DNA from: Clytia hemisphaerica
Taxonomy: Eukaryota > Cnidaria > Hydrozoa > Leptothecata > Clytiidae
Reading direction: 5' to 3'
NCBI GenBank assembly: GCA_902728285.1
Contig: CACVBU010000857.1
Span: forward strand, 62,001-126,000
DNA: 64,000 nt
The notes beneath the pieces are model-generated. The model was not told the DNA's origin, did not search any database, and was given only the letters and a program-made list of their open reading frames with translations. Both the position numbers and the translations under genes were made by a program. Shown here one piece after another: positions 1 through 64,000 of this stretch. Numbering within the stretch: the stretch's first letter is position 1; each line of letters starts with the position of its first letter.

Positions 1-356
1 AGCTTGGTTGGCTGACAAAAGCCGTATGCAGTCTTCATTTTGACATTTCTAAACATAAGTACAGTAGCTATGAATTCTTTGACCGTAAAATATATTTTAA
101 TTCGTTAAACGATTTCCCCTCCTTTAAAAAAGTTAAAAGGCCTTCAAATTTCTATAAAGGCTGAAATCTGTAATAGGTTTAAAACAAATATTAAAATCAC
201 TCTTGTAAGTGGAATATAAGTACAAAGACATACCTCTTTTTTGCCTGCCATTTTCTTCCGAATGATTTTAATATTTGTATCTGTTATTAGTTATTGCTAA
301 AAGAAAAGAAAATAATAATGAATCATGTTTTTTGAAGATATTGCAATTTACTTTCT

Positions 357-941
357 ACCTTAAGGGGACTATTTTTTGCGCCCGGGGGGGGGGGCAGTCA
401 GGCAAATTGACCAACGGGTATGTGCGGCGGTTAAGGGTATGTTTTTCAAAATATCAGAAATGCACTGTAAGGGTGGACTTTTGATAAATGCACTGTAAGG
501 GTGGAAATTTAAGCAAATCTGAGAAAAATTGCAAATCTTTGCTCGAAAATCTTGGTTTTTTTTGCTAAAATTTGAAAAAATGCACTGTAAGGGTATGACT
601 TTCACCGATTTTTTTTCTGCACTGTAAGGGTGCGATTCTTAAAGCCAATTTTTTCGCCGCACATACCGTCAGTTGGTAAACCCACTGCCCCCCCCCCCGG
701 GTTTTTGCGGGAACTAAATTTTGCGGTTTTGGCGGATTTAGGCCCAAACCGTAAAATTAAGTTCCTGCAAAAAAATTCGAAAAACAAAGGTCCAATAATT
801 CACAGTACGGCTCTAATTTTCTTTCAAGTGAGAAATCTGCAAAACTAAGTTCCCGCAAATATTAAATATTAAAACTTGAACCTGCTTGAACTGCGAACCG
901 CAAAAATTAGTTCCCGCAAAAAAATAGTTCCCTTAAGGTAT
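357..941. repeat. Composite foldback element with tandem ATGCACTGTAAGGGT units
   Basis: The ends are inverted copies (ACCTTAAGGGGACTATTTTT at the left, its near complement at 920-941). Inside, G-run and C-run tracts at about 380-395 and 690-700 form a second inverted pair, with several copies of TGCACTGTAAGGGTG between them (about 460-630). The structure suggests one foldback element inserted in another. No coding potential is convincing. Confidence 0.7.
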
Positions 942-1390
942 CTGAAAGCAAAATCGACGGTGACTGGATATCTGACTATTGTAATATCGTAAAAAGTGGA
1001 TTATTTTGGCTTAGACTTTTTTCATTCACGAATCAATAATTTAGATTTTTCGCATAATAATACCCATACCTGTCTTTGCTAGCGATTTTAGATTTCCGTC
1101 TATCTTTTTCCGGGGGACATGCTTTAGACTCGCATCAATACTTTTTTCCTAAAACATGAGATTTTTGGTGTTTCTTGCCCCTGATTAGAACTCATGGCTA
1201 ATATAAAATAACTAAATTTTAGCTTCTCGATGTGCACTAAGAAGTGTGTCAAACTCTCAAAAAGGTCATTTCTCATGGTTCTTATATTTGTATTAATGGC
1301 TCAACTCTGAAAATGTAAATAATATACGTTAAGGATATTTCACCCTCAATTTCGGCATTTTCTTACTGATACACAAAGTTAAAATTATGA
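942..1390. other. Intergenic, no recognised feature
   Basis: AT-rich sequence with short resemblance to the repeat family at 19.1-19.4 kb and 30.2-30.9 kb (the phrase GATATTTCACCCTCAATTTC near 1335). No gene seen. Confidence 0.5.
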
Positions 1391-1982
1391 TCATATACTA
1401 TCATGATGATGCATCCTTGACAAGTTTCTTAAGTCCACGATAGAAGGTCTTGTGTAAGGATTTACGTGGGTGCAACTTTGCAGTGCAGAAAAGAGGGCCT
1501 TATTTTTTTGTACAATGCTCTCTTGGTTGATTGAAATGACTTTTTTACCAGTGTAACCTATACCATATAGATCACTGAAACTGCTTCTCTAGGGTATCCA
1601 TGAAATACCTCAGGTGGTGTATGTTTAACACATTGGATCAGCAAAGAAACAGATTGGGCCTCCCTTGTTTCAATACCCCTGTAGATCTTGTTTTCATTGC
1701 CAGTTATAAGAGAGCTGCATCCGAAATCAATCAACTTAAAGTTGAAATTCTGTTCCTAGATAGAACTAATAATATGTTATTTGGTTTGATATCCCCATGA
1801 AAAACATTGTTGTCATGGAGAAAGGAAACTGCATTAAGCAACTTATCTATGATTAAAAATGTGTTGGCATAGGAGATATCTTTCTTTCTTACATGATAGT
1901 CCAAAGTGTTTTTAGCAGCAAACTCTGACCCAAAGAAACTCGTAACAAGTCTGTGTGGTATTTCCATACAAACTCCCACCAT
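1391..1982 (-). pseudogene. Protein kinase catalytic-domain relic (frameshifted)
   Basis: Read on the minus strand, three frames in turn give successive pieces of one protein kinase C-lobe. Residues NAVSFLHDNNVFHGDIKPNN (about 1770-1850) contain the catalytic-loop pattern HxDxKxxN as HGDIKPNN. FKLIDFGCSS (about 1707-1735) has the metal-binding DFG. HTPPEVF (about 1600-1618) is the APE-like segment. SDLYGIGYTG and NPYTRPSIVDL (about 1420-1575) match subdomains IX and XI, followed by a stop at 1391-1393. Between HGDIKPNN and DFG, and again after PPEV, the frame changes by a nucleotide. No N-lobe (glycine loop, VAIK lysine) was found in the stretch just upstream. Absence of introns plus frameshifts suggests a retrocopy or decayed gene. 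Assembly indels are a second possibility. The substrate cannot be inferred. Confidence 0.65.
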
Positions 1983-2742
1983 GAAACAGAGATACAGAGA
2001 TAATATTTAATTTGTACCCTTTATGTCAAACATTATATCCCTTATATCTAGGGGGGGCATTTTAAAAAACTTTTACACTCTCTATTACAAAGAAATGTAG
2101 AAGATTTGTGAAGTCTAGCATTGACTACAAAAAACAACATTGGCATTGTCTGATAAAAACATTGTTAGCAAGAGGGGGTTTTAATTTTATTCAGATTTTT
2201 AAAGGGATCATCATTTTCTGCACTTCTTATTAAAAAAAGAAGCAGGTCACATTAAAAAAAATCTCCTTAAAAGGTCAAAACTGAAAGTGTTCTGAAGCTA
2301 AATATTTTGAACCCAAATTTTTCCTGATTGGATTTCTTTGTTTAAAAAAAGATTTTCCATTTGATAAATTATATGTAGAACACTAGCTTTATGACCAAAC
2401 GGATCATCATTTTGTTCATCTGTGAAAATTCCAGGACGTAAAAGAGTTTAACGCATTTTGTCAATTTTCTTTATTAAATCCAATAGTCAAAAGTAGGCAG
2501 ATTTAGGGGGAAGGTCGTCCTAATTTTATTCAAACAAATGCTACTTTTTACAATGCTATTATCATAACTCTTTTCGAAAAGACCAGATGAATATTTTTTG
2601 TTTCTTGTTTCATGATCATAAAAATAAATTTCATAAATCAGAGAAATATAATAGAGTGGTGCTTTCTTGTGTGTCATTTTGGATTATATTTTCATCAAAA
2701 GATCCCAAAAAACCTATCTGAAGGCCTACATTTATGCCAACT
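1983..2742. other. Intergenic, no recognised feature
   Basis: AT-rich sequence upstream (minus sense) of the kinase relic. No kinase N-lobe motifs, RNA gene or clear transposon end was found here. Confidence 0.4.
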
Positions 2743-2987
2743 ACACATTTTTTATAAGCATAACACCTATAAGCATATCCAGGCTCAAATCTTGCAAAAA
2801 CTTAGGTATTGCCTAAGCATATGCTAAGCCTCCCATTTTACAAAATTTCAAAGCATTTATTATCCCTCAAATTACAAAAAAACACCAATAATGCGCAAAT
2901 AGCATAGGCATATTGGAGGCTCAAAAAAATAATTTTGCTAAGCATGAGGCATGCAAAAATTTACCCTATGCTTATAAAAAAATGTGT
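2743..2987. repeat. Terminal-inverted-repeat MITE
   Basis: The left end ACACATTTTTTATAAGCATA is mirrored by TATGCTTATAAAAAAATGTGT at the right end. The interior repeats GCATA/TATGC words. A degenerate relative lies at about 4670-4775. The ends resemble those of the TACACGTTTTTT-type family found elsewhere in the window. Confidence 0.7.
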
Positions 2988-3006
2988 ATCATTAGAGATT
3001 TAATAA

Positions 3007-3977
3007 TAGTAGGGGCCACTATGTCGCGAAAAAGCTTCCCGTGTGCAGCAGCTTGTGCAAAGGGATTTTATGATTGAATATTGTTCCTTTAATGTAGAAG
3101 ATCAAAATTTGAGAGGTGGGGCCGGGTGTTACCACCCGTTGCCATGGAAACTGACGTCATTGGTTACTATGGCAACCAAAATAAAAGGTCGTCAAAATTG
3201 AAAAATTTTTGTTTCATTCGAAAGAGCATGAAATACTGATAAAGAAAAAGGTCACAACCTATATCTGAAAATGAATATATCAGGAGATATAAAGGAAATA
3301 AGGTAAAATGACGTCATAAAACGATGACGTCATCGAAAAATAAAAATTTGCCAAAATTCAAAAAATTTTGGTTTTTTGGAAAGAATACCTTCCAGTGAAC
3401 AAAAAATATTATTATGAAAAAGTCTGAAAATCCTTTTTAAGAAGTCTATGAGCAAAAATTGATATTTTTAAATTTTGCCTGTAATGTGCTTGGGCAAGCT
3501 CCAACCTTCGACAGGCAAAAAATGAAATTGTCAATTTTTGATCAATAGACTTTTTTTAACGAATTTTCAAACTTTTTCGTAATAATATTTTATGTTCACT
3601 GGAGGGCCTTCTTTTCAAAAAAACAAAAAATTTCGAATTTTGGCAAATTTTGATTTTTCGATGACGTCATCGTTTTATGACGTCATTTTGCCTTATTTCC
3701 TTTATATTTCCTAATATATTCATTTTCAGATATAGGTTGTGACCTTTTTCTTCATCAGTTTTTCATGCTCTTTCGAATGAAACAAAAATTTTTCAATTTT
3801 GACAACTTTTTATTTTGGTTGCCATAGTAACCAATGACGTCAGTTTCCATGGCAACGAGTAGTCACACCCGGCCCCACCTCTCAAATTTTGATCTTCTAC
3901 ATTCAAGGAACAATATTCAATCATAAAATCCCTTTGCACAAGCTGCTGCACACGGGAAGACATAGTGGCCTCTACTA
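3007..3977. repeat. Long near-perfect palindrome (foldback element), 971 bp
   Basis: The two halves are inverted copies over nearly their full length, about 460 bp per arm around a short centre near 3480-3520. The outermost bases are TAGTAGGGGCCACTATGTC and its near complement GACATAGTGGCCTCTACTA. Both arms carry repeated TGACGTCA-type words (for example 3309-3335 and 3660-3690). No open frame of note. Confidence 0.85.
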
Positions 3978-3999
3978 TAATCTTAACCTGGGATTTTCA

Positions 4000-5000
4000 G
4001 ATATACAGATGATCTAACTTATATCTATAGATATAAAAATCAACTGGTAGTGTAGGAAACCAACCTTTATTTGAACGTTTCTTTAAATTGGTCTAATAAG
4101 CAGAACTATTTGAGTTTTTCTTCTCGATTTGTGGAAAAGCTTGTCTGACCAAAGACCCAAATGCTTTCGAAGATGTTTTTGGGAAAGTTTTGATAAAATC
4201 ATTGTATATTTCGCTAATTTTCATCCTTGGTGAAGACAGGTCAATTTCGTAGTTATCTTTGTAAGCTAAAAAAAAACTTGAAAAGAATTCTTTTCACGAC
4301 CACGAGGGCTTCTTTCCTTATAAATTAAAGTAACATAGTGAACAGCAAGTAAATCTTGTTGACAATAATAGTGTGGAAAACTTGAAAAGTGCATTAGTTA
4401 GTTAAAGGCTGAAAACCTCTTCCTTAGAAAATGTTTTATTAGTGGATGAATTTATACTTTCAAAAAGGGTAATTTTCATAACCTTACATGTTCTCTTTTT
4501 ATTAGCATATAAAAATCCAAAAAATGTTACTTACAAAGAAGTGAATCAGGCTTAAAACTTGCTCAAATTTGCATATCAGAATTCTTGGCTAAGTTATAAA
4601 AATGAAACTAGGGAAAGAGGGAGTTAGTCAGAAAAAAACACACAGAAAAAACAAAATATCCCTACTAAAAATAAACTTAGGGTTGAGGTAATGCTTAGGA
4701 TATGCTTAAATTTCCCATATCTGAACCTAGATGCTTATAATTGCAATGCTTATAAAGGAAAAAAATATGTAAATGAAAATTACACTCAGAATGTGAAAGT
4801 TCTTTTTCATGATAGTAAACAATATGCCTGATTTCTTAGTTACGAGTATGCTTACAATTTAAGTTCCAAATTTGAAACAGGACTGCCTTTATCTTCCCAG
4901 TAAAATGTGGCCATTTTTCATGCATGTTAGCATGGTGGGAGTCACATGGCCACTTAATAGCAAAATCTATACTGGAGCTGTCTATATTTGTAGACTATAG
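4000..5000. other. Intergenic with a MITE-like remnant
   Basis: AT-rich. The segment at about 4670-4775 has repeated ATGCTTATA/TATGCTTA words related to the element at 2743-2987. No gene seen. Confidence 0.4.
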
Positions 5001-5175
5001 ACCTTTTTTCAAAGAGGCCACCCTGTTGAATAATTATGTAGTCCAGCAGAAAACAATGATACACCAATGCATAATTATTACAATAAGCATGAAACAGTAA
5101 TTATGCATTGTTTAGCATTGTTTGTATGGCTGGACTACATAATTATTCAACAGGGTTGCCTCTTTGAAAAAAGGT
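5001..5175. repeat. Palindromic MITE
   Basis: ACCTTTTTTCAAAGAGG at the left is mirrored by CCTCTTTGAAAAAAGGT at the right, and the inner CTGTTGAATAATTATGTAGT is also mirrored. A second copy's right arm is visible at about 4.90-55.00 kb of the far region (54,904-55,001), directly after the assembly gap. Confidence 0.85.
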
Positions 5176-5207
5176 TTATTTACCGTGAGATTGGGTAACT
5201 TGCATCA

Positions 5208-5593
5208 GTCAGTCAGGCACATCCTGGAAAATGAACGGGGTATTTTTCACTTGTGATTGGTGGCAAATGCAAGGGGTCGAAAACAAAAGTGATGTAATAG
5301 TGCTGAATACCCCACGCAATTGAACCGGGTTTGAAATATTTTGCTTCATTTTAAAGAACTGCATAGATGAAATTTTTTTTCCATGGGTCAATTTTGTCTT
5401 CGAAGATTGAAGAAACTTTTAACGAAAAAATAAAGTTCCCAGTTTTCTTCCTTTTTTCCCATTTTCAGTTTGAAGTTCATTTTTATTCATTTTTACGCTT
5501 TTAGCCTGAGACGTCCTATCTCATTTACACTGGGTGACGAATACCCCATGCAAATGCTCACCCCGTTCATTTGCCAGGATGTGCCCGACTGTC
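5208..5593. repeat. Foldback element
   Basis: The arm AGTCAGGCACATCCTGG near 5211 is mirrored by CCAGGATGTGCCCGACT near 5574, followed inward by mirrored ATGAACGGGGT and ACCCCGTTCAT. Loop about 270 bp. It abuts the next hairpin element. Confidence 0.75.
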
Positions 5594-5600
5594 AGTGGAG

Positions 5601-5742
5601 GCTAACATGCATAGCCCTCAAATGAATGACCTGGCTGGTCATTAAAATACAACTCGCAGCTCTACTCTACCATTTTTGTTTTGATATAACTTTGTATTTT
5701 AATGACAAGCCAGGTCTTTCATTTGAGCTATGCATGTTGGTT
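5601..5742. repeat. Short palindromic MITE
   Basis: ATGCATAGCCCTCAAATGA and its complement at 5717-5736 bracket an inner pair GACCTGGCTGGTCATTAAAA / TTTTAATGACAAGCCAGGTC. A partial copy of the inner arm occurs at about 22,540-22,570. Confidence 0.75.
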
Positions 5743-5869
5743 GGCAAGCGATATCATACTCCAGGGTGCATCGTCTCTTATTTTCCCCCTATTTTCTACT
5801 TTCCTATCTTCTATCCTGATTTTCTATCTTTCTGAAGTGTTTCTAACTGTTTTCTAAGTATTTTTCTGA

Positions 5870-5990
5870 AATTTGCCCGTATCGGTGAAACAGGTCTCCG
5901 ACCCCAGCTCGAACCACCAAATGCAAGCAACCTTGATTTACAAACCCAATGCCTAATTGCTTGCGCCATCGAGGCACGACAGGAAGTTGT
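5870..5990 (-). mobile_element. tRNA-derived SINE head
   Basis: On the minus strand the sequence has an A-box-like TGGCGCAAGCAATTAGGCA and a B-box-like GGTTCGAGCTGGGG about 45 bases later, spaced as in tRNA genes. The acceptor stem is not intact, so a SINE head is more likely than a functional tRNA. Confidence 0.5.
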
Positions 5991-6663
5991 CATTCATTCA
6001 CAATATAGCGTGTAATTTACAGACCTTAATTAAGAAAGTTCCAAACCCTACTGGCAGTTACATCAATATGCCTTCTTACCTGTCTTTAAAAATATAAATA
6101 AAAGTAATCACGGAAAAGGACGCGAAAAAAAAAGACATAAGTGTGAGAACAGAGTAATCAAACTCGTTAGAAAAAGTACCATTAGAAGTCATAAAAAATC
6201 AACCTGAATAAATGCAATCGAAATTCCAGAGAACTTCGTAATTCCCCAAACAATATTACATTACTATGTCAAACTCCCATCACATAAATTTTACAATTAC
6301 GTCAGAGTAGACTACGCACGCCACCGAAGAGGTTTATTTGGAAAGGGTAATTATATTTTATTGTTCGCTTCTTTTTTAAAGATTCGCCGGGTTGGAAAAG
6401 TATGAATTTCTTTGTACATATTTTACCTACCCCAAATATTTAGGAGGCTGAGTTTTAAACGAATGGTCAAGTTGAATCGAACGATAAATGTATCAAGGTC
6501 TGTTTTATTTACCCCCTGGTGACTTAACAAAAGAGACTTAACTCAATGTTACAATCCAATTATTGAAAGTTTGTCTCGGCCTTTTTATAATGAGCGAGAC
6601 ATACGTTCTCTGATTACGAAATTTTCATATTGACATTTTCGAGGCATTTTGATGTAACTGACT

Positions 6664-6880
6664 GGTGCCCCTACAAGGATCCCTATGGGATCAAAACCAA
6701 AAAGGGGGCCTGCAAGCCTACAAGCCACTGGCCAAAATTCTACTTTTAACTGCCCAGCCCCCAGCCCAGGCCAGCCCAGCCTTGGCTTGCTTGGCCTACT
6801 ACCCTACCTACCTGTACCCACCACACTACTGTTCAGACCCCCTTGAAAAGTTGGTCAATTCCCCTTTTTGTTTGGTTTAA
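6664..6880. repeat. C-rich low-complexity tract
   Basis: Runs of CCAGCCCAGG/CCTACCTACC words at about 6745-6840. The open frame over it is composition-driven (A, P, L, Y rich) and not accepted as a gene. Confidence 0.4.
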
Positions 6881-7675
6881 AATTAGAATAGCCCAGAATA
6901 TACCAATATTCCATAGACCAGCCACATTTCATCAGTACCTATGACCTATAACCAGGAAAACCATACCATACCAAACTGCCAACCACATGGACTTCGTTCG
7001 AAACGGCAAGTTTTGTAGACTAGGTACAAGTTTTGTCGACCTTTTGGAAAAAGGCCGATAAAGATTCCAAAAGGAAAATTAACTTCATATTAATTAAAAA
7101 AAAGAGTGCTGTATTCCAAGCTAGAACAGTATCGATTAAGTATCGGTCATATCGAGTGCAGTATCGATAAAGTATCGGTCAAAGGTCTACAGACCCGATG
7201 GAAGTCGCTCTGACTGCTGACACACCTCAAAATCAGTCGGCCTCAACTGTTGAAGCTCCGTATTTTGGAACATTGGAACCGACTTTTTATAGCATGAAAA
7301 CGACTGGCTGCTACACCCCGGGGCTTCGGGGGGCAGGGGTTTCCCTAGACTTACCGACCTATCTATGCAAATGGAGGGTGGTAAAATCGTAGATCACTCT
7401 AAAAGGGTTTTTTGTAAAAAGCAGCTCAAATTCCATACCCTTTACGGCCCTTTACCTTGGCCACAGCCTAAACTTTTAGTTAAATAGTCCCATAAAAGGG
7501 TCACAAAATTTTTTTTAAATGTGATTTTTTTTTTCATTTCATCATTCCCTATCATTCTCTAAGGTCCCGAAAAAATTATTTATTATTATTGCTTGGATTT
7601 GGATGGCATGCATGCGTTATATATTAGAAAAAAATTAGTTCTCTTTGATGAAATTCGCTGCAATAAGATAAGATC

Positions 7676-8094
7676 GGTCAGGGGCAATAGTTTCCCGACC
7701 CCCGGGGGGTTACTTAACATTAACAAGCAAAATGGGTGCCGGGTATGTGCGAGCCATAAGGGTACCTTTTTTCGTGCCTCAAAAGTCTGTCAAAGGGGTT
7801 AAATTCATAAGTTAGTCTCTGAAAGGGTCCCAAAATCACGAAAACACGAAAATCGAAAATTTTTCTCTCAAAGGGTCACGAATCCCAGAAATTTTGACCA
7901 AAATTTAGTGAAAATGAAACTGAAAATGAAATGAAAATTTGGAAAAAATCTACCAAAATTAAGGAAAAAGTCTCTCAAAGGGTCCCAAAATCATCAAAAT
8001 TTTGTCTCTCAAATAAAGTGTCGATTTTTGATTTTCGGCTCGGACATACCCCCGTCACCTCGCAACCCTAGTACCCCCCTCCCCGGGTCCTGAC
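7676..8094. repeat. Foldback element with CCCGGGGGG core
   Basis: GGTCAGGGG and CCCCCGGGGGG at the left are mirrored by CCCCGGGTCCTGACC at 8080-8094. An inner left segment GGGTGCCGGGTATGTGCGAG recurs at about 17,850 and 50,550, and TCGGCTCGGACATACCC near 8035 recurs near 50,705. This defines a dispersed family of about 200-400 bp. Internal CTCAAAGGGTC words repeat. Confidence 0.7.
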
Positions 8095-10069
8095 CTCTCC
8101 AGAGCGTTGCGTGTATCAGAAGAAAATTTCCACACGTTTTTGCCAAGAAAAGTATCATATTGTTGCATTGATTTAATGGAAGGTGCAGAGTCATATAGGC
8201 AGTACATAATTTTTTTCTATATGCCACTGCAGTAATTAATTTTATTGTAAATCACAAAAACATCGATAATAGAAAACAGTTCTTAAATATCCAAGTCATT
8301 TAGGATGAATTGATTACAAAATTTAGTTTTTCTCAAAGTTTTTATTGAAGGGAAATCTGTACTGATTTGTGCATCTTTCCCCTGTATGTAAATTGAATAG
8401 AAAAGAGCATATAGCAGAGTTAATGGGTAGGGCTTATTGTCCCCCTACACAATCTTGCGTGTGTTTTTGATTCTGCTTGAGTGGATGTTCATTCTTGTGT
8501 TTAAGGATTCTTAACTCCTGATGTAGATTAGACTAGAGTACTCTTTGAAATATTTTTACAACTTTTTAATGGGAGAACATCTTTCTTAATTGCATCTATA
8601 ATTGCTTAGTTAATATTATCTCGGAGAAATTAAAATTCCATTAAATAAATCAAGGAAATCAAATAAAGAAGTTTGAGAAAATACCGTACAATCTTTTTCC
8701 GAGTCGTGCTTTTAGTTCTTCGCTACATAGGGCCATTTTCAAGTTCTTGAATGATTCGCCGATAGCGCTCTATATAGGAAGACAATATTTCGACGATTTC
8801 CATCGGGACTTAAATTTCGTGGATGACATGGATGACATCCGTGAAATCTGCGAAATTTATAATCCCCGCGCGGAAATTTATCCCATTTAAGTATGTGTCC
8901 AGGGTAAAAAGCAAGGTAGAGAGTTGATTTTCGTTACTTTTCGGCGCATAGTTCTATGTAGATGGTCCCATGAGCAGTTCAGTATTTTCTGCAAATACAG
9001 TTAGAGAAAATCTCGGAGAAAAAATGATAGAATTAACTAGTGTTTATCTAAGACAGCCCGTAGAAAAGTACAGTACAGTGGGAGTAGAGTCTCCGGCATA
9101 ACTAACTCAAATAACCAGAGGGAAAAGGAAATTGTTCGAGTTAAAGAGACATTTCGAGTTTTAGAGGAGGTTTGTAAAATTCACATAATCTCCCCATTAT
9201 TTGAAGACCCTGAGAAAAAAAAAACGTAAAAGTTGTCTCTCATCTCATGGCAAACAGTTGATCAATTTATGGAGGGTTTGAGTTATCACGGTTCCCAGCG
9301 AATTTTGTTCGAAAGAAGGAGGCATTCGAGTTATACAAACTTTTAGCTCTGTAATAAAAATCGGGAAGGACAAATAAATGATAAAGAAATGACTGGTGAT
9401 GTCATTAAAAGGAATATCTACAGATCTAACGTTGGGGGGGATTGCGCTCTTCTAGAAAAAATTTGTTCATGGAGGATATTTCAGTTCGGGCGAGAACAGT
9501 GATTTCAGCCTTTCTACGTTAATTCATTGGCTATTTCCATAGTTCGAATCCCCTCTTTTTAGGGGGATGACACCTTCCAAAAAAATGAAGAAAGGATGAG
9601 GATCAGAAATTTTCATTCAAAAGCCCACCGTATTGTAGGTTATTTTCCAGAACTGTTACCTTATTTTCACTAAAACTCAAAGGTTGGAGGGATGCCAAGA
9701 AGGGGGGAATCAGACCACTTTCCGCACTATGATTTTGATTTGGACAAGTTTAATGGCTTCCAGGCTATATCAGCGTCATCATAAATCATCAAAAAGCAAA
9801 GTTCAGTCAGTAGTAGACTCTAGTCTAATTCTACCATTGTTGAGATCCTAGGTTGTAATATTTTATGCGAGGGCAATACCGTAAAATATTGACCAATGTC
9901 AAAAAGTATTGTCCCGAGCTTGCAAGGGCAATATGTTTGACAGAGCTCATATATTTTATGGTATTGTTCGGACAAACAGTATAATTGATTACGAGTTTAT
10001 CCTTTTTGTTTATAAGTAACCGCCTTTTAAATTCACGACAATAAAAGTGGAAACTACTTCCTTTTCCAG
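8095..10069. other. Intergenic, dispersed repeat remnants only
   Basis: About 8225-8310 resembles the loop of the palindrome at 42,261-42,582 (GCAGTAAT, ACAGTTCTTAAAT, CATTTAGGATGA words). About 9480-9835 resembles parts of 39,280-39,370 and, inverted, 41,800-41,870 (GTAGACTCTAGTCTA, AAGCAAAGTTCAG words). No gene found. Confidence 0.45.
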
Positions 10070-10750
10070 GGAGTTTCTAAACATCGACCACGACCGGCGA
10101 CTAGATAAATTTGGATTATCGAGTTTGTCTGCTCCTTCCACCGTAGACAACGTTTAAATAGAGTCCTCAGAATACCAAAAATGACCTTTGAAGTAACCAG
10201 TCATTTTCTTGACAAAGTGACACTATTTGACAAAAATATTGACAGGGTTATTAAGTATGATGTTTAAGCTTTGTTGCCAAAATATTTTAATTATGCTGAA
10301 ATGAGATGCCTTTAGTATAAATAGATAGAACTTGTCGGTAGGAAAAAATTGGGAAGGCCTGTTTTAGAGATATAAATCTAATCAATTATTCTATTGTCTT
10401 TATGCTGACAAAATGATTAATTTCGACAGAAATAATAATCTGATGATGAAATGCAAAGCTTTTCAAACCAATTTCAAAATATTTTGTTCCATTAATTATT
10501 TTGATGCTGATAATTCAAAAGGATAGAAATTGACACCATAATCAAGCTCGTCAAAATGGTTGTTTTACGTATTTGGCATTTTGTTTTAAATAGATGAGAC
10601 AGGGTCGAGCTTATGTACTCTTCAATATATATTCAAATGATTAGGAGAGACACTCTATGTTGGAGAAAGGAAAAACTTGATAACCCAAATTTATCTGGTC
10701 GCCGGTCGTGGTCGTCATTTCTTGTCGACGTTTAGAAACTCCCCCTTTCC
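10070..10750. repeat. Foldback element, about 680 bp
   Basis: The left arm GAGTTTCTAAACATCGACC plus ACCGGCGACTAGATAAATTT is mirrored at 10,680-10,745 (AAATTTATCTGGTCGCCGGT, GACGTTTAGAAACTC). Arms are about 80 bp and the unrelated centre about 500 bp. Confidence 0.8.
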
Positions 10751-11705
10751 ATGCCTTTTTACTTAGAACAACGCAAACATTGACGTCACAGTCTGTCTAC
10801 ACCACAGATATCTTAAAACATTAGATAGAGTTTCGGTTTTCTGTGTATTATATAAGATATTTGGGGTCTATACCGTGGAATACAAATGACTCAAATGTTA
10901 AAGCTCAAGAGTTAAAACTATATATTTCAAACCATAAGTTACAGCAAATTCAAATTATTTGTGCTTTGCAAATTTGTATCAAATATTATGTCCACCATTA
11001 TGTTAAAAGAAAATTACTGTATTTTCGGTACAGGGTATAAAATAATTGAAAAATTCATAATACAAAAACCATGAAAAACTTATTGGGGGATGCTTGTGGT
11101 ATGTAAATGTTAGATTGCATCATTTTTCCTAAAGGCAACACCCGTTTGTGAGGGCAAATTTCGGTGTTCTTCATTTCGTTTCACAAAACTTTAGCAATTG
11201 TGCTTAAAGGTATGCCTAGCAGTCATGATCGATTTAAGTTTCAGCTTAATTATGCTTATAAAAGTTTCCTTACGAAAAAGAAAATGAGCACAGAAATAAA
11301 TCAAGATTTAAATAAATTCTTGTTTTCTACTAAAAATCGATTAAAAAACCTGGATTAAGTCATACGCACACAAAAAGATCAAAATAATTATTTGCAAAAG
11401 GTTCTAAACCAGAAAGTTTGGATGAATTTACTATATTATGTAAAAATAAAGAAGTTATTGACATGTGAAGACTCCAATATTCACATATTGTTCCTTAAAG
11501 ATTTCTCTCATAAATTCATCGAAGTGTTCAACCGGTACCATATAAACACATGCACCGTTAGGTGGGCTCGCGTGGGAATCGAAAAAAAAAAATCTTCATT
11601 ACTTTCTCTGATGAATGCATAAGATTTCATTTGAAATCAAGACAAAAGTTAAAACTTTATCAGTGACACTTTGAGCTCGTCTCATAATAACCAGTTAAAG
11701 TGAAA
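10751..11705. other. Intergenic, weak open frames
   Basis: Several 60-76 codon open frames on the plus strand (11,164-11,358 and 11,392-11,622) are Lys/Asn/Ile rich and show no motif. They might be eroded transposon coding sequence but nothing is recognisable. Confidence 0.3.
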
Positions 11706-13289
11706 TCACGGTACATGCAGAGCTTCCGTTTCGACCACCGATTGCTCCTTGACTGAGATCGAAGGGCTACTAACATTTCCATCAATACTCATCAAACAAT
11801 CATCTATGTTGAAATTGCTAGAGACCTCTACTGCCAGGTCTTTCAACATATCATGACTCAGCAGCGGAATTACCAAATCTTCTTGAGGAACAAAAGTTTC
11901 TTCTTCCACTTGTTGATTTTCATCGTCTTCAAAATTAATTCGAAATTCTATCGGAATCGAATGTCCGGCGTTAAAAATTGTGGAAAAATACTGAACACCG
12001 TCAGCGAGTTGATGTTGTGCAAAACTCAAGCGTCTTTTTGCCATAATAATTTCAACTGCATTATTCGATTCGGTCTCCTGGGGAAATATAAATTAGGAGG
12101 AAAAATGAATTACATACGATTAGTAGAGTCGATAAGGGTCGAATGGTTCAAATTGTGAATATTCTACCAAACAGATGTCATCCACCATTAGAAGATATGA
12201 TTTAAAAGTGGTGCCAAAAACTTGGCGGCCCTAGTGACGTCATAGCAACGATTTTTGCGGTTTCCAAGCTAAATTTCCAACCCCAGGAAAACGTGAAATT
12301 CAAAGTCGCTAAAGCCTAAACACTTATACCATTCGAAAGCTCTCAAAAAAATATATAGAAGACTTTTCAGCGGATATCACCGAATTCTTGATGTAACTCG
12401 AGTAATTTGACGTTTCAAAGATCGATAAATCCATCACTTTCTACTTGGAATTTGACGTCAATTGACATAAAGTCACGTCTTTGACTTTAAGTTAGACTAC
12501 CCTTTTTTTAATAAAAGTAACCTTGAACAAGATTAATTTAGAAGATATACATCCCCTATCACAAGACAAATTCTGATACTTACTATGATATATTCCAGTT
12601 CAGTAATTTTTGTTCGATAAAACGACAAATATCTATTCATGTCTCGTTTCAGCAGATCGAGTTCTTCTTCAGATCGAGTTCTTCTTCAGATCGTTTTATC
12701 TTCATGTACAGTTCAGCGAGTAATCTTTTATCTTCGGCTTCAAAAATCAAAAAAAGAAAATAATCACTGCTCTTAAAACATTGCTGTAAAAAACGTTTTA
12801 CTGTAGATGATAAATGACTTTGATGCTTAAAAAAAGAAGTACTTCTTCCAAAATACTGAGATTTTCGAAATGAAATAACACTGAACACACTGAATGAATT
12901 ACAATGAATAAACCCGTCTCTAAAATCGATCTCCCTATAGGTTAGATTCCAACACTTTAATCGGTAGAACTGATAGGCTGATAGTGAAGGTTTCCCAATT
13001 TACCGTATAGAGGCGTAGTAATAAATTGTTTAAGGAAGTTATCTTAAGTAACTCCTTAAAGTTTTACCTTGTAACCTTTAGTTGGTTTGATTGTAGATCC
13101 ACGGAAAACTTCTTTGGTATATTTTAAGTTTTTCATTTTCATTGATCTTACTTCCTCTGGTGCATTCAAGTAGGACCAAATTCTTTTTGATAGCATTGGT
13201 GCACTTGCCAATTATGCATACGGTAAACGGATCTTCTTTTACATTTATCTAAAATGAAAGTAACATATCCTCATCACTCCCTGCTTTCT

Positions 13290-13634
13290 CGCTGGATAAT
13301 TTCAAAATGGTCCCAGCCTAGTTTATTTCCAATATTGTTGACACTCTTATTACAATTTTCCACTAGCATGAGTTGGAGATTTTGAGTATGAATTGATACT
13401 CAATTTGCTTTGACCAGAAGCTCATCATAATTAAGATGGAGAAGATTTTGTTTAGCCCTAAGGGCTCTGTAATGAGTTCATTGAAAAGATTGTGGGTCAT
13501 CTTACTGCAAAATATCCAAATGAGAGGGCAATACTTAAAAGTAGATAATATAAAACTATTAAATATTAAGTCTGCCTGCTCTTGGTTCAAATATGATCTA
13601 ATTCTGAGAATAGTTTTAGTTTTTAAGAGGGTTT
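13290..13634 (-). mobile_element. LINE (non-LTR) reverse-transcriptase fragment
   Basis: The minus-strand frame gives RIRSYLNQEQADLIFNSFIL followed by STFKYCPLIWIFCSK, the 3' end of the reverse-transcriptase domain seen in Jockey/CR1-like LINEs (usual pattern NSF..SQF.YCPLIWMF). A frame-shifted continuation, HTQNLQLMLVENCNKSVNN, fits the next conserved block. No endonuclease or ORF1 is attached. It lies between two KDZ exons in the same orientation, so it probably inserted into an intron. Confidence 0.65.
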
Positions 13635-13880
13635 GTTAAACGGTTTAATACCTCCACGCTTTTTCAAAGTCGCTGACCAAAAGACTTTATCAAAAAAGTG
13701 CTTTTGGATTTCAGATTGAATTCTCGGAATGATTCTTTCAGTGATGGTCAAGGAGATACTTTGTTCAATATCTACATATGCAATTTTGGCCAATCTTTCC
13801 AAAAGAGATTCTTTTGCCTTTAATGTTCCAGGAATAATTTTCAATTCATCGAACCCTTCGAGCCCATTACACACGTATTT
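13635..13880 (-). other. Unrecognised open segment inside KDZ locus
   Basis: A minus-strand frame of about 80 codons (GLEGFDELKIIPGTLKAKES ... ITERIIPRIQSEIQKHFF) has protein-like composition but no motif I recognise. It abuts the LINE fragment and sits between KDZ exons. It could be another exon of that gene or a different inserted element. Confidence 0.25.
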
Positions 13881-16800
13881 TGTAAAGAACTTGCTGGTAT
13901 CGAGTTGATTGAATTCGATTTTAGAGACTTCAGATCCATAAAGACCAACACGAACTGTTCATCTTCCTTGAGTGCTTCAAATTGGATTATAACTCAGTTA
14001 TATTCAAACTGGGAACTCAATTATATCCAAAAATATGTTACCTGGAAGTGCAGCAGCTTTGATATCTTCCACGATAGCTGGCATGTTGTTTGTATTGATT
14101 CTCGTCTTTTTAGCATGAGTTGAAAAATCTTCCCGAGCATTTTCCCATTCTCTTTCTACCTGAAAACCAAATTATAGATATAAATTATGCCAAAACGATA
14201 GTTAAGATCGAGAGCAACAAATATTTATAGTATTAAAGGGAATATTCTTTATGATATAGAGATGAAATATGTTGGAACAGATCTAACAATAGATTTGAGG
14301 AGCGTGCCGTATTCGGAAAAAATGTTAAAATCCCAGGCCTTGTTTTTTTTCGCGGCCGCAAATGACCACTTCCTAAACCTGAACAAAAATCACAGGCTTG
14401 GAAACTGGTCTTTTCCGGCCCCGAAAAAAACTGAGGCCTGGAAAATGGCTAAGGTTGTTCCATTTTCCCATACCAAACCCAGGCCTGTACTTTTAACATT
14501 TTTTTCCTGTGGTAAGTGCAGGAGAGTTAATTGTTGTTTCTTTTGTTTTAAAAGGCTGAGTACGCAAATAATAGAATATACATATATATTTTTAAGAAGG
14601 TTAGTCCAAAATTACCGATTGCTGACCAATCAAAAATGATCAAATGAAAGTAAGATGTCGGGAATAAGAAGGCGACAAATCATTTGGAACATCAAGAAAT
14701 TACATTGACAAGCGTTACCCCTTTGAATTTTTCACAAGACTTTGCACTAGAGATTCAATTTTAATCCGATTCCAATGTATCGCATGCTCTGTAATTGTTT
14801 CCTCTCGTCCTAATAGCATAAAATAAAAATATTATAAAGTTTAAATATTTATTTGGTATTAGCTTCATCATTCATTCAATCTCGTTTTAGCTGTACTAAA
14901 ATTTTGCGGATAGTAAATCTTTCGTCTTACGAACTCGGACAAATTACAGTTTTCTCATTGTTACTCGTGATTACCTTAAGAGAATAATTTAATTCAAGAA
15001 TTGATAAATGCGGAATAAATTAATGCGAATGACACCCCATAAATTTAAATTGGCATTAATTAGTTCCGCTTTAATTATTTCTTGCATTAATTTATTCCCT
15101 TAATGTAATCGTTAATTGTACGACTGAATGTGCAATAATAGGTAAAAATCAACACTTTACAAAAGCATCAAACAACGTGAAAAAGAGGGTATTAAATTTG
15201 AGCAATTCTATTCAGAAAAATATCAATGAAAGTACTTAATTTCTCCAAAAATCACACTGTCCTGGCCGCACCACGTTGCCAAACTCTCATACTTTTTCGT
15301 GGTTCACCCGGTACTTACTTTCAGGAAATTGATATTTGGTTGTATTTCGACATCTAAACTAAAGAATTGCTCAGTTTCTTCTCCTGTCGACCTGCCTGTT
15401 CCTTCTATCCATAACCCATCCCAATTTACCTACAAAAAGCAAGAAAAAAGAATGTTAACCTAAACAATGTTTTTCACCGAAGTAGGTTTTTGGGAAATTT
15501 TGCTCACTTTCTTTTAAGAATATTCAAAATTTTCTTATTGAAGGTTTTAAAGAAGAAATATTTTTGAAACTATTTGAATAAATATTTAATAAGGGAGTCG
15601 TACAAACCCTTCTTTATGAGTACAGACTCTTCACTTTCATGTTAGTTAGTATGTAAAATACAATATATCATAAAATGAAAATAAAAACCTGGCATTGTAT
15701 GCTATGTCCTTTAGCATGCATTGTTGATAAGGCTGGCTTCATTAATTTACATATATCCGGATCAATCCTTTGAGCAAACTTCCACAACTTACACATGACA
15801 TCTGCCCAGCAATATTCTACTTTCCACTTAACCATGTAATGTTTCATGAGATAAAGTGCATACCCATATTGTTCACCTTTTAAAAAAAATAAATATTGAT
15901 AAAAATATGATTTTTCAGTAAAGCGATACCAATATACGAAACAAAAAGTGAAAACGATAAAAATAGAACAGTTATTTTTATTCAGAAATCACCTTGTTTC
16001 ATATTTATTGCTTTCTGTGCGATTACATGTCGACACGTGGCTACTTCCAGCCCTGTCTCGTCAAGTGATTTCTTCTTTCTTCCAACATTCTTGGCAGCAG
16101 TCCATGAACCACCACAAATATTGTCATTCTCCTGAAGATCATAAATCAGCAACAAACGAATATTGAATAATAAATGTACTAAAATAAAAATTTCTTGTGC
16201 CTTGTATCATTATATTGAAAACATATTATTTTGAATATAATACTTTATATTCATCTTACAAAATTAACCATACTTGTTTGTATTTAGTTTTGGAGTGATA
16301 GATCTTTTCGATGAAAGTCTTTACATCTTTGTCATCCACAATAAACATATCACCATACAGAGATTGACTATGGCTTCTGTGGAAAAAGGGAGCCATTTAT
16401 TTTTAAGTTTACAGTTGCCATCAACATGGCAACTGTGTTGAGCAACGCTACAACAAGGACACTCAAACCAGCGTATGTGCTGTAAACGTATCATATTCTG
16501 CTTGCACATTAAACCACTCTCGGAAAACAATGTCAAATGGATGAGAATAAATTGAACCAACCTAAAACGTGATGAAAGTGACATGGTAAAAATATTCTGC
16601 AGATTCTTTAAAATAAACTTTTTGTAGGATAACAATCTAATGCAAATCCTGCTGTTAAAGAAAAAAAACTGAAACCAATACAGTATTTTAAAAAAAACTC
16701 TCAGAAAATGTATTCTCACTCGTCCAAAATGACTTGTCAAATCATTCAATGAATCCAAAAACGATTTCTGTGAGCTGCCTGGCATCCTTTTTCTGTACAC

Positions 16801-17845
16801 ATCCCAATTGAGAAAGACTTCTTCTTTAATAATATAGGAAGAACTCAAGATGACAAGGCCATCAGTACCCACATGATATCAATGTTGAAACATTAAATGG
16901 GTCGAATGTGAAATTACATAGGGAGCATAGACAAAGTAATTTCTGTAACTCGTATCGACCTGAAACAAGAACATGACATGGTTTCAAAACAATAAGCCTT
17001 TTCATACATTATTTTGTATGACTGGCTTGTTTTGAAAGTGCCAAACGTACAACAGATTAATTTCTCTGGCAATCAGTTATCATAGGAATAACGAGGCAAG
17101 TGTTGTTTGTTCAGGACGTAATTTATGAAAAAGCCTACTTATTACACAAAAAGTCTAAATTACTGAGCTGCACAGAACTATATTAAAAATTTTCATAGTT
17201 TTCATAGTTTACTGACCTTTGTTTGTAACAACTATGCATGTTTCGTTGACATCTAACATTTCGAAGTTATAAGTTGCAGTGTTGCATGCTGTGCATTTAG
17301 AAATGACTAATGGTACACGTCTAGCTATAATTATAAAAATTAATAATATTGTACTAAAATCATTGATTTCAACTCAGAAAATAGAGTGAGGTTTTCATTT
17401 AATCATTTTTGACTTCAATTCAAAAAGGAAAAATTGATAAAAAAACTATTTCGCCATTTTACTTACTCCCTATCTGTATACCATCGTCGGCTATATACTC
17501 ATTTGGAGAAATTGGCTTGAAAAATCCATTCAATAATGCTTTCCGATTGTGAAAAGTATGCTTTGAATGTAAATTCACATCACACAAAGAACAAAAAAAA
17601 GACCAGCAATCTCCACAAAAGATCAATGCGTTCAAAGTATTGCATTTCGAACAAGAATTTTTCACAAATTCTCTCTCTAGATAACTTTGAGTCCAATAGT
17701 CTTTTGCTCGTTCCAAGCCTCCTGATTTTCATATTGTCTCGATTTGCCTCTTTTCAATTTCACCCATTGAAAGTCTTTTAGAAAATTGAAGCTTTCCGCA
17801 ACCTCAGAAAAGAATTTCTCCGATATCTATTCACACTACTTAGGC

Positions 17846-18145
17846 AAAATGGGTGTCGGATATGTGCGAGCCATAAGGGTACATTTTTTAAATGCCTCAA
17901 ATTTCTCAAAGGGGTACAAATTTTTAAGGGTCCCAAACTGTCCCAAAATCACAAATATCAAAAAAAATTTCTCTCAAAGGGTCACAATTTCCAGAAATTT
18001 TGACTAAAATTTGGGGAAAATCAAACCAAAAGTTGTAAACACTATCCTTCCTCTTTCCAATGCAAAATTATTGATTGTTACAAATTCATAGGACTTTAGA
18101 AAATTCACTTCAAAGAGCAGAACTTTTTTCTGGGACACCCGGTAC
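17846..18145. repeat. Two partial dispersed repeats in a KDZ intron
   Basis: 17,846-18,010 is a partial copy of the GGGTGCCGGGTATGTGCGAG family (compare 7,736 and 50,548). 18,030-18,145 ends in TCTGGGACACCCGGTAC and is an inverted relative of the segment beginning at 33,211 (ACCGGGTGTCCCAGAAAAAA). Both lie between KDZ exons. Confidence 0.55.
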
Positions 18146-18925
18146 AATAAAAATATCTTCTTTAAAATGTGTAAAACTTTTACCTTCAATTTCACTGTCA
18201 TCACAAGTTACAGTATCAAGGTCGGAATATTCAGCTGATTTGAAGAAATTGCAAAAAATGTTCTTTATTAATAAATCATTTGACAAATACATCAAAAACA
18301 CAACAAAGAAATTATAGAAGCGAAGGAAATTTTCAGGTTATTCATATACAATAATTGCATTACTACCCTGAAGGAATGTGACTTATTAAGAGACAGCTCT
18401 AGCACACGAGGGTTGGTTAGAAAATTAAAAAATTCACAATTTGGGGGGGGGGTTGGCATGAATATTACTTAATAGTGTGTAATATCAAGTATCCTTTTTA
18501 TTATATAATGATAATCTGCTCACAAGGTGGAACCTGGAACCCTATGCTTTTGTTAATATAAAAAAGCCTACTGATCCTACATGGCAGAATATCTTTTTCC
18601 ACAGTCCTGGTAATAATGAAAAGTAAACTTCTGAAAGTTTGAGAATGTCTGTTGCCATGACCACCAGCTGAAAGATGAGGGAACATCGGGTGGCAAACTA
18701 AAAAATCAAAAATTCAATCACAAACGGGCTCATTTTGAGGATTTGATGTACCTTGGTTTCTTCTTTTATAGCGTTTATTATTTTTGTACACTCTTCTTCC
18801 CTTCATGATCTCTTTCATAAACAATTACCAATGGACGTCTTTTTTTTCTTTTCTTTTTCTCACCAGCTTGAAGAAGAAAAGATCCAAATGATGCAGCAGT
18901 AACCTTTGATTTTTTAGTATTCATC

Positions 18926-21171
18926 CTTAAAAAATGAAAAATTAAATTCAGAAGGGAAAACTGAGTACAAAAAATTGTACATATTATTTTTCAAAATTCA
19001 ATCCTATTTTAAATTAATTTTCAATGATAAGCATAAATTGCTTTCATCTATTGCCTACCAAAAAAATCCATGGTTACAGTAGTTAGAAATCAAATGTTTT
19101 ACACCTTTAATACATCTTTTTTTTTATAAGAATACCTTCTTTAAGAATATCAGGGTGAAAATTGGCCAAATCGTAAGAATACCCCTAAGAATACCTCCAG
19201 GGTGAGTTTCACAGATTTTGGTAAGAAAAATAACTGGGTTTTTTGTTCAACTTAAATTGACACTTAAAGGTAGAAATGCAATTTTAGCTTCAAATGTGCG
19301 CTAAATGACAAGAAACTCTCAAATAGGTCATTTCTTATGTATGTCAAGTCTGAAAAAGTAAGAATACGTTGAGAATATTTCACCCTCAATTTCAGTAATT
19401 TCTAAAGAATACTTGACCCTCAGCCAAATTTCATCTGGTATTAGATAGTTTCAAGTCAGCATTGTAATTTTTTAGAATATCATTACACAGAAATCAAGTT
19501 AAAACTTTACTTGAAGACAGCTTAGGTGAGATAAGCAGTTAAAATTCATTAAAATAAAATGGGCAATTTTACCCCCTGCTTTATCCAGTTGCACCCTGAA
19601 TGTAGAAGCTTCAGGTCGACATTGTAATTTTCTAGTGTATATTACACAAAAACAAGTTAAAACTAATTTCGAATACATTTTAGACAAGTTAAGCAGTGAA
19701 GCCCCGAACATTAGTATTTTCCTTAACAAATCCTTACAAAGGGTAAAAAGTACCCCCTAAACTTGGGCAATGTACAAAAAATTGATGATGGAAGAATGAA
19801 GTTTTGCGACCAACCATTTCTTAAACTAGGATAGTTGAGGACTCCAAGAATATATAGTTTATACTGTAGAACCTTGGGTTTTCAGGTTTGGCACTGTTTA
19901 TTACAACCCAACGTCTAGCATTTTCGTTCCAAATATATTTAAAGTCTTATTTTTAAGTAGCTAATTATTTGAATTTCAACTGTTTTTTCAACTGGGAAAT
20001 TTGGACCAATTTTTTTCTTCAAAAAATTATTGTTACAGATACGTGTGAATCTTGATATTCTACATGGCTTGAATGTATATTTGATGTCTATTTTAATTTG
20101 CTAAGCTTTACTTAATTTATTTGAGTCCATTTAAAGCACAAAAAGAGTGTTTTGTACGGTAAAATTGACAAAGTCACAATATGCCCAAACCCAAATTTTT
20201 TTACTGCTCAATTCTTGTGCCCGGCAGACTTAGGGTTAGTTACCTAATAGGTGATGGATTTTTTTGAGTCATAAAAAATAATAAAATTGTGAATTTTTTT
20301 CACAATAATTGCTTAAATTTTTTGAGCAAAAAACAAAATCCCTTGTTTTAAAGGGATTCCGGCATGAAAAATGAAACTTATAATCCAGGCATTACTATTA
20401 TGAAAAATATTTGAAAAATAGTTGTAGTTAACAGTGATTCCATCCCAAAGAGGAGAATTTTATCGATTTTTGGTGGCTAACTTTAATAAGGGTAGATGGT
20501 GGGGGGGGGTTCTTGTACTTAGCGTTAGATTGAGGCTATAGTCATGGGAAAAATTGATAAATGTGAGTGGCCCCTTAAAAGTATGGTGACCTTTCAGTCA
20601 AAGGTTGTAGTTAAAGTTTGTAACTTGAAACCATGCTACAGTAAACACGCATTCATATCTTGTTTTGACTGGCTGTTGATGGAGGTCAAACAAGAAAACC
20701 CAAACAAAGTTTTTTGAACCAACCGACTGACTGATCAACTCACTTTTTAGTAAAATAATGGTATTTGTGACTGCCTTCTTAAAGATAACATACTTCATGA
20801 TATACAGACAAAGCGCGTCGCCTATGCTGATACAGCAGATTTAACAAAAGAATGTGCTCCCGCCCCACACGCGCAGAGGAAAAAATTGTTGGTTTCTTTT
20901 GTTTTAAAAGGCTGAGTAAGCAAATGACAGGAGATACGTACAAATATTATCTTTAAATAATCACCTAAACGCCATAGAAAGTATCTGTAGAAGGCAAAAT
21001 TTCAAAAACTATCTCTGATTATCCCTAAAATAAAACCTGGAAACCTTGAAAAAGAAAGATTGACGTTGAATGTTTAAAAACAAAATTGAATGATTTCATC
21101 TAATAGACAATTCTAAGTTTTATTTGTTTCATAAACATCTTCAAATTGATTGGTTTGTTGCCTACTTTTCT
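18926..21171. other. Intergenic with eroded MITE sequence
   Basis: 19,105-19,445 resembles 29,798-30,900 (TTTTTATAAGAATACCTTCT, AGGGTGAAAATTGGCC, TTTCACCCTCAATTTC). 19,490-19,740 repeats AAAACTTTACTTGAA/AAGTTAAAACTAATTTCGAA words. No gene seen. Confidence 0.4.
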
Positions 21172-21947
21172 GGGTTGGTCTAAAAAGCAGGGTAGCCAAT
21201 GGGGTACCTCTTTTTGCCTAAACTTTTGAAATCTGAAACCTGTATAATGTGGAAATAACTATTACAACATCTTGTTAATGATTCCATGTAATAAAATTTA
21301 AGATTCCTTTCGAACTTCAGCCACAATAATAGCCTTTTTTCCAAAGGTACTGAGCTTTGTTACTTCTCAAGAGACCTGGCGACATTTTGTCTTCCTTCTT
21401 GGCTTCGTTTGAAAATTTACAGACCCGAATAAAAAATATATACAAAACAGTTTTTAATATTTTAGATTTAGATTTTATTTATGTTTTTAATTGTTATTTC
21501 CGTGAAGCTGTAATTCGATGATAATAGCTTTGGAATCGCCTTTGGGCCATATGATCTCTAATCTTGTCATATCTTAACAATCCTTTGTTATTGAATCTAT
21601 TATTTAATTTAAATCATGTTTAGATGTTTCAAACAATTAATTCCTTTCAAAATTTTTAAATATGGCAGCTTATAATAGGTACAAAAGGTCTTTTGAAATA
21701 GTTCTATTATAATGAAGCTCTATTTCTTACTCCTCGTGCATTAACACGTGGTAATTTATATCTTTGTTTATCTTTGGAATCATACATGTTCAATCTAAGT
21801 ATCAATCAGATTCATGCTCCCCGGTCAGTAAAATGTGGTTTTATGCATTTTCGGTATTTCTATTCTGGTCTGTAAAATATTTAGGTACCCCACAACCTAG
21901 CCCAATTGGCTACCCCAATTGGCTATCCTGCTTTTTAGACCAACCCT
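21172..21947. repeat. Foldback element, about 775 bp
   Basis: GGGTTGGTCTAAAAAGCAGG followed by GTAGCCAATGGGGTACC at the left is mirrored at 21,885-21,947. The right arm holds a duplicated CCAATTGGCTA. The interior is AT-rich and non-coding. Confidence 0.75.
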
Positions 21948-21989
21948 ACTTTTCTTGATCTTGCACTCTATCTGAGAACAATGAAAATG

Positions 21990-22262
21990 CTAGACCACAC
22001 CGTGACCTGAGATCGGGTAACTTGCATCAGTGGAGGCTATTTTCTATTTGGTTGAGTTGCAGGGAGGCTTTAGAGGCCTATTCTCACAACTATAGACGCC
22101 TACTAATGAGCGTCCCATCAGCACCTTGAACTGACTCCAATTCCCTTCACATAGGGGTTAATCCGGGCTAAGGAACGTTCACTTGCCAAGTGAACTGCAG
22201 TGAGTGGGAATCGAACCCTGGCCCCCTGCACAGAAGCCAAGGTTGACTACCACTATACCACG
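21990..22262 (-). mobile_element. tRNA-derived SINE
   Basis: The minus strand begins GGTGCCGTGGTATAGTGGTA (A-box TGGTATAGTGG) and has GGTTCGATTCC (B-box) about 40 bases on, followed by a non-tRNA body. The 3' end contains GGGTAACTTGCATCAGT in plus-strand sense, shared with about 5,195-5,211. The cloverleaf is imperfect, so not called a functional tRNA. Confidence 0.6.
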
Positions 22263-22515
22263 GCACCTATGTCTGGTGTCAAAAAGTATCTTTTTGCTAC
22301 ACCGGAGTCCGCTAGTCCGGTGTCCGTTAAAATTGTTAAATGCCAGGGAGCTCTAGGCACCAGACATGTGTTGGGAAAAAAATTAATGTGCACCGGACAC
22401 ATCAAACTTTGTTTGGACTTCTGACTTCCATAAGTCCGGTGTCGGGGTTGTTGGATGGTAAAAAGTATTCTTATCCTACACCAGACATCCACTACTATGC
22501 CCGGTGCCATCGAGG
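22263..22515. repeat. Cluster of TCCGGTGTC / ACCGGACAC words
   Basis: At least six copies or inverted copies of CACCGGA/TCCGGTG/CACCAGAC within 250 bp, e.g. near 22,300, 22,316, 22,393, 22,436, 22,481 and 22,500. Some are mirrored, suggesting a decayed foldback element rather than regulatory DNA. Confidence 0.4.
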
Positions 22516-22579
22516 CTGGTGCACCATCGGCAGGGTCGTTCAAACAACCTGGCTGATCATTAAAATACAAAGATAACAA

Positions 22580-23697
22580 ACCTGAGTTACAGAATGAGAA
22601 TATTTCCGAATTAAAAGTATATCCAAATTAATATTCATTTGCAGTGAATGCCATCATCTGAAGTCTTTCCAACATTACATTATGATTACATGATTATTGA
22701 GCAGGGTGAGTCTTTGTTCCTTCATTCCCGTCTGCTCTGTCCTGTCTGTCACTCACTCTTATCTTCCACAGGCTAGAACTTTGCATCGAACAGGCTAGTG
22801 CTGGCAAATTTCAAACTGACAGCCAAGTTTCAATGTACTCCATCAAAAGTAAAAGTTTCAATGCGTTGCATTGAAATCCCATCGTAATATAAACCTTGGA
22901 CGATTTCAATGATCCACATTGAAATCGTATGTTATTAGCTTTCAATGTTGTATATAGAAATCATTTCCGAGGATATGTTGGGAATTTGAGAGAAACTTTC
23001 AACATATTTTTTGGATTATGAGTAAATCCTAATCGTCTAGGTTTTTCCAAAATTTGTCCCGGTCTGTTTTTCTATTAAATTATAATTAACAAATCCTTGA
23101 AGAAAAAAATTCACAGGAAAATTTTAAAAATGTAAAGAATTAAAGGAATCAGAAATATTACCGAGTCTGATTAATTTCGTCTGTGGCGGTAGGAACGTTT
23201 AAAAGATGTCTTTAAGATGTAATATTCTTACTTTCGGATGTCTGGGGTGTCTTTTGGATGTAGAAAAGACCGGTTTCATTGGCGCTTAATTGGTCAATTC
23301 TTTTTGGGGACTTTTTTTCAGAAAAAAAATTAACATAGGATTTTGCGAAGAAGTCAATAATATATTTAGAATTAATCATCATAAGATGTTGGTTAATTAA
23401 AATGAAAAAACAATTTCGAATATATAGGGAGAATTTTCGTTCTTCTCTTTTCAAATTCTGTTTAGGACCAATTAAAGATTTTGTAAAGGGAAACTTCAGT
23501 AAAAAAGGATGAAGACCAAACAAGGGAGTCTTATTTCCTGCATGATTAGACTCGATTCGCCAACTAAATTCACCTGTTATTTTTCGCTTCAAATTTCATT
23601 GCAGACAAATTTTCTCATTTTCTTGACTTTTTTTCATGCGTTCTCTTAAGTTTTTCCGTTAACTCATTTTTTTACAAAAGAAATGCTCCTCTCACAC
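22580..23697. other. Intergenic, no recognised feature
   Basis: TTTCAATG-rich segment at about 22,825-22,950 (TCAATG/CATTGAAA words repeated). A 126-codon minus frame at 23,212-23,592 has no recognisable motif and is Lys/Phe/Ser rich. Confidence 0.35.
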
Positions 23698-23955
23698 TAC
23701 ACGTTTTTTATAAGAACAAACTATATATAAGAACATAAGGCTTCGATGGCCAAAGTACTAAGAACAAGGTAAAAATATTTTGAGACTTTGGGGACTCAAA
23801 AACAACCGATTTTCTAGGAAAATTGGCAAAAGTACTCATAAAATGGGAGAAATAAGAACTCCTTAATGTTAAGAACATTTTAGGTTTAAAACTCATATAT
23901 TTAAGAACATCCGAAGGTTTCAAAAATTTTGGATGTTCTTATAAAAAAACGTGTA
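23698..23955. repeat. MITE, TACACGTTTTTT-type family (copy 1)
   Basis: TACACGTTTTTTATAAGAAC at the left is mirrored by GTTCTTATAAAAAAACGTGTA at the right. The interior shares AAGGCTTCGATGG, TTAAGAAC and GGATGTTCTTA words with copies at 29.2-29.6, 29.8-30.15, 44.36-44.61 and 62.15-62.41 kb. Confidence 0.85.
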
Positions 23956-24564
23956 CTCCTGTCTTACACTACTACGTTTAATGTTTGAAAAACACCCGTT
24001 TCTAAGGGAACAACCACTTTTAACACCAAGATCAAGTTCAGCGAATTTTTTCCTACCCGGGGACGTTTCATCAGCTAATTTTTCTAAGTGAGTCTTGCAT
24101 TATAAAATCATTGTAAAGGAAAAATCAACACTAAGAAATTTAAACAAGCACAAAATGGCTGGGTTGAAAGAACTCAAAAATTAATGAGGTGCCTCGAATG
24201 CCTTCACAATATTTCAGTGAAATCTTTTTAGAAATCAATGAAAAAGTACATCAAGATAATACTGTGAAAATTTCAAGCCAGCACCTTCAAAATTGATCAT
24301 TTAAACTTTAAACTGACAGGAAAGTTGTCATCTTGAATATAGTTCTTATAATTTCAATTTTAGCGAAAAACTATTGTTTCCACAAAATACCCCTAAAATA
24401 TGTCCAAAATTAGTTCAAAGTGTTCTATTGGGTACAAATTCAAAGATATCTAGCAACAAAAAAACTTTTTGTGAAGGTATGCTTACACTGTTTCAGATTT
24501 TCTATCATTGGGAAAAAGTAAATTGGATGAGTAAAGTCTCGATACCATATAATCGGGCGCTAAC

Positions 24565-24640
24565 GCTTCACAACGTGTTGTTTCCATGGCGACCATCTGG
24601 CGTTAGACGAACATTGAAACAACGTTTGTTGTGAAACGTC
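24565..24640. repeat. AACGTT hairpin MITE, diverged
   Basis: CTTCACAACGTGTTGTTTCC is mirrored by GAAACAACGTTTGTTGTGAA, with CGTTAGACGAACATTGAAAC in between. It resembles the AACGTT hairpin family but lacks the CCCAGCTGG ends. Confidence 0.45.
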
Positions 24641-25238
24641 AGTATGCTCGCGATCATATGGCTCGATAAAATGAAAAACTGAGGAAGATTTCTTATAAAA
24701 AATAAATGTCAAAATCGCATCCACATTTTGATAAAACTTGCTTTTTGTTAAATCCAGAATCTCTTTATCCTTTTTCACAAAAAGGACAAGCAGATAGGGA
24801 GTAGGCAATTCATTTAGAAACACCTAAATTCTCTTTGTATCTTTATGTTTAGCAGAACTCTTCTGTCCCCCTTTCCCTTCATTTTCTCCTTTTAGACGGG
24901 GGAAGATTCGGATGAAAATTCTCTTTGCTTGTTAGGCTCCATTTCGTTTTTGTTTGTGACTATAAACCGCGCGGGAATTTACAATCAAAATCAGTTATTA
25001 ATTATTGTCCCTTTGTAGCCTGTACCAAACCAAAAGACAAAAAAAAAATCGAAAAATTTATATCACGATTTTTTTTATAAGAAATCAGTTTCATAAGAAG
25101 ACAGACAGATTTCGAACGGCCGATTTCGTTTGCTTTACTTCTCCATTTTTTTTACTTGGTCTCTTTCCATTATTGTTAAATCGTCTGTGATGCTCATGTT
25201 GGCGTACTTATCGTACTGCTTCAATTCTCTTAAGTTTC

Positions 25239-25790
25239 TCAAAATTTGTATTTTACATACCCGTAATTAAATACAACTTTGATTGGTCGTGTAAGATTTG
25301 ATTTTTTACCAATACGGGAGACGCAAGTTGGCTCTATGTTTATTTTAACGTCGTTTAAGAGTTCGTTTATGAAATCATTGTCATCTCTTTTACCATCCTC
25401 TTCCACTCCATGAATGATGATGTTAGCTTCCCTTGATTGCTTTCTTCGTTCTTCCATTTGTTCTTCGACCTTTTCGCTGCGAAGTATTTGTTTCATGCTA
25501 GATACATTTAACTCGTCACCGGTTTTCGTGATTTCGGTAAAACTTTTCTTTGAATGTGTTTTCGTTTTGTTATCTATAGGTTTCGCATTCATTGTCTCTT
25601 CGATTTTAGTTGTCAGTTTAGTTTCCAGCGCTAAAAATTGAGCTTGAATTGTATCAGCAACATGGTTCCTTTCTTTAAAGTATCCCTGACATCTAGCTTG
25701 TAATTCTTTGAAACCGCAACATTTAACTTCCTTTCATTCTCATTTGTCACCTTGATAATATTTTCGCACGCTTGAATTTCTATAATTTTC
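25239..25790 (-). mobile_element. LINE ORF1-like fragment
   Basis: The minus-strand frame (25,592 to 25,239) includes KQSREANIIIHGVEEDGKRD, DDNDFINELLNDV, and RIGKKSNLTRPIKVVF. This is the RRM-like pattern of non-LTR retrotransposon ORF1 proteins (RxxNIIIxGxxE ... RIGxxxxxRPIxVxF). Upstream, another frame gives QAQFLALETKLTTKIEETMN, a coiled-coil-like stretch that runs into it, with a frame break near 25,690. No reverse transcriptase is joined to it. Probably a 5' fragment of an old insertion. Confidence 0.6.
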
Positions 25791-25969
25791 TTTCGCACGC
25801 TTTAATTTCTAATATAGGGGATAATATATTAGCCTGTGGTATGGTGCAGTTTAGAATTGAGCTGTACACGCTAGATAGAGTTAATGTCTTGTGTGGATAG
25901 CCTAGTATTCAAGGACTTTTTGACAATCTCTCTCAATTGTGTTCGGTCAGCAAACTATCTATAAACTGA

Positions 25970-26062
25970 ACAGAACATCGGAAGGAGCGGGAATTCGAAC
26001 CGCGAACCCCTGGTTTGTAACGCTGACGCCTTCGACTGTTTGGCCATCGCTCACTCGCGCTC
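25970..26062 (-). mobile_element. tRNA-derived SINE head
   Basis: The minus strand gives GATGGCCAAACAGTCGAAGG (A-box-like) and GGTTCGAATTCCCGC (B-box) at tRNA spacing, with an anticodon-arm-like CAGCGTTACAAACC between. The acceptor stem does not close, so a SINE head rather than a tRNA. Confidence 0.5.
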
Positions 26063-26486
26063 TATCTTTTGTGTTCTCATAAAAAAGTGTATTTTTCTCT
26101 ATTGCAAAATCTGTTTAGTATGGTACAGTCTATTGTCCTCTTCTTTTTCTTTCATTGTGTTCCAGCGCTAATGAACTGAATGTAATATATTAGAGAATAA
26201 AGAGATAAAAAAGTGATAAAACCTTAGAAGAAGAAACAAAAGCCAATAAACATCGAACAATAAAAAACTGAAGAATCATTTTTTTCTTTGAAGTTCAATA
26301 AAAAGAGCATTTGAAGGGGATAAAAGTAATTAATCTTGAGCCAAAATTAATTTGGTCAAGTCGCGTTCTGAAGTAAAAGCTCTGGGACCAAAACTGTAAA
26401 TTGGGCCCGACGTGGAAAAAAAGACTTCGATAGACATTGGGTTTAAAACTTTTCTTGTGGCTTGAAAGGCATCGTATTAGAGCATT

Positions 26487-28232
26487 ATGGTATCGCTTAT
26501 CACAGTCAAATTGTTATTTTTATTGGTGATATGCGCATGCGTTGTATATTCAGTCGATACCACAAGTGATGCAAAAGCTCTGGAAGAGTTGAACAAAAAG
26601 GACATTGAAAGTGAGATCAAGAGAAGTTTGAAAAGTTTGATCACTCTAGCAAAAGAAAAGAAGTCAGTTGACGCCGAAGGCAGCAAAGAAAAAAAATCAA
26701 TCGAAGTGGAAGCTACCAAAAAGGAGGCTGCTGCTGCAAAAGATGAGAAGGCTTCTAGCAATAGTGCGGAAGGAGCAGGCATCACCCTAGATGAAGCTAA
26801 ACGACGTCTGGCAACCGCCCTGATCAAGGAAGCACGCAAAGAAGTATCTTCCAGGATCCCATTTTTCTCCTCAAAAAAATCCATGCCGTTACTCCACAAG
26901 AAATCCGATGTTCCATATTTCCATAGTCGTGAGGCTGCTGATATCCCTTTCTTTCATAAACGAAGAAGCATTCCATATTTTTCCAAGAAGAGCACCATTC
27001 CTTACTTCCAACGCAGCGCAGCGATGCCGTATTTTTCCAAGAAAAACACTATCCCATATTTTCAAAGAAGTATCGAAGAAATTCCATATTTTGCTTCAAG
27101 ACGTGATAAAATTCCATATTTTGCTTCCAAAAAGGACATTCCGTATTTCAGCAAACGTGATATCCCATATTACGTAAGAAATGCAGCTATCCCGTATTTC
27201 CAACGCCGGTCCATCCCGTATTACGCCAAACGAGACACCATCCCATTCTACCATAAGCGGGAGACCATACCTTACTTTCAACGCAGTGCTACCATCCCAT
27301 ACTACAGTAGGAAGGAGCTCCCATTCCATTTGGCAAGACGAGCAACTAAAGAAGATTCTATCCCTTACTTTGCAAATAAAAAGGACAGTATCCCGTATTT
27401 TGCGAACAAAAAGTCAGAAATTCCCTATTTCTCCAAAAAGAATTCGATTCCTTACTTCGCCAGCAAAAGAACGACATCAGAGGAAATTCCCTACTTCTCC
27501 AAAAAAGATTCCATCCCTTATTTTACAAGCAAGAAAAGCGCAGAGGAGATACCGTTTTTCGCAAATAAAAAATCCGCCAGCGACGAAGAAATACCGTACT
27601 TTGCCAACAAGAAATCTGCTGCGATTCCTTATTTTGCAAACAAAAAAAACGCTATTCCCTACTTTGCTAGCAAGAAAAATGTCGCTGAAATTCCATATTT
27701 CGCGAGTAAAAAATCCGCCGAAATTCCATACTTCGCCAACCGAAGATCAGCCGAGATTCCGTACTTTGCAAATAAAAAAGACAGCATACCTTACTTTGCA
27801 AATCGGAGGGATGCTGCAATTCCTTACTTCGCCAGCAAAAGAACGGCATCAGAGGAAATTCCCTATTTCTCCAAAAAGAATCTGATTCCATATTTTGCTA
27901 ACAAAAAGGATTCGATTCCTTATTTTGCAAGCAAGAAAAGCGCAGAGGAGATACCATATTTCGCAAAGAAAAAATCTACATCGGAAGAAAATATCCCATA
28001 TTTTGCAAGCAAGAGATCCACATCAGCCTCTATTCCCTACTTTTCGAGCAAAAAAGATATCCCATTCTTCCAGAGCACCCTTAATGATGATGATGCTACC
28101 TACTTCATGGATGCTAACCTCCAGGAATCATCAGATGCCTCCAAGAGGGAGACGGTTACCATCCCCTTCTTCCAAGACCAGAAGAGGGCTACAGACAATG
28201 AAGAGTTCAACTCGATCCCTTATTTTCAATAG
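26487..28232 (+). CDS. Secreted multicopy IPYF-peptide precursor (putative neuropeptide-like prohormone)
   Basis: One 581-codon exon. Residues 1-22 form a signal peptide (hydrophobic VKLLFLLVICACVV, cleavage likely near VYS-VD). Residues about 23-120 are a charged Lys/Glu/Ala spacer. From about residue 124 to the end there are about 40 copies of a (I/V/M)P(Y/F)(F/Y) motif, usually IPYF plus AN, AS, S or Q. Most copies are followed by KK, KR or RR and preceded by short Asp/Glu/Ser/Ala/Thr stretches. This is the layout of a peptide prohormone cut at dibasic sites. No Gly precedes the dibasic pairs, so C-terminal amidation is not expected. The last copy, IPYFQ, ends the protein. I do not recognise this family by name. 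A repetitive secreted structural protein is the main alternative. The start is the first Met before the signal sequence. Confidence 0.8.
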   Translation: MVSLITVKLLFLLVICACVVYSVDTTSDAKALEELNKKDIESEIKRSLKSLITLAKEKKSVDAEGSKEKKSIEVEATKKEAAAAKDEKASSNSAEGAGITLDEAKRRLATALIKEARKEVSSRIPFFSSKKSMPLLHKKSDVPYFHSREAADIPFFHKRRSIPYFSKKSTIPYFQRSAAMPYFSKKNTIPYFQRSIEEIPYFASRRDKIPYFASKKDIPYFSKRDIPYYVRNAAIPYFQRRSIPYYAKRDTIPFYHKRETIPYFQRSATIPYYSRKELPFHLARRATKEDSIPYFANKKDSIPYFANKKSEIPYFSKKNSIPYFASKRTTSEEIPYFSKKDSIPYFTSKKSAEEIPFFANKKSASDEEIPYFANKKSAAIPYFANKKNAIPYFASKKNVAEIPYFASKKSAEIPYFANRRSAEIPYFANKKDSIPYFANRRDAAIPYFASKRTASEEIPYFSKKNLIPYFANKKDSIPYFASKKSAEEIPYFAKKKSTSEENIPYFASKRSTSASIPYFSSKKDIPFFQSTLNDDDATYFMDANLQESSDASKRETVTIPFFQDQKRATDNEEFNSIPYFQ

Positions 28233-28237
28233 CGGAG

Positions 28238-28243
28238 AATAAA
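28238..28243 (+). terminator. Candidate polyadenylation signal of IPYF precursor
   Basis: AATAAA begins six bases after the stop codon. This is close to the stop for an animal 3' UTR. Other A-rich sites follow, so its use is uncertain. Confidence 0.3.
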
Positions 28244-28796
28244 ATGGTGTTTAAAAATTAAAGTATTAACTGTTAACTATTGAGCTAAACCAAAGTTATG
28301 TTGGACAGTCCCTTGTAGATGTGCAATTGAGCATCTTATACTTAGACAGAAAAAACTTGAATATGGGGATTTAAAGCGATATTTATAACGCTGCAAAAAT
28401 ATGAATTGACTTTGCTATACTTTGAAGAAATGAATTAGAAAAATGTGAACATTTTTATCTTACATAGAAAAATATGACACATTTTTAGTAAATTTATCCC
28501 AATATTATAATATTATAACAATTTTTTTGATAAGGTTTCCTGAAAAAAACATCTAGTATGATTTAAATTCTATCTATATGCTAATTCTAGCCAGTCAAAG
28601 ATCGAATTGCGTAATAGTTTATCAAACCTTCAAACCAAACAGGCGTGTACAAACGTTCTCACAAACTCTAGCCAGCCCAATATCTCATTGGTAATTAGCT
28701 TGACTTCTTCTTTATAATATCAGAAGATTGGTTAAGGAAGACTTTAGATTATTTTTTTCCTGTCGTGCTACTCTCGTTATCAATACACATGTTGCA

Positions 28797-28998
28797 AATT
28801 AAAGTCTGAAGACAAATCACGCTTTTACTCGAAATTTTTATGTGCTTGTTACATGACATTTACTTCTGATTGGTTCGAATTGATTGACACTAATAAAGTT
28901 ATCAGCTGTAAATTGTAAAGCAAGTAACATGGGAATAAAATCACGTGAACTTTTCCGAGTAATCACATGTTTGGACTGCATTGATATAATTTTGCAAC
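28797..28998. repeat. Dispersed repeat copy (unoccupied)
   Basis: About 200 bp nearly identical to 44,777-45,069 (shared CTGAAGACAAATCACGCTTT, AAGCAAGTAACATGGGAATA, AAAATCACGTGAAC). The copy at 44.8 kb carries an extra 93-bp hairpin MITE that this one lacks (site at about 28,886-28,905). Confidence 0.8.
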
Positions 28999-29194
28999 AT
29001 GTGTATGGCATCGTAGAATACTTTAATTTTATTCGTAAATACTGCGTCAATGCATTAAAGCTCCATGTATATTTTAAATTTTATTAATTTTAATTATATT
29101 ATAGTCCAAAACATCAAAAGTAAAATTCGTATTATAAATCTCAATAACTTCTTTTGGCTGATCTTTTGTAACTTCTAAAATCTTCGCCCCGGAG

Positions 29195-29588
29195 ATGTAC
29201 TTAGTCAAAATATGGGAGCCTTTGGATGTTCTTAACTTTTTTTTCTTTTTTTTTTTTCTTAACATGTTCTTATTTTCACCATTTTGTGAGTAATTTTGTC
29301 CACTTTCTTTAAAATTTGAAAATTATTGTCGCGAAAAAAGAAAAAATATTGACGCGAAAAGTTTATAATTGTTGAAGCGAAAAAACAAAGAAATACTGAC
29401 GCGAAAAAGCAAAAAATATTGAAGCGAAAAGTTTATAATTTTTGAAGCGAAAAATCTGAAATTATTGACGCGAAAAAAGGGGAAAGTATCCCGTTTTCTT
29501 TCCCGCCCTTATTTTTGCAACGCCCGGCACGTCATATTGAAGCGTTACGTTCTCCTATAGTTTGTTCTTATAAAAAACGTGTATATAC
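29195..29588. repeat. MITE of TACACGTTTTTT family with internal GCGAAAA tandem array (copy 2)
   Basis: The right end GTTCTTATAAAAAACGTGTA (29,564-29,583) and inner words GGATGTTCTTAAC, AACATGTTCTTATTTTCACC match the family. The left terminus is missing or eroded. At 29,325-29,480, TTGACGCGAAAA/TTGAAGCGAAAA occurs about eight times, interleaved with AGTTTATAATT. Confidence 0.65.
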
Positions 29589-29797
29589 AAAGCTATAGTA
29601 TAAGATAATGTTTCCTTTTAGTTGTAATATCCTAAAAAGAGTTCCTTAAAAAGCTTTATAAATTCGTAAAAAAAACATTTCAGTCTCTGTAAGAATTCCA
29701 AAATTGGAAATTTAACTCCTTCAAATGGTAAAAAAAAATTGAAACTTTGACGAAAATTGAATATAACTTTTGCTAACACCCTGTATAAACAGCCATG

Positions 29798-30153
29798 TAC
29801 ACGCTTTTTTTTATAAGAATGGTGTAAATCCATTTCATCATGGATATTCTTAACTTTTTTGGGATAATCATCCTAAAATATTCTTACGGCACATTCTTAG
29901 GTTAGGATCCTAATTCATACTAGATTTAACATTTAGTACATACGTCTCAAGCATAAAATGGCACTTTTGTAAAAGGAGTGAGCCTAACTTGGGGGTAATT
30001 GACAATTTATAATTGAAAATGCTCTAAAAATGGAATTCTTAGCTTGAGTAGAAAATTCCATGATGGTGATATTCTTAGAATATTCTTAGTTTTTTGGCTT
30101 TTTTCATCATGGACATTCTTATAAAGTGTATTCTTATAAAAAAAAAGCGTGTA
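29798..30153. repeat. MITE of TACACGTTTTTT family (copy 3)
   Basis: TACACGCTTTTTTTTATAAG at the left is mirrored by CTTATAAAAAAAAAGCGTGTA at the right. Inner GGATATTCTTAACTTTTT and its mirrored partner near 30,105 are shared with other copies. Confidence 0.8.
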
Positions 30154-30223
30154 TGCGGAAGATCTTTTTTGAATTTGGGCTTAAAGTTTTTCGGACTCGC
30201 CAAAATATTGTTAGTATATTGGT

Positions 30224-30882
30224 TACACGTTTTTTTATAAGAATAGTATACTTTGGATGAGGGTCAAGTATTCTTAAGAAATTGACCAAATTGAGGGTGA
30301 AATATTACACCCCTGTCTCAGTGCCCCGGTGGAACCTTTTCCCTCAGTGGGGATCAAAATTTCTATCGAAATCCCAATGGGGATAAAAAATATATTGTTT
30401 CCTGCTCAAAAATTCCAGTAGGGATGGTTTTAGAGTCCAATTTTTTCCATTCAATTTTCAATGGGGATAGGATCATAGGGCAATTTCCCAGTGGGGTTGA
30501 AAATGTAGGGTATTTTTTCCACCGGGGACAATCTTTTGGCCTATTTTTCCACCGGGGCGGGGGGTCCACCGGGTTGTGATACAGGGGTGTAATATTCTTA
30601 ACATATTTTTACTTTTTTATAGTCAGAATTGACTTTCATGAAAACATGAGAAATAATCAATTTTAGAGTTTGAGACTTTTGAGTGCACATTGGGAGCTAA
30701 AATTATATTTCCGCCTCAAAGTTTTAGTCTAACAAAAAAAAAAGTTTTTTCTGTTCACCAAATATAAAATGACTGTATTCTTATCAAAATCTGTGAAACC
30801 CGTCCTAGAGGGTATTCTTACGATTTGGCCAATATTCACCCTGATATTCTAAAAGAAGAAATTCTTATTTAAAAAAATACGT
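30224..30882. repeat. MITE of TACACGTTTTTT-like family, interrupted by another element
   Basis: TACACGTTTTTTTATAAGAA at the left, and ATTCTTATTTAAAAAAATACGT at the right in mirrored but eroded form. The interior (GGGTGAAATATT, GATTTGGCCAATATTCACCC) matches 19.1-19.4 kb. It is split by the element at 30,307-30,590. Confidence 0.65.
30307..30590. repeat. CACCCCTGTCTC-type MITE nested in another MITE
   Basis: The ends ACACCCCTGTCTCAGTG and ACAGGGGTGT are mirrored, and AATATT lies directly outside both, a likely 6-bp target duplication. The interior is rich in CCNNTGGGGAT words. Relatives lie at 31,830-31,945, 40,805-41,085, 42,261-42,582, about 50,745-50,860, and a fragment near 52,128. Confidence 0.75.
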
Positions 30883-31045
30883 TTCAGGGCCCATCTCTTG
30901 AGTTGAGGACCCTAAACCTTTGAGGTATTATGTCTATTTTTATGTGTATTTAATTGGGCGAATTCAACCTAAGACCGGGATGAGAGATTATTTGCTGGAA
31001 AAAGATTTTCGAGGTAAAGATAAAGAATAATGACTTTATCATTTT

Positions 31046-33060
31046 TTGCTTTTGCTGCTTTCACATAAATCATATGATGTACGCTTCATATATAAAATGA
31101 CAAGCGCTAAGTTTGATCGGAAATTTGAACAGGATAGAAAAATGCCAAACAGCTCATTTTTAAATATTTTTGACAAGATGTATCTTTATAAAATCCAATA
31201 CATTTTTATACTTCACTACGATAGTTTTAAATGTTATACCTTATTTGGCCCTCTTTAGAGTAATGTTTATAAATCGGGGAAATCTAAAGTCTATTTTTGC
31301 AAAAAGTGCTGTAAAAGTTCTTAAAAGGACCCAATTCTTTGGGTGAATAAAGCCCTAGTATGTACAATTTTAACACAAAACTTTTTTTTTAAGATAGTTG
31401 TTCAAAATCGGATAATTTTGGAAATTTTTACTTTCAGCTCCCTCAATATCCCGTCACATCCCGCGTGAGCTCCCTCAAAATCGGAATTGGAATTATTCCG
31501 GATTGGAAAGGAGTAGAACTTTGAAATTTTCACTGTATATTCGCTTTTTAGTTCTTCATCAGATAAAGGAAAAATCACGTCTTTAGACATCATCGATTTT
31601 TCTTTATGACCAAAATTGAACATTTTTGAATCCGATTTAAGATCGCCGTGTTTTACGCTGGCCCTTATTACGCCACGAGCCCAATAAAAATCCAAATAAG
31701 GACCAGTCTGCATCTGAACACAGACCCAGTAGGATTTTTTCAGTCGATATTTCAATATTTTTGGGTGTATGGCTTGCTATTTAATTTCCATTGTTCTAAG
31801 TCAAAACATTCAATGGAGATTGGAAATATAACATAATATTTTGCAGTGAAGATTGGTTTATTTGATTATTTTCAGTGGGGACAGAAATTGAAGGATAATC
31901 TTTCACTGGATACGATGTTTTAGCCAATCGGAAATGGTCCATGTGAGAAGGGGTGTATCTGAGTTCCCTTGAAAGAAAGGGTGACCAAGATAATGGCTTC
32001 CTTTACATTTGATTTTTGCATGTTGAAAAATTCCATCTGAGATCGTTTGAAAGAAAGGATTGCCAAAATAATGAAATGGTTTACATTTAGGGTGAGGAAT
32101 GACCACAAGGGTTTGTAATTAGATTGTATTAAGAAAAAAAGAGCATCGCATGAGAAAAAAATCCTTCTTTTTCCTCGGGATGGTTGATTTTCAAGCGCCT
32201 TCAGAGGTTTATCGTGCACGTCATCTGTTATTATGTGAGGCACCCAGATGCAGAAATTTTCATCCGACAAGCTAAAGCTCTGAAGTTCGGGAAAATTTTC
32301 AACATCTGGAAGGTTTAGATTACGGAATTTTGCAAGACCGTGTCAAGAATTTTGCAGCGGGATGTCTGGTAACCCAACCCTCGTCCAACTGAATATTTTC
32401 TAGCTTTACCCGCAAGTGTAGTTGAATCCGACTGGGGATGCGGCACATCAAAGGCTGACTATCATTCTTCTCCGATGGGAAATTGGCCAATCCTTTAGAG
32501 CTTTAGCGTGGGCGGCCACTAATCCGCCATCGGAATATCAGATAATAGGTAAGGGTGAGGTTGTATGTGTAGACGACAATTTTTTTTCAAAAGGAATGTA
32601 TAGATGAATTTTTAAGCAGACCACCTTTGCATTCCGTAATAAAATTTGAACCGATGACAAAACTTAAAGAGAATCAATCAAAACTATGTACCGGCCTGCT
32701 AGTATTCATCGAAGCAATTTCCGGTATTTCTTTACGGACCCCCCCTCCCCAAACATAAACAGTCATAAATCAAATTGTCATAAATATAAAAGTGAAAGAT
32801 TTCAAAACTTCAAAGAATACCTTCTAAAAAACAACTTGTCACCTATCACAGCAGTCGATTCGATATTCATTTATCCAAAGCGAGTTTCAAAGTATGACCT
32901 TATTTACTTAGGAATTAAGGAAATTACAATTTTTCTATTCGTTAAATATAGAGCAGGGTGGCGGGCTGATTTCTGCGTTGGAAAGATACATAGAGTTCAT
33001 CAGTTTTGGGATTTAGATTTTGGAGCAGATTCACATAAGCGTTTTACGCTTCATACAACA
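31046..33060. other. Upstream region of C1q-like gene, repeats only
   Basis: 31,830-31,945 is a fragment of the CACCCCTGT-type MITE family (AGTGGGGACAGAAATTG, GAGAAGGGGTGTAT). A plus frame 32,686-33,186 is open through the first coding exon of the C1q-like gene, but its upstream part has no recognisable motif and is probably 5' UTR or chance. Confidence 0.4.
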
Positions 33061-36000
33061 ATGACGAAGTTTGGTTTGATATTGATAGTTTTCTTTTGCA
33101 AATTTTTTCATATTTTTGGACAAAAAGAATTTAGGTTGTCTAAGGTAAGAAATATTTTTTATTGGCTACAATATTTTCACTGTTGAATCTGTTTTGCCTT
33201 TATTTCTTATGCTACCGGGTGTCCCAGAAAAAAGGTTGAATTTTCTTGCGTTCAATGAACTTTTAAAGAATCAATCCTATTTTGCATTGGAAGAAGGAAC
33301 AAGAAGCCGAAGCGGCACGAAGGCCCAGCGACATAGCAATAGACGAATGTTTGTTCGCAACGCGTGCACTTCGTACCAGAAATCAAAGTTTTGAACGTGC
33401 AGTAATTTTCGCGAGGCAATTTGTTTCAGAAGTAATTTAATTTTAGCGGGACTTATTTTCGCGAGCATGAAAAATGTAAATTTTCGCGAGGATTAATTTT
33501 CACGACTTTCGCGAGAAGAACGTATTTCTTTCGAATCATTCATAACAAATACCAAAGGAAAGAACGGAAAACCTATAAATATTCAGGCTATATTCATGAT
33601 ATTCATGACGTAATCTTTTGTACAGAGGCACCCTAAAAAGCCGGTTGTTTGCCACCAATTTTGAAATTATAACAATTAAACTAGAGTCTTAGAATCCTAA
33701 TGCACATTTTCGGCAGAGATTTAAATACGGAACATTCAAAAAGTTAAAAAAGTTCGAAAATTGGCTGAATGAAAAAAAAAGGAAAGAAACCAGCTGCGCT
33801 GGAAGGTCAGGGGAAGGTCAGCAATGATAAATGATACGCAATATATGTATATAATAGATTTGCTTTATGTTTTTGTTACTAGTATGAAAGAAAAAATCGG
33901 TTTAAATAAATTCACAAACTTCAAATGTCAAATGTTGACCGTCAAAGTTCAGAAATATCGATTTAACCCGTAGCATCATGAAAAACATTCCAAACTTATT
34001 CAAATTTACACATGAGCTGTATTTTAGTATCCTTTAATGAATTACTGGTCGTGTTTATCCTTTAATGAAATACTGGTCGTGTTTTGCAAGGTCCAGTACA
34101 CTTTTACACAGCCTTCGGTGTTGCAACCTATGCAAGTTTTGCTCATTCTATCTTACGCTCTGTCGTGATTCAATCTCACTGAGTTCTTAGATCTATTTTG
34201 TCGCTTACTTTACCTCTAGCCACCAATAGTACTTGAACCTTAGCCTAGTCTAGCTTATAACATTATGTTAGTATTTTTTTTAAATATACTCGTTAATTTT
34301 TTATAATAGCACACATTGCGATGGCCTCAGCTAGCATACTCAGATACTCGGATTTTTTTAGGTTTTAGTCTAGCTCTATCACTATTCACATTTTACCCCT
34401 CATACTTTTTAATCCTAATCATTTTATTTCATCATACTAGCCCACCGCTTTACAGAATTTTCAGGTGAAGAGCCAAATGTAAATTTTGGAAATGCCAGAA
34501 ATATATCATTATTATTATTATTATTATTATTATTACAACATAAGTTTACTTGAAAAAATTCTCTGTCAGGTTTGAAAAATCCAGCCACCGACCGTTTAGA
34601 GCGATAGATAAAAAATTGTCCATTTTCACGGGTTGCACCATGAAAAACATTCCAAACTTATTCAAAATGAGCTGCATTTTATTATCATTTAATGAATTAC
34701 AACATAAGTTTACTTGAGAAAATTCTCTGTCAGGTTTGAAAAATCCAGCCACCGACCGTTTAGAGCGGTAAATCCAAAACTGACCATCTTCAAAGGGTAG
34801 CATAATGAAAAACATTCCAAACTTATTCAAATTTACACATGAGCTGCATTTTAGTATCATTTAATGAATTACAACATAAGTTTACTTGAAAGACTTCTCT
34901 GTCAAGCTTGAAATATAAAACTCTAACATCCAAATGCTCCCACTTGCTCCCCTCCCTGACCTGACTCCATCCATCTTGAAAACCTTAAAAAATACTTTGC
35001 CATAAAGAGAATGAAATTTGACTTTACTACCAATTCTATCCAATATAAGAGTAGGTCAAACATCGTGCGGGTAGGCGAGGCAAAAATTCTAAATCGGCCG
35101 CTGGTTTAGCCTGGACTACTGGACTTGTTAATTTATTGCGCGCACAGGCTCCGACAAAACCAAAATCTTTTCGTTCAGTTGCTTTTTAAAGGCCCACTTG
35201 CGCTGCGCGGCTGGGCCAAAAATAAACTTGGAAAGTTTGAAGGGTCATTTGTCAAATTTGGTTTACTAGATAAAAGGTTACTAATGGCCTAAATGCTAAA
35301 ACATTACTTTTCGAAAAAAAATCTTAAAATCTGAAAAACGAATTTGTAGATAGAGACATCATCGGACGGGGTTTCTAGCCTTCTTTCGCACTAGGGAATT
35401 TGTCTACAAGCTAACCCGAAGGCAAGCAGACAGAGAAAGCGAAACTTATCTTTGTATTGTTAACTATTTGAATTGGGCTTCCAGCATCTCTTCGATTTGT
35501 TTTGTTATAGATAAGGGATAAAAATTCTGGTTAGACGGGATTTTGAAACTGCTTCCAGAGTTTGTATAAAGTTCAGTGAATGAGAATCGTCCTCTAAAAA
35601 CACAGTCGCTGAGTAGTTTTTCGCTCAGCAAGTTTTTAAGGAATCGTTAATGTCATTCAGCAATGACGGAGGTTATGAGCCTATTTAAATTTGGAGTCAA
35701 ATGTTAGAAAACAAAGGTTTTCCCAACAAAAAAAACTTGCTTAGAAAAGAATTGCCAAAGATAATAGTTTTTCAAGTCTGATTTTCATCCCTTACAACAG
35801 ACATTAGCGGGTTTATGTATTCGAGATAAATCGAAGGAGACGGTATAAAGCAAAGATGACATATCGCAAAAAATCGCCGCTCACTTTGCTCGACGACGGT
35901 AAAGACACCAAAATCCGTGTCGGCTGTTTAGGTGAGTAAATACGATATAGAGCCGTACATCAACTACAGTATCGACTTAGTTTTGTATCGGCTTCACTTA

Positions 36001-39000
36001 CCGTCGTCCTCGATATCCTCCTTTATTAACTCGCTACTAGTTCAGGAGTGCAGGTAGTCTAGGTTAGAATATTTAAAAGTGTCATTACGCAAACAAAGAT
36101 TACAGAAACCCTTATAAGTTCCTCCTTTTGTGAAATATTCATCGATAAATGACTTAACTAATAAATTTTCTAGTGGAGATCCTTATAGATTTTAGCATCC
36201 ACTAACGTATGCGTGCTCCTCATAGACCTATATACTACATGGGGTTTTGTAGAGGTCTGCGATTCAGACTAGAGGGGCTCGGGAGGAAATTAAATTAGCC
36301 CCACCAGCAGCCCTTTTTGGGGGAGCGCAAAAAGACAAGAGCCCCGCAAAAAAAGCTGGGGGGTGGAAAAAATCTGATTACGAATTTCGGCACCCCTTTG
36401 CTTTTTTAAACCGTAAAATTAACAGTTTTCAGCAAAAAGAGAAACAAATACCCAACTAATTTTTTCTCGCTCTCTTCAGTCACGTATTTTTTACAGAGAA
36501 CATATTTTACTTTCAAAAGGGGAAAACGAAATGTTACCTTTGAAAACTTGCCTTCCTAGTATGCCCAATATTGGTCGATATACCACGCTGCTGATATATT
36601 TTTTACTGACTACATTCTTCTCACTGTTGAGCTTCTTTTGCTACGACGCTACTGATAAAAAAATTTTGATTTTTCTCATAGGATGACGATCTTGTACCTG
36701 GGTTCGACGATAGCTCTGTCGGAAGAGATTTGATTCGAAAAGCATGGATACATATTCTGAGACAATCTAAGGAAAAGATGGATCAAGATGTATCTCTGGT
36801 AAGCCATAAACATTTCTGTCGATTTAAAAACAACCTTATCTGCGGTCCAAAATTAGACCTTTGAAATCTAGGCCGAGTGCAGAATAAATCTGCTCACGTT
36901 TGAGGAAATTTTCTTTGTCCTTTTGAAGGCAAAAAATGGTCAGATTTTTCAAAATGTTGTCCGATAAACATCTTTTTTGCTCACTTTTTTTTCACCCTTT
37001 GAGTGCACTTTCACTCATCTTCGCTCATTCTGACCCTTAGAGTGCACTTCAAGGAGACTAAAAAACGCATAAGCAAAAAACCAAACCTATAACATATTGA
37101 CAAACTTTAGTCAAAAGTGATCAGACATTGCAACATTCCAACTTTTTGGCAAATAAACCAGCTTTAATAAAGCCTTGAATAGTTCTTATTTTGTTCTCAA
37201 TTTGAAGGTAATTTTCAGGATTTTTTTAATTCCTCTTTTCAGAGTTAACCATCTTTATACGAGGCTTATAGGGGTGGTTCAAAACTAGGGGGGCTGTTCC
37301 TGTACCACCCTTTAACTTTTGATCTAGTGGGTCTTTGTCTTTTTGAATGAAATTTGGAGGTAACTTTTGACAAAATCTTTCACTCATCATGCCTAAAGTG
37401 AGCAAAAACCCGAAAATTTCTTTGCTAAAAATTCATATCAATCCCAGGTTGAGGAGTGTTCTTACATTGTTCCTATTTCTTGATGTCTTTTAGCCTTATT
37501 GTTCTTATAAAATTACTCTTACATAATAAAAAGAGTAAAGAGCTATTTAATGTCAATATATGTTTTTTTTTCTTCCCACTACAGATAGAACCAAGTACTG
37601 AGAAATCTTTACATCTTTCAAGCACAATTAACCCAATTAAATCGATGTCTCGGCAGAAAATATTGTTGGCTGCACTCTTGCGACGTACGTGTTCATTCCC
37701 AACTGGCACACAACATTGTTTTAACGTTTATCTAACGTTCACAACGTCCATTTAACGTTAGATTAACGTTGAAACAACGTTGTGTGCCAGCTTAATTAAG
37801 TCTTCATTTGAAATCGGATTTTCTAACACTTTTTATGAAATATCTCTGTGAAAACCAAACCGAAATACTGGGTGGGTAAAAAAAAAGTACTCTGAAATCT
37901 AAAAGTCCTGGGTACTTGCTGAAGGATTTGGAGAAAGATAATGTTTTTTTGGAAAGTTATAGCATTTTTAAGATGACATTTGAGTTATGCAAAAAGAATT
38001 TCCTGCAAAATTATAAAAACCGCAAGTAGTTTTTGAGTGCCTTGACTTATACTCCCTCCTCACTCACTCACTCTCAGGTCCCTCTAACTTAGAGTTGGAA
38101 AGTACTCGTCCGAACTGTAAACTCTGTAAAACGCTTAAATACCCAAAATGCCAGAAACCAAAAGCAAGACTCCAAGTTTTTGGTCTTTAAACAATAAAAC
38201 GGGTGGCGAACGCCCAGACTATTTTGGGATCTTCCGTAGAAAACATATGATGATATACTAGTAGACCTTTTCATAAATTACGTCACTTGCCTCGTATTCA
38301 AACAATTACAGTGGTAATTCTGTTCCTTGAGACATTAACTGATTTTTAAAACCCTATTCGGCCTAGGGGGGGCTCTTTCTGTTCGGAGGTCAAACTATTG
38401 GTAATAGTTTTTGAAATAATAAAGCTATTGCCGTGAAATTTTCTGTAAATTCCTAACTTTTATTTAGCTTCAAAATAAAAAAAAATTTGACACCTAAATA
38501 TTTTCACACCTTGAGCATGATGACATTTTTGACAGTAAGGTGTCACAAAAATTGACACTTTTCTAATACAAATTCATTTTTGATGTCAAATATATCATTT
38601 AAACCGTAATATATTGAATATTTAGGATAAAATAGGCATTTTAAACTCAGACAACTTTTCTCTAAAGCCTTTGTTAGAGTACAATAGCTATTTATAAGAA
38701 CAAAGGAAATTTTCGGTTTTTGCTCACTTTGGGCATGCTGAGTGACGTCATCGAAAAATTTTTTTGTCAAAAGTTACCTTACGTGACAAGGATCTTGTGT
38801 GCCAAATTTCATCCAAAAAGACCTACTAGATCAAAAGTTAAGGGGTGGTACAGGAAAAGCCCCCCCTAGTTCTGAACCGCCCCTAAAAGCCTAGGTTGAA
38901 TAGGGTTAATGAATAGAAAGCAGTTTTAATAAAATCCGTTGGGAGTTAATCACCATGGCAATAATTTCAAAACGAGGCAAGTCATGTTTGTTACGTAATT

Positions 39001-42000
39001 TATGAAAAGGTCTGTTGCTTTTTACTAGAAGAACAATCAAAGCCAATCCTCGATGACAATACACGTCGCCAGCGTGCCGCATTTCTTGCTCCAATCGTCC
39101 CTCAAGCGTTATCTGGCTTCACGGTGACTTTGAAGAAATCAATATTGATACCGAAGAAGAGATTCACATTCCTAAGCGAGTTTACGGTAAGTTTTTGTTG
39201 TTTCAAAAATAACGACTGTACAATCTGGTTCGAAATATATTGGGAATTTTGGTTATTTCTTTGTTTTCTTTTAATTTGAAGTTCGGGCGAGAAAGTCAAT
39301 TTTGGGCTATCTGTCAAATGTTATCGGATAATTTCAATTTGGGAGGGGTTTATAGACTTCCAGGCTATATTCTGAGCCTTACTGGACCATTTTTGAACTT
39401 AAGGATCCTCAGATCCTAAGGTCCAAAGTCTTTCTAATTGTTTGTAGCTATAAAATTTCGTGGGGATTTCCCTTTTTTCTCAAATTTCATGAACTTGATT
39501 GTAGTGCAAATGTGTAGCGGTCGGCAACGGTACGCAAGGGCGTGGGCTCCATCCATGGTCGGGTTACACCAAAGACATCGTACTGCTTGATGTTTAGAAG
39601 AGAAGGATCAAAGAGAAGTTATGTAATCAAGTGAGAAAGAGTGGCAACCTCCTTTATCTTTGAGTAGATAAAGCTATCGAAACAGGAGTCTCAGGTTGCC
39701 TCCGACTGTGGGTGCAGATTTCAAATTTTTAAAATTATAGATAAGTTTACAAGCTAACGTTTTACAAATACGGATGCATGTTTTGAAAATGTTGTATATT
39801 TTCTTTGTTTATGTTCTAAATTTAAGCAAGCTTTGCTTCTCTGCTCACCAACAGCGATTGCGCAAAGCTGAACACTCAGTGTGACGGCTGCAGCCTATAC
39901 TCGCTTATTCGAGCTGCACTGATGAGTCCCGGGAAAGGACAAAACGCGTGTCTGCGGATAGACGTATTCTAAATATATAATGATACATGGCCATAATTAC
40001 ATTTTAGGCCTCAAGTCCAGAATCCTTTGTTCGTGGAACTGGCCTTGATATGCGACTCGGTCGATTCACAGTGCCTTATACTGCGATGTATAATTTCAAC
40101 GCAAATTTGAACATCCATCGTCCGTTAAAGATGAAGAAGGGCGGAGTGGGCGGACAATTATCGGACGGTGTGACTGCAAGGTTGTGTATCGATGGAGAAT
40201 GTTTTAGTAACATGTAAGTTAATTTCCTTGTCACGAGTCCCCGAGGAAATTCGGATATTATGCAATTTTCTAACAAGCTAATCTCCAAGCACATTCTGAT
40301 TTAATTTTCTTACCGAGCTAATCTTTGAGAGGATTCTGAAAGATACTTTATGATTTTCTCAATCAGCAAATTTTTGTGCAGCTTCGAATACTTAATAATT
40401 TTCTTGCACAATTAATTCTCGAGAGGATTCTGAAAGATACTTAATTTATAATTTTCTCAATCAGCAAATTTTTGAGTAGATTCGAATACTTAATAATTTT
40501 CTTATCGAGCTAGCATCCGAGCAGATTCTAATTGCATGGCTATAAACTATAAAGGCCATGGCTCCGTAAAAAAATCTGCCCAGGTTGGCGGACCGCTTTG
40601 ATCATTTTCCATCTATATCTAGGAGTTTATATGATTCTTTTAGCATTTGGGTTTTGATAACTTTTTATGTAATACATTTGTATGGCTGCAACGTTGTTTC
40701 AACGTTCATCTAACGTCATATGGACGTTTTGAACATTAGATAAACGTTGAAACAACGTTGTGTGCCAATTGGGACATTTGTATGGCTGCAATAATGAGCA
40801 TTTTAACACCCCCTTCTCACAGAACCGGTAGGATTTTTTCCGCCAGTAGGGATAAAAATAATGAACTAAAACTCGACGGGGACTGATATTCCCATATTTT
40901 TATGAATGAGAATTTCCATTCTTTTGATTTCAAGGCAGAAAATTTCAGTGGGGATGGCAAAATAACATAATATTTTTTGCAGTGAGGATTGGTTTATTTG
41001 ATTATTTTCAGTGGTGACAAAAATTGCATGATAATTTTCCACCGGGGACGGTATTTTGGCCAACTCTTCCAGTGAGAAGGGGATGTATTTCAGTGAACAA
41101 TTTTATCCATGGTATGTCCATGCTAAGGGCTAACATTTTTTTACATTTACTTTTTTTAGAATGAAATTTCGATTATCTACATCCTCCAATGCAAAATCAT
41201 TGACCATCAATTTTTCAGGGACTTTGAAATTGAAGGTATGAAAGCTTTTAAATCTAAAGGGTTTTGTTTTATAAATAAGATTAATATCGTTTGCTTACTC
41301 ATCAATTTTGATTTAGAAGCTTTTTGATATTGAATTGACACGGATGTGGAGCAAGATTGATCAGAAAAAGGAAAAGCTTATATCAGCATAATATAACAAT
41401 AAATAGGCAGACACTGTCCTGATATGAAACATTATGTCTGATATGAAACGGGAACAGTTATGTAAAAAGAAAACATTTAGAGAATTAGCATTTTAATAGG
41501 TTTAAAATGCTTAAGATTTTTTCAAAATTCTCATGTTCAAATTTCTTATGCTTTTCTTCTAACAGCAGCCGTATTTTCTTTTTATGACTATTTTTCAATA
41601 TTAAGCCACGGATTATTCTTATGTTGTTCTCAGGTATTTTCTTTAAGACAACGATGTATGAGGTTTCCATCTTTACTATAAGCAAAAATTTATTATACAC
41701 TAGATAAACGACTCATAAAACGATGGAGAGCGATCATTGTATTTCCTTTGTTTCAGAAAACAATTGATGTTCTAGCTTTGTCCGCAAAGGACAACTGTCA
41801 TGGTAGACTAGAGTCTACTTCTGGCTGAACTTTGCTTTTTGATAATTTTTTTATGACGCTAAGTCCAGTGAAGTAGACTAGGAGCGTTTGGCGAGGTCGC
41901 CATTTTGAGAGAAAATGTTATAAATCCAAATAACAATAAAACTACTTGTAGTTGAAAGATATAATCACAAATGAGAAACAAACATTAATAACAGATTTGC

Positions 42001-44730
42001 AACCCCTTATTCTCGAATAAAAACATTGCTCCATACTGTTTTTACCTTCCAAAAACAACTATAATCTGGCGGACTGTTTTACAGTCCGCCTAAGCAAAAG
42101 AATATTACCATATACTACCGGGCCACTTAATCGCGCCATCCAGTCTATCAAAAAGCTTTAAGTGAACCCCGGGCTACTGTCATGGCGGCTCGAAGATGTC
42201 TGATTTTTAAAAATGTTTATCAGTCTTATTTTTAAAAAGTTCTCTAGCTCTTTCTTTTTGACACCCCTGTCTCAGTGCCCCGGTGGCATGATTTCAGTAC
42301 ATGATTTTTTTCAGTACATGGTTTCAGTACATGATTTTTTCCTACGTCACTGCAGTAATCAAATTTTTATTGCACTCATTTGTGAATTGAGATATAAATT
42401 GAATAAAGACAGCGATAATAAAAAACAGTTCTTGAATTCCCAAGCCATTTAGGATGATTACAAATGAGTGCAATAAAAATTTGATTACTGCAGTGACGTA
42501 GGAAAAAATCATGTACTGAAACCATGTACTGAAAAATATCATGTACTGAAATCATGCCACCGGGGCACTGAGACAGGGGTGTTTTTTGTACATTTGCAGA
42601 AAAAAAAGTTTGAAAGTAAGGCTAGCATTCCAAGCCGGATACATTTGTGAAATCTAATGTGAGAAAAACATCATTAGACGAGAAATTCAGACAAAATGCT
42701 TATAGTGACACAAAATTTTCAATTGGAAATATCTTTCCAAGACTGTCCCCAGAAGAGCTGAAATTAACATACATAAGACTTTGAGTGTCTTGGCTCCACT
42801 GTGGTATGAAAATCCTTTGGAGGCACGTGGTGGCAAGGTGCCTTTTTTGAGGTTGAAGTTTGCAAATTTCCGGTGTCAACATTATATTTCTTATACACAA
42901 CACGTCTTTTGCATCTTTCTCACAGCTTGAAACGTCATAACGACTTATAATTATCAATTAAGTGGAAGAATCTAACTCTCACAGGAATGTTTTAAGTCTC
43001 TTTTGGGAATTGAATGAGTGATTTTCGATAAGAAATGCAATAAAAATGCTTCGAAAAATCATTTAATGAGGGAAGGAGAGTGAACAACAATATCATTACT
43101 GCGGACATAGCTAGTACACGAGAAATCGGCAAAAATCTGTTACTTGTATATCCAGTGTATAATAAATCCTTGCTATAAGAAACCACAAATATAAAGCTCG
43201 ACATCCTGTTTCAATCCCTTGTTTGCATTACGGGTATAGAATACTGAAGATTATAATACGAGGCCCCCTTGTTGGTAATTCTCAACTTCAGTTGAGTTAG
43301 AATCTGAGAATGTGTGTGTGTCTGTCTGTCTGTATGTCCCAAAACTTTGGGGCAGCCTGGAGACTTCAAAAATTATTCGATTTGGCTGAAATTTTGCACA
43401 CTTGTTCCTTGGGTGAATATCGGGGAGTTTTTTTCATTTTTTGAAAATTTTTATTTTTGGGGCCTGGGCAAGAGTTTTTCGCCAAAACGAGGCTAAAACT
43501 TTGGGGCAGCCTGGAGACTACAAAAATTGTTCGATTTGGCTGAAATTTTGCACACTTGTTCCTTGGGTGAATATCGGGGAGTTTTTTTCATTTTTTGAAA
43601 ATTTTTATTTTTGGGGCCTGGGCAAGAGTTTTTCGCCAAAACGAGGCTAAAACTTTGGGGCAGCCTGGAGACTTCAAAAATTGTCCGATTTGGCTGAAAT
43701 TTTGCACACTTGTTCCTTGGGTGAATATCTGGGGGTGCTTTTTGCATTTTTCAAAAATTTTGATTTTTGGGGCCTGGGAACGAGTTTTTTGCCAAAACGA
43801 GGCTAAAGCTTTGGAGCAGTCTACAAGCCTCCAAAATGATCGGATTTGGTTGAGATTTGGCACACTTGTTCATTGGGTGAATATCTGGGGGTCTACAATT
43901 GGGCCTATGCATGATTTGAAGCCACTGAAGTTGAGCCCAGTGCGTTGCGCACGTTCGACTATTGAAAATAGAAAAAAGATTAACTCCTTAACGTTCTCAA
44001 AAAGCTTATAATCGCATTTTTAAGATCTTTCAATGCTTAAATTATGAATCGAATTATCTCGGCTATGACGATAGCTAAACCCATAATGTTGGTACCGTTT
44101 GAAAGCTCTTTCAATGCCCTACTCTTTCAGCGTACTTTTTCAGATTTCATAAATTAGGTCCTCAATCAAAACTACCGACAGCCGAAAACATCGTTCCTGA
44201 GAGAACAAATCTTCGCTGATGGGGCGTCAAGAAATTAAATTTTCCAGTGGGATAGAAAAGGGTTTATTTCACTAACCCAATAGTTAACAATATTGAGGGT
44301 GTAGGAAGTAACAAAACCTCGGAAATATTTAATATAATATATCTCATAATTTAAAGGAGTATATGTTTTTCTTTTCATAAGAACATCCAAAAGTTTTAAA
44401 GCATTCGGTTATTCTTAACTTTTTGAGTTTAAGTACAAAAGGTTCTTAGTGTGTTCTTAATTTCACCATTTTGTAAGTTTTTTGGGCCATTATCCTAAGA
44501 AATTGGGTGTTTCAGAATCCACAAAGGCTTAAATTGTTCATAACATGTTCTCATATATTGTCAACCGAAGCCTTAGATTATTATATAGTTTGTTCTTACA
44601 AAAAAACATGTATTTTCTTGTTTTGTTTTTTTAGAAAGACGAATATATTGAGATAGTGGTGGAGAACGCTTTATCAACCAGGATTATCATCACGGAAGCA
44701 TTGTTCAGTGGTTATCTTGTGGGTTCGTGA
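33061..44730 (+). CDS. Secreted C1q/TNF-fold protein, adipolin/erythroferrone-like (7 exons, complete)
   Basis: Exons: 33,061-33,144; 36,682-36,798; 37,585-37,684; 39,029-39,186; 40,008-40,213; 41,160-41,235; 44,635-44,730. All junctions are GT-AG and all reading phases agree, giving 837 nt (278 residues plus stop). Residues 1-20 are a signal peptide. Residues 29-116 are a polar prodomain with no collagen Gly-X-Y repeats, ending in RRQR, a candidate furin site. The C1q-like domain fills about 117-278: FVRGTGLDMRLGRFTVPYTA, MYNFNANLNIH, LCIDGECFSN, INFSGTLKLK, and the final FSGYLVGS at the stop. The FVRGTGL..GRFT.P...Y.F.A segment and overall length fit C1QTNF12/FAM132 (adipolin, erythroferrone) better than collagenous C1q proteins. 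In vertebrates these are circulating hormones; the role here is unknown. Introns carry many MITEs. Orthology within the C1q/TNF superfamily is less sure than the fold. Confidence 0.85.
33211..33310. repeat. Dispersed repeat beginning ACCGGGTGTCCCAG
   Basis: Inverted relative of 18,030-18,145: shared ACCGGGTGTCCCAGAAAAAA, TTTTAAAGAATCAAT and TTTGCATTGGAA. It lies in intron 1 of the C1q-like gene, 66 bases after its donor site. Confidence 0.6.
33405..33520. repeat. TTTTCGCGAG word cluster
   Basis: TTTTCGCGAG and ACTTTCGCGAG recur four to five times with irregular spacing in intron 1 of the C1q-like gene. Comparable GCGAAAA repeats occur at 29.3-29.5 kb. Confidence 0.45.
33960..35000. repeat. 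Tandem/dispersed repeat with 164-172 bp unit and ATT microsatellite
   Basis: ACAACATAAGTTTACTTGA starts at 34,535, 34,699 and 34,871 with long matching downstream sequence (CTCTGTCAGG, CAGCCACCGACCGTTTAGAG, CATGAAAAACATTCCAAACT). Another partial unit is at about 33,975-34,070. An (ATT)n run occupies 34,508-34,533. All is within intron 1 of the C1q-like gene. Confidence 0.75.
37252..38885. repeat. Inverted repeat pair flanking exon 3 of the C1q-like gene
   Basis: Arm 1 (about 37,252-37,430) and arm 2 (about 38,700-38,885) are reverse complements with small indels: GGGGTGGTTCAAAACTAGGG, TGTACCACCCTTTAACTTTT, GAATGAAATTTGG, AGGTAACTTTTGACAAAA, TGCCTAAAGTGAGCAAAAAC. The 1.3-kb interior contains coding exon 3 (37,585-37,684) and a hairpin MITE. 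Confidence 0.8.
37698..37792. repeat. AACGTT hairpin MITE
   Basis: CCCAACTGGCACACAAC is mirrored by GTTGTGTGCCAGCTT, with alternating TAACGTT/AACGTTA words between. It begins 14 bp after the exon 3 donor of the C1q-like gene. Confidence 0.85.
40674..40791. repeat. AACGTT hairpin MITE with 18-bp flanking direct repeats
   Basis: The hairpin core runs from about 40,688 to 40,773 (CAACGTTGTTTCAACGTTC mirrored by GAAACAACGTTGTGTGCC). Copies of ACATTTGTATGGCTGCAA lie at 40,674-40,691 and 40,774-40,791. The left copy overlaps where the terminal CCCAGCTGG would be. In intron 5 of the C1q-like gene. Confidence 0.8.
40805..41085. repeat. CACCCCTGT-type MITE, diverged
   Basis: ACACCCCCTTCTCACAGAAC near 40,806 is mirrored by CCAGTGAGAAGGGGATGT near 41,070. 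GTGGGGATGG-type words lie inside, as in 30,307-30,590. Intron 5 of the C1q-like gene. Confidence 0.6.
42261..42582. repeat. CACCCCTGTCTC-type palindrome, about 110-bp near-perfect arms
   Basis: The ends ACACCCCTGTCTCAGTGCCC and GGGCACTGAGACAGGGGTGT are exact complements, and the arms continue through TCAGTACATG repeats and ACGTCACTGCAGTAATC. The 100-bp loop resembles about 8,240-8,320. Lies in intron 6 of the C1q-like gene. Confidence 0.85.
43308..43890. repeat. 154-bp tandem repeat, about 3.5 units, with leading microsatellite
   Basis: TGTGTGTGTC/TGTCTG runs at 43,308-43,335 precede units starting at 43,341, 43,495, 43,649 and 43,805 (AAAACTTTGGGGCAGCCTGG). The first three are nearly identical; the last is diverged and partial. 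The open frames over it are a by-product of the repeat. Lies in intron 6 of the C1q-like gene. Confidence 0.9.
44362..44612. repeat. MITE of TACACGTTTTTT family (copy 4), ends 22 nt before exon 7
   Basis: TATGTTTTTCTTTTCATAAG at the left is mirrored by GTTCTTACAAAAAAACATGTA at the right. Interior CATAAGAACATCCAAAAGTT and AACATGTTCTCATAT match the family. The right end is followed directly by the pyrimidine tract and AG of intron 6 in the C1q-like gene. Confidence 0.85.
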
Positions 44731-44776
44731 TTTATCAATTTATCAAAGCTTATCTGTATAATACACGGATTGCAAA

Positions 44777-45069
44777 ATTAAAAACTGTCTGAAGACAAAT
44801 CACGCTTTTACTCAAAATTTTTATGTGCTCGTTACATGACATTTATTTCTGGTTGTTTCGAATTTATCGACATTAACCCAGCTGGTGCACTACTTTGTTT
44901 CAATGTTAATCTAACGTTAAATGGATGTTGTGAATATTAAATTGACGTTGAAATAACGTAATGTGCCAGTTATCAGATGTAAGTTGTAAAGCAAGTAACA
45001 TGGGAATAAAATCACGTGAACCTTTTCGAGTAATCAGTTGTTTTGACTGCACTGCTATAATTTTGCAAC
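44777..45069. repeat. Dispersed repeat copy carrying an AACGTT hairpin MITE
   Basis: Matches 28,797-28,998 on both sides of a 93-bp insert (44,877-44,969) that begins CCCAGCTGGTGCAC and ends GTGCCAG. It starts 47 bp after the stop codon of the C1q-like gene and may form part of its 3' UTR. Confidence 0.8.
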
Positions 45070-45256
45070 CCGGGTATTCACGAGAAATGATAACTCGATA
45101 TATTTAACATTTTAAGACTATTTGGGTTATTGATTTAATTCATGTGGGATCATGAGTTATCAACTCGGCTTATTTCAGCAAATTCTTATTTCCATATTTA
45201 TGAAATGAAAAGGCTATTTCTGCTCAATCAATGAATTGATGCCTACCCTGGGGGTT

Positions 45257-45542
45257 ATCCAATGAAGTATAAGCCCGGAGGGCTAGAAGCGAATCTTGGT
45301 AAGATTTGAAGCCAATAAAATCCTACCAAAGTTCCACGGCCTAGCCTGACTCGCCTAGCGGTTTTTGCACAAATGCTAGATTGGAACTGAAATTTACCAC
45401 TAGATTTCGAAAAAAAATATCACTCGAAAACAAAGGAATCGCTAGATTCAATCCGTCGTCAAAAATACGGCGCATTTTTCTTGCCTGAGAAAGGTTAAAG
45501 ATTCACTTCCAGCCCTTCATCGAGCTTATACTTCATTGGGTG
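45257..45542. repeat. Foldback element
   Basis: CCAATGAAGTATAAGCCCGG followed by GGGCTAGAAGCGAATCTT is mirrored at 45,487-45,542 (AAGATTCACTTCCAGCCC, GCTTATACTTCATTGG). Confidence 0.75.
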
Positions 45543-46070
45543 ATACAGTTCGAATATGTTGGGTATGTGCGGACCGGGCTTGAAAATTGACTTTTAGAAG
45601 AACTAAATTTTTTTCCAAAAAGTTATCCTTGACAGCTTTCTAAATATTTTCTAACTAGAGACATATTTTATTGATATTTCATGGTTTTAGTAAACTAAGA
45701 GAGACCTAAAAAGGGGAAATCCCGACCCGAGAGAGACATTTCGACTTTTTTGTTTTTGAAAGACTTGATGAAAAAATTGTCCACATATACCAGTACCTAA
45801 TTTTGCCTAAATATCATCCGGATTCATATTCACAAAAAGCATTGAAGTGTTAATCGCTCAAAGTCATGAAATTGTCTGATTTCTTCTGTAGGGGGTAGTT
45901 TGTTAGTTTTGTTGTTTTGTTTTTAGTTTTCAAAATTGTATATAGATGTTAAAATTTCTTTTATCAAAATAATACGTTTTTGTACGAGAAGAATCTTCAC
46001 TTTTTTAAATCACAAATTATTCCCGCTAGAGACAGACCAAGAAAACGTGTTTAGGTAGCAGCTTTAATAG

Positions 46071-46358
46071 CCTCCCCTCTGATATGTTTTTGTATAGGGG
46101 ATGGCGTACCGTGTAAAATATTCCCGTTCTAGAGTTACCCAAAATTAACATATGTATCAATTTTCATTGGTTTAGCAATCCAATGATTGTATTAATATAT
46201 ATCCATTCAGATTTTTAATTCAAATTTAATGAAATTTAAAGATATAAAACTCACTATCCAAGCCAGTCAAGTTTCTAAGATTCAGTGAGTAAACTCTCGG
46301 ACGGGAATTTTATACACGATATGCATCCCCTATATATAAGAACATATCAGAGGGAAAG
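46071..46358. repeat. TIR element, about 285 bp
   Basis: TCCCCTCTGATATGTTTTTG plus TATAGGGGATG and AAAATATTCCCGT are mirrored by ACGGGAATTTTATACACG, GCATCCCCTATA and CATATCAGAGGGA. Partial relatives lie near 57,130-57,190 and 36,175-36,215. Confidence 0.75.
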
Positions 46359-47430
46359 CGTGTTCAAGACAGCTTCTAATGCATGCAGGAATCCTGCAAC
46401 TCGCAAGTTCTATTTTGTGTCAGCAATGTGAAATGAAACCTTTTATTTTTTAAATCAAAAATATTGCGTGATTCATTTTAAGATTGTTTTATACTGTCTA
46501 TAATGATGGTCGAAATATATTGACATTTTACGTATTTCAACGTTTTTCAGTATTTAAAGTTCGGGCAAGAGGGGCGGGAATTGCTATTTTAGCACTTCAA
46601 CTTTGTTTATCGAATATTTTGATTTTGGAGGGGTTCCGCAACCTTCCCAAGGTAAGTGAAAAGCGACACTTCAAAAGCTTGGCGTCGTATTTTTTCGTTG
46701 ACGTATTACATGTAGCGCTTTCTTTTCAATGTAAATAAACCTTCAAAATTGTAAAAAAAAGAATAAAATTTACTTAACTTGAAGTAAATTTGGGTATTCT
46801 TGACAATAAAGTTCTTCTTGAGACTTCAAATCTTAAGTTCAATTGGAACTCTCCGCCATCTTGCTTACCGCCAAATTTAAGAAGACTGCTTTGTGGTTTT
46901 TGTGCGTTTAATAAAGTCAAAAAAGGAGCTGGAACCAAGTAAGGGCGGATGCGAATGCTTTTCTCTGAACGGCTGGGAGTGTAGGGATATCCACAGAGTA
47001 TAAAATGGTATCAGAACACAGTTTACGTAGAATGGGTTATCCGAAAAGAATATACCGTAACCGGAAATATAAATCTTAATAATATGTTTACGGGAAAATT
47101 TATACTCCATTGAAAAATAACGCGAGCAAGCACAATTTTTTTGGGTATTTTCTCTCTTTTTGGCCGAAAACTGCCATATCCAAGGTGTAAAAGAGCAAAG
47201 GAGCGCCGAAATTAGTAATTAGAGGTGTCCTTTTACATCCTTTGTATTGGTGCCCCTTTGTAAAACCTCCGCTGGGGGGGGGCAACTGCCCCCCTGCCAC
47301 CACGCTACTGGCTAGAAGACACTCCTTCTCAATGACTTTGTTGGCTAAAACATTGACCTCAGTGGAATATGATACTATCCAATTCCCCCTGGAAATGATA
47401 AAATAAGGAAATCCTTACTGCAAAATATAC
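46359..47430. other. Intergenic, weak dispersed repeats
   Basis: About 46,550-46,640 resembles 39,280-39,350 (GTTCGGGC, TTGGAGGGGTT words). 47,100-47,320 holds a G-run repeat. No gene supported. Confidence 0.4.
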
Positions 47431-47849
47431 AGGGTGTCCCTAATAAAAGTATCGAGTTTGAACATGCGATTGAGTAAAAAGTTTTAAGTGTGTATTCACA
47501 AAATTGTATTTTAAGCTCTCCCTCTTTTTTCTTTGTCATTACGTAACAATAAAAACATACTCTGCCTGTTTACAAATGCAACGAAATTACGATCATGAGA
47601 AAAACGCAACAATTAGCTAATTTTTACTACCCCGAGAGAATTTGAATTTTTATTAATTTTGATTTTTAAAGACGTACATTTATGCAACAGGGGAATAGTA
47701 AAAAGGGCTATTGATTAATTTATACGTTGTAACTACCTTTTGTAATGAGCCTATGTGATGGAGAACGTTCTTATATTTTAGCGATAACACACACAAACTT
47801 TTTTACTTAATCGCATGTTCAAACTCGATACTTTTATTAGGGACACCCT
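47431..47849. repeat. TIR element ending AGGGTGTCCCTAATAAAAG
   Basis: AGGGTGTCCCTAATAAAAGT and TCGAGTTTGAACATGCGATT at the left are mirrored exactly at 47,805-47,849. Arms are about 60 bp. The interior is AT-rich and non-coding. Confidence 0.85.
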
Positions 47850-48928
47850 ACAGTGCTATTTTTTCCACCCCCGATGAATTTTCTGACTGGCTGAAAAAAG
47901 TTCTACCACGTCTTAGAGAAGGGAGTGCAGATAGGGTTAAAGAATTATAACAATTATTGTTCGTGCATAGGACATGATTCAATGGGGATGAGCTGGAGTT
48001 TTTATAAAATACTTCACTAATTGGTCATTTAAAGTGATAGAGATGACGCGTTCTTTAGAAAAAATAATGAGATTCTTTTATTACATCTTAACGACCAACC
48101 AAATCAAATGAGAGCTTGTAAAGACTCCAGCTTGTCCCATTCAATGATGACGATGTTATGATAATTGAGCAAATTATAACACTTAGCTTTGATATTGAAT
48201 CAGACTGATAATATGATAATTTGGTGTTTAAAATTTGAGTAAACTGTCAATTTTGATTTGAGACAAATTCATTAAAATTCATAAAAAAGAAAGATCTTAT
48301 AAAGGATATTAAAAACTCAAGTTGCAGCTCGAAAGACATCTGGCTACGAAAACCCGTTTTCAGAGTTCGTGACCTTTCTAGCTTTTCTTGTGATGGTGGC
48401 TTTAGTAACGAGCTAGGTGACGAACCATTTTGATTGGTTTATAAATCTCCAAACAGCAATAGTTTTACGCGTATGGCTATTGGGAATTCTCATTATAAAC
48501 CTTTCAGAGATGAAAGGCAGTGTATTTTTTGTGAATTCAATATTGCTCAAATAGCTAAAAAATGCCGACCCTGGGCTTACAAGGGGGTAGGTAGACAATA
48601 GCAGAAAAAAAAACAATTAACGGCATGGATATCCAGGCATGTGTTATAGGCTCTTATATAAGAAAACATTTTCAATTTTTTAAATTCTTCTTTATTTGTT
48701 TATAGTTATAAAGCTTATTCAAGCTATAAAAAATCAGTCAAATTTTGAAATTGGAACTAATAGTATCCAAATTGTTAGTACCAAAGTCATGCGACGGTGT
48801 CAAAAGAAAATTTTTTGGAAATACCACATTGTTTTATAGAAACTGTACTAAAAGCCACCAGAGTTCTCTTTTGGATATAGAGCTTTATAAAAAGTATACC
48901 TGAAGTTACCAAAGAAAAACAAACCCGA

Positions 48929-49204
48929 GTGAGTAACGAAATTCGAAATTCAATGAAAAATTCTAAAACACGAAAAGTTTCAAAGGAGCCCAACTTTACA
49001 TCTATCCGCAGATTTCGTTTTTCGTCATTCCGAGGACTCACCAAGTGTGGCTCGCTTACCCGGGAACATAGACTGCTGCTGTCAACAGAGTGCTTAAAAC
49101 ACAAAGTGTCGATCTCAGCGAATCCGGCCAACGAACAAAGACTTCTGTTGTCACAAGAGTGCTCTAAATACAATTTGTTAAGCTCTGTATTTAATCACTT
49201 GTGA
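48929..49204 (+). other. Open frame with internal repeat, uncertain coding
   Basis: A 91-codon frame has two related segments, REHRLLLSTECLKHKVS and NEQRLLLSQECSKYNLLS, 25-30 residues apart. Base composition is less AT-rich than its surroundings. No domain recognised. The opposite strand is also open, so the repeat may be a DNA repeat rather than protein. It lies 130 bp upstream of the candidate exon at 49,338. Confidence 0.2.
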
Positions 49205-49337
49205 TGAACAAAGGCTTGCTCCTTCAGATAGAAGAAACCAAATCGAAAAATAACAAAGATTCAAAAATCGAAAACGCAGGAAAAGTTTAGGCGGACTCAA
49301 ACGGCGGATATCGTGTTTATTAAACCTTCTCTGTTAG

Positions 49338-49559
49338 TTGGATATTGGAAACATCATGATTCGTTTAATACTACTTTTTATTTTATGCTTTATTGGAATG
49401 CAATATTATTACCAACAAACAGAACAAATTTATGCAGATATGCTGAACAGAGAGAAGATAGCTAGCCAAGTTTCGGTCCGATTCGGAACATATTTTCCCG
49501 AAAATCACACATTGGTAAAACGGGATGATAATGGTTGGATCGAATATGTGAAGTCTGAG
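49338..49559 (+). CDS. Candidate first exon: signal-anchored hypothetical protein
   Basis: From either Met (49,338 or 49,356) the frame encodes a strong hydrophobic segment, MIRLILLFILCFIGM, then a hydrophilic region QQTEQIYADMLNREK ... DDNGWIEYVKSE. It reaches GAG|GTAATA at 49,559, a good splice donor. The frame stays open to 49,826, where a second hydrophobic stretch appears, so an unspliced 162-codon protein is possible. A leading hydrophobic helix suggests secretion or type II membrane topology. No domain is recognised and I could not identify a following exon. Confidence 0.35.
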
Positions 49560-50527
49560 GTAATAAATTACTTTGCCAACAAAACATTAGCTGCTTCCGA
49601 AACTGCCTTTGGTATTGAGAATAAACAAAAAAAAACTGAAAATGAAGTTATTGCCACCGCAGGAAGCCTAAAGCTTCCGAGGATGGCATTCATAGCTTCA
49701 CGCATAAGGAAGTTGGGCAAACATCTCATAATTTTGCGCGCGTTTTTCAGTATTTTAGTTCCGGTTAAATGGTGTACCGGTAACATTCTTAGCTTGACTG
49801 TATTTCTATTGTTTTATCATCATTAAAAACACTTTTCCGGATTTGTTTTGATCTGATACCATTTTCAAAGTCTATGTCTTTTTTTACCTCAGGGAGTCGA
49901 ATTAAGGGAATTCCTTTTGTTGGGAATTCTATTAAAACACAAGTTATTAACCCTCTGAGCAACGCAAATTAGAAATTTGTATCCTTAAAACTTTCGTGTG
50001 ACTATTCTAAAAGCAGTTAGTACAGTAGCGTTTGGGAAGAGAAACAAGCCATATTTCTATATTTGTAATAAAAGAAGATGACAAAAAAAAAACAGATAAA
50101 AATTTTTATCTCTATAGAAATATCTATGAGATGACACAATGCTAATATTTGTAGACAAATTTTGCTTCAGAGAGAGCAATCCTACAAAAGTAACGCTCAG
50201 TAACATTCTTTCCAAATTTCAAAATATTGTCGTTCTTCGAGTGGCACTTTAATGAATTATGCTAGTAAGGTAATAGCAGCAATTATGCTACCGAATAACT
50301 CGGATCAGACTCGTGAGAATTACCCATTCCTCCTGGGGAGGGGGAGTAGACGAGCTATCGTCCCATAATATATTATTATGATATAACATAGTTTGTATAT
50401 TATAAAACGTAATATGTTTCGCGGCGGATAGAGTCTGTGTTTACAACAGCTACCCCCGAAAAAATTCCCGTCTTCACGTTTGTTCCTCTTAGATGAAACT
50501 CGTCTTAGACTATAGCATAGTCTAGAG

Positions 50528-50760
50528 GGGGAGTACCTAAGCAAAATGGGTGCTGGGTATGTGCGACCCAAAAGGGTCCCTTTTTCACACCTCAAAAGTC
50601 TCTCAAAGGGGTAAGGGTCCCTGCATGGGTCCAAAATTAATGAAAATCGAAATTTCTTCTCTAAAGGCTCTCTAAATTTTCTCTCTGAGGGCCCATTTTC
50701 GATTTTTGGCTCGGACATACCCGTCACCTCGCAAACCTAGTACCCCCAGGGCCCATTCCC
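50528..50760. repeat. Dispersed repeat of the GGGTATGTGCGA family
   Basis: GGGTGCTGGGTATGTGCGAC at 50,549, CTCTCAAAGGGGTAAGGGTC, and GCTCGGACATACCCGTCACC at 50,710 match the element at 7,676-8,094 in the same order. Both ends carry short CTAG-GGGG / CCCC complementary tracts. Confidence 0.75.
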
Positions 50761-51047
50761 TACTGGAAAGCTTTACAATAAAATCGTCCACAGTGGGATA
50801 AAATACCTAGCCATCCCCAAGTCATCTCCGACCCATCCCCATTGGGAATTTTCTCCCAAAAATGCTCCCTTATTTGAATTTAAAAATTTGACCACACATG
50901 GTCAAAAAATGAGCAAACAACCTAGTTCCTCAATGCAGCTTAAAGTTAAACTAGTCATAGCTGTCACTCAATGCCCCCACAAAAAGATCATTCGTGCACT
51001 TATACAGCTTTTAATGCTTTAAAGATTAAAGCATTAAAAATAATCAG

Positions 51048-51049
<2 letters not shown>

Positions 51050-51080
<31 letters not shown>
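51050..51080. repeat. (GATT)n microsatellite
   Basis: Seven to eight perfect TGAT units. Confidence 0.95.
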
Positions 51081-51081
<1 letters not shown>

Positions 51082-51254
51082 GGCATTTGCTTGAAAATGA
51101 CTGTCTGTGTACCTAGTCTAACCACCGTTAAAAGCCTTCGGGAAGGTCCATCCTAACTTGGAAAGCCAGAATTTGAGCTATTTCACCAAACCACTGGAGC
51201 GTAAGTTATTTAGGCTATCACAACTGCATGAAAGTTGAACGTGCGCATGGAAAG

Positions 51255-51340
51255 TTAGTTTTCAGGTTTTTAAAATAGATTTACCACACTGAACAAACAG
51301 TGAAAACACTCTAAGTGAGGTAAATCTATTTTTAAGACTA
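51255..51340. repeat. Small inverted repeat
   Basis: TTTTTAAAATAGATTTACC is mirrored by GGTAAATCTATTTTTAAG across a 40-bp loop. Confidence 0.6.
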
Positions 51341-52657
51341 AAAGAAATAATTTGTTTACATTGATTGACATTCATTCAACCACTTTTGGATTCAACTTTA
51401 CATATGCGTACATTCAACTTTTTTGTACTTTGCCGGTATCTTGTTTTACCAAGTCAAGAAGGACTTTCTCGAGTTACGACCATATGATGGTCTTAAAGCT
51501 CAAGAAGCTCTATAAACAATAAAGGTAGTTATTAAAAAAATTACAGACAAACATATAAATTAGTCTACAGTTTGAACAAAAATATCAAATGTACATTTGA
51601 AAACTTGAGAAAACTTCTTTAAAGATTCCTGAAAAATAATTGAAATCATTGCTGAAATGAACTTCTGACTAAATTACAGTAGTTAGTATTCAGTTTCAAA
51701 GACAAGAAACAAAATTTGACATACAAAACACTTTTTCCAGTCAACGAATCAGCTCATCATCATAACCAGTTTGTTTGTTTTGATTTGCACAAGTAATATT
51801 GTAATTCGTGTTATATCATACACTGTTATAATTTGCATTTAAAACACTCGCTTCAGCTTTTCAAAGCTAAATCAAAACTAATAAATTGTAAATATGTAAT
51901 AATGGTAATAGCATATAACGAAATATGAAAATATTACAAAAACCGAACATTTACGGAAGAGACTAACTACGGGGATGCTTGTGCGACAAAACAAAAAAAC
52001 GCAACAAAATTTCGAGATTCCAGTCCAATATCTATGCGTGAAGCTATGAGTGCCTCCTCGTCACTACGCTCCTGCGGAGGCAAAAATCAAAGGAAAAAAC
52101 AGTTCCAGGCCAGGTTATTTACAGTCTGGGGCACTGAGACAGGAGTGTGCTCAGTTTTTAAGAATTCAATTAATGCCACGTTTTTGGAACCCTTAATGGA
52201 ATTTTTCCCCAAAATCTTTGCTGATTTTTACTCATTTTTAGTCCAAATCGTGACCTTTTAGGGACGAGGGGAATTTTGAACCCTTTCAGAGTGTGGATTG
52301 GTATTTTGTAACCCTTAGAGTGACTTTCGAGGGTGTGAAAATTTTGTCACATTAGTCTTGAAAATAGTAACTTTAGCTTTTACATTTGAATATTAGTTTT
52401 TGTAAGTAAACTGTTAAGTATGTAATTTTAAGTTATACATGTTTTTGCAAAGACACTATTTCAAATTTGACTTTACTTTTCTTTTTTCTTGTTTGATCAT
52501 CGAAGAATGTTATATATATTTTTTTAACATTAGCCCGGAAACCTGGCGACAAAAATCCGTTTGCTTAATCCGATATTTTTTTAATTTTACCATTGAGTTT
52601 GAAGCCCCGAAAGAGCTAGAGGTGAATTTTCAACCCTTTCAAGAAAAAGTGAAGCCT

Positions 52658-53416
52658 TAACCCTATTATTATCAGGCTTTTTCGGGTTTTGTATTCTCAA
52701 GGGGGGGGGGGTGTTTTCCACCAGCCTTGCATAACTTTTGATCTAGAAAAGATATCGAATTGAAACTTGGAAGAAATGTTCTCTACCATAAAAGAAGTTC
52801 ATAGAAAATAAATTTGGGTTGATAACGTCATCATAAAGGTGATGGCGTCATCACAAAGTTTCACAATTATCGCTGACCAATGAAAAAGTACTATTCAATA
52901 AAATAGCAATTAAAGTTGAACTAATGAAGATTTTTCAATTCTGTTTTGATTTTCTAAAAGCAAAAAAGAATATCTTTAACATATTTGCCGGTTTTAAGCA
53001 TAAATTGACGTTTAAAATCCATGCATAAAATGAGAAAATTTTTTCAAAAAACAATGACGTCGTTTTTGATGACATCAGTTTTTGAAAATTTTTAAAATAT
53101 TTTTAAAAATTTATTATTGATACCTAAAACCTGTCAAAATTTGAAGTCAGTTGGATGCCTAGATTAAAAGTTATGTTAAATTTAAGATTTTGGGATTTTA
53201 CAAGGTTTTAGCTGGATTTTATGATATGCCTGCACAAAAAAAGTCATAAAACCTACTGATCTGGTCGGTGTATAATTGTAAAATTTGATATACATGCTGC
53301 TAATAAGATTATATTAAAAGTATCAGAAATTTTCAGAGTGTTAAAAAAATTTTCAGTGAACTATTAGCAAAAGAGTGCCAGCCTGGTGAAAACACCCCCT
53401 TATAAAAATAGGGTTA
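52658..53416. repeat. Foldback element, about 760 bp
   Basis: TAACCCTATT and GGGGGGTGTTTTCCACCAGC at the left are mirrored by GGTGAAAACACCCCCTTA and AATAGGGTTA at the right. The interior holds GACGTCA/TGACGTC-like words as in 3.0-4.0 kb. Confidence 0.7.
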
Positions 53417-53459
53417 AGTTTGCCCTGCATTTAGAAAATATCGGTGGAAAATCGGGAAA

Positions 53460-53540
53460 ATTCACGTATTCACGCAGAAAATAGCCCAAATTCACGCATT
53501 CACGCAACCGAAAATGCCCATTCATGCATTCACGCTAACC
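53460..53540. repeat. ATTCACGCA short tandem array
   Basis: ATTCACG occurs about seven times in 80 bp with spacers GCAGAAAATAGCCCAA and CAACCGAAAATGCCC. Confidence 0.8.
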
Positions 53541-53918
53541 GCTAGGGTGGGGCCCATAAAAAATGTCATGTTTTTAGTAGAAGTAAAAACTGGTGCCAAA
53601 TCCCGTACCCAGAGCCACATTTTTATTTCACTGGTGACGAAGTGGAATACTATCAGAATCATAAAAAAGTGAACTAACAAACTGGGCATGAGTTAGGAAA
53701 AATACTATCGTGTTTCAGGATGAAAGGTCCTGTAGGAGCTGTCCCCCTTGGGTTTTAACCCCCCCCCTGTAAGTCAAAAATTTCATAGATTTTCTGAAAT
53801 AATTTTCCAATATGGAAGTTTTCCGGTTTACACCAAAATTTTTATTTCCCCTTGATTTACCAAAGTAATATCCCAATCCTTTAAGCTTATGTACCAAAAA
53901 TAAGTCCCGCTCAGATGC

Positions 53919-54036
53919 TCAGTTCAGTGAAATGGACATAGACATAGCTCAATCCAGTGAAATGGAAATAGACATACCTCAATCCAGTGAAATGGAAATG
54001 GAAATAGCTCAATCCAGTGAAATGGAAATAGACATA
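53919..54036. repeat. 30-bp tandem minisatellite, about four units
   Basis: Unit CCAGTGAAATGGAAATAGAC + ATACCTCAAT, repeated with small changes. The minus-strand frame through it repeats PFHWIE by consequence and is not considered a gene. Confidence 0.9.
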
Positions 54037-54492
54037 AATGGTCATGAATACCAGAGATTTGGGAAAAGAGGATAAGAATCGCCGCTGCCGCTCGCTGTTT
54101 TCTCATTGTTGATCATTGAATTCGGCGTCGTCTGAAGTCGCTAGGCTAGGGAACAATTTGGCCAAGAAGGTACTGCGAAAAAAATGGCGTTATGTGCAGT
54201 ATTATAACAGTTCAAGAAAAACTGTCTGAATTTACTCCTTTGGAGGAGTTTCCTACTTATATAAACAACTGAAAAGCAAATAACGATCTTTTGGGGTTTC
54301 CACTGACAAAAAAATCTGCTGTTGCATGCTTTATTTTTTGAGAAAAATGGCGAGCAGGCAGCTAAAATGGATGTAAATGGGACCTTTTTATTTTTAGCTA
54401 GTTTGCCTTACTGGAAGTCTTTCAGAGTCAAAATATAGTGGTTGGGTGGCAAAAGGTTGTAGGTGACTAGCCTAGATTTTGGTTTTTATTGG

Positions 54493-54903
54493 NNNNNNNN
54501 NNNNNNNNNNNNNNNNNNNNNNNNNNNNNNNNNNNNNNNNNNNNNNNNNNNNNNNNNNNNNNNNNNNNNNNNNNNNNNNNNNNNNNNNNNNNNNNNNNNN
54601 NNNNNNNNNNNNNNNNNNNNNNNNNNNNNNNNNNNNNNNNNNNNNNNNNNNNNNNNNNNNNNNNNNNNNNNNNNNNNNNNNNNNNNNNNNNNNNNNNNNN
54701 NNNNNNNNNNNNNNNNNNNNNNNNNNNNNNNNNNNNNNNNNNNNNNNNNNNNNNNNNNNNNNNNNNNNNNNNNNNNNNNNNNNNNNNNNNNNNNNNNNNN
54801 NNNNNNNNNNNNNNNNNNNNNNNNNNNNNNNNNNNNNNNNNNNNNNNNNNNNNNNNNNNNNNNNNNNNNNNNNNNNNNNNNNNNNNNNNNNNNNNNNNNN
54901 NNN
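54493..54903. other. Assembly gap (411 N)
   Basis: Unsequenced run of N. The frames crossing it are meaningless. Confidence 1.
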
Positions 54904-55001
54904 ATCATGCATATTGTAATAATTATGCATGGTTTTATCATTGTTTTTCTGCTGGACTACATAATTATTCAACAAGGTGGCCTCTTTGAAAAAAGGTCTA
55001 T
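54904..55001. repeat. Right arm of the palindromic MITE cut by the gap
   Basis: CTGGACTACATAATTATTCA and CCTCTTTGAAAAAAGGT match the right arm of 5,001-5,175. The left arm is presumably inside the gap. Confidence 0.8.
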
Positions 55002-55004
55002 TTG

Positions 55005-57230
55005 TTCATGATAGCTTGCTGCAAAGATCCTAATTCCCATTTTCATTATTATATACTTTCAGGTTAGTTACCATCATACTGCCCAATAACCTAGATCCAT
55101 GAATTATTTTGTACCTTCACGTGGTTGGTATACAATGAGAATTGGCTTAAAATTTGTCTGAATTTGTCACGTACAAGGCTCAATATCATTGTAAACACCA
55201 ACAAATTCTGCTAATAAGATGGATGAGTGGAAACTATATTTAACTCAATGGAAACAACAATGGAATAATTCTATCAAATTGATTATGTGCATTATGTGTA
55301 CCTAACAATTTGTTTCTATCTTGGATGTTTTTGGATTCAAATTTTTTCCTGTAAACTGAATATCAATTTGTATTATGTAAATCCTCTCTGGAAAGTACAT
55401 CTTGATTTGATTTTGATATGTAATGGCTGTAATTGCCAATGAAAATGAGTTCTTATGTGTATATAATGTATGTATAGTATATATGAAATTTATTTTTTAA
55501 TGGCAACTGAATTTTGATACTAAAACATGCTGCATTATGTACAAATCAGTTTTTTTTCTGATGACATTGCTGATGTCATGGTTTGTTTGCAGTTGGATTG
55601 AGGGCTTTTTATCCCTGTTTTACCAGGATTTCCTGCTTGATTACGCAAATAGTCCCAAACAAGACACCAGAATGCGGGTAGACTACAATTACAAGATATG
55701 AACCAACCATAGAGATATCAAAATGCTTTAAATAGAAATTCCAGTTTGGACACTGAACTATTTTCATGCATCACATTATATAATTATTCATCTTCAGTCT
55801 GGTTATATTTATGCTCTTTTTCTCTAAAATTTCATTTGAAAGGGTAAATTGCTTTATATCTTTGAGTCACACCTCTATTGGAATTAGTGAGCCCCCCTAA
55901 ATCCAAGAGTGTTTCACAATATATATGTTCATTTTCCAAAGTGCTTTTAGTGAGGAAAAATCAAGTCAAAGTTTTTTTATTGTAATTAATTTTCTTGCAA
56001 TTATTTAAGTAACCTTTTGGAAGCAATAAGACGTAATGGAAGTAATGAAATTTAACCAGTTTATTATTATTTTTTGTTATTACAACGCGACCAGATTTTT
56101 GTATAATTTTTGTTTTTAATGTGTGCTACTTTTTTGTATTATATTGCTATTATTTTTCGCTTTGTTGTGTAAACTTCAAAAAGTTCTTACAAAAAAATTC
56201 ATGATATTTTTGATTTTTGTCATTGATATCATGAATTGCCATTGTTTTAGTCCTGTTTTTTTCCTTTCCTTCCCTTCTCCTTCATTGTTTTAATATTCAA
56301 CCTAGCTAGCTCTTTTTATATGATTGTCAAAACACTTTAGCCTGAGAAGTAATGAAAAACTATATTAGTTTTACCAGCTTCGTTTTGTGTTTGAATGCAA
56401 TGAATTTTAAATTATTTTTCACTAGTAATTATTTCTATTTCTACAATATAATCTGTGACATTGGTTCGAGCATTCCTTGAGGAAAGTATTTTGGCTAAAA
56501 CTGAAAGTTTTTGGCTCGACTAACACTGTATACGCCCTGTCCAAAATGAAAAATGCTTATAAAAAAATACCAAAATACCTGATATTAAAAATATTTTTAT
56601 TTCACTTTCGATATCAACCACGGCTGCCATTTTTTGTTTGTACTTCTAGTCTTGTGCGCATAGTATAATCAAGCGCTCCGATTGGTTCAGAACTAAAACA
56701 ATCGATCGGGCGCAGATATTTCAATAGAACAAAAGGTCGCCTAGCCTATATTTCTATAGCTGAATAGCGCAATTCTTATCCTCTTTTCCCAAATCTCTGA
56801 TGAATACCTTGTGTGAAAATTTTCATTTTGTTCCACTCCAAAAAAATCGATATTTATAAAATGCAAAAAAAAAGTTTAAAGGTACAAGCTTTACCATTAT
56901 CGTAAAATTTTAAATTTATTATAATATAAAAAGGAAGTGCATGGCAAGGAAAATAAAATTGCCAAAAATTAACATTTAAAAAAAATTGTAATTTGTAAAA
57001 AATTAATATTTCCTTCTAAAGTAATCATTACCATATAATAATAAAGTGTTTAAATTTTCAAATTTATAAGTCAGGATTATTTTTATATTTTTATGATTTG
57101 CACATTGAGTTACATTTGTATGAGGTAAGTCTTAGGCGGAAATTTTATACACGATTAGCATCCACTATTCAAGACATATTAGAGGGGGTGGGTGCGTGCG
57201 TGTAGCCTTGTGAGGGATAACCTATAGTAG
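55005..57230. other. Intergenic, no recognised gene
   Basis: AT-rich, fewer inverted repeats than neighbouring stretches. About 57,130-57,190 resembles an end of the TIR element at 46,071-46,358. The 63-codon frame at 56,477-56,668 has no motif. Confidence 0.4.
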
Positions 57231-57231
57231 T

Positions 57232-57550
57232 ATCCCAGCTGGCACACAACGTTTTTTCGACATTTATCTAACGTTCACAACGTCCATATAACGTTAGATA
57301 AACGTTGAAACAACGTTGTGTGCCAGCTGGGATAGTAGTATCCCGGATGAAACACAATGTTAATTCAACGTTCATTTAACGTTCATTTAAGGCCATTGAT
57401 GAACGTCGAACAACGTTACGGGCAAAGAGAAATTCTTAGGGGAGTCGGCCTTCTGAAAATGCCACCTCCCAACTGGCACATAACGATGTTTCCACGCTCA
57501 TCTAAGGTTAAATGGACGTTGTGATCAGATAAACGTTTATTAAGCAACGA
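57232..57550. repeat. Three consecutive AACGTT hairpin MITEs
   Basis: Copy a 57,232-57,333 has near-perfect arms (ATCCCAGCTGGCACACAACG ... mirrored). Copy b 57,340-57,424 and copy c 57,468-57,550 are progressively diverged. A 13-bp direct repeat ATAGTAGTATCCC flanks copy a (57,224 and 57,332). Confidence 0.85.
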
Positions 57551-57718
57551 TTTAAATGCAAATTTCGAAGAAAAAAAACAATTACACGTTTTGATTTTTA
57601 TTAAGAAATTATCTACCCCTATGTCAGGTTCGCATTATGCTTAGCATTGTATTGTTCTCAAACAATAGAGCCATTGTTTAGGTACCAAAAACTGAGCCTG
57701 CATATGATGATAAGCGTT

Positions 57719-57869
57719 AAGGCCGGTCTCCACTTGCGTGCGCTTCGATCGCACTTTATTTTCGAGTGCGCGCTACATTTTTATGACGTAATCTTTTTTC
57801 CAAAATCCAAGCAAAAAGGATTGAAGCCAAAAGGTGCGATCGCAGCGCGCGCAAGTGGACTCCGGCCTT
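57719..57869. repeat. 151-bp MITE with AAGGCCGG...CCGGCCTT ends
   Basis: AAGGCCGGTCTCCACTTGCG is mirrored by GCGCAAGTGGACTCCGGCCTT. The inner GATCGCACTTT / GGTGCGATCGC is also mirrored. The ends resemble hAT- or PIF-derived MITEs, but a clear target duplication is not evident. Confidence 0.85.
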
Positions 57870-58319
57870 TATGCTTATAGAAAAAAACAATTAGATCGAA
57901 TTATAGAACAATTGTAGATCCCTACATGTAGATAAAGTGCTTAAAATTCATTGATTTCTGAGACAGAGAGGAAAGGCTAAAAATTGTGTTCTTATCAGTT
58001 CTCACAAATTATTATTACTAAGTATTTGGCGCATGTGAGGTGCATCTAATAAAATTAGCGCAAAAAAAGAAGATAATTAATTAAATATAAAAAAATTGTT
58101 TACAAATATTTGATTGGTAAAGGATAAATCGTAAATCCCGTGATTAAATTTTCCTTAAAATCACAAATAATCTCGTGGATTATGAGAGGACCTTTAATTA
58201 CAGTGCTTAAAATTTTATTTATTTGAAGTAATTTTTGGCGAAAAAACACCAAAATAAATGCGAAAATTATGTAAAACTTGAACAGAAATCCTTATATTTG
58301 CATTTTGCATAATACTTAA

Positions 58320-58417
58320 CCCAGCTGGTACACAACGTTGTTTTAACGTTCATCTAACGTTATATGGACGTTGCAAACGTTAGATAAATGTTGAAACAAC
58401 GTTGCGTGCAAGCTGGG
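58320..58417. repeat. AACGTT hairpin MITE
   Basis: CCCAGCTGGTACACAACGTT is mirrored by AACGTTGCGTGCAAGCTGGG; inner CATCTAACGTTATATGGACG is family-typical. Confidence 0.9.
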
Positions 58418-58744
58418 AATAGATTGTGCTAAAATCTCACGCGTGCTCTACATGATGTAGGCAAAAATGTTATCTCGTGGATTTATCCGATTAAAGTAAT
58501 ATATCAACGAAAATATTAAAGAAGTATAATTTGAGGGTATGTGAAAAAAAAATTGAAGAAATTATGTAAAAATTGTTGAAAATTAAAAAACATTGGTATC
58601 AAAAAAATTGCTTAATAAAAAGAAATATAAAAAAATGCTGCAGCTACAAAAAAATGTAATGAACCTATAAAGTTCAGGTCAATGCTCGTAAAAGTGTGTA
58701 GATGAAATTTGAAAAATTTCAGAAGTGTTAGGGTGAAAAAGGCA

Positions 58745-59129
58745 TACAGTGTGTCCCAAAAAAAACGGACAATTTTTATATTTTAAAATAAAATCCTCAA
58801 GACTCGTTATATAGACTGGCCTTAGAATGATTGAAATAAGATTGAAATAATGTGTTCAATCAAAAGATGTTTAATTCCCTATACAGGCCCGGCGAAAGCG
58901 GGGAGACTGGGAAGATGTTCAGCCTCCCCACTTTTGAGCAAGTTAGATTTTTTTCCAGCGATTTTCTGAGTTCGCCTCCCCACTTTTACGGTTGTTCCGC
59001 AGGGCCTGCAATATGATTTAATAGGTTTTTGAGATTGAAATATCAAATAGACAAATCAAATTTGGCATAATTTATGAGAGTTTTACTTTATATTTAAAAA
59101 TTTGTCTGCTTTTTTCGAAGCACACTGTA
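58745..59129. repeat. TIR element with TACAGTGTGTCCC ends
   Basis: TACAGTGTGTCCCAAAAAAA followed by ACGGACAATTTTT is mirrored by AAATTTGTCTGCTTTTTTCG and CACACTGTA. Short Tc1/mariner-like termini are possible; there is no transposase inside. Confidence 0.75.
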
Positions 59130-59969
59130 TTTTGACATAAATAATGCACATGTTAAAGTATGGCACAATTATGCACGTTAATTTCCATTTCAAAAGTGTT
59201 ACTAGGAGCGCCCACAGCTTTGGTGAGCGGAACTCACCCAGAACATTATGTAAAAAAGACGGCGCGTGAAATCATTTAAAATGTTGCAAAATTAAACTAG
59301 AAAAAAAACATTTTTAATGAAAATTTAGAATAAACTATAATGGCAATAAAACTTTTTAAAATAATAAAGATAAGAGAGAGAGTTATTATATCAACAAATC
59401 TTTCTTTTTTTCCGTTTCAAAATAAATCATTTGAAACGTCTCGACGGTGGTGTGTAAATGCAATTAAAATGCCCAAATATGGTCATGTATAGTTCTCCTC
59501 TGTTTTGTTATAACCTTTTTCTCTCCTCCGTATAGGTTCTCCAGAGTGCGTCAAGTTTTTAATTTCGTTTTCTCATCAAATTCAACATATTCACATTTTC
59601 AAAACAAAAAAAAGAGGAATTTCTTAGTACGCCACTCAGATGCAGCAACGTGTCTTGTCTTGTCTGTCATTGTCTATTATTTTATCTATCTCTAATCTAA
59701 GCCAATTGAAATTCGTCAAAATGGGTCACGTGTTAAAAAACAGTCAAATGACAAACTACTAGCCAATCAAAATCATTGGTTTCGTCACGTGTCTGTGTTG
59801 AGCCAATCAGAAATTAGCCAACCAGTCGTTTAGGCCGATGAGAAGAAGCCATTTTGATCTCATTATCTTCAAACAACCAATAGCGATTGAGTGACGAGCA
59901 AATTTTCCAAACGTCAAAAGAACGAAACAAAATAAAGGCTATTTTAGCCTGCGTTCCTTTCAAAATAAA

Positions 59970-62900
59970 TCACCATCTCAGGCTATGTGCAGCCACATCG
60001 AAAGCATGGATAGGTTGTTGTTTGTATAAGCCGTTGCTTAGCGACGAAGGCAGACTGGTCGAAGGCAATCCATTGTTGTTATGGTGATTCCACGAGTTTT
60101 GATTTTGCGCATATTGTAAATCTGAGAAGGAAGAATAGAAAAAGGATTTTATAGAAAAGGTTTTATAGTTAAAAGAACGTCCCATTGACCTTTATATACC
60201 CTGGACCAAGTTTCTCAATCCTGGCCAAGCAAAATCTTTGATCGGGGTTTTTTGAAAAGTGGTACCCTAATGGGGGCACTACTCAATACCGGTGTAAATG
60301 CATCGAGAGCGCTTGATCTACTTTCTCTCGAAAACTTTTGATGATGTAGCGCCGTTAGACGTTAATCTTTAACACTACAATGGCTTCTTTACGGGTACTG
60401 GTTCAAAAAAAACTTCGATCAAAGATTGCGGATATAGCTTGGTCCAGGGATATATAAAGGTCAGTGGAACGTCTGTACAATGACACCTATAAAACACGGC
60501 CTTAAAGCCAGATTAACGATATTAATATCGAGGTCTGGATTTCTATTTAAAAAAAGAGCTGATCTAACGAAAACTTTGAACTTTTAACCTTATAACATCA
60601 AGGTTATTTATTCTTATTAAAAATGTAAATAATGATATTCTCAAACCTTTGATAGCGTTTGTCATTTTTTTACGTGCGCCGAACTTTGTGACGTTGAGTT
60701 CTTTCAATTCTTCATCAGTAAGAGACATGAACGTTTGTAAGTCCACCTGCAAAAAAAGAGCAAAAGATAGAAGTATAATAAAAACAATCACCTTTGATCA
60801 AAGATTTTGGCTCTTAAGTCTTTTCTTAAAAAATAAATTTAAGATCTCCGTTCCCACTGTCAATGTTGAGACCATGTTCAGACGTTTTACGGTTTCGTAT
60901 CGCTCCGGCATGTTGTTTGTTACGGATAGGAGGTGTTTATACTGATTCGGGAATTTTTCGGAGCAATGAAACGGAGCTGTTTCGTTCCAATGAAAATAGT
61001 GGGGCGAAATCTTTTCGATCTGTTTTGCTTTGTAACGTAATTTCGATGTTCACACAGTGAGCACCTCACCAAAAACCGGGATTTTTCATCTCGTTCTTGG
61101 TGAAAATAGTAACACTTTTTCCATTTTTTTGCTACTGTAGAAGCTTCGAAAGCTTGAAATGGCATAGAAAAATCGAATGTTTGGAGCCCGACAACCTGGG
61201 CTTTGAAAGCATTCGAAAAAGTCGCAACGTGAAATAAACGTTAATTACGTAGAAAAAACGCGGGTGACGTCTAGTATAGACTAACAATGTTTCGGAACAT
61301 TTCATTTAGGAGCGATACGAAACCGTAACGTCAGAATATGGTCTGAGACCCATCAACGACAGTTTGGGACATGGGGGAACTACGTAAAAAGTCTCAGATA
61401 TGAATTAGAAGGTTGATGCTATGGCAATAATGAGATTTACACTTTTTGACAAAAACTGCATAAAAAGCATTACCTCTTCCTTTTCGAAAGCAGTGATGTA
61501 TTGTTCCAAACCAAGCAGAGTGAACAGCTCGTTGATTTCTATGGAAACGAGAAAAAAAGACCTTATGTAAGGCTATTTTTTGGAAATTGTCCCGACATTA
61601 CGTAGAGGTTTTATTGATTTTTGTTGAGTTTTTGATTGAAAAGATTCCGAACACGTGAGAAAACTTCACTTAAGGCCTTAAAACAAAACGTAACCTTGGA
61701 AAAAATCACCCCTCCTAAAAAGTCTTACGCAGAATTATACGTTCATGTGAAAAAAAAAGCTTCGTCATTCTAGTCTAGTATGGGAGAAAACTTTATTCTT
61801 TTTGTGACTTTTTTACTTCTTGATAAAGAAGTCTTCTCAAATTGATCCAATTCCTTCGATTTTTTGTCAACTCCTGAACTCCCATCATCATTGACCGGAG
61901 GGACTACTGAAATTGATTCTTGTCAAAATAAAATGGGTGTGTCAAAATTTCTTTTAGAAAAACAATAAGCAGAATAATGTCGTGAAAAATTTTGAGCTTA
62001 GAGTAACCTGACAACTTACCAGTAATATTAGCATAAGGGTTACTCGTGTTGGACAAGGTGTTTTGGGTGTTGTTAGACGCCATTTGATTGGCAGACGAAT
62101 CGGGCGGTGAGAGCATCGATGTGTAATCACCTGAAGTGAAAAGAATAAAGAGTACATGTTTTTTATAATAAGAACATCCAAAATTTTTGAAGCCTTGGGA
62201 TGTTCTTAACTTAGTGAGTTTTAAGTCTAAAAACGTTCTTAACATGTTCTTATTTCGGCATTTTTAGAGTATTTTTGTCCATTTTCCTATGAAATTGGAT
62301 GTTCTAGAGTCCGCAAAGCCTTAAAATGTTCTTAACTTGTTCTTAACATTTTGGCTATAGAAGACTTATGTTCTTATTTAGTTTGTTCTTATAAAAAAAA
62401 CGTGTATGGGTTTAGTTTCGAGGGCCACTAGCCAATAAGAAATTCCTTTTAAAATAGTCAAATTAGTTGATCCTCCTGAATGAGTTCAATAAAACTTTCA
62501 AACACAGAAGCGACTTCATTTTATTTTCATAAAATTTTTGATTTTAAAATAGTCCTTTTTAGGAAAGATTTAAATTTTGAAGAAATACAAAGAATGTGTA
62601 GGGAAAGGGATTAGTACTGATAAAATTCATCATTAGTTAATATGTAAAGTTGCGGTTTTTATTTTTACTTCTTGATTTCTTAGTTTCATGGATTCTTTTT
62701 TACCGAGATTTAAGATATATCTGAATATTTTATATTTATTTTTGGGTGACACATCTGGATAATTTGCTAAATAAGTTTTTTGAGTATACATTTGTCGATG
62801 GAATTTCTCCTCTCTGGATTTATTCCCTTTTAACCGGGGTCCCTATAATTTTCAGAAAATCTGATTGGTCGCTGCTTCCCCTCACCTCATAAAATTGGTA

Positions 62901-63700
62901 ATTTTTTCCCAAACTTGGTACCAAGTTTCAGAAGATACCTTATCGGGGAAAACTTCGTCGGGAAAATTTTCGTCGGGGAAAAATATTCGTCGGGAAAATT
63001 TTCGTCGGGGAAAATTTTCGTCGGGAAAATTTTCGTCGAGGAAAATTTTCGTCGGGGAAAAATATTCGTCACTTGGCCGAAATTTCGTCACTTTTCCCCG
63101 ACGAAGTTTTCCGCGATAAGGTACAACACAAATGATTTTATTTTCGGTATTTGAAGAGATATTCGACATAGAGAAACATGGCAAATTCAAGGGGAAGCAG
63201 CATGGAGGAAGTGGTGGATAAAACTAACCCAATCCCAAAAGAAACAAGATAAGAAATATAGAACAAATATATATTACATTAATGAGAAACAGAGTACTTC
63301 TTTATCAATACTTAAAAGTTTCATGCTCTTCAAAATCATCAGTTGATTTGAAATATGACAATACGAAACAAAATATTCTACAGTTTTTGAATTTCAAATC
63401 AACTGATGACTGTGAAGTGCATGAAACTTTAAGGAAATGATAAAGAAATACTCTGTTTTTCATTAATGTAACACGCTCTACCTAAAAAGTATCGAGCCCA
63501 ATGGGCACGCAACGTCTTATGCACATTCAATGGACGGCTTTAAGACCTTTGGACGTCCTAGAAACGTACATTAGACGTCCAAAAGACGTTTGTGCCCATT
63601 GGAAGTACTCTTAATTGTGCAGAGAATCACAATCACAGAAATAAATATACTTACTTCCACTACTGTTCATCATCATAATGTTGTCCATCGCGTTCCGACT
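59970..63700 (-). CDS. BICC1: Bicaudal-C-like protein, C-terminal exons with SAM domain (5' part off window)
   Basis: Coding exons on the minus strand: 63,655-63,700; 62,020-62,130; 61,474-61,538; 60,647-60,746; 59,970-60,121 (stop at 59,970-59,972). All junctions are GT-AG, all phases agree, and the first visible exon is preceded by an acceptor, so the gene continues upstream beyond the window. The middle exons encode a full SAM domain: EINELFTLLGLEQYITAFEK, then LQTFMSLTDEELKELN and FGARKKMTNAIK. LQTF.(S/T)LTD..LKEL with FGARRKM is characteristic of Bicaudal-C, a KH-plus-SAM RNA-binding translational regulator whose SAM domain polymerises. The KH domains are not in view, so another SAM protein is possible. 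A 49-residue Asn/Ser-rich tail follows the SAM. The preceding exons are Ser/Asn/Met-rich linker. Confidence 0.8.
60177..60484. repeat. Foldback element in a BICC1-like intron
   Basis: ACGTCCCATTGACCTTTATA and CCCTGGACCAAG, CAAAATCTTTGATCG at the left are mirrored by CGATCAAAGATTG, CTTGGTCCAGG and TATAAAGGTCAGTGGAACGT at the right. Confidence 0.85.
60865..61350. repeat. Foldback element in a BICC1-like intron
   Basis: GAGACCATGTTCAGACG plus TTACGGTTTCGTATCGCTCC is mirrored by GGAGCGATACGAAACCGTAA plus ATATGGTCTGAGAC. An inner pair of GAAACGGAGC/TTTCGTTCC words suggests nested symmetry. Confidence 0.8.
62153..62406. repeat. MITE of TACACGTTTTTT family (copy 5), ends 22 nt before a BICC1-like exon
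   Basis: TACATGTTTTTTATAATAAG at the left is mirrored by GTTCTTATAAAAAAAACGTGTA at the right. The interior matches copy 4 (GAACATCCAAAA, GGATGTTCTTAAC, AACATGTTCTTATTTC). Read on the minus strand, its left end leads directly into the acceptor of exon 62,020-62,130. Confidence 0.9.
62936..63123. repeat. TTCGTCGGGGAAAA tandem array inside a terminal inverted repeat
   Basis: TACCTTATCGGGGAAAACTT is mirrored by AAGTTTTCCGCGATAAGGTA at the far end. Between them, TTCGTCGGGAAAATT / TTCGTCGGGGAAAAAT repeats about seven times with a 15-18 bp period. Lies in an intron of the BICC1-like gene. Confidence 0.9.
63275..63471. repeat. Palindromic element in a BICC1-like intron
   Basis: TTACATTAATGAGAAACAGA and TTCTTTATCA are mirrored by TGATAAAGAAATACTCTG and CATTAATGTAA. 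The inner TCATCAGTTGATTTGAAAT has a mirrored partner. Confidence 0.85.
63497..63602. repeat. Hairpin MITE, GACGTC variant of the AACGTT type
   Basis: CCAATGGGCACGCAACGTC is mirrored by GACGTTTGTGCCCATTGG, with GGACGTCC, ACGTACATTAGACGTCC inside. Same architecture as the AACGTT hairpins with different core words. It ends 53 bp downstream of the exon donor at 63,654 (minus sense). Confidence 0.8.
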
Positions 63701-64000
63701 CTGTAATGTGAATCAAATTATTGAAAAGTTTTGAAATCATGCGTTTACCAAATGGACACTGATTTTTACCGATGTCACTCCGGCTGCAATTTTTTACAAA
63801 TATTCATCAAAGAATCAGCTGACGTCACTTCAATGTAACGCAAAAGACACGTGAAACGTGATCAGACACACTGATTAAAAAATAATTGGACAGGGATAGG
63901 CTGGGTAATAAGTACTGATTGTGACCCAATAATGACTTCCTGTCTGTGAATTGAATGAATGAATTGAAAGTTTTGAAATCATTACTGTTATTGTGCCGTC

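Follow-up and report, generated by a model that had tools for sequence, protein, structure and literature searches.

Some forty predicted non-amidated IPYF peptides in one candidate neuropeptide precursor of Clytia hemisphaerica, and further precursors of the same design

Introduction

The classical cnidarian preprohormones, such as those of Antho-RFamide, the GLWamides and the X1PRX2amides, combine a signal peptide with many peptide copies that have basic sites at their C-termini. In the RFamide, GLWamide and PRXamide precursors a glycine precedes the basic site and the peptides are amidated. As described in PMC9545775, acidic and sometimes other residues stand N-terminal to the peptides in cnidarian precursors, the C-terminal processing is classical, an aminopeptidase or endoproteinase whose identity is not established makes the N-terminal cut, and an XP start gives protection against aminopeptidases. 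According to PMC12440616, previous screens in cnidarians searched chiefly for cleavage sites, residues for amidation and motifs at the N-terminus; one screen, PMC6756747, states that its database does not include non-amidated peptides.

In 2025, a non-amidated Hydra peptide was reported to be bioactive, the first such cnidarian record to the knowledge of its authors (PMC12440616). The same paper describes the Hydra LW-peptide precursor A, which is multi-copy and non-amidated, like the gene considered here, and neuronal, as that gene probably is, and of which one LW peptide is bioactive; compared by description only, it differs in that its core LW stands at the C-terminus. In the part of the paper available, it is reported to be without homologues in any other organism.

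The closest description comes from Clytia itself. The GLWamide cells of the planula ring the aboral pole, and their cluster includes cells that express a gene with IPYFAN repeats, dibasic-like sites and no glycine (PMC12225738, 2025). In the accessible part of the paper this is a single sentence, in which the gene is neither named nor given with its sequence, and which describes neither the chemistry of the peptides nor related genes.

Here we describe a gene within a stretch of 64,000 nucleotides (the window; G000:C588:62001-126000) that shares with it the IPYFAN motif, the dibasic-like sites behind it and the lack of glycine. It is probably the same gene, since PMC12225738 was the sole paper matched in open-licence full texts, supplements excluded. 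A hydrozoan survey, PMC8638164, does not contain PYF in its main text. PMC12440616 reports 36 new Clytia genes, and of the names used in that paper ANamides could stand for the IPYF gene under another label.

We consider it about 85% probable that the gene is the preprohormone of short, non-amidated hydrozoan neuropeptides, most likely freed by GLWamide-group neurons of the planula. This reading draws on the expression of the IPYFAN-repeat gene that PMC12225738 reports for cells within the GLWamide cluster of Clytia. It is the best reading, and its novelty is lowered by the 2025 sentence; what is new is the missing amidation together with similarly designed precursors elsewhere in the genome.

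Results and Discussion

Gene structure

The features assigned to the gene are the following.

26487..28232, + strand: IPYF-peptide precursor, a single open frame of 581 aa (translation; no intron needed)
26487..26552, + strand: predicted signal peptide, residues 1-22, MVSLITVKLLFLLVICACVVYS (hydropathy; cleavage after residue 22 placed by the -3/-1 rule)
26553..26855, + strand: charged spacer, residues 23-123, largely helix-predicted and without IPYF units (translation, structure model)
26856..27359, + strand: repeat part 1, units 1-18, with varied tails (S, Q, H, AS) (motif count)
27360..28058, + strand: repeat part 2, units 19-39, mostly IPYFAN/IPYFAS with KK/KR/RR (motif count)
28059..28229, + strand: last part, units 40-42, with an acidic spacer (translation, motif count)
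28238..28243, + strand: AATAAA hexamer, possible polyadenylation signal (read from the DNA)

In the frame listing of the window, the ATG lies at 26487 and the stop codon at 28230-28232. The DNA has a TAG in frame at 26478-26480, upstream of the ATG, which itself has an A at -3 and a G at +4, and the start is therefore well defined, barring an upstream spliced exon. The N-terminus is strongly hydrophobic, with a best 11-residue mean hydropathy of 3.46, and none of the 15-residue stretches starting past residue 30 exceeds 0.30. By hydropathy alone, the precursor thus has a signal peptide and no second membrane stretch. A single-sequence structure model predicts helices in the spacer at residues 29-80 and 101-123, with low confidence in places, and gives pLDDT values below 50 for all of residues 125-581 (mean 38.7); the repeat region is predicted to be disordered.

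The two repeat parts differ in regularity. Units 1-18 include the variant cores IPYY, IPFY, IPFF, MPYF, VPYF, MPLL and LPFH, and the second part contains an internal duplication (27500-27616 versus 27902-28018, 81%). The final unit, at 28215-28229, is IPYFQ, with the stop codon immediately after it. The first-pass annotation of this DNA had placed the frame at the same coordinates and had noted a signal peptide, a charged spacer, about 40 IPYF motifs separated mainly by KK, KR or RR, and predicted peptides ending in -YFAN, -YFAS, -YFS or -YFQ, all of which was recovered here.

Repeat units and predicted peptides

There are 29 exact IPYF cores in the precursor, 40 if the core is written as [IVLM]P[YF][FY], and 42 with MPLL and LPFH counted in. 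By comparison, 10,000 shuffles of the protein contain a mean of 0.02 IPYF and a maximum of 2. A dibasic site is found at most three residues after the unit in 35 of the 42 cases (KK 21, KR 8, RR 5, RK 1). Inspection by eye of the other seven showed five followed by a single R, one without a nearby basic residue and one at the stop codon.

With 41 units parsed (unit 40 is unparsed), the predicted products are IPYFAN (8 copies, computed [M+H]+ 724.366), IPYFAS (8, 697.356), IPYFS (5, 626.318) and IPYFQ (5, 667.345), together with fifteen single variants. In all 581 residues there is no G[KR], which makes the usual amidation impossible, and free-acid peptides are therefore to be expected, unlike in the RFamide, GLWamide and PRXamide precursors. 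This point also counts against the neuropeptide reading, because isolated cnidarian neuropeptides are described in the available part of PMC9545775 as C-terminally amide-protected, which the IPYF peptides would not be. The earlier annotation was silent on the missing amidation.

On the N-terminal side, the intervals from the last basic residue to the next core (41 intervals) consist of S, E, A, D, T or N in 112 of 117 residues, a count in which the script misparsed one interval (ASRRD-K). The residue directly before the core is S, E, T, D or A in 38 of the 42 cores. Such acidic or small residues before the peptide are as in the classical cnidarian preprohormones, and the units have X-Pro at the N-terminus, as in some of these, the Pro being part of the unit definition used in counting. 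The IPYF peptide would accordingly begin at the X of X-Pro.

These products bear on another possible origin, namely a defensive or venom-type short-peptide precursor of secretory cells. Antimicrobial peptides can come from multi-copy precursors without amidation, and in this respect the IPYF precursor would fit. However, the main predicted products here have only 5-6 residues and lack charged side chains and cysteine, in contrast to antimicrobial peptides of the cationic kind and venom peptides rich in disulfides. As the expression is moreover reported in a neural cluster (PMC12225738), we regard a defensive or venom role as very unlikely.

A secreted repeat protein with a structural or adhesive role, as in cement, mucus, silk or the nematocyst matrix, is somewhat less remote, but still improbable; its aromatic repeats would cross-link, and the basic pairs would be a charge pattern instead of places of cleavage. 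Repeats that are aromatic and Lys-rich are found in adhesive proteins, and larvae attach by the aboral end. This is the pole ringed by the GLWamide cells, whose cluster is reported to include cells expressing IPYFAN (PMC12225738). A protein of this kind is difficult to reconcile with the presence of only two Cys, residues 16 and 18, both within the signal peptide, with the position of the basic pairs 0-3 residues after 35 of the 42 cores, or with flanks that vary in both length and sequence. The reported expression is in the neural cluster, not in gland cells (PMC12225738). A match to a known structural repeat protein, which the first-pass annotation had named as a possible objection, was not obtained either: the Pfam scan of the precursor gave two matches, both far under the curated cut-off, and the PDB search gave zero matches up to E 1.

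Selection on the core

At the DNA level, the 29 exact IPYF cores fall into 18 forms. For the 40 [IVLM]P[YF][FY] cores, the uncorrected pS is 1.006 (saturated) and the pN 0.056, the choice of cores by their residues in itself lowering pN, versus a pS of 0.763 and a pN of 0.622 for the two codons preceding each core; all four values are proportions from pairwise comparisons inside a single gene, and the differences they count are not independent events. Since silent change is saturated, the copies are old, and the four core residues have been held by selection while the DNA drifted. The contrast between core and flank means that the amino acids of the core are kept, not the DNA. The IPYF peptide itself is thus under selection.

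The codon statistics also decide on the view that the repeat is a recently amplified minisatellite within a frame, with no meaning at the peptide level. Unequal exchange did occur in the second half of the precursor, where pieces 372-402 bases apart are 81-85% identical, and genome searches with the repeats match many repeat-born frames that lack peptide units. Nevertheless, the number of DNA forms among identical cores, and synonymous change that is saturated where replacement is rare, speak so strongly against a recent amplification that it can practically be dismissed.

Proposed mechanism

According to the neuropeptide reading, the precursor would enter the secretory pathway, where prohormone convertases would cut C-terminal to KK, KR, RR and some single R, and a carboxypeptidase would then take off the basic residues. 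N-terminal trimming would proceed through S, E, A, D, T and N and be halted at the Ile-Pro bond. Each precursor would in this way give about 40 peptides with free C-termini, among which IPYFAN, IPYFAS, IPYFS and IPYFQ would predominate. Their source would most likely be GLWamide-group neurons of the planula, with GLWamides released alongside, and they would act via receptors, probably GPCRs, in controlling settlement or metamorphosis. If neurons of the GLWamide type in the planula do release IPYF peptides, the latter are immediate candidate regulators of larval settlement.

The neuronal part of this proposal is weakened by the published IPYFAN expression being stated, in the available text, at the level of a cell cluster (PMC12225738). 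The cnidarian multi-copy neuropeptide layout suggested in the first-pass annotation is well supported by the unit layout, the selection on the core, the flanks and that same expression, while its remark that it knew no described family with this core must give way to the one sentence on IPYFAN repeats in PMC12225738. Its interpretation is thus partly upheld. A further point against the neuropeptide reading is that homologues of the IPYF precursor were found neither with the whole protein (E 0.001) nor with the repeats alone (E 10), with 7995 candidates scored in each case in a protein database that may hold few animals.

Further precursors in the genome

The genome search with the IPYF precursor (417,433,876 bases, 951 contigs) led to four further multi-copy precursors, located on contigs C869, C797, C432 and C805, which were invisible to an annotation of the window. 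The first one (L002:490-2034, + strand) has 515 aa, a signal-like start and 31 LPFY-type cores, 30 of which are followed by KK; LPWN, LPWE and LPWY units are also present. The residue preceding the core is A in 19 cases, E in 5, T in 5 and S in 2, and the cores have a pS of 0.852 and a pN of 0.013. The stop codon comes directly behind LPFYMA, and KNTLPFFSKE continues in frame past it. In the IPYF gene, the IPYFQ at the stop ends just as the four IPYFQ units inside the protein do. Stops placed exactly after IPYFQ and after LPFYMA are thus two landmarks that fit free C-termini.

The precursor on C797 (L010, minus strand, 4483-3001) has 352 aa in two exons and 24 LPLF-type cores (DLPLFRK), with a 70-base signal exon and a 424-base GT-AG intron that are both deduced from the sequence. 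Its cores have a pS of 0.856 and a pN of 0.083 and are preceded by D (15), E (6), R (2) or A (1), and two RFGK units lie near its start. The LPFY and LPLF precursors are under constraint like that of IPYF. The three have a common design, that is, [I/L]-Pro-hydrophobic/aromatic followed by a basic site, with no glycine between their cores and that site. Computed [M+H]+ values for free acids expected from the two further precursors are 741.364 (LPFYMA), 670.327 (LPFYM) and 489.307 (LPLF).

The two other cases are less regular. On C432 (L011), a precursor of 326 aa has 7 IPFH-type cores, whose pS of 0.582 and pN of 0.183 come from too few copies to weigh, and free IPFHF units are mixed with amidatable FPVFHFG-KK, FPSFHI and RYG-KR units. 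On C805 (L012), RPWQGYYGA-KR and DLPWYQA-KR units are found in two overlapping frames that do not join, which could be due to an assembly error or a broken gene. Searches of open-text papers (supplements excluded) did not find LPFY, LPLF, IPFHF, LPWY or PWQGYYGA in any on cnidarian neuropeptides, and the LPFY and LPLF genes may already be in a published supplement.

Three genome searches gave at least 83, 69 and 85 matching rows, from which 20 stretches of the first, four of them with the precursors just described, 9 further loci of the second and 9 of the third were inspected. Since this is only part of the matches, the five precursors in all are a lower bound. At the 9 loci of the third search, none of the frames of at least 80 aa carried two or more [ILVMF]P[FYWL][FYWHL] cores. 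Apart from L036 and L015, the other inspected loci had the look of open frames that run across minisatellites or repeats of other kinds. L015 has SFPLFWKEK units. At L036 (G000:C77), a repeat frame from 1696 (+ strand) contains FLQAKHLKPSDYPFYNQ-RR units of YPFYNQ type. YPFYN is part of the amidated Hydra peptide Hym-176C, YPFYNQNPKVamide (PMC7266959), and the likeness of the L036 units to its start could be chance or indicate another precursor.

The mutual E-values of the IPYF and LPFY precursors in the genome searches are 6e-23 and 5e-27. Homology of the two was considered on this basis and dropped, as repeat-born frames score down to E 2e-17; when unrelated repeat frames score this strongly, E-values between repeat proteins are no evidence of descent. 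For the IPYF and LPFY spacers, 12 of 500 shuffles were as good as the actual pair, a weak signal slightly above chance, and for the other five spacer pairs the numbers out of 500 were 13, 30, 99, 391 and 446, so that two pairs come close to IPYF/LPFY. The protein search with the LPFY precursor gave one weak match at E up to 1, P0002 (E 0.0081), a 300-aa protein from a marine eukaryote (source merc) that carries glycine-free IPRIY/LPRMY-KK units. It is similar to the LPFY precursor in design, and we do not claim a relation.

The PW peptides of Hydra are likewise short, with [L/I]-P-aromatic, to which the LPW units of the LPFY precursor can be added. They are unamidated, with a free C-terminus. 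The IPYF precursor has no Trp in its composition, and the C-terminal Pro-Trp of the PW family is accordingly absent from it. In the literature available, the PW peptides end in PW and are described as epithelial, whereas the aromatic pair of IPYF is usually followed by 1-2 residues. Reviews, as far as accessible, report activity of the PW peptides, and PMC13004499 uses both PWamide and LPW as names for them in different passages. A relation of the PW peptides to those of IPYF type is for us a lead only.

It is tempting to see in IPYF, LPFY and LPLF, perhaps with IPFHF, LPWY and Hydra LPW, a single hydrozoan superfamily, whose free-acid peptides would share the core [I/L]-Pro-hydrophobic/aromatic and have receptors of their own, and which amidation-based screens would have missed systematically. 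We put this forward tentatively, as an idea somewhat more apt to be wrong than right. If true, peptidergic signalling would have, next to its amidated arm, a second one without amidation. A precursor with about 40 conserved unamidated copies, in a genome with at least two more precursors built in the same way, suggests that some of the peptide repertoire has so far escaped notice.

Surroundings of the gene

The window contains 42 stop-to-stop frames of at least 100 aa, 6 of which cross an N gap. Comparison of 20 of these frames with Pfam gave no match at the curated cut-off. A 162-aa frame at 49338-49826 (+ strand) has a hydrophobic start after its first Met and a sub-threshold Pfam match only. 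Two tandem arrays were also observed, one at 43341-43890 with a 154-base unit in 3.6 copies (91% matches), and one of GACGCGAAAA-like units at 29311-29479, shortly downstream of the IPYF gene.
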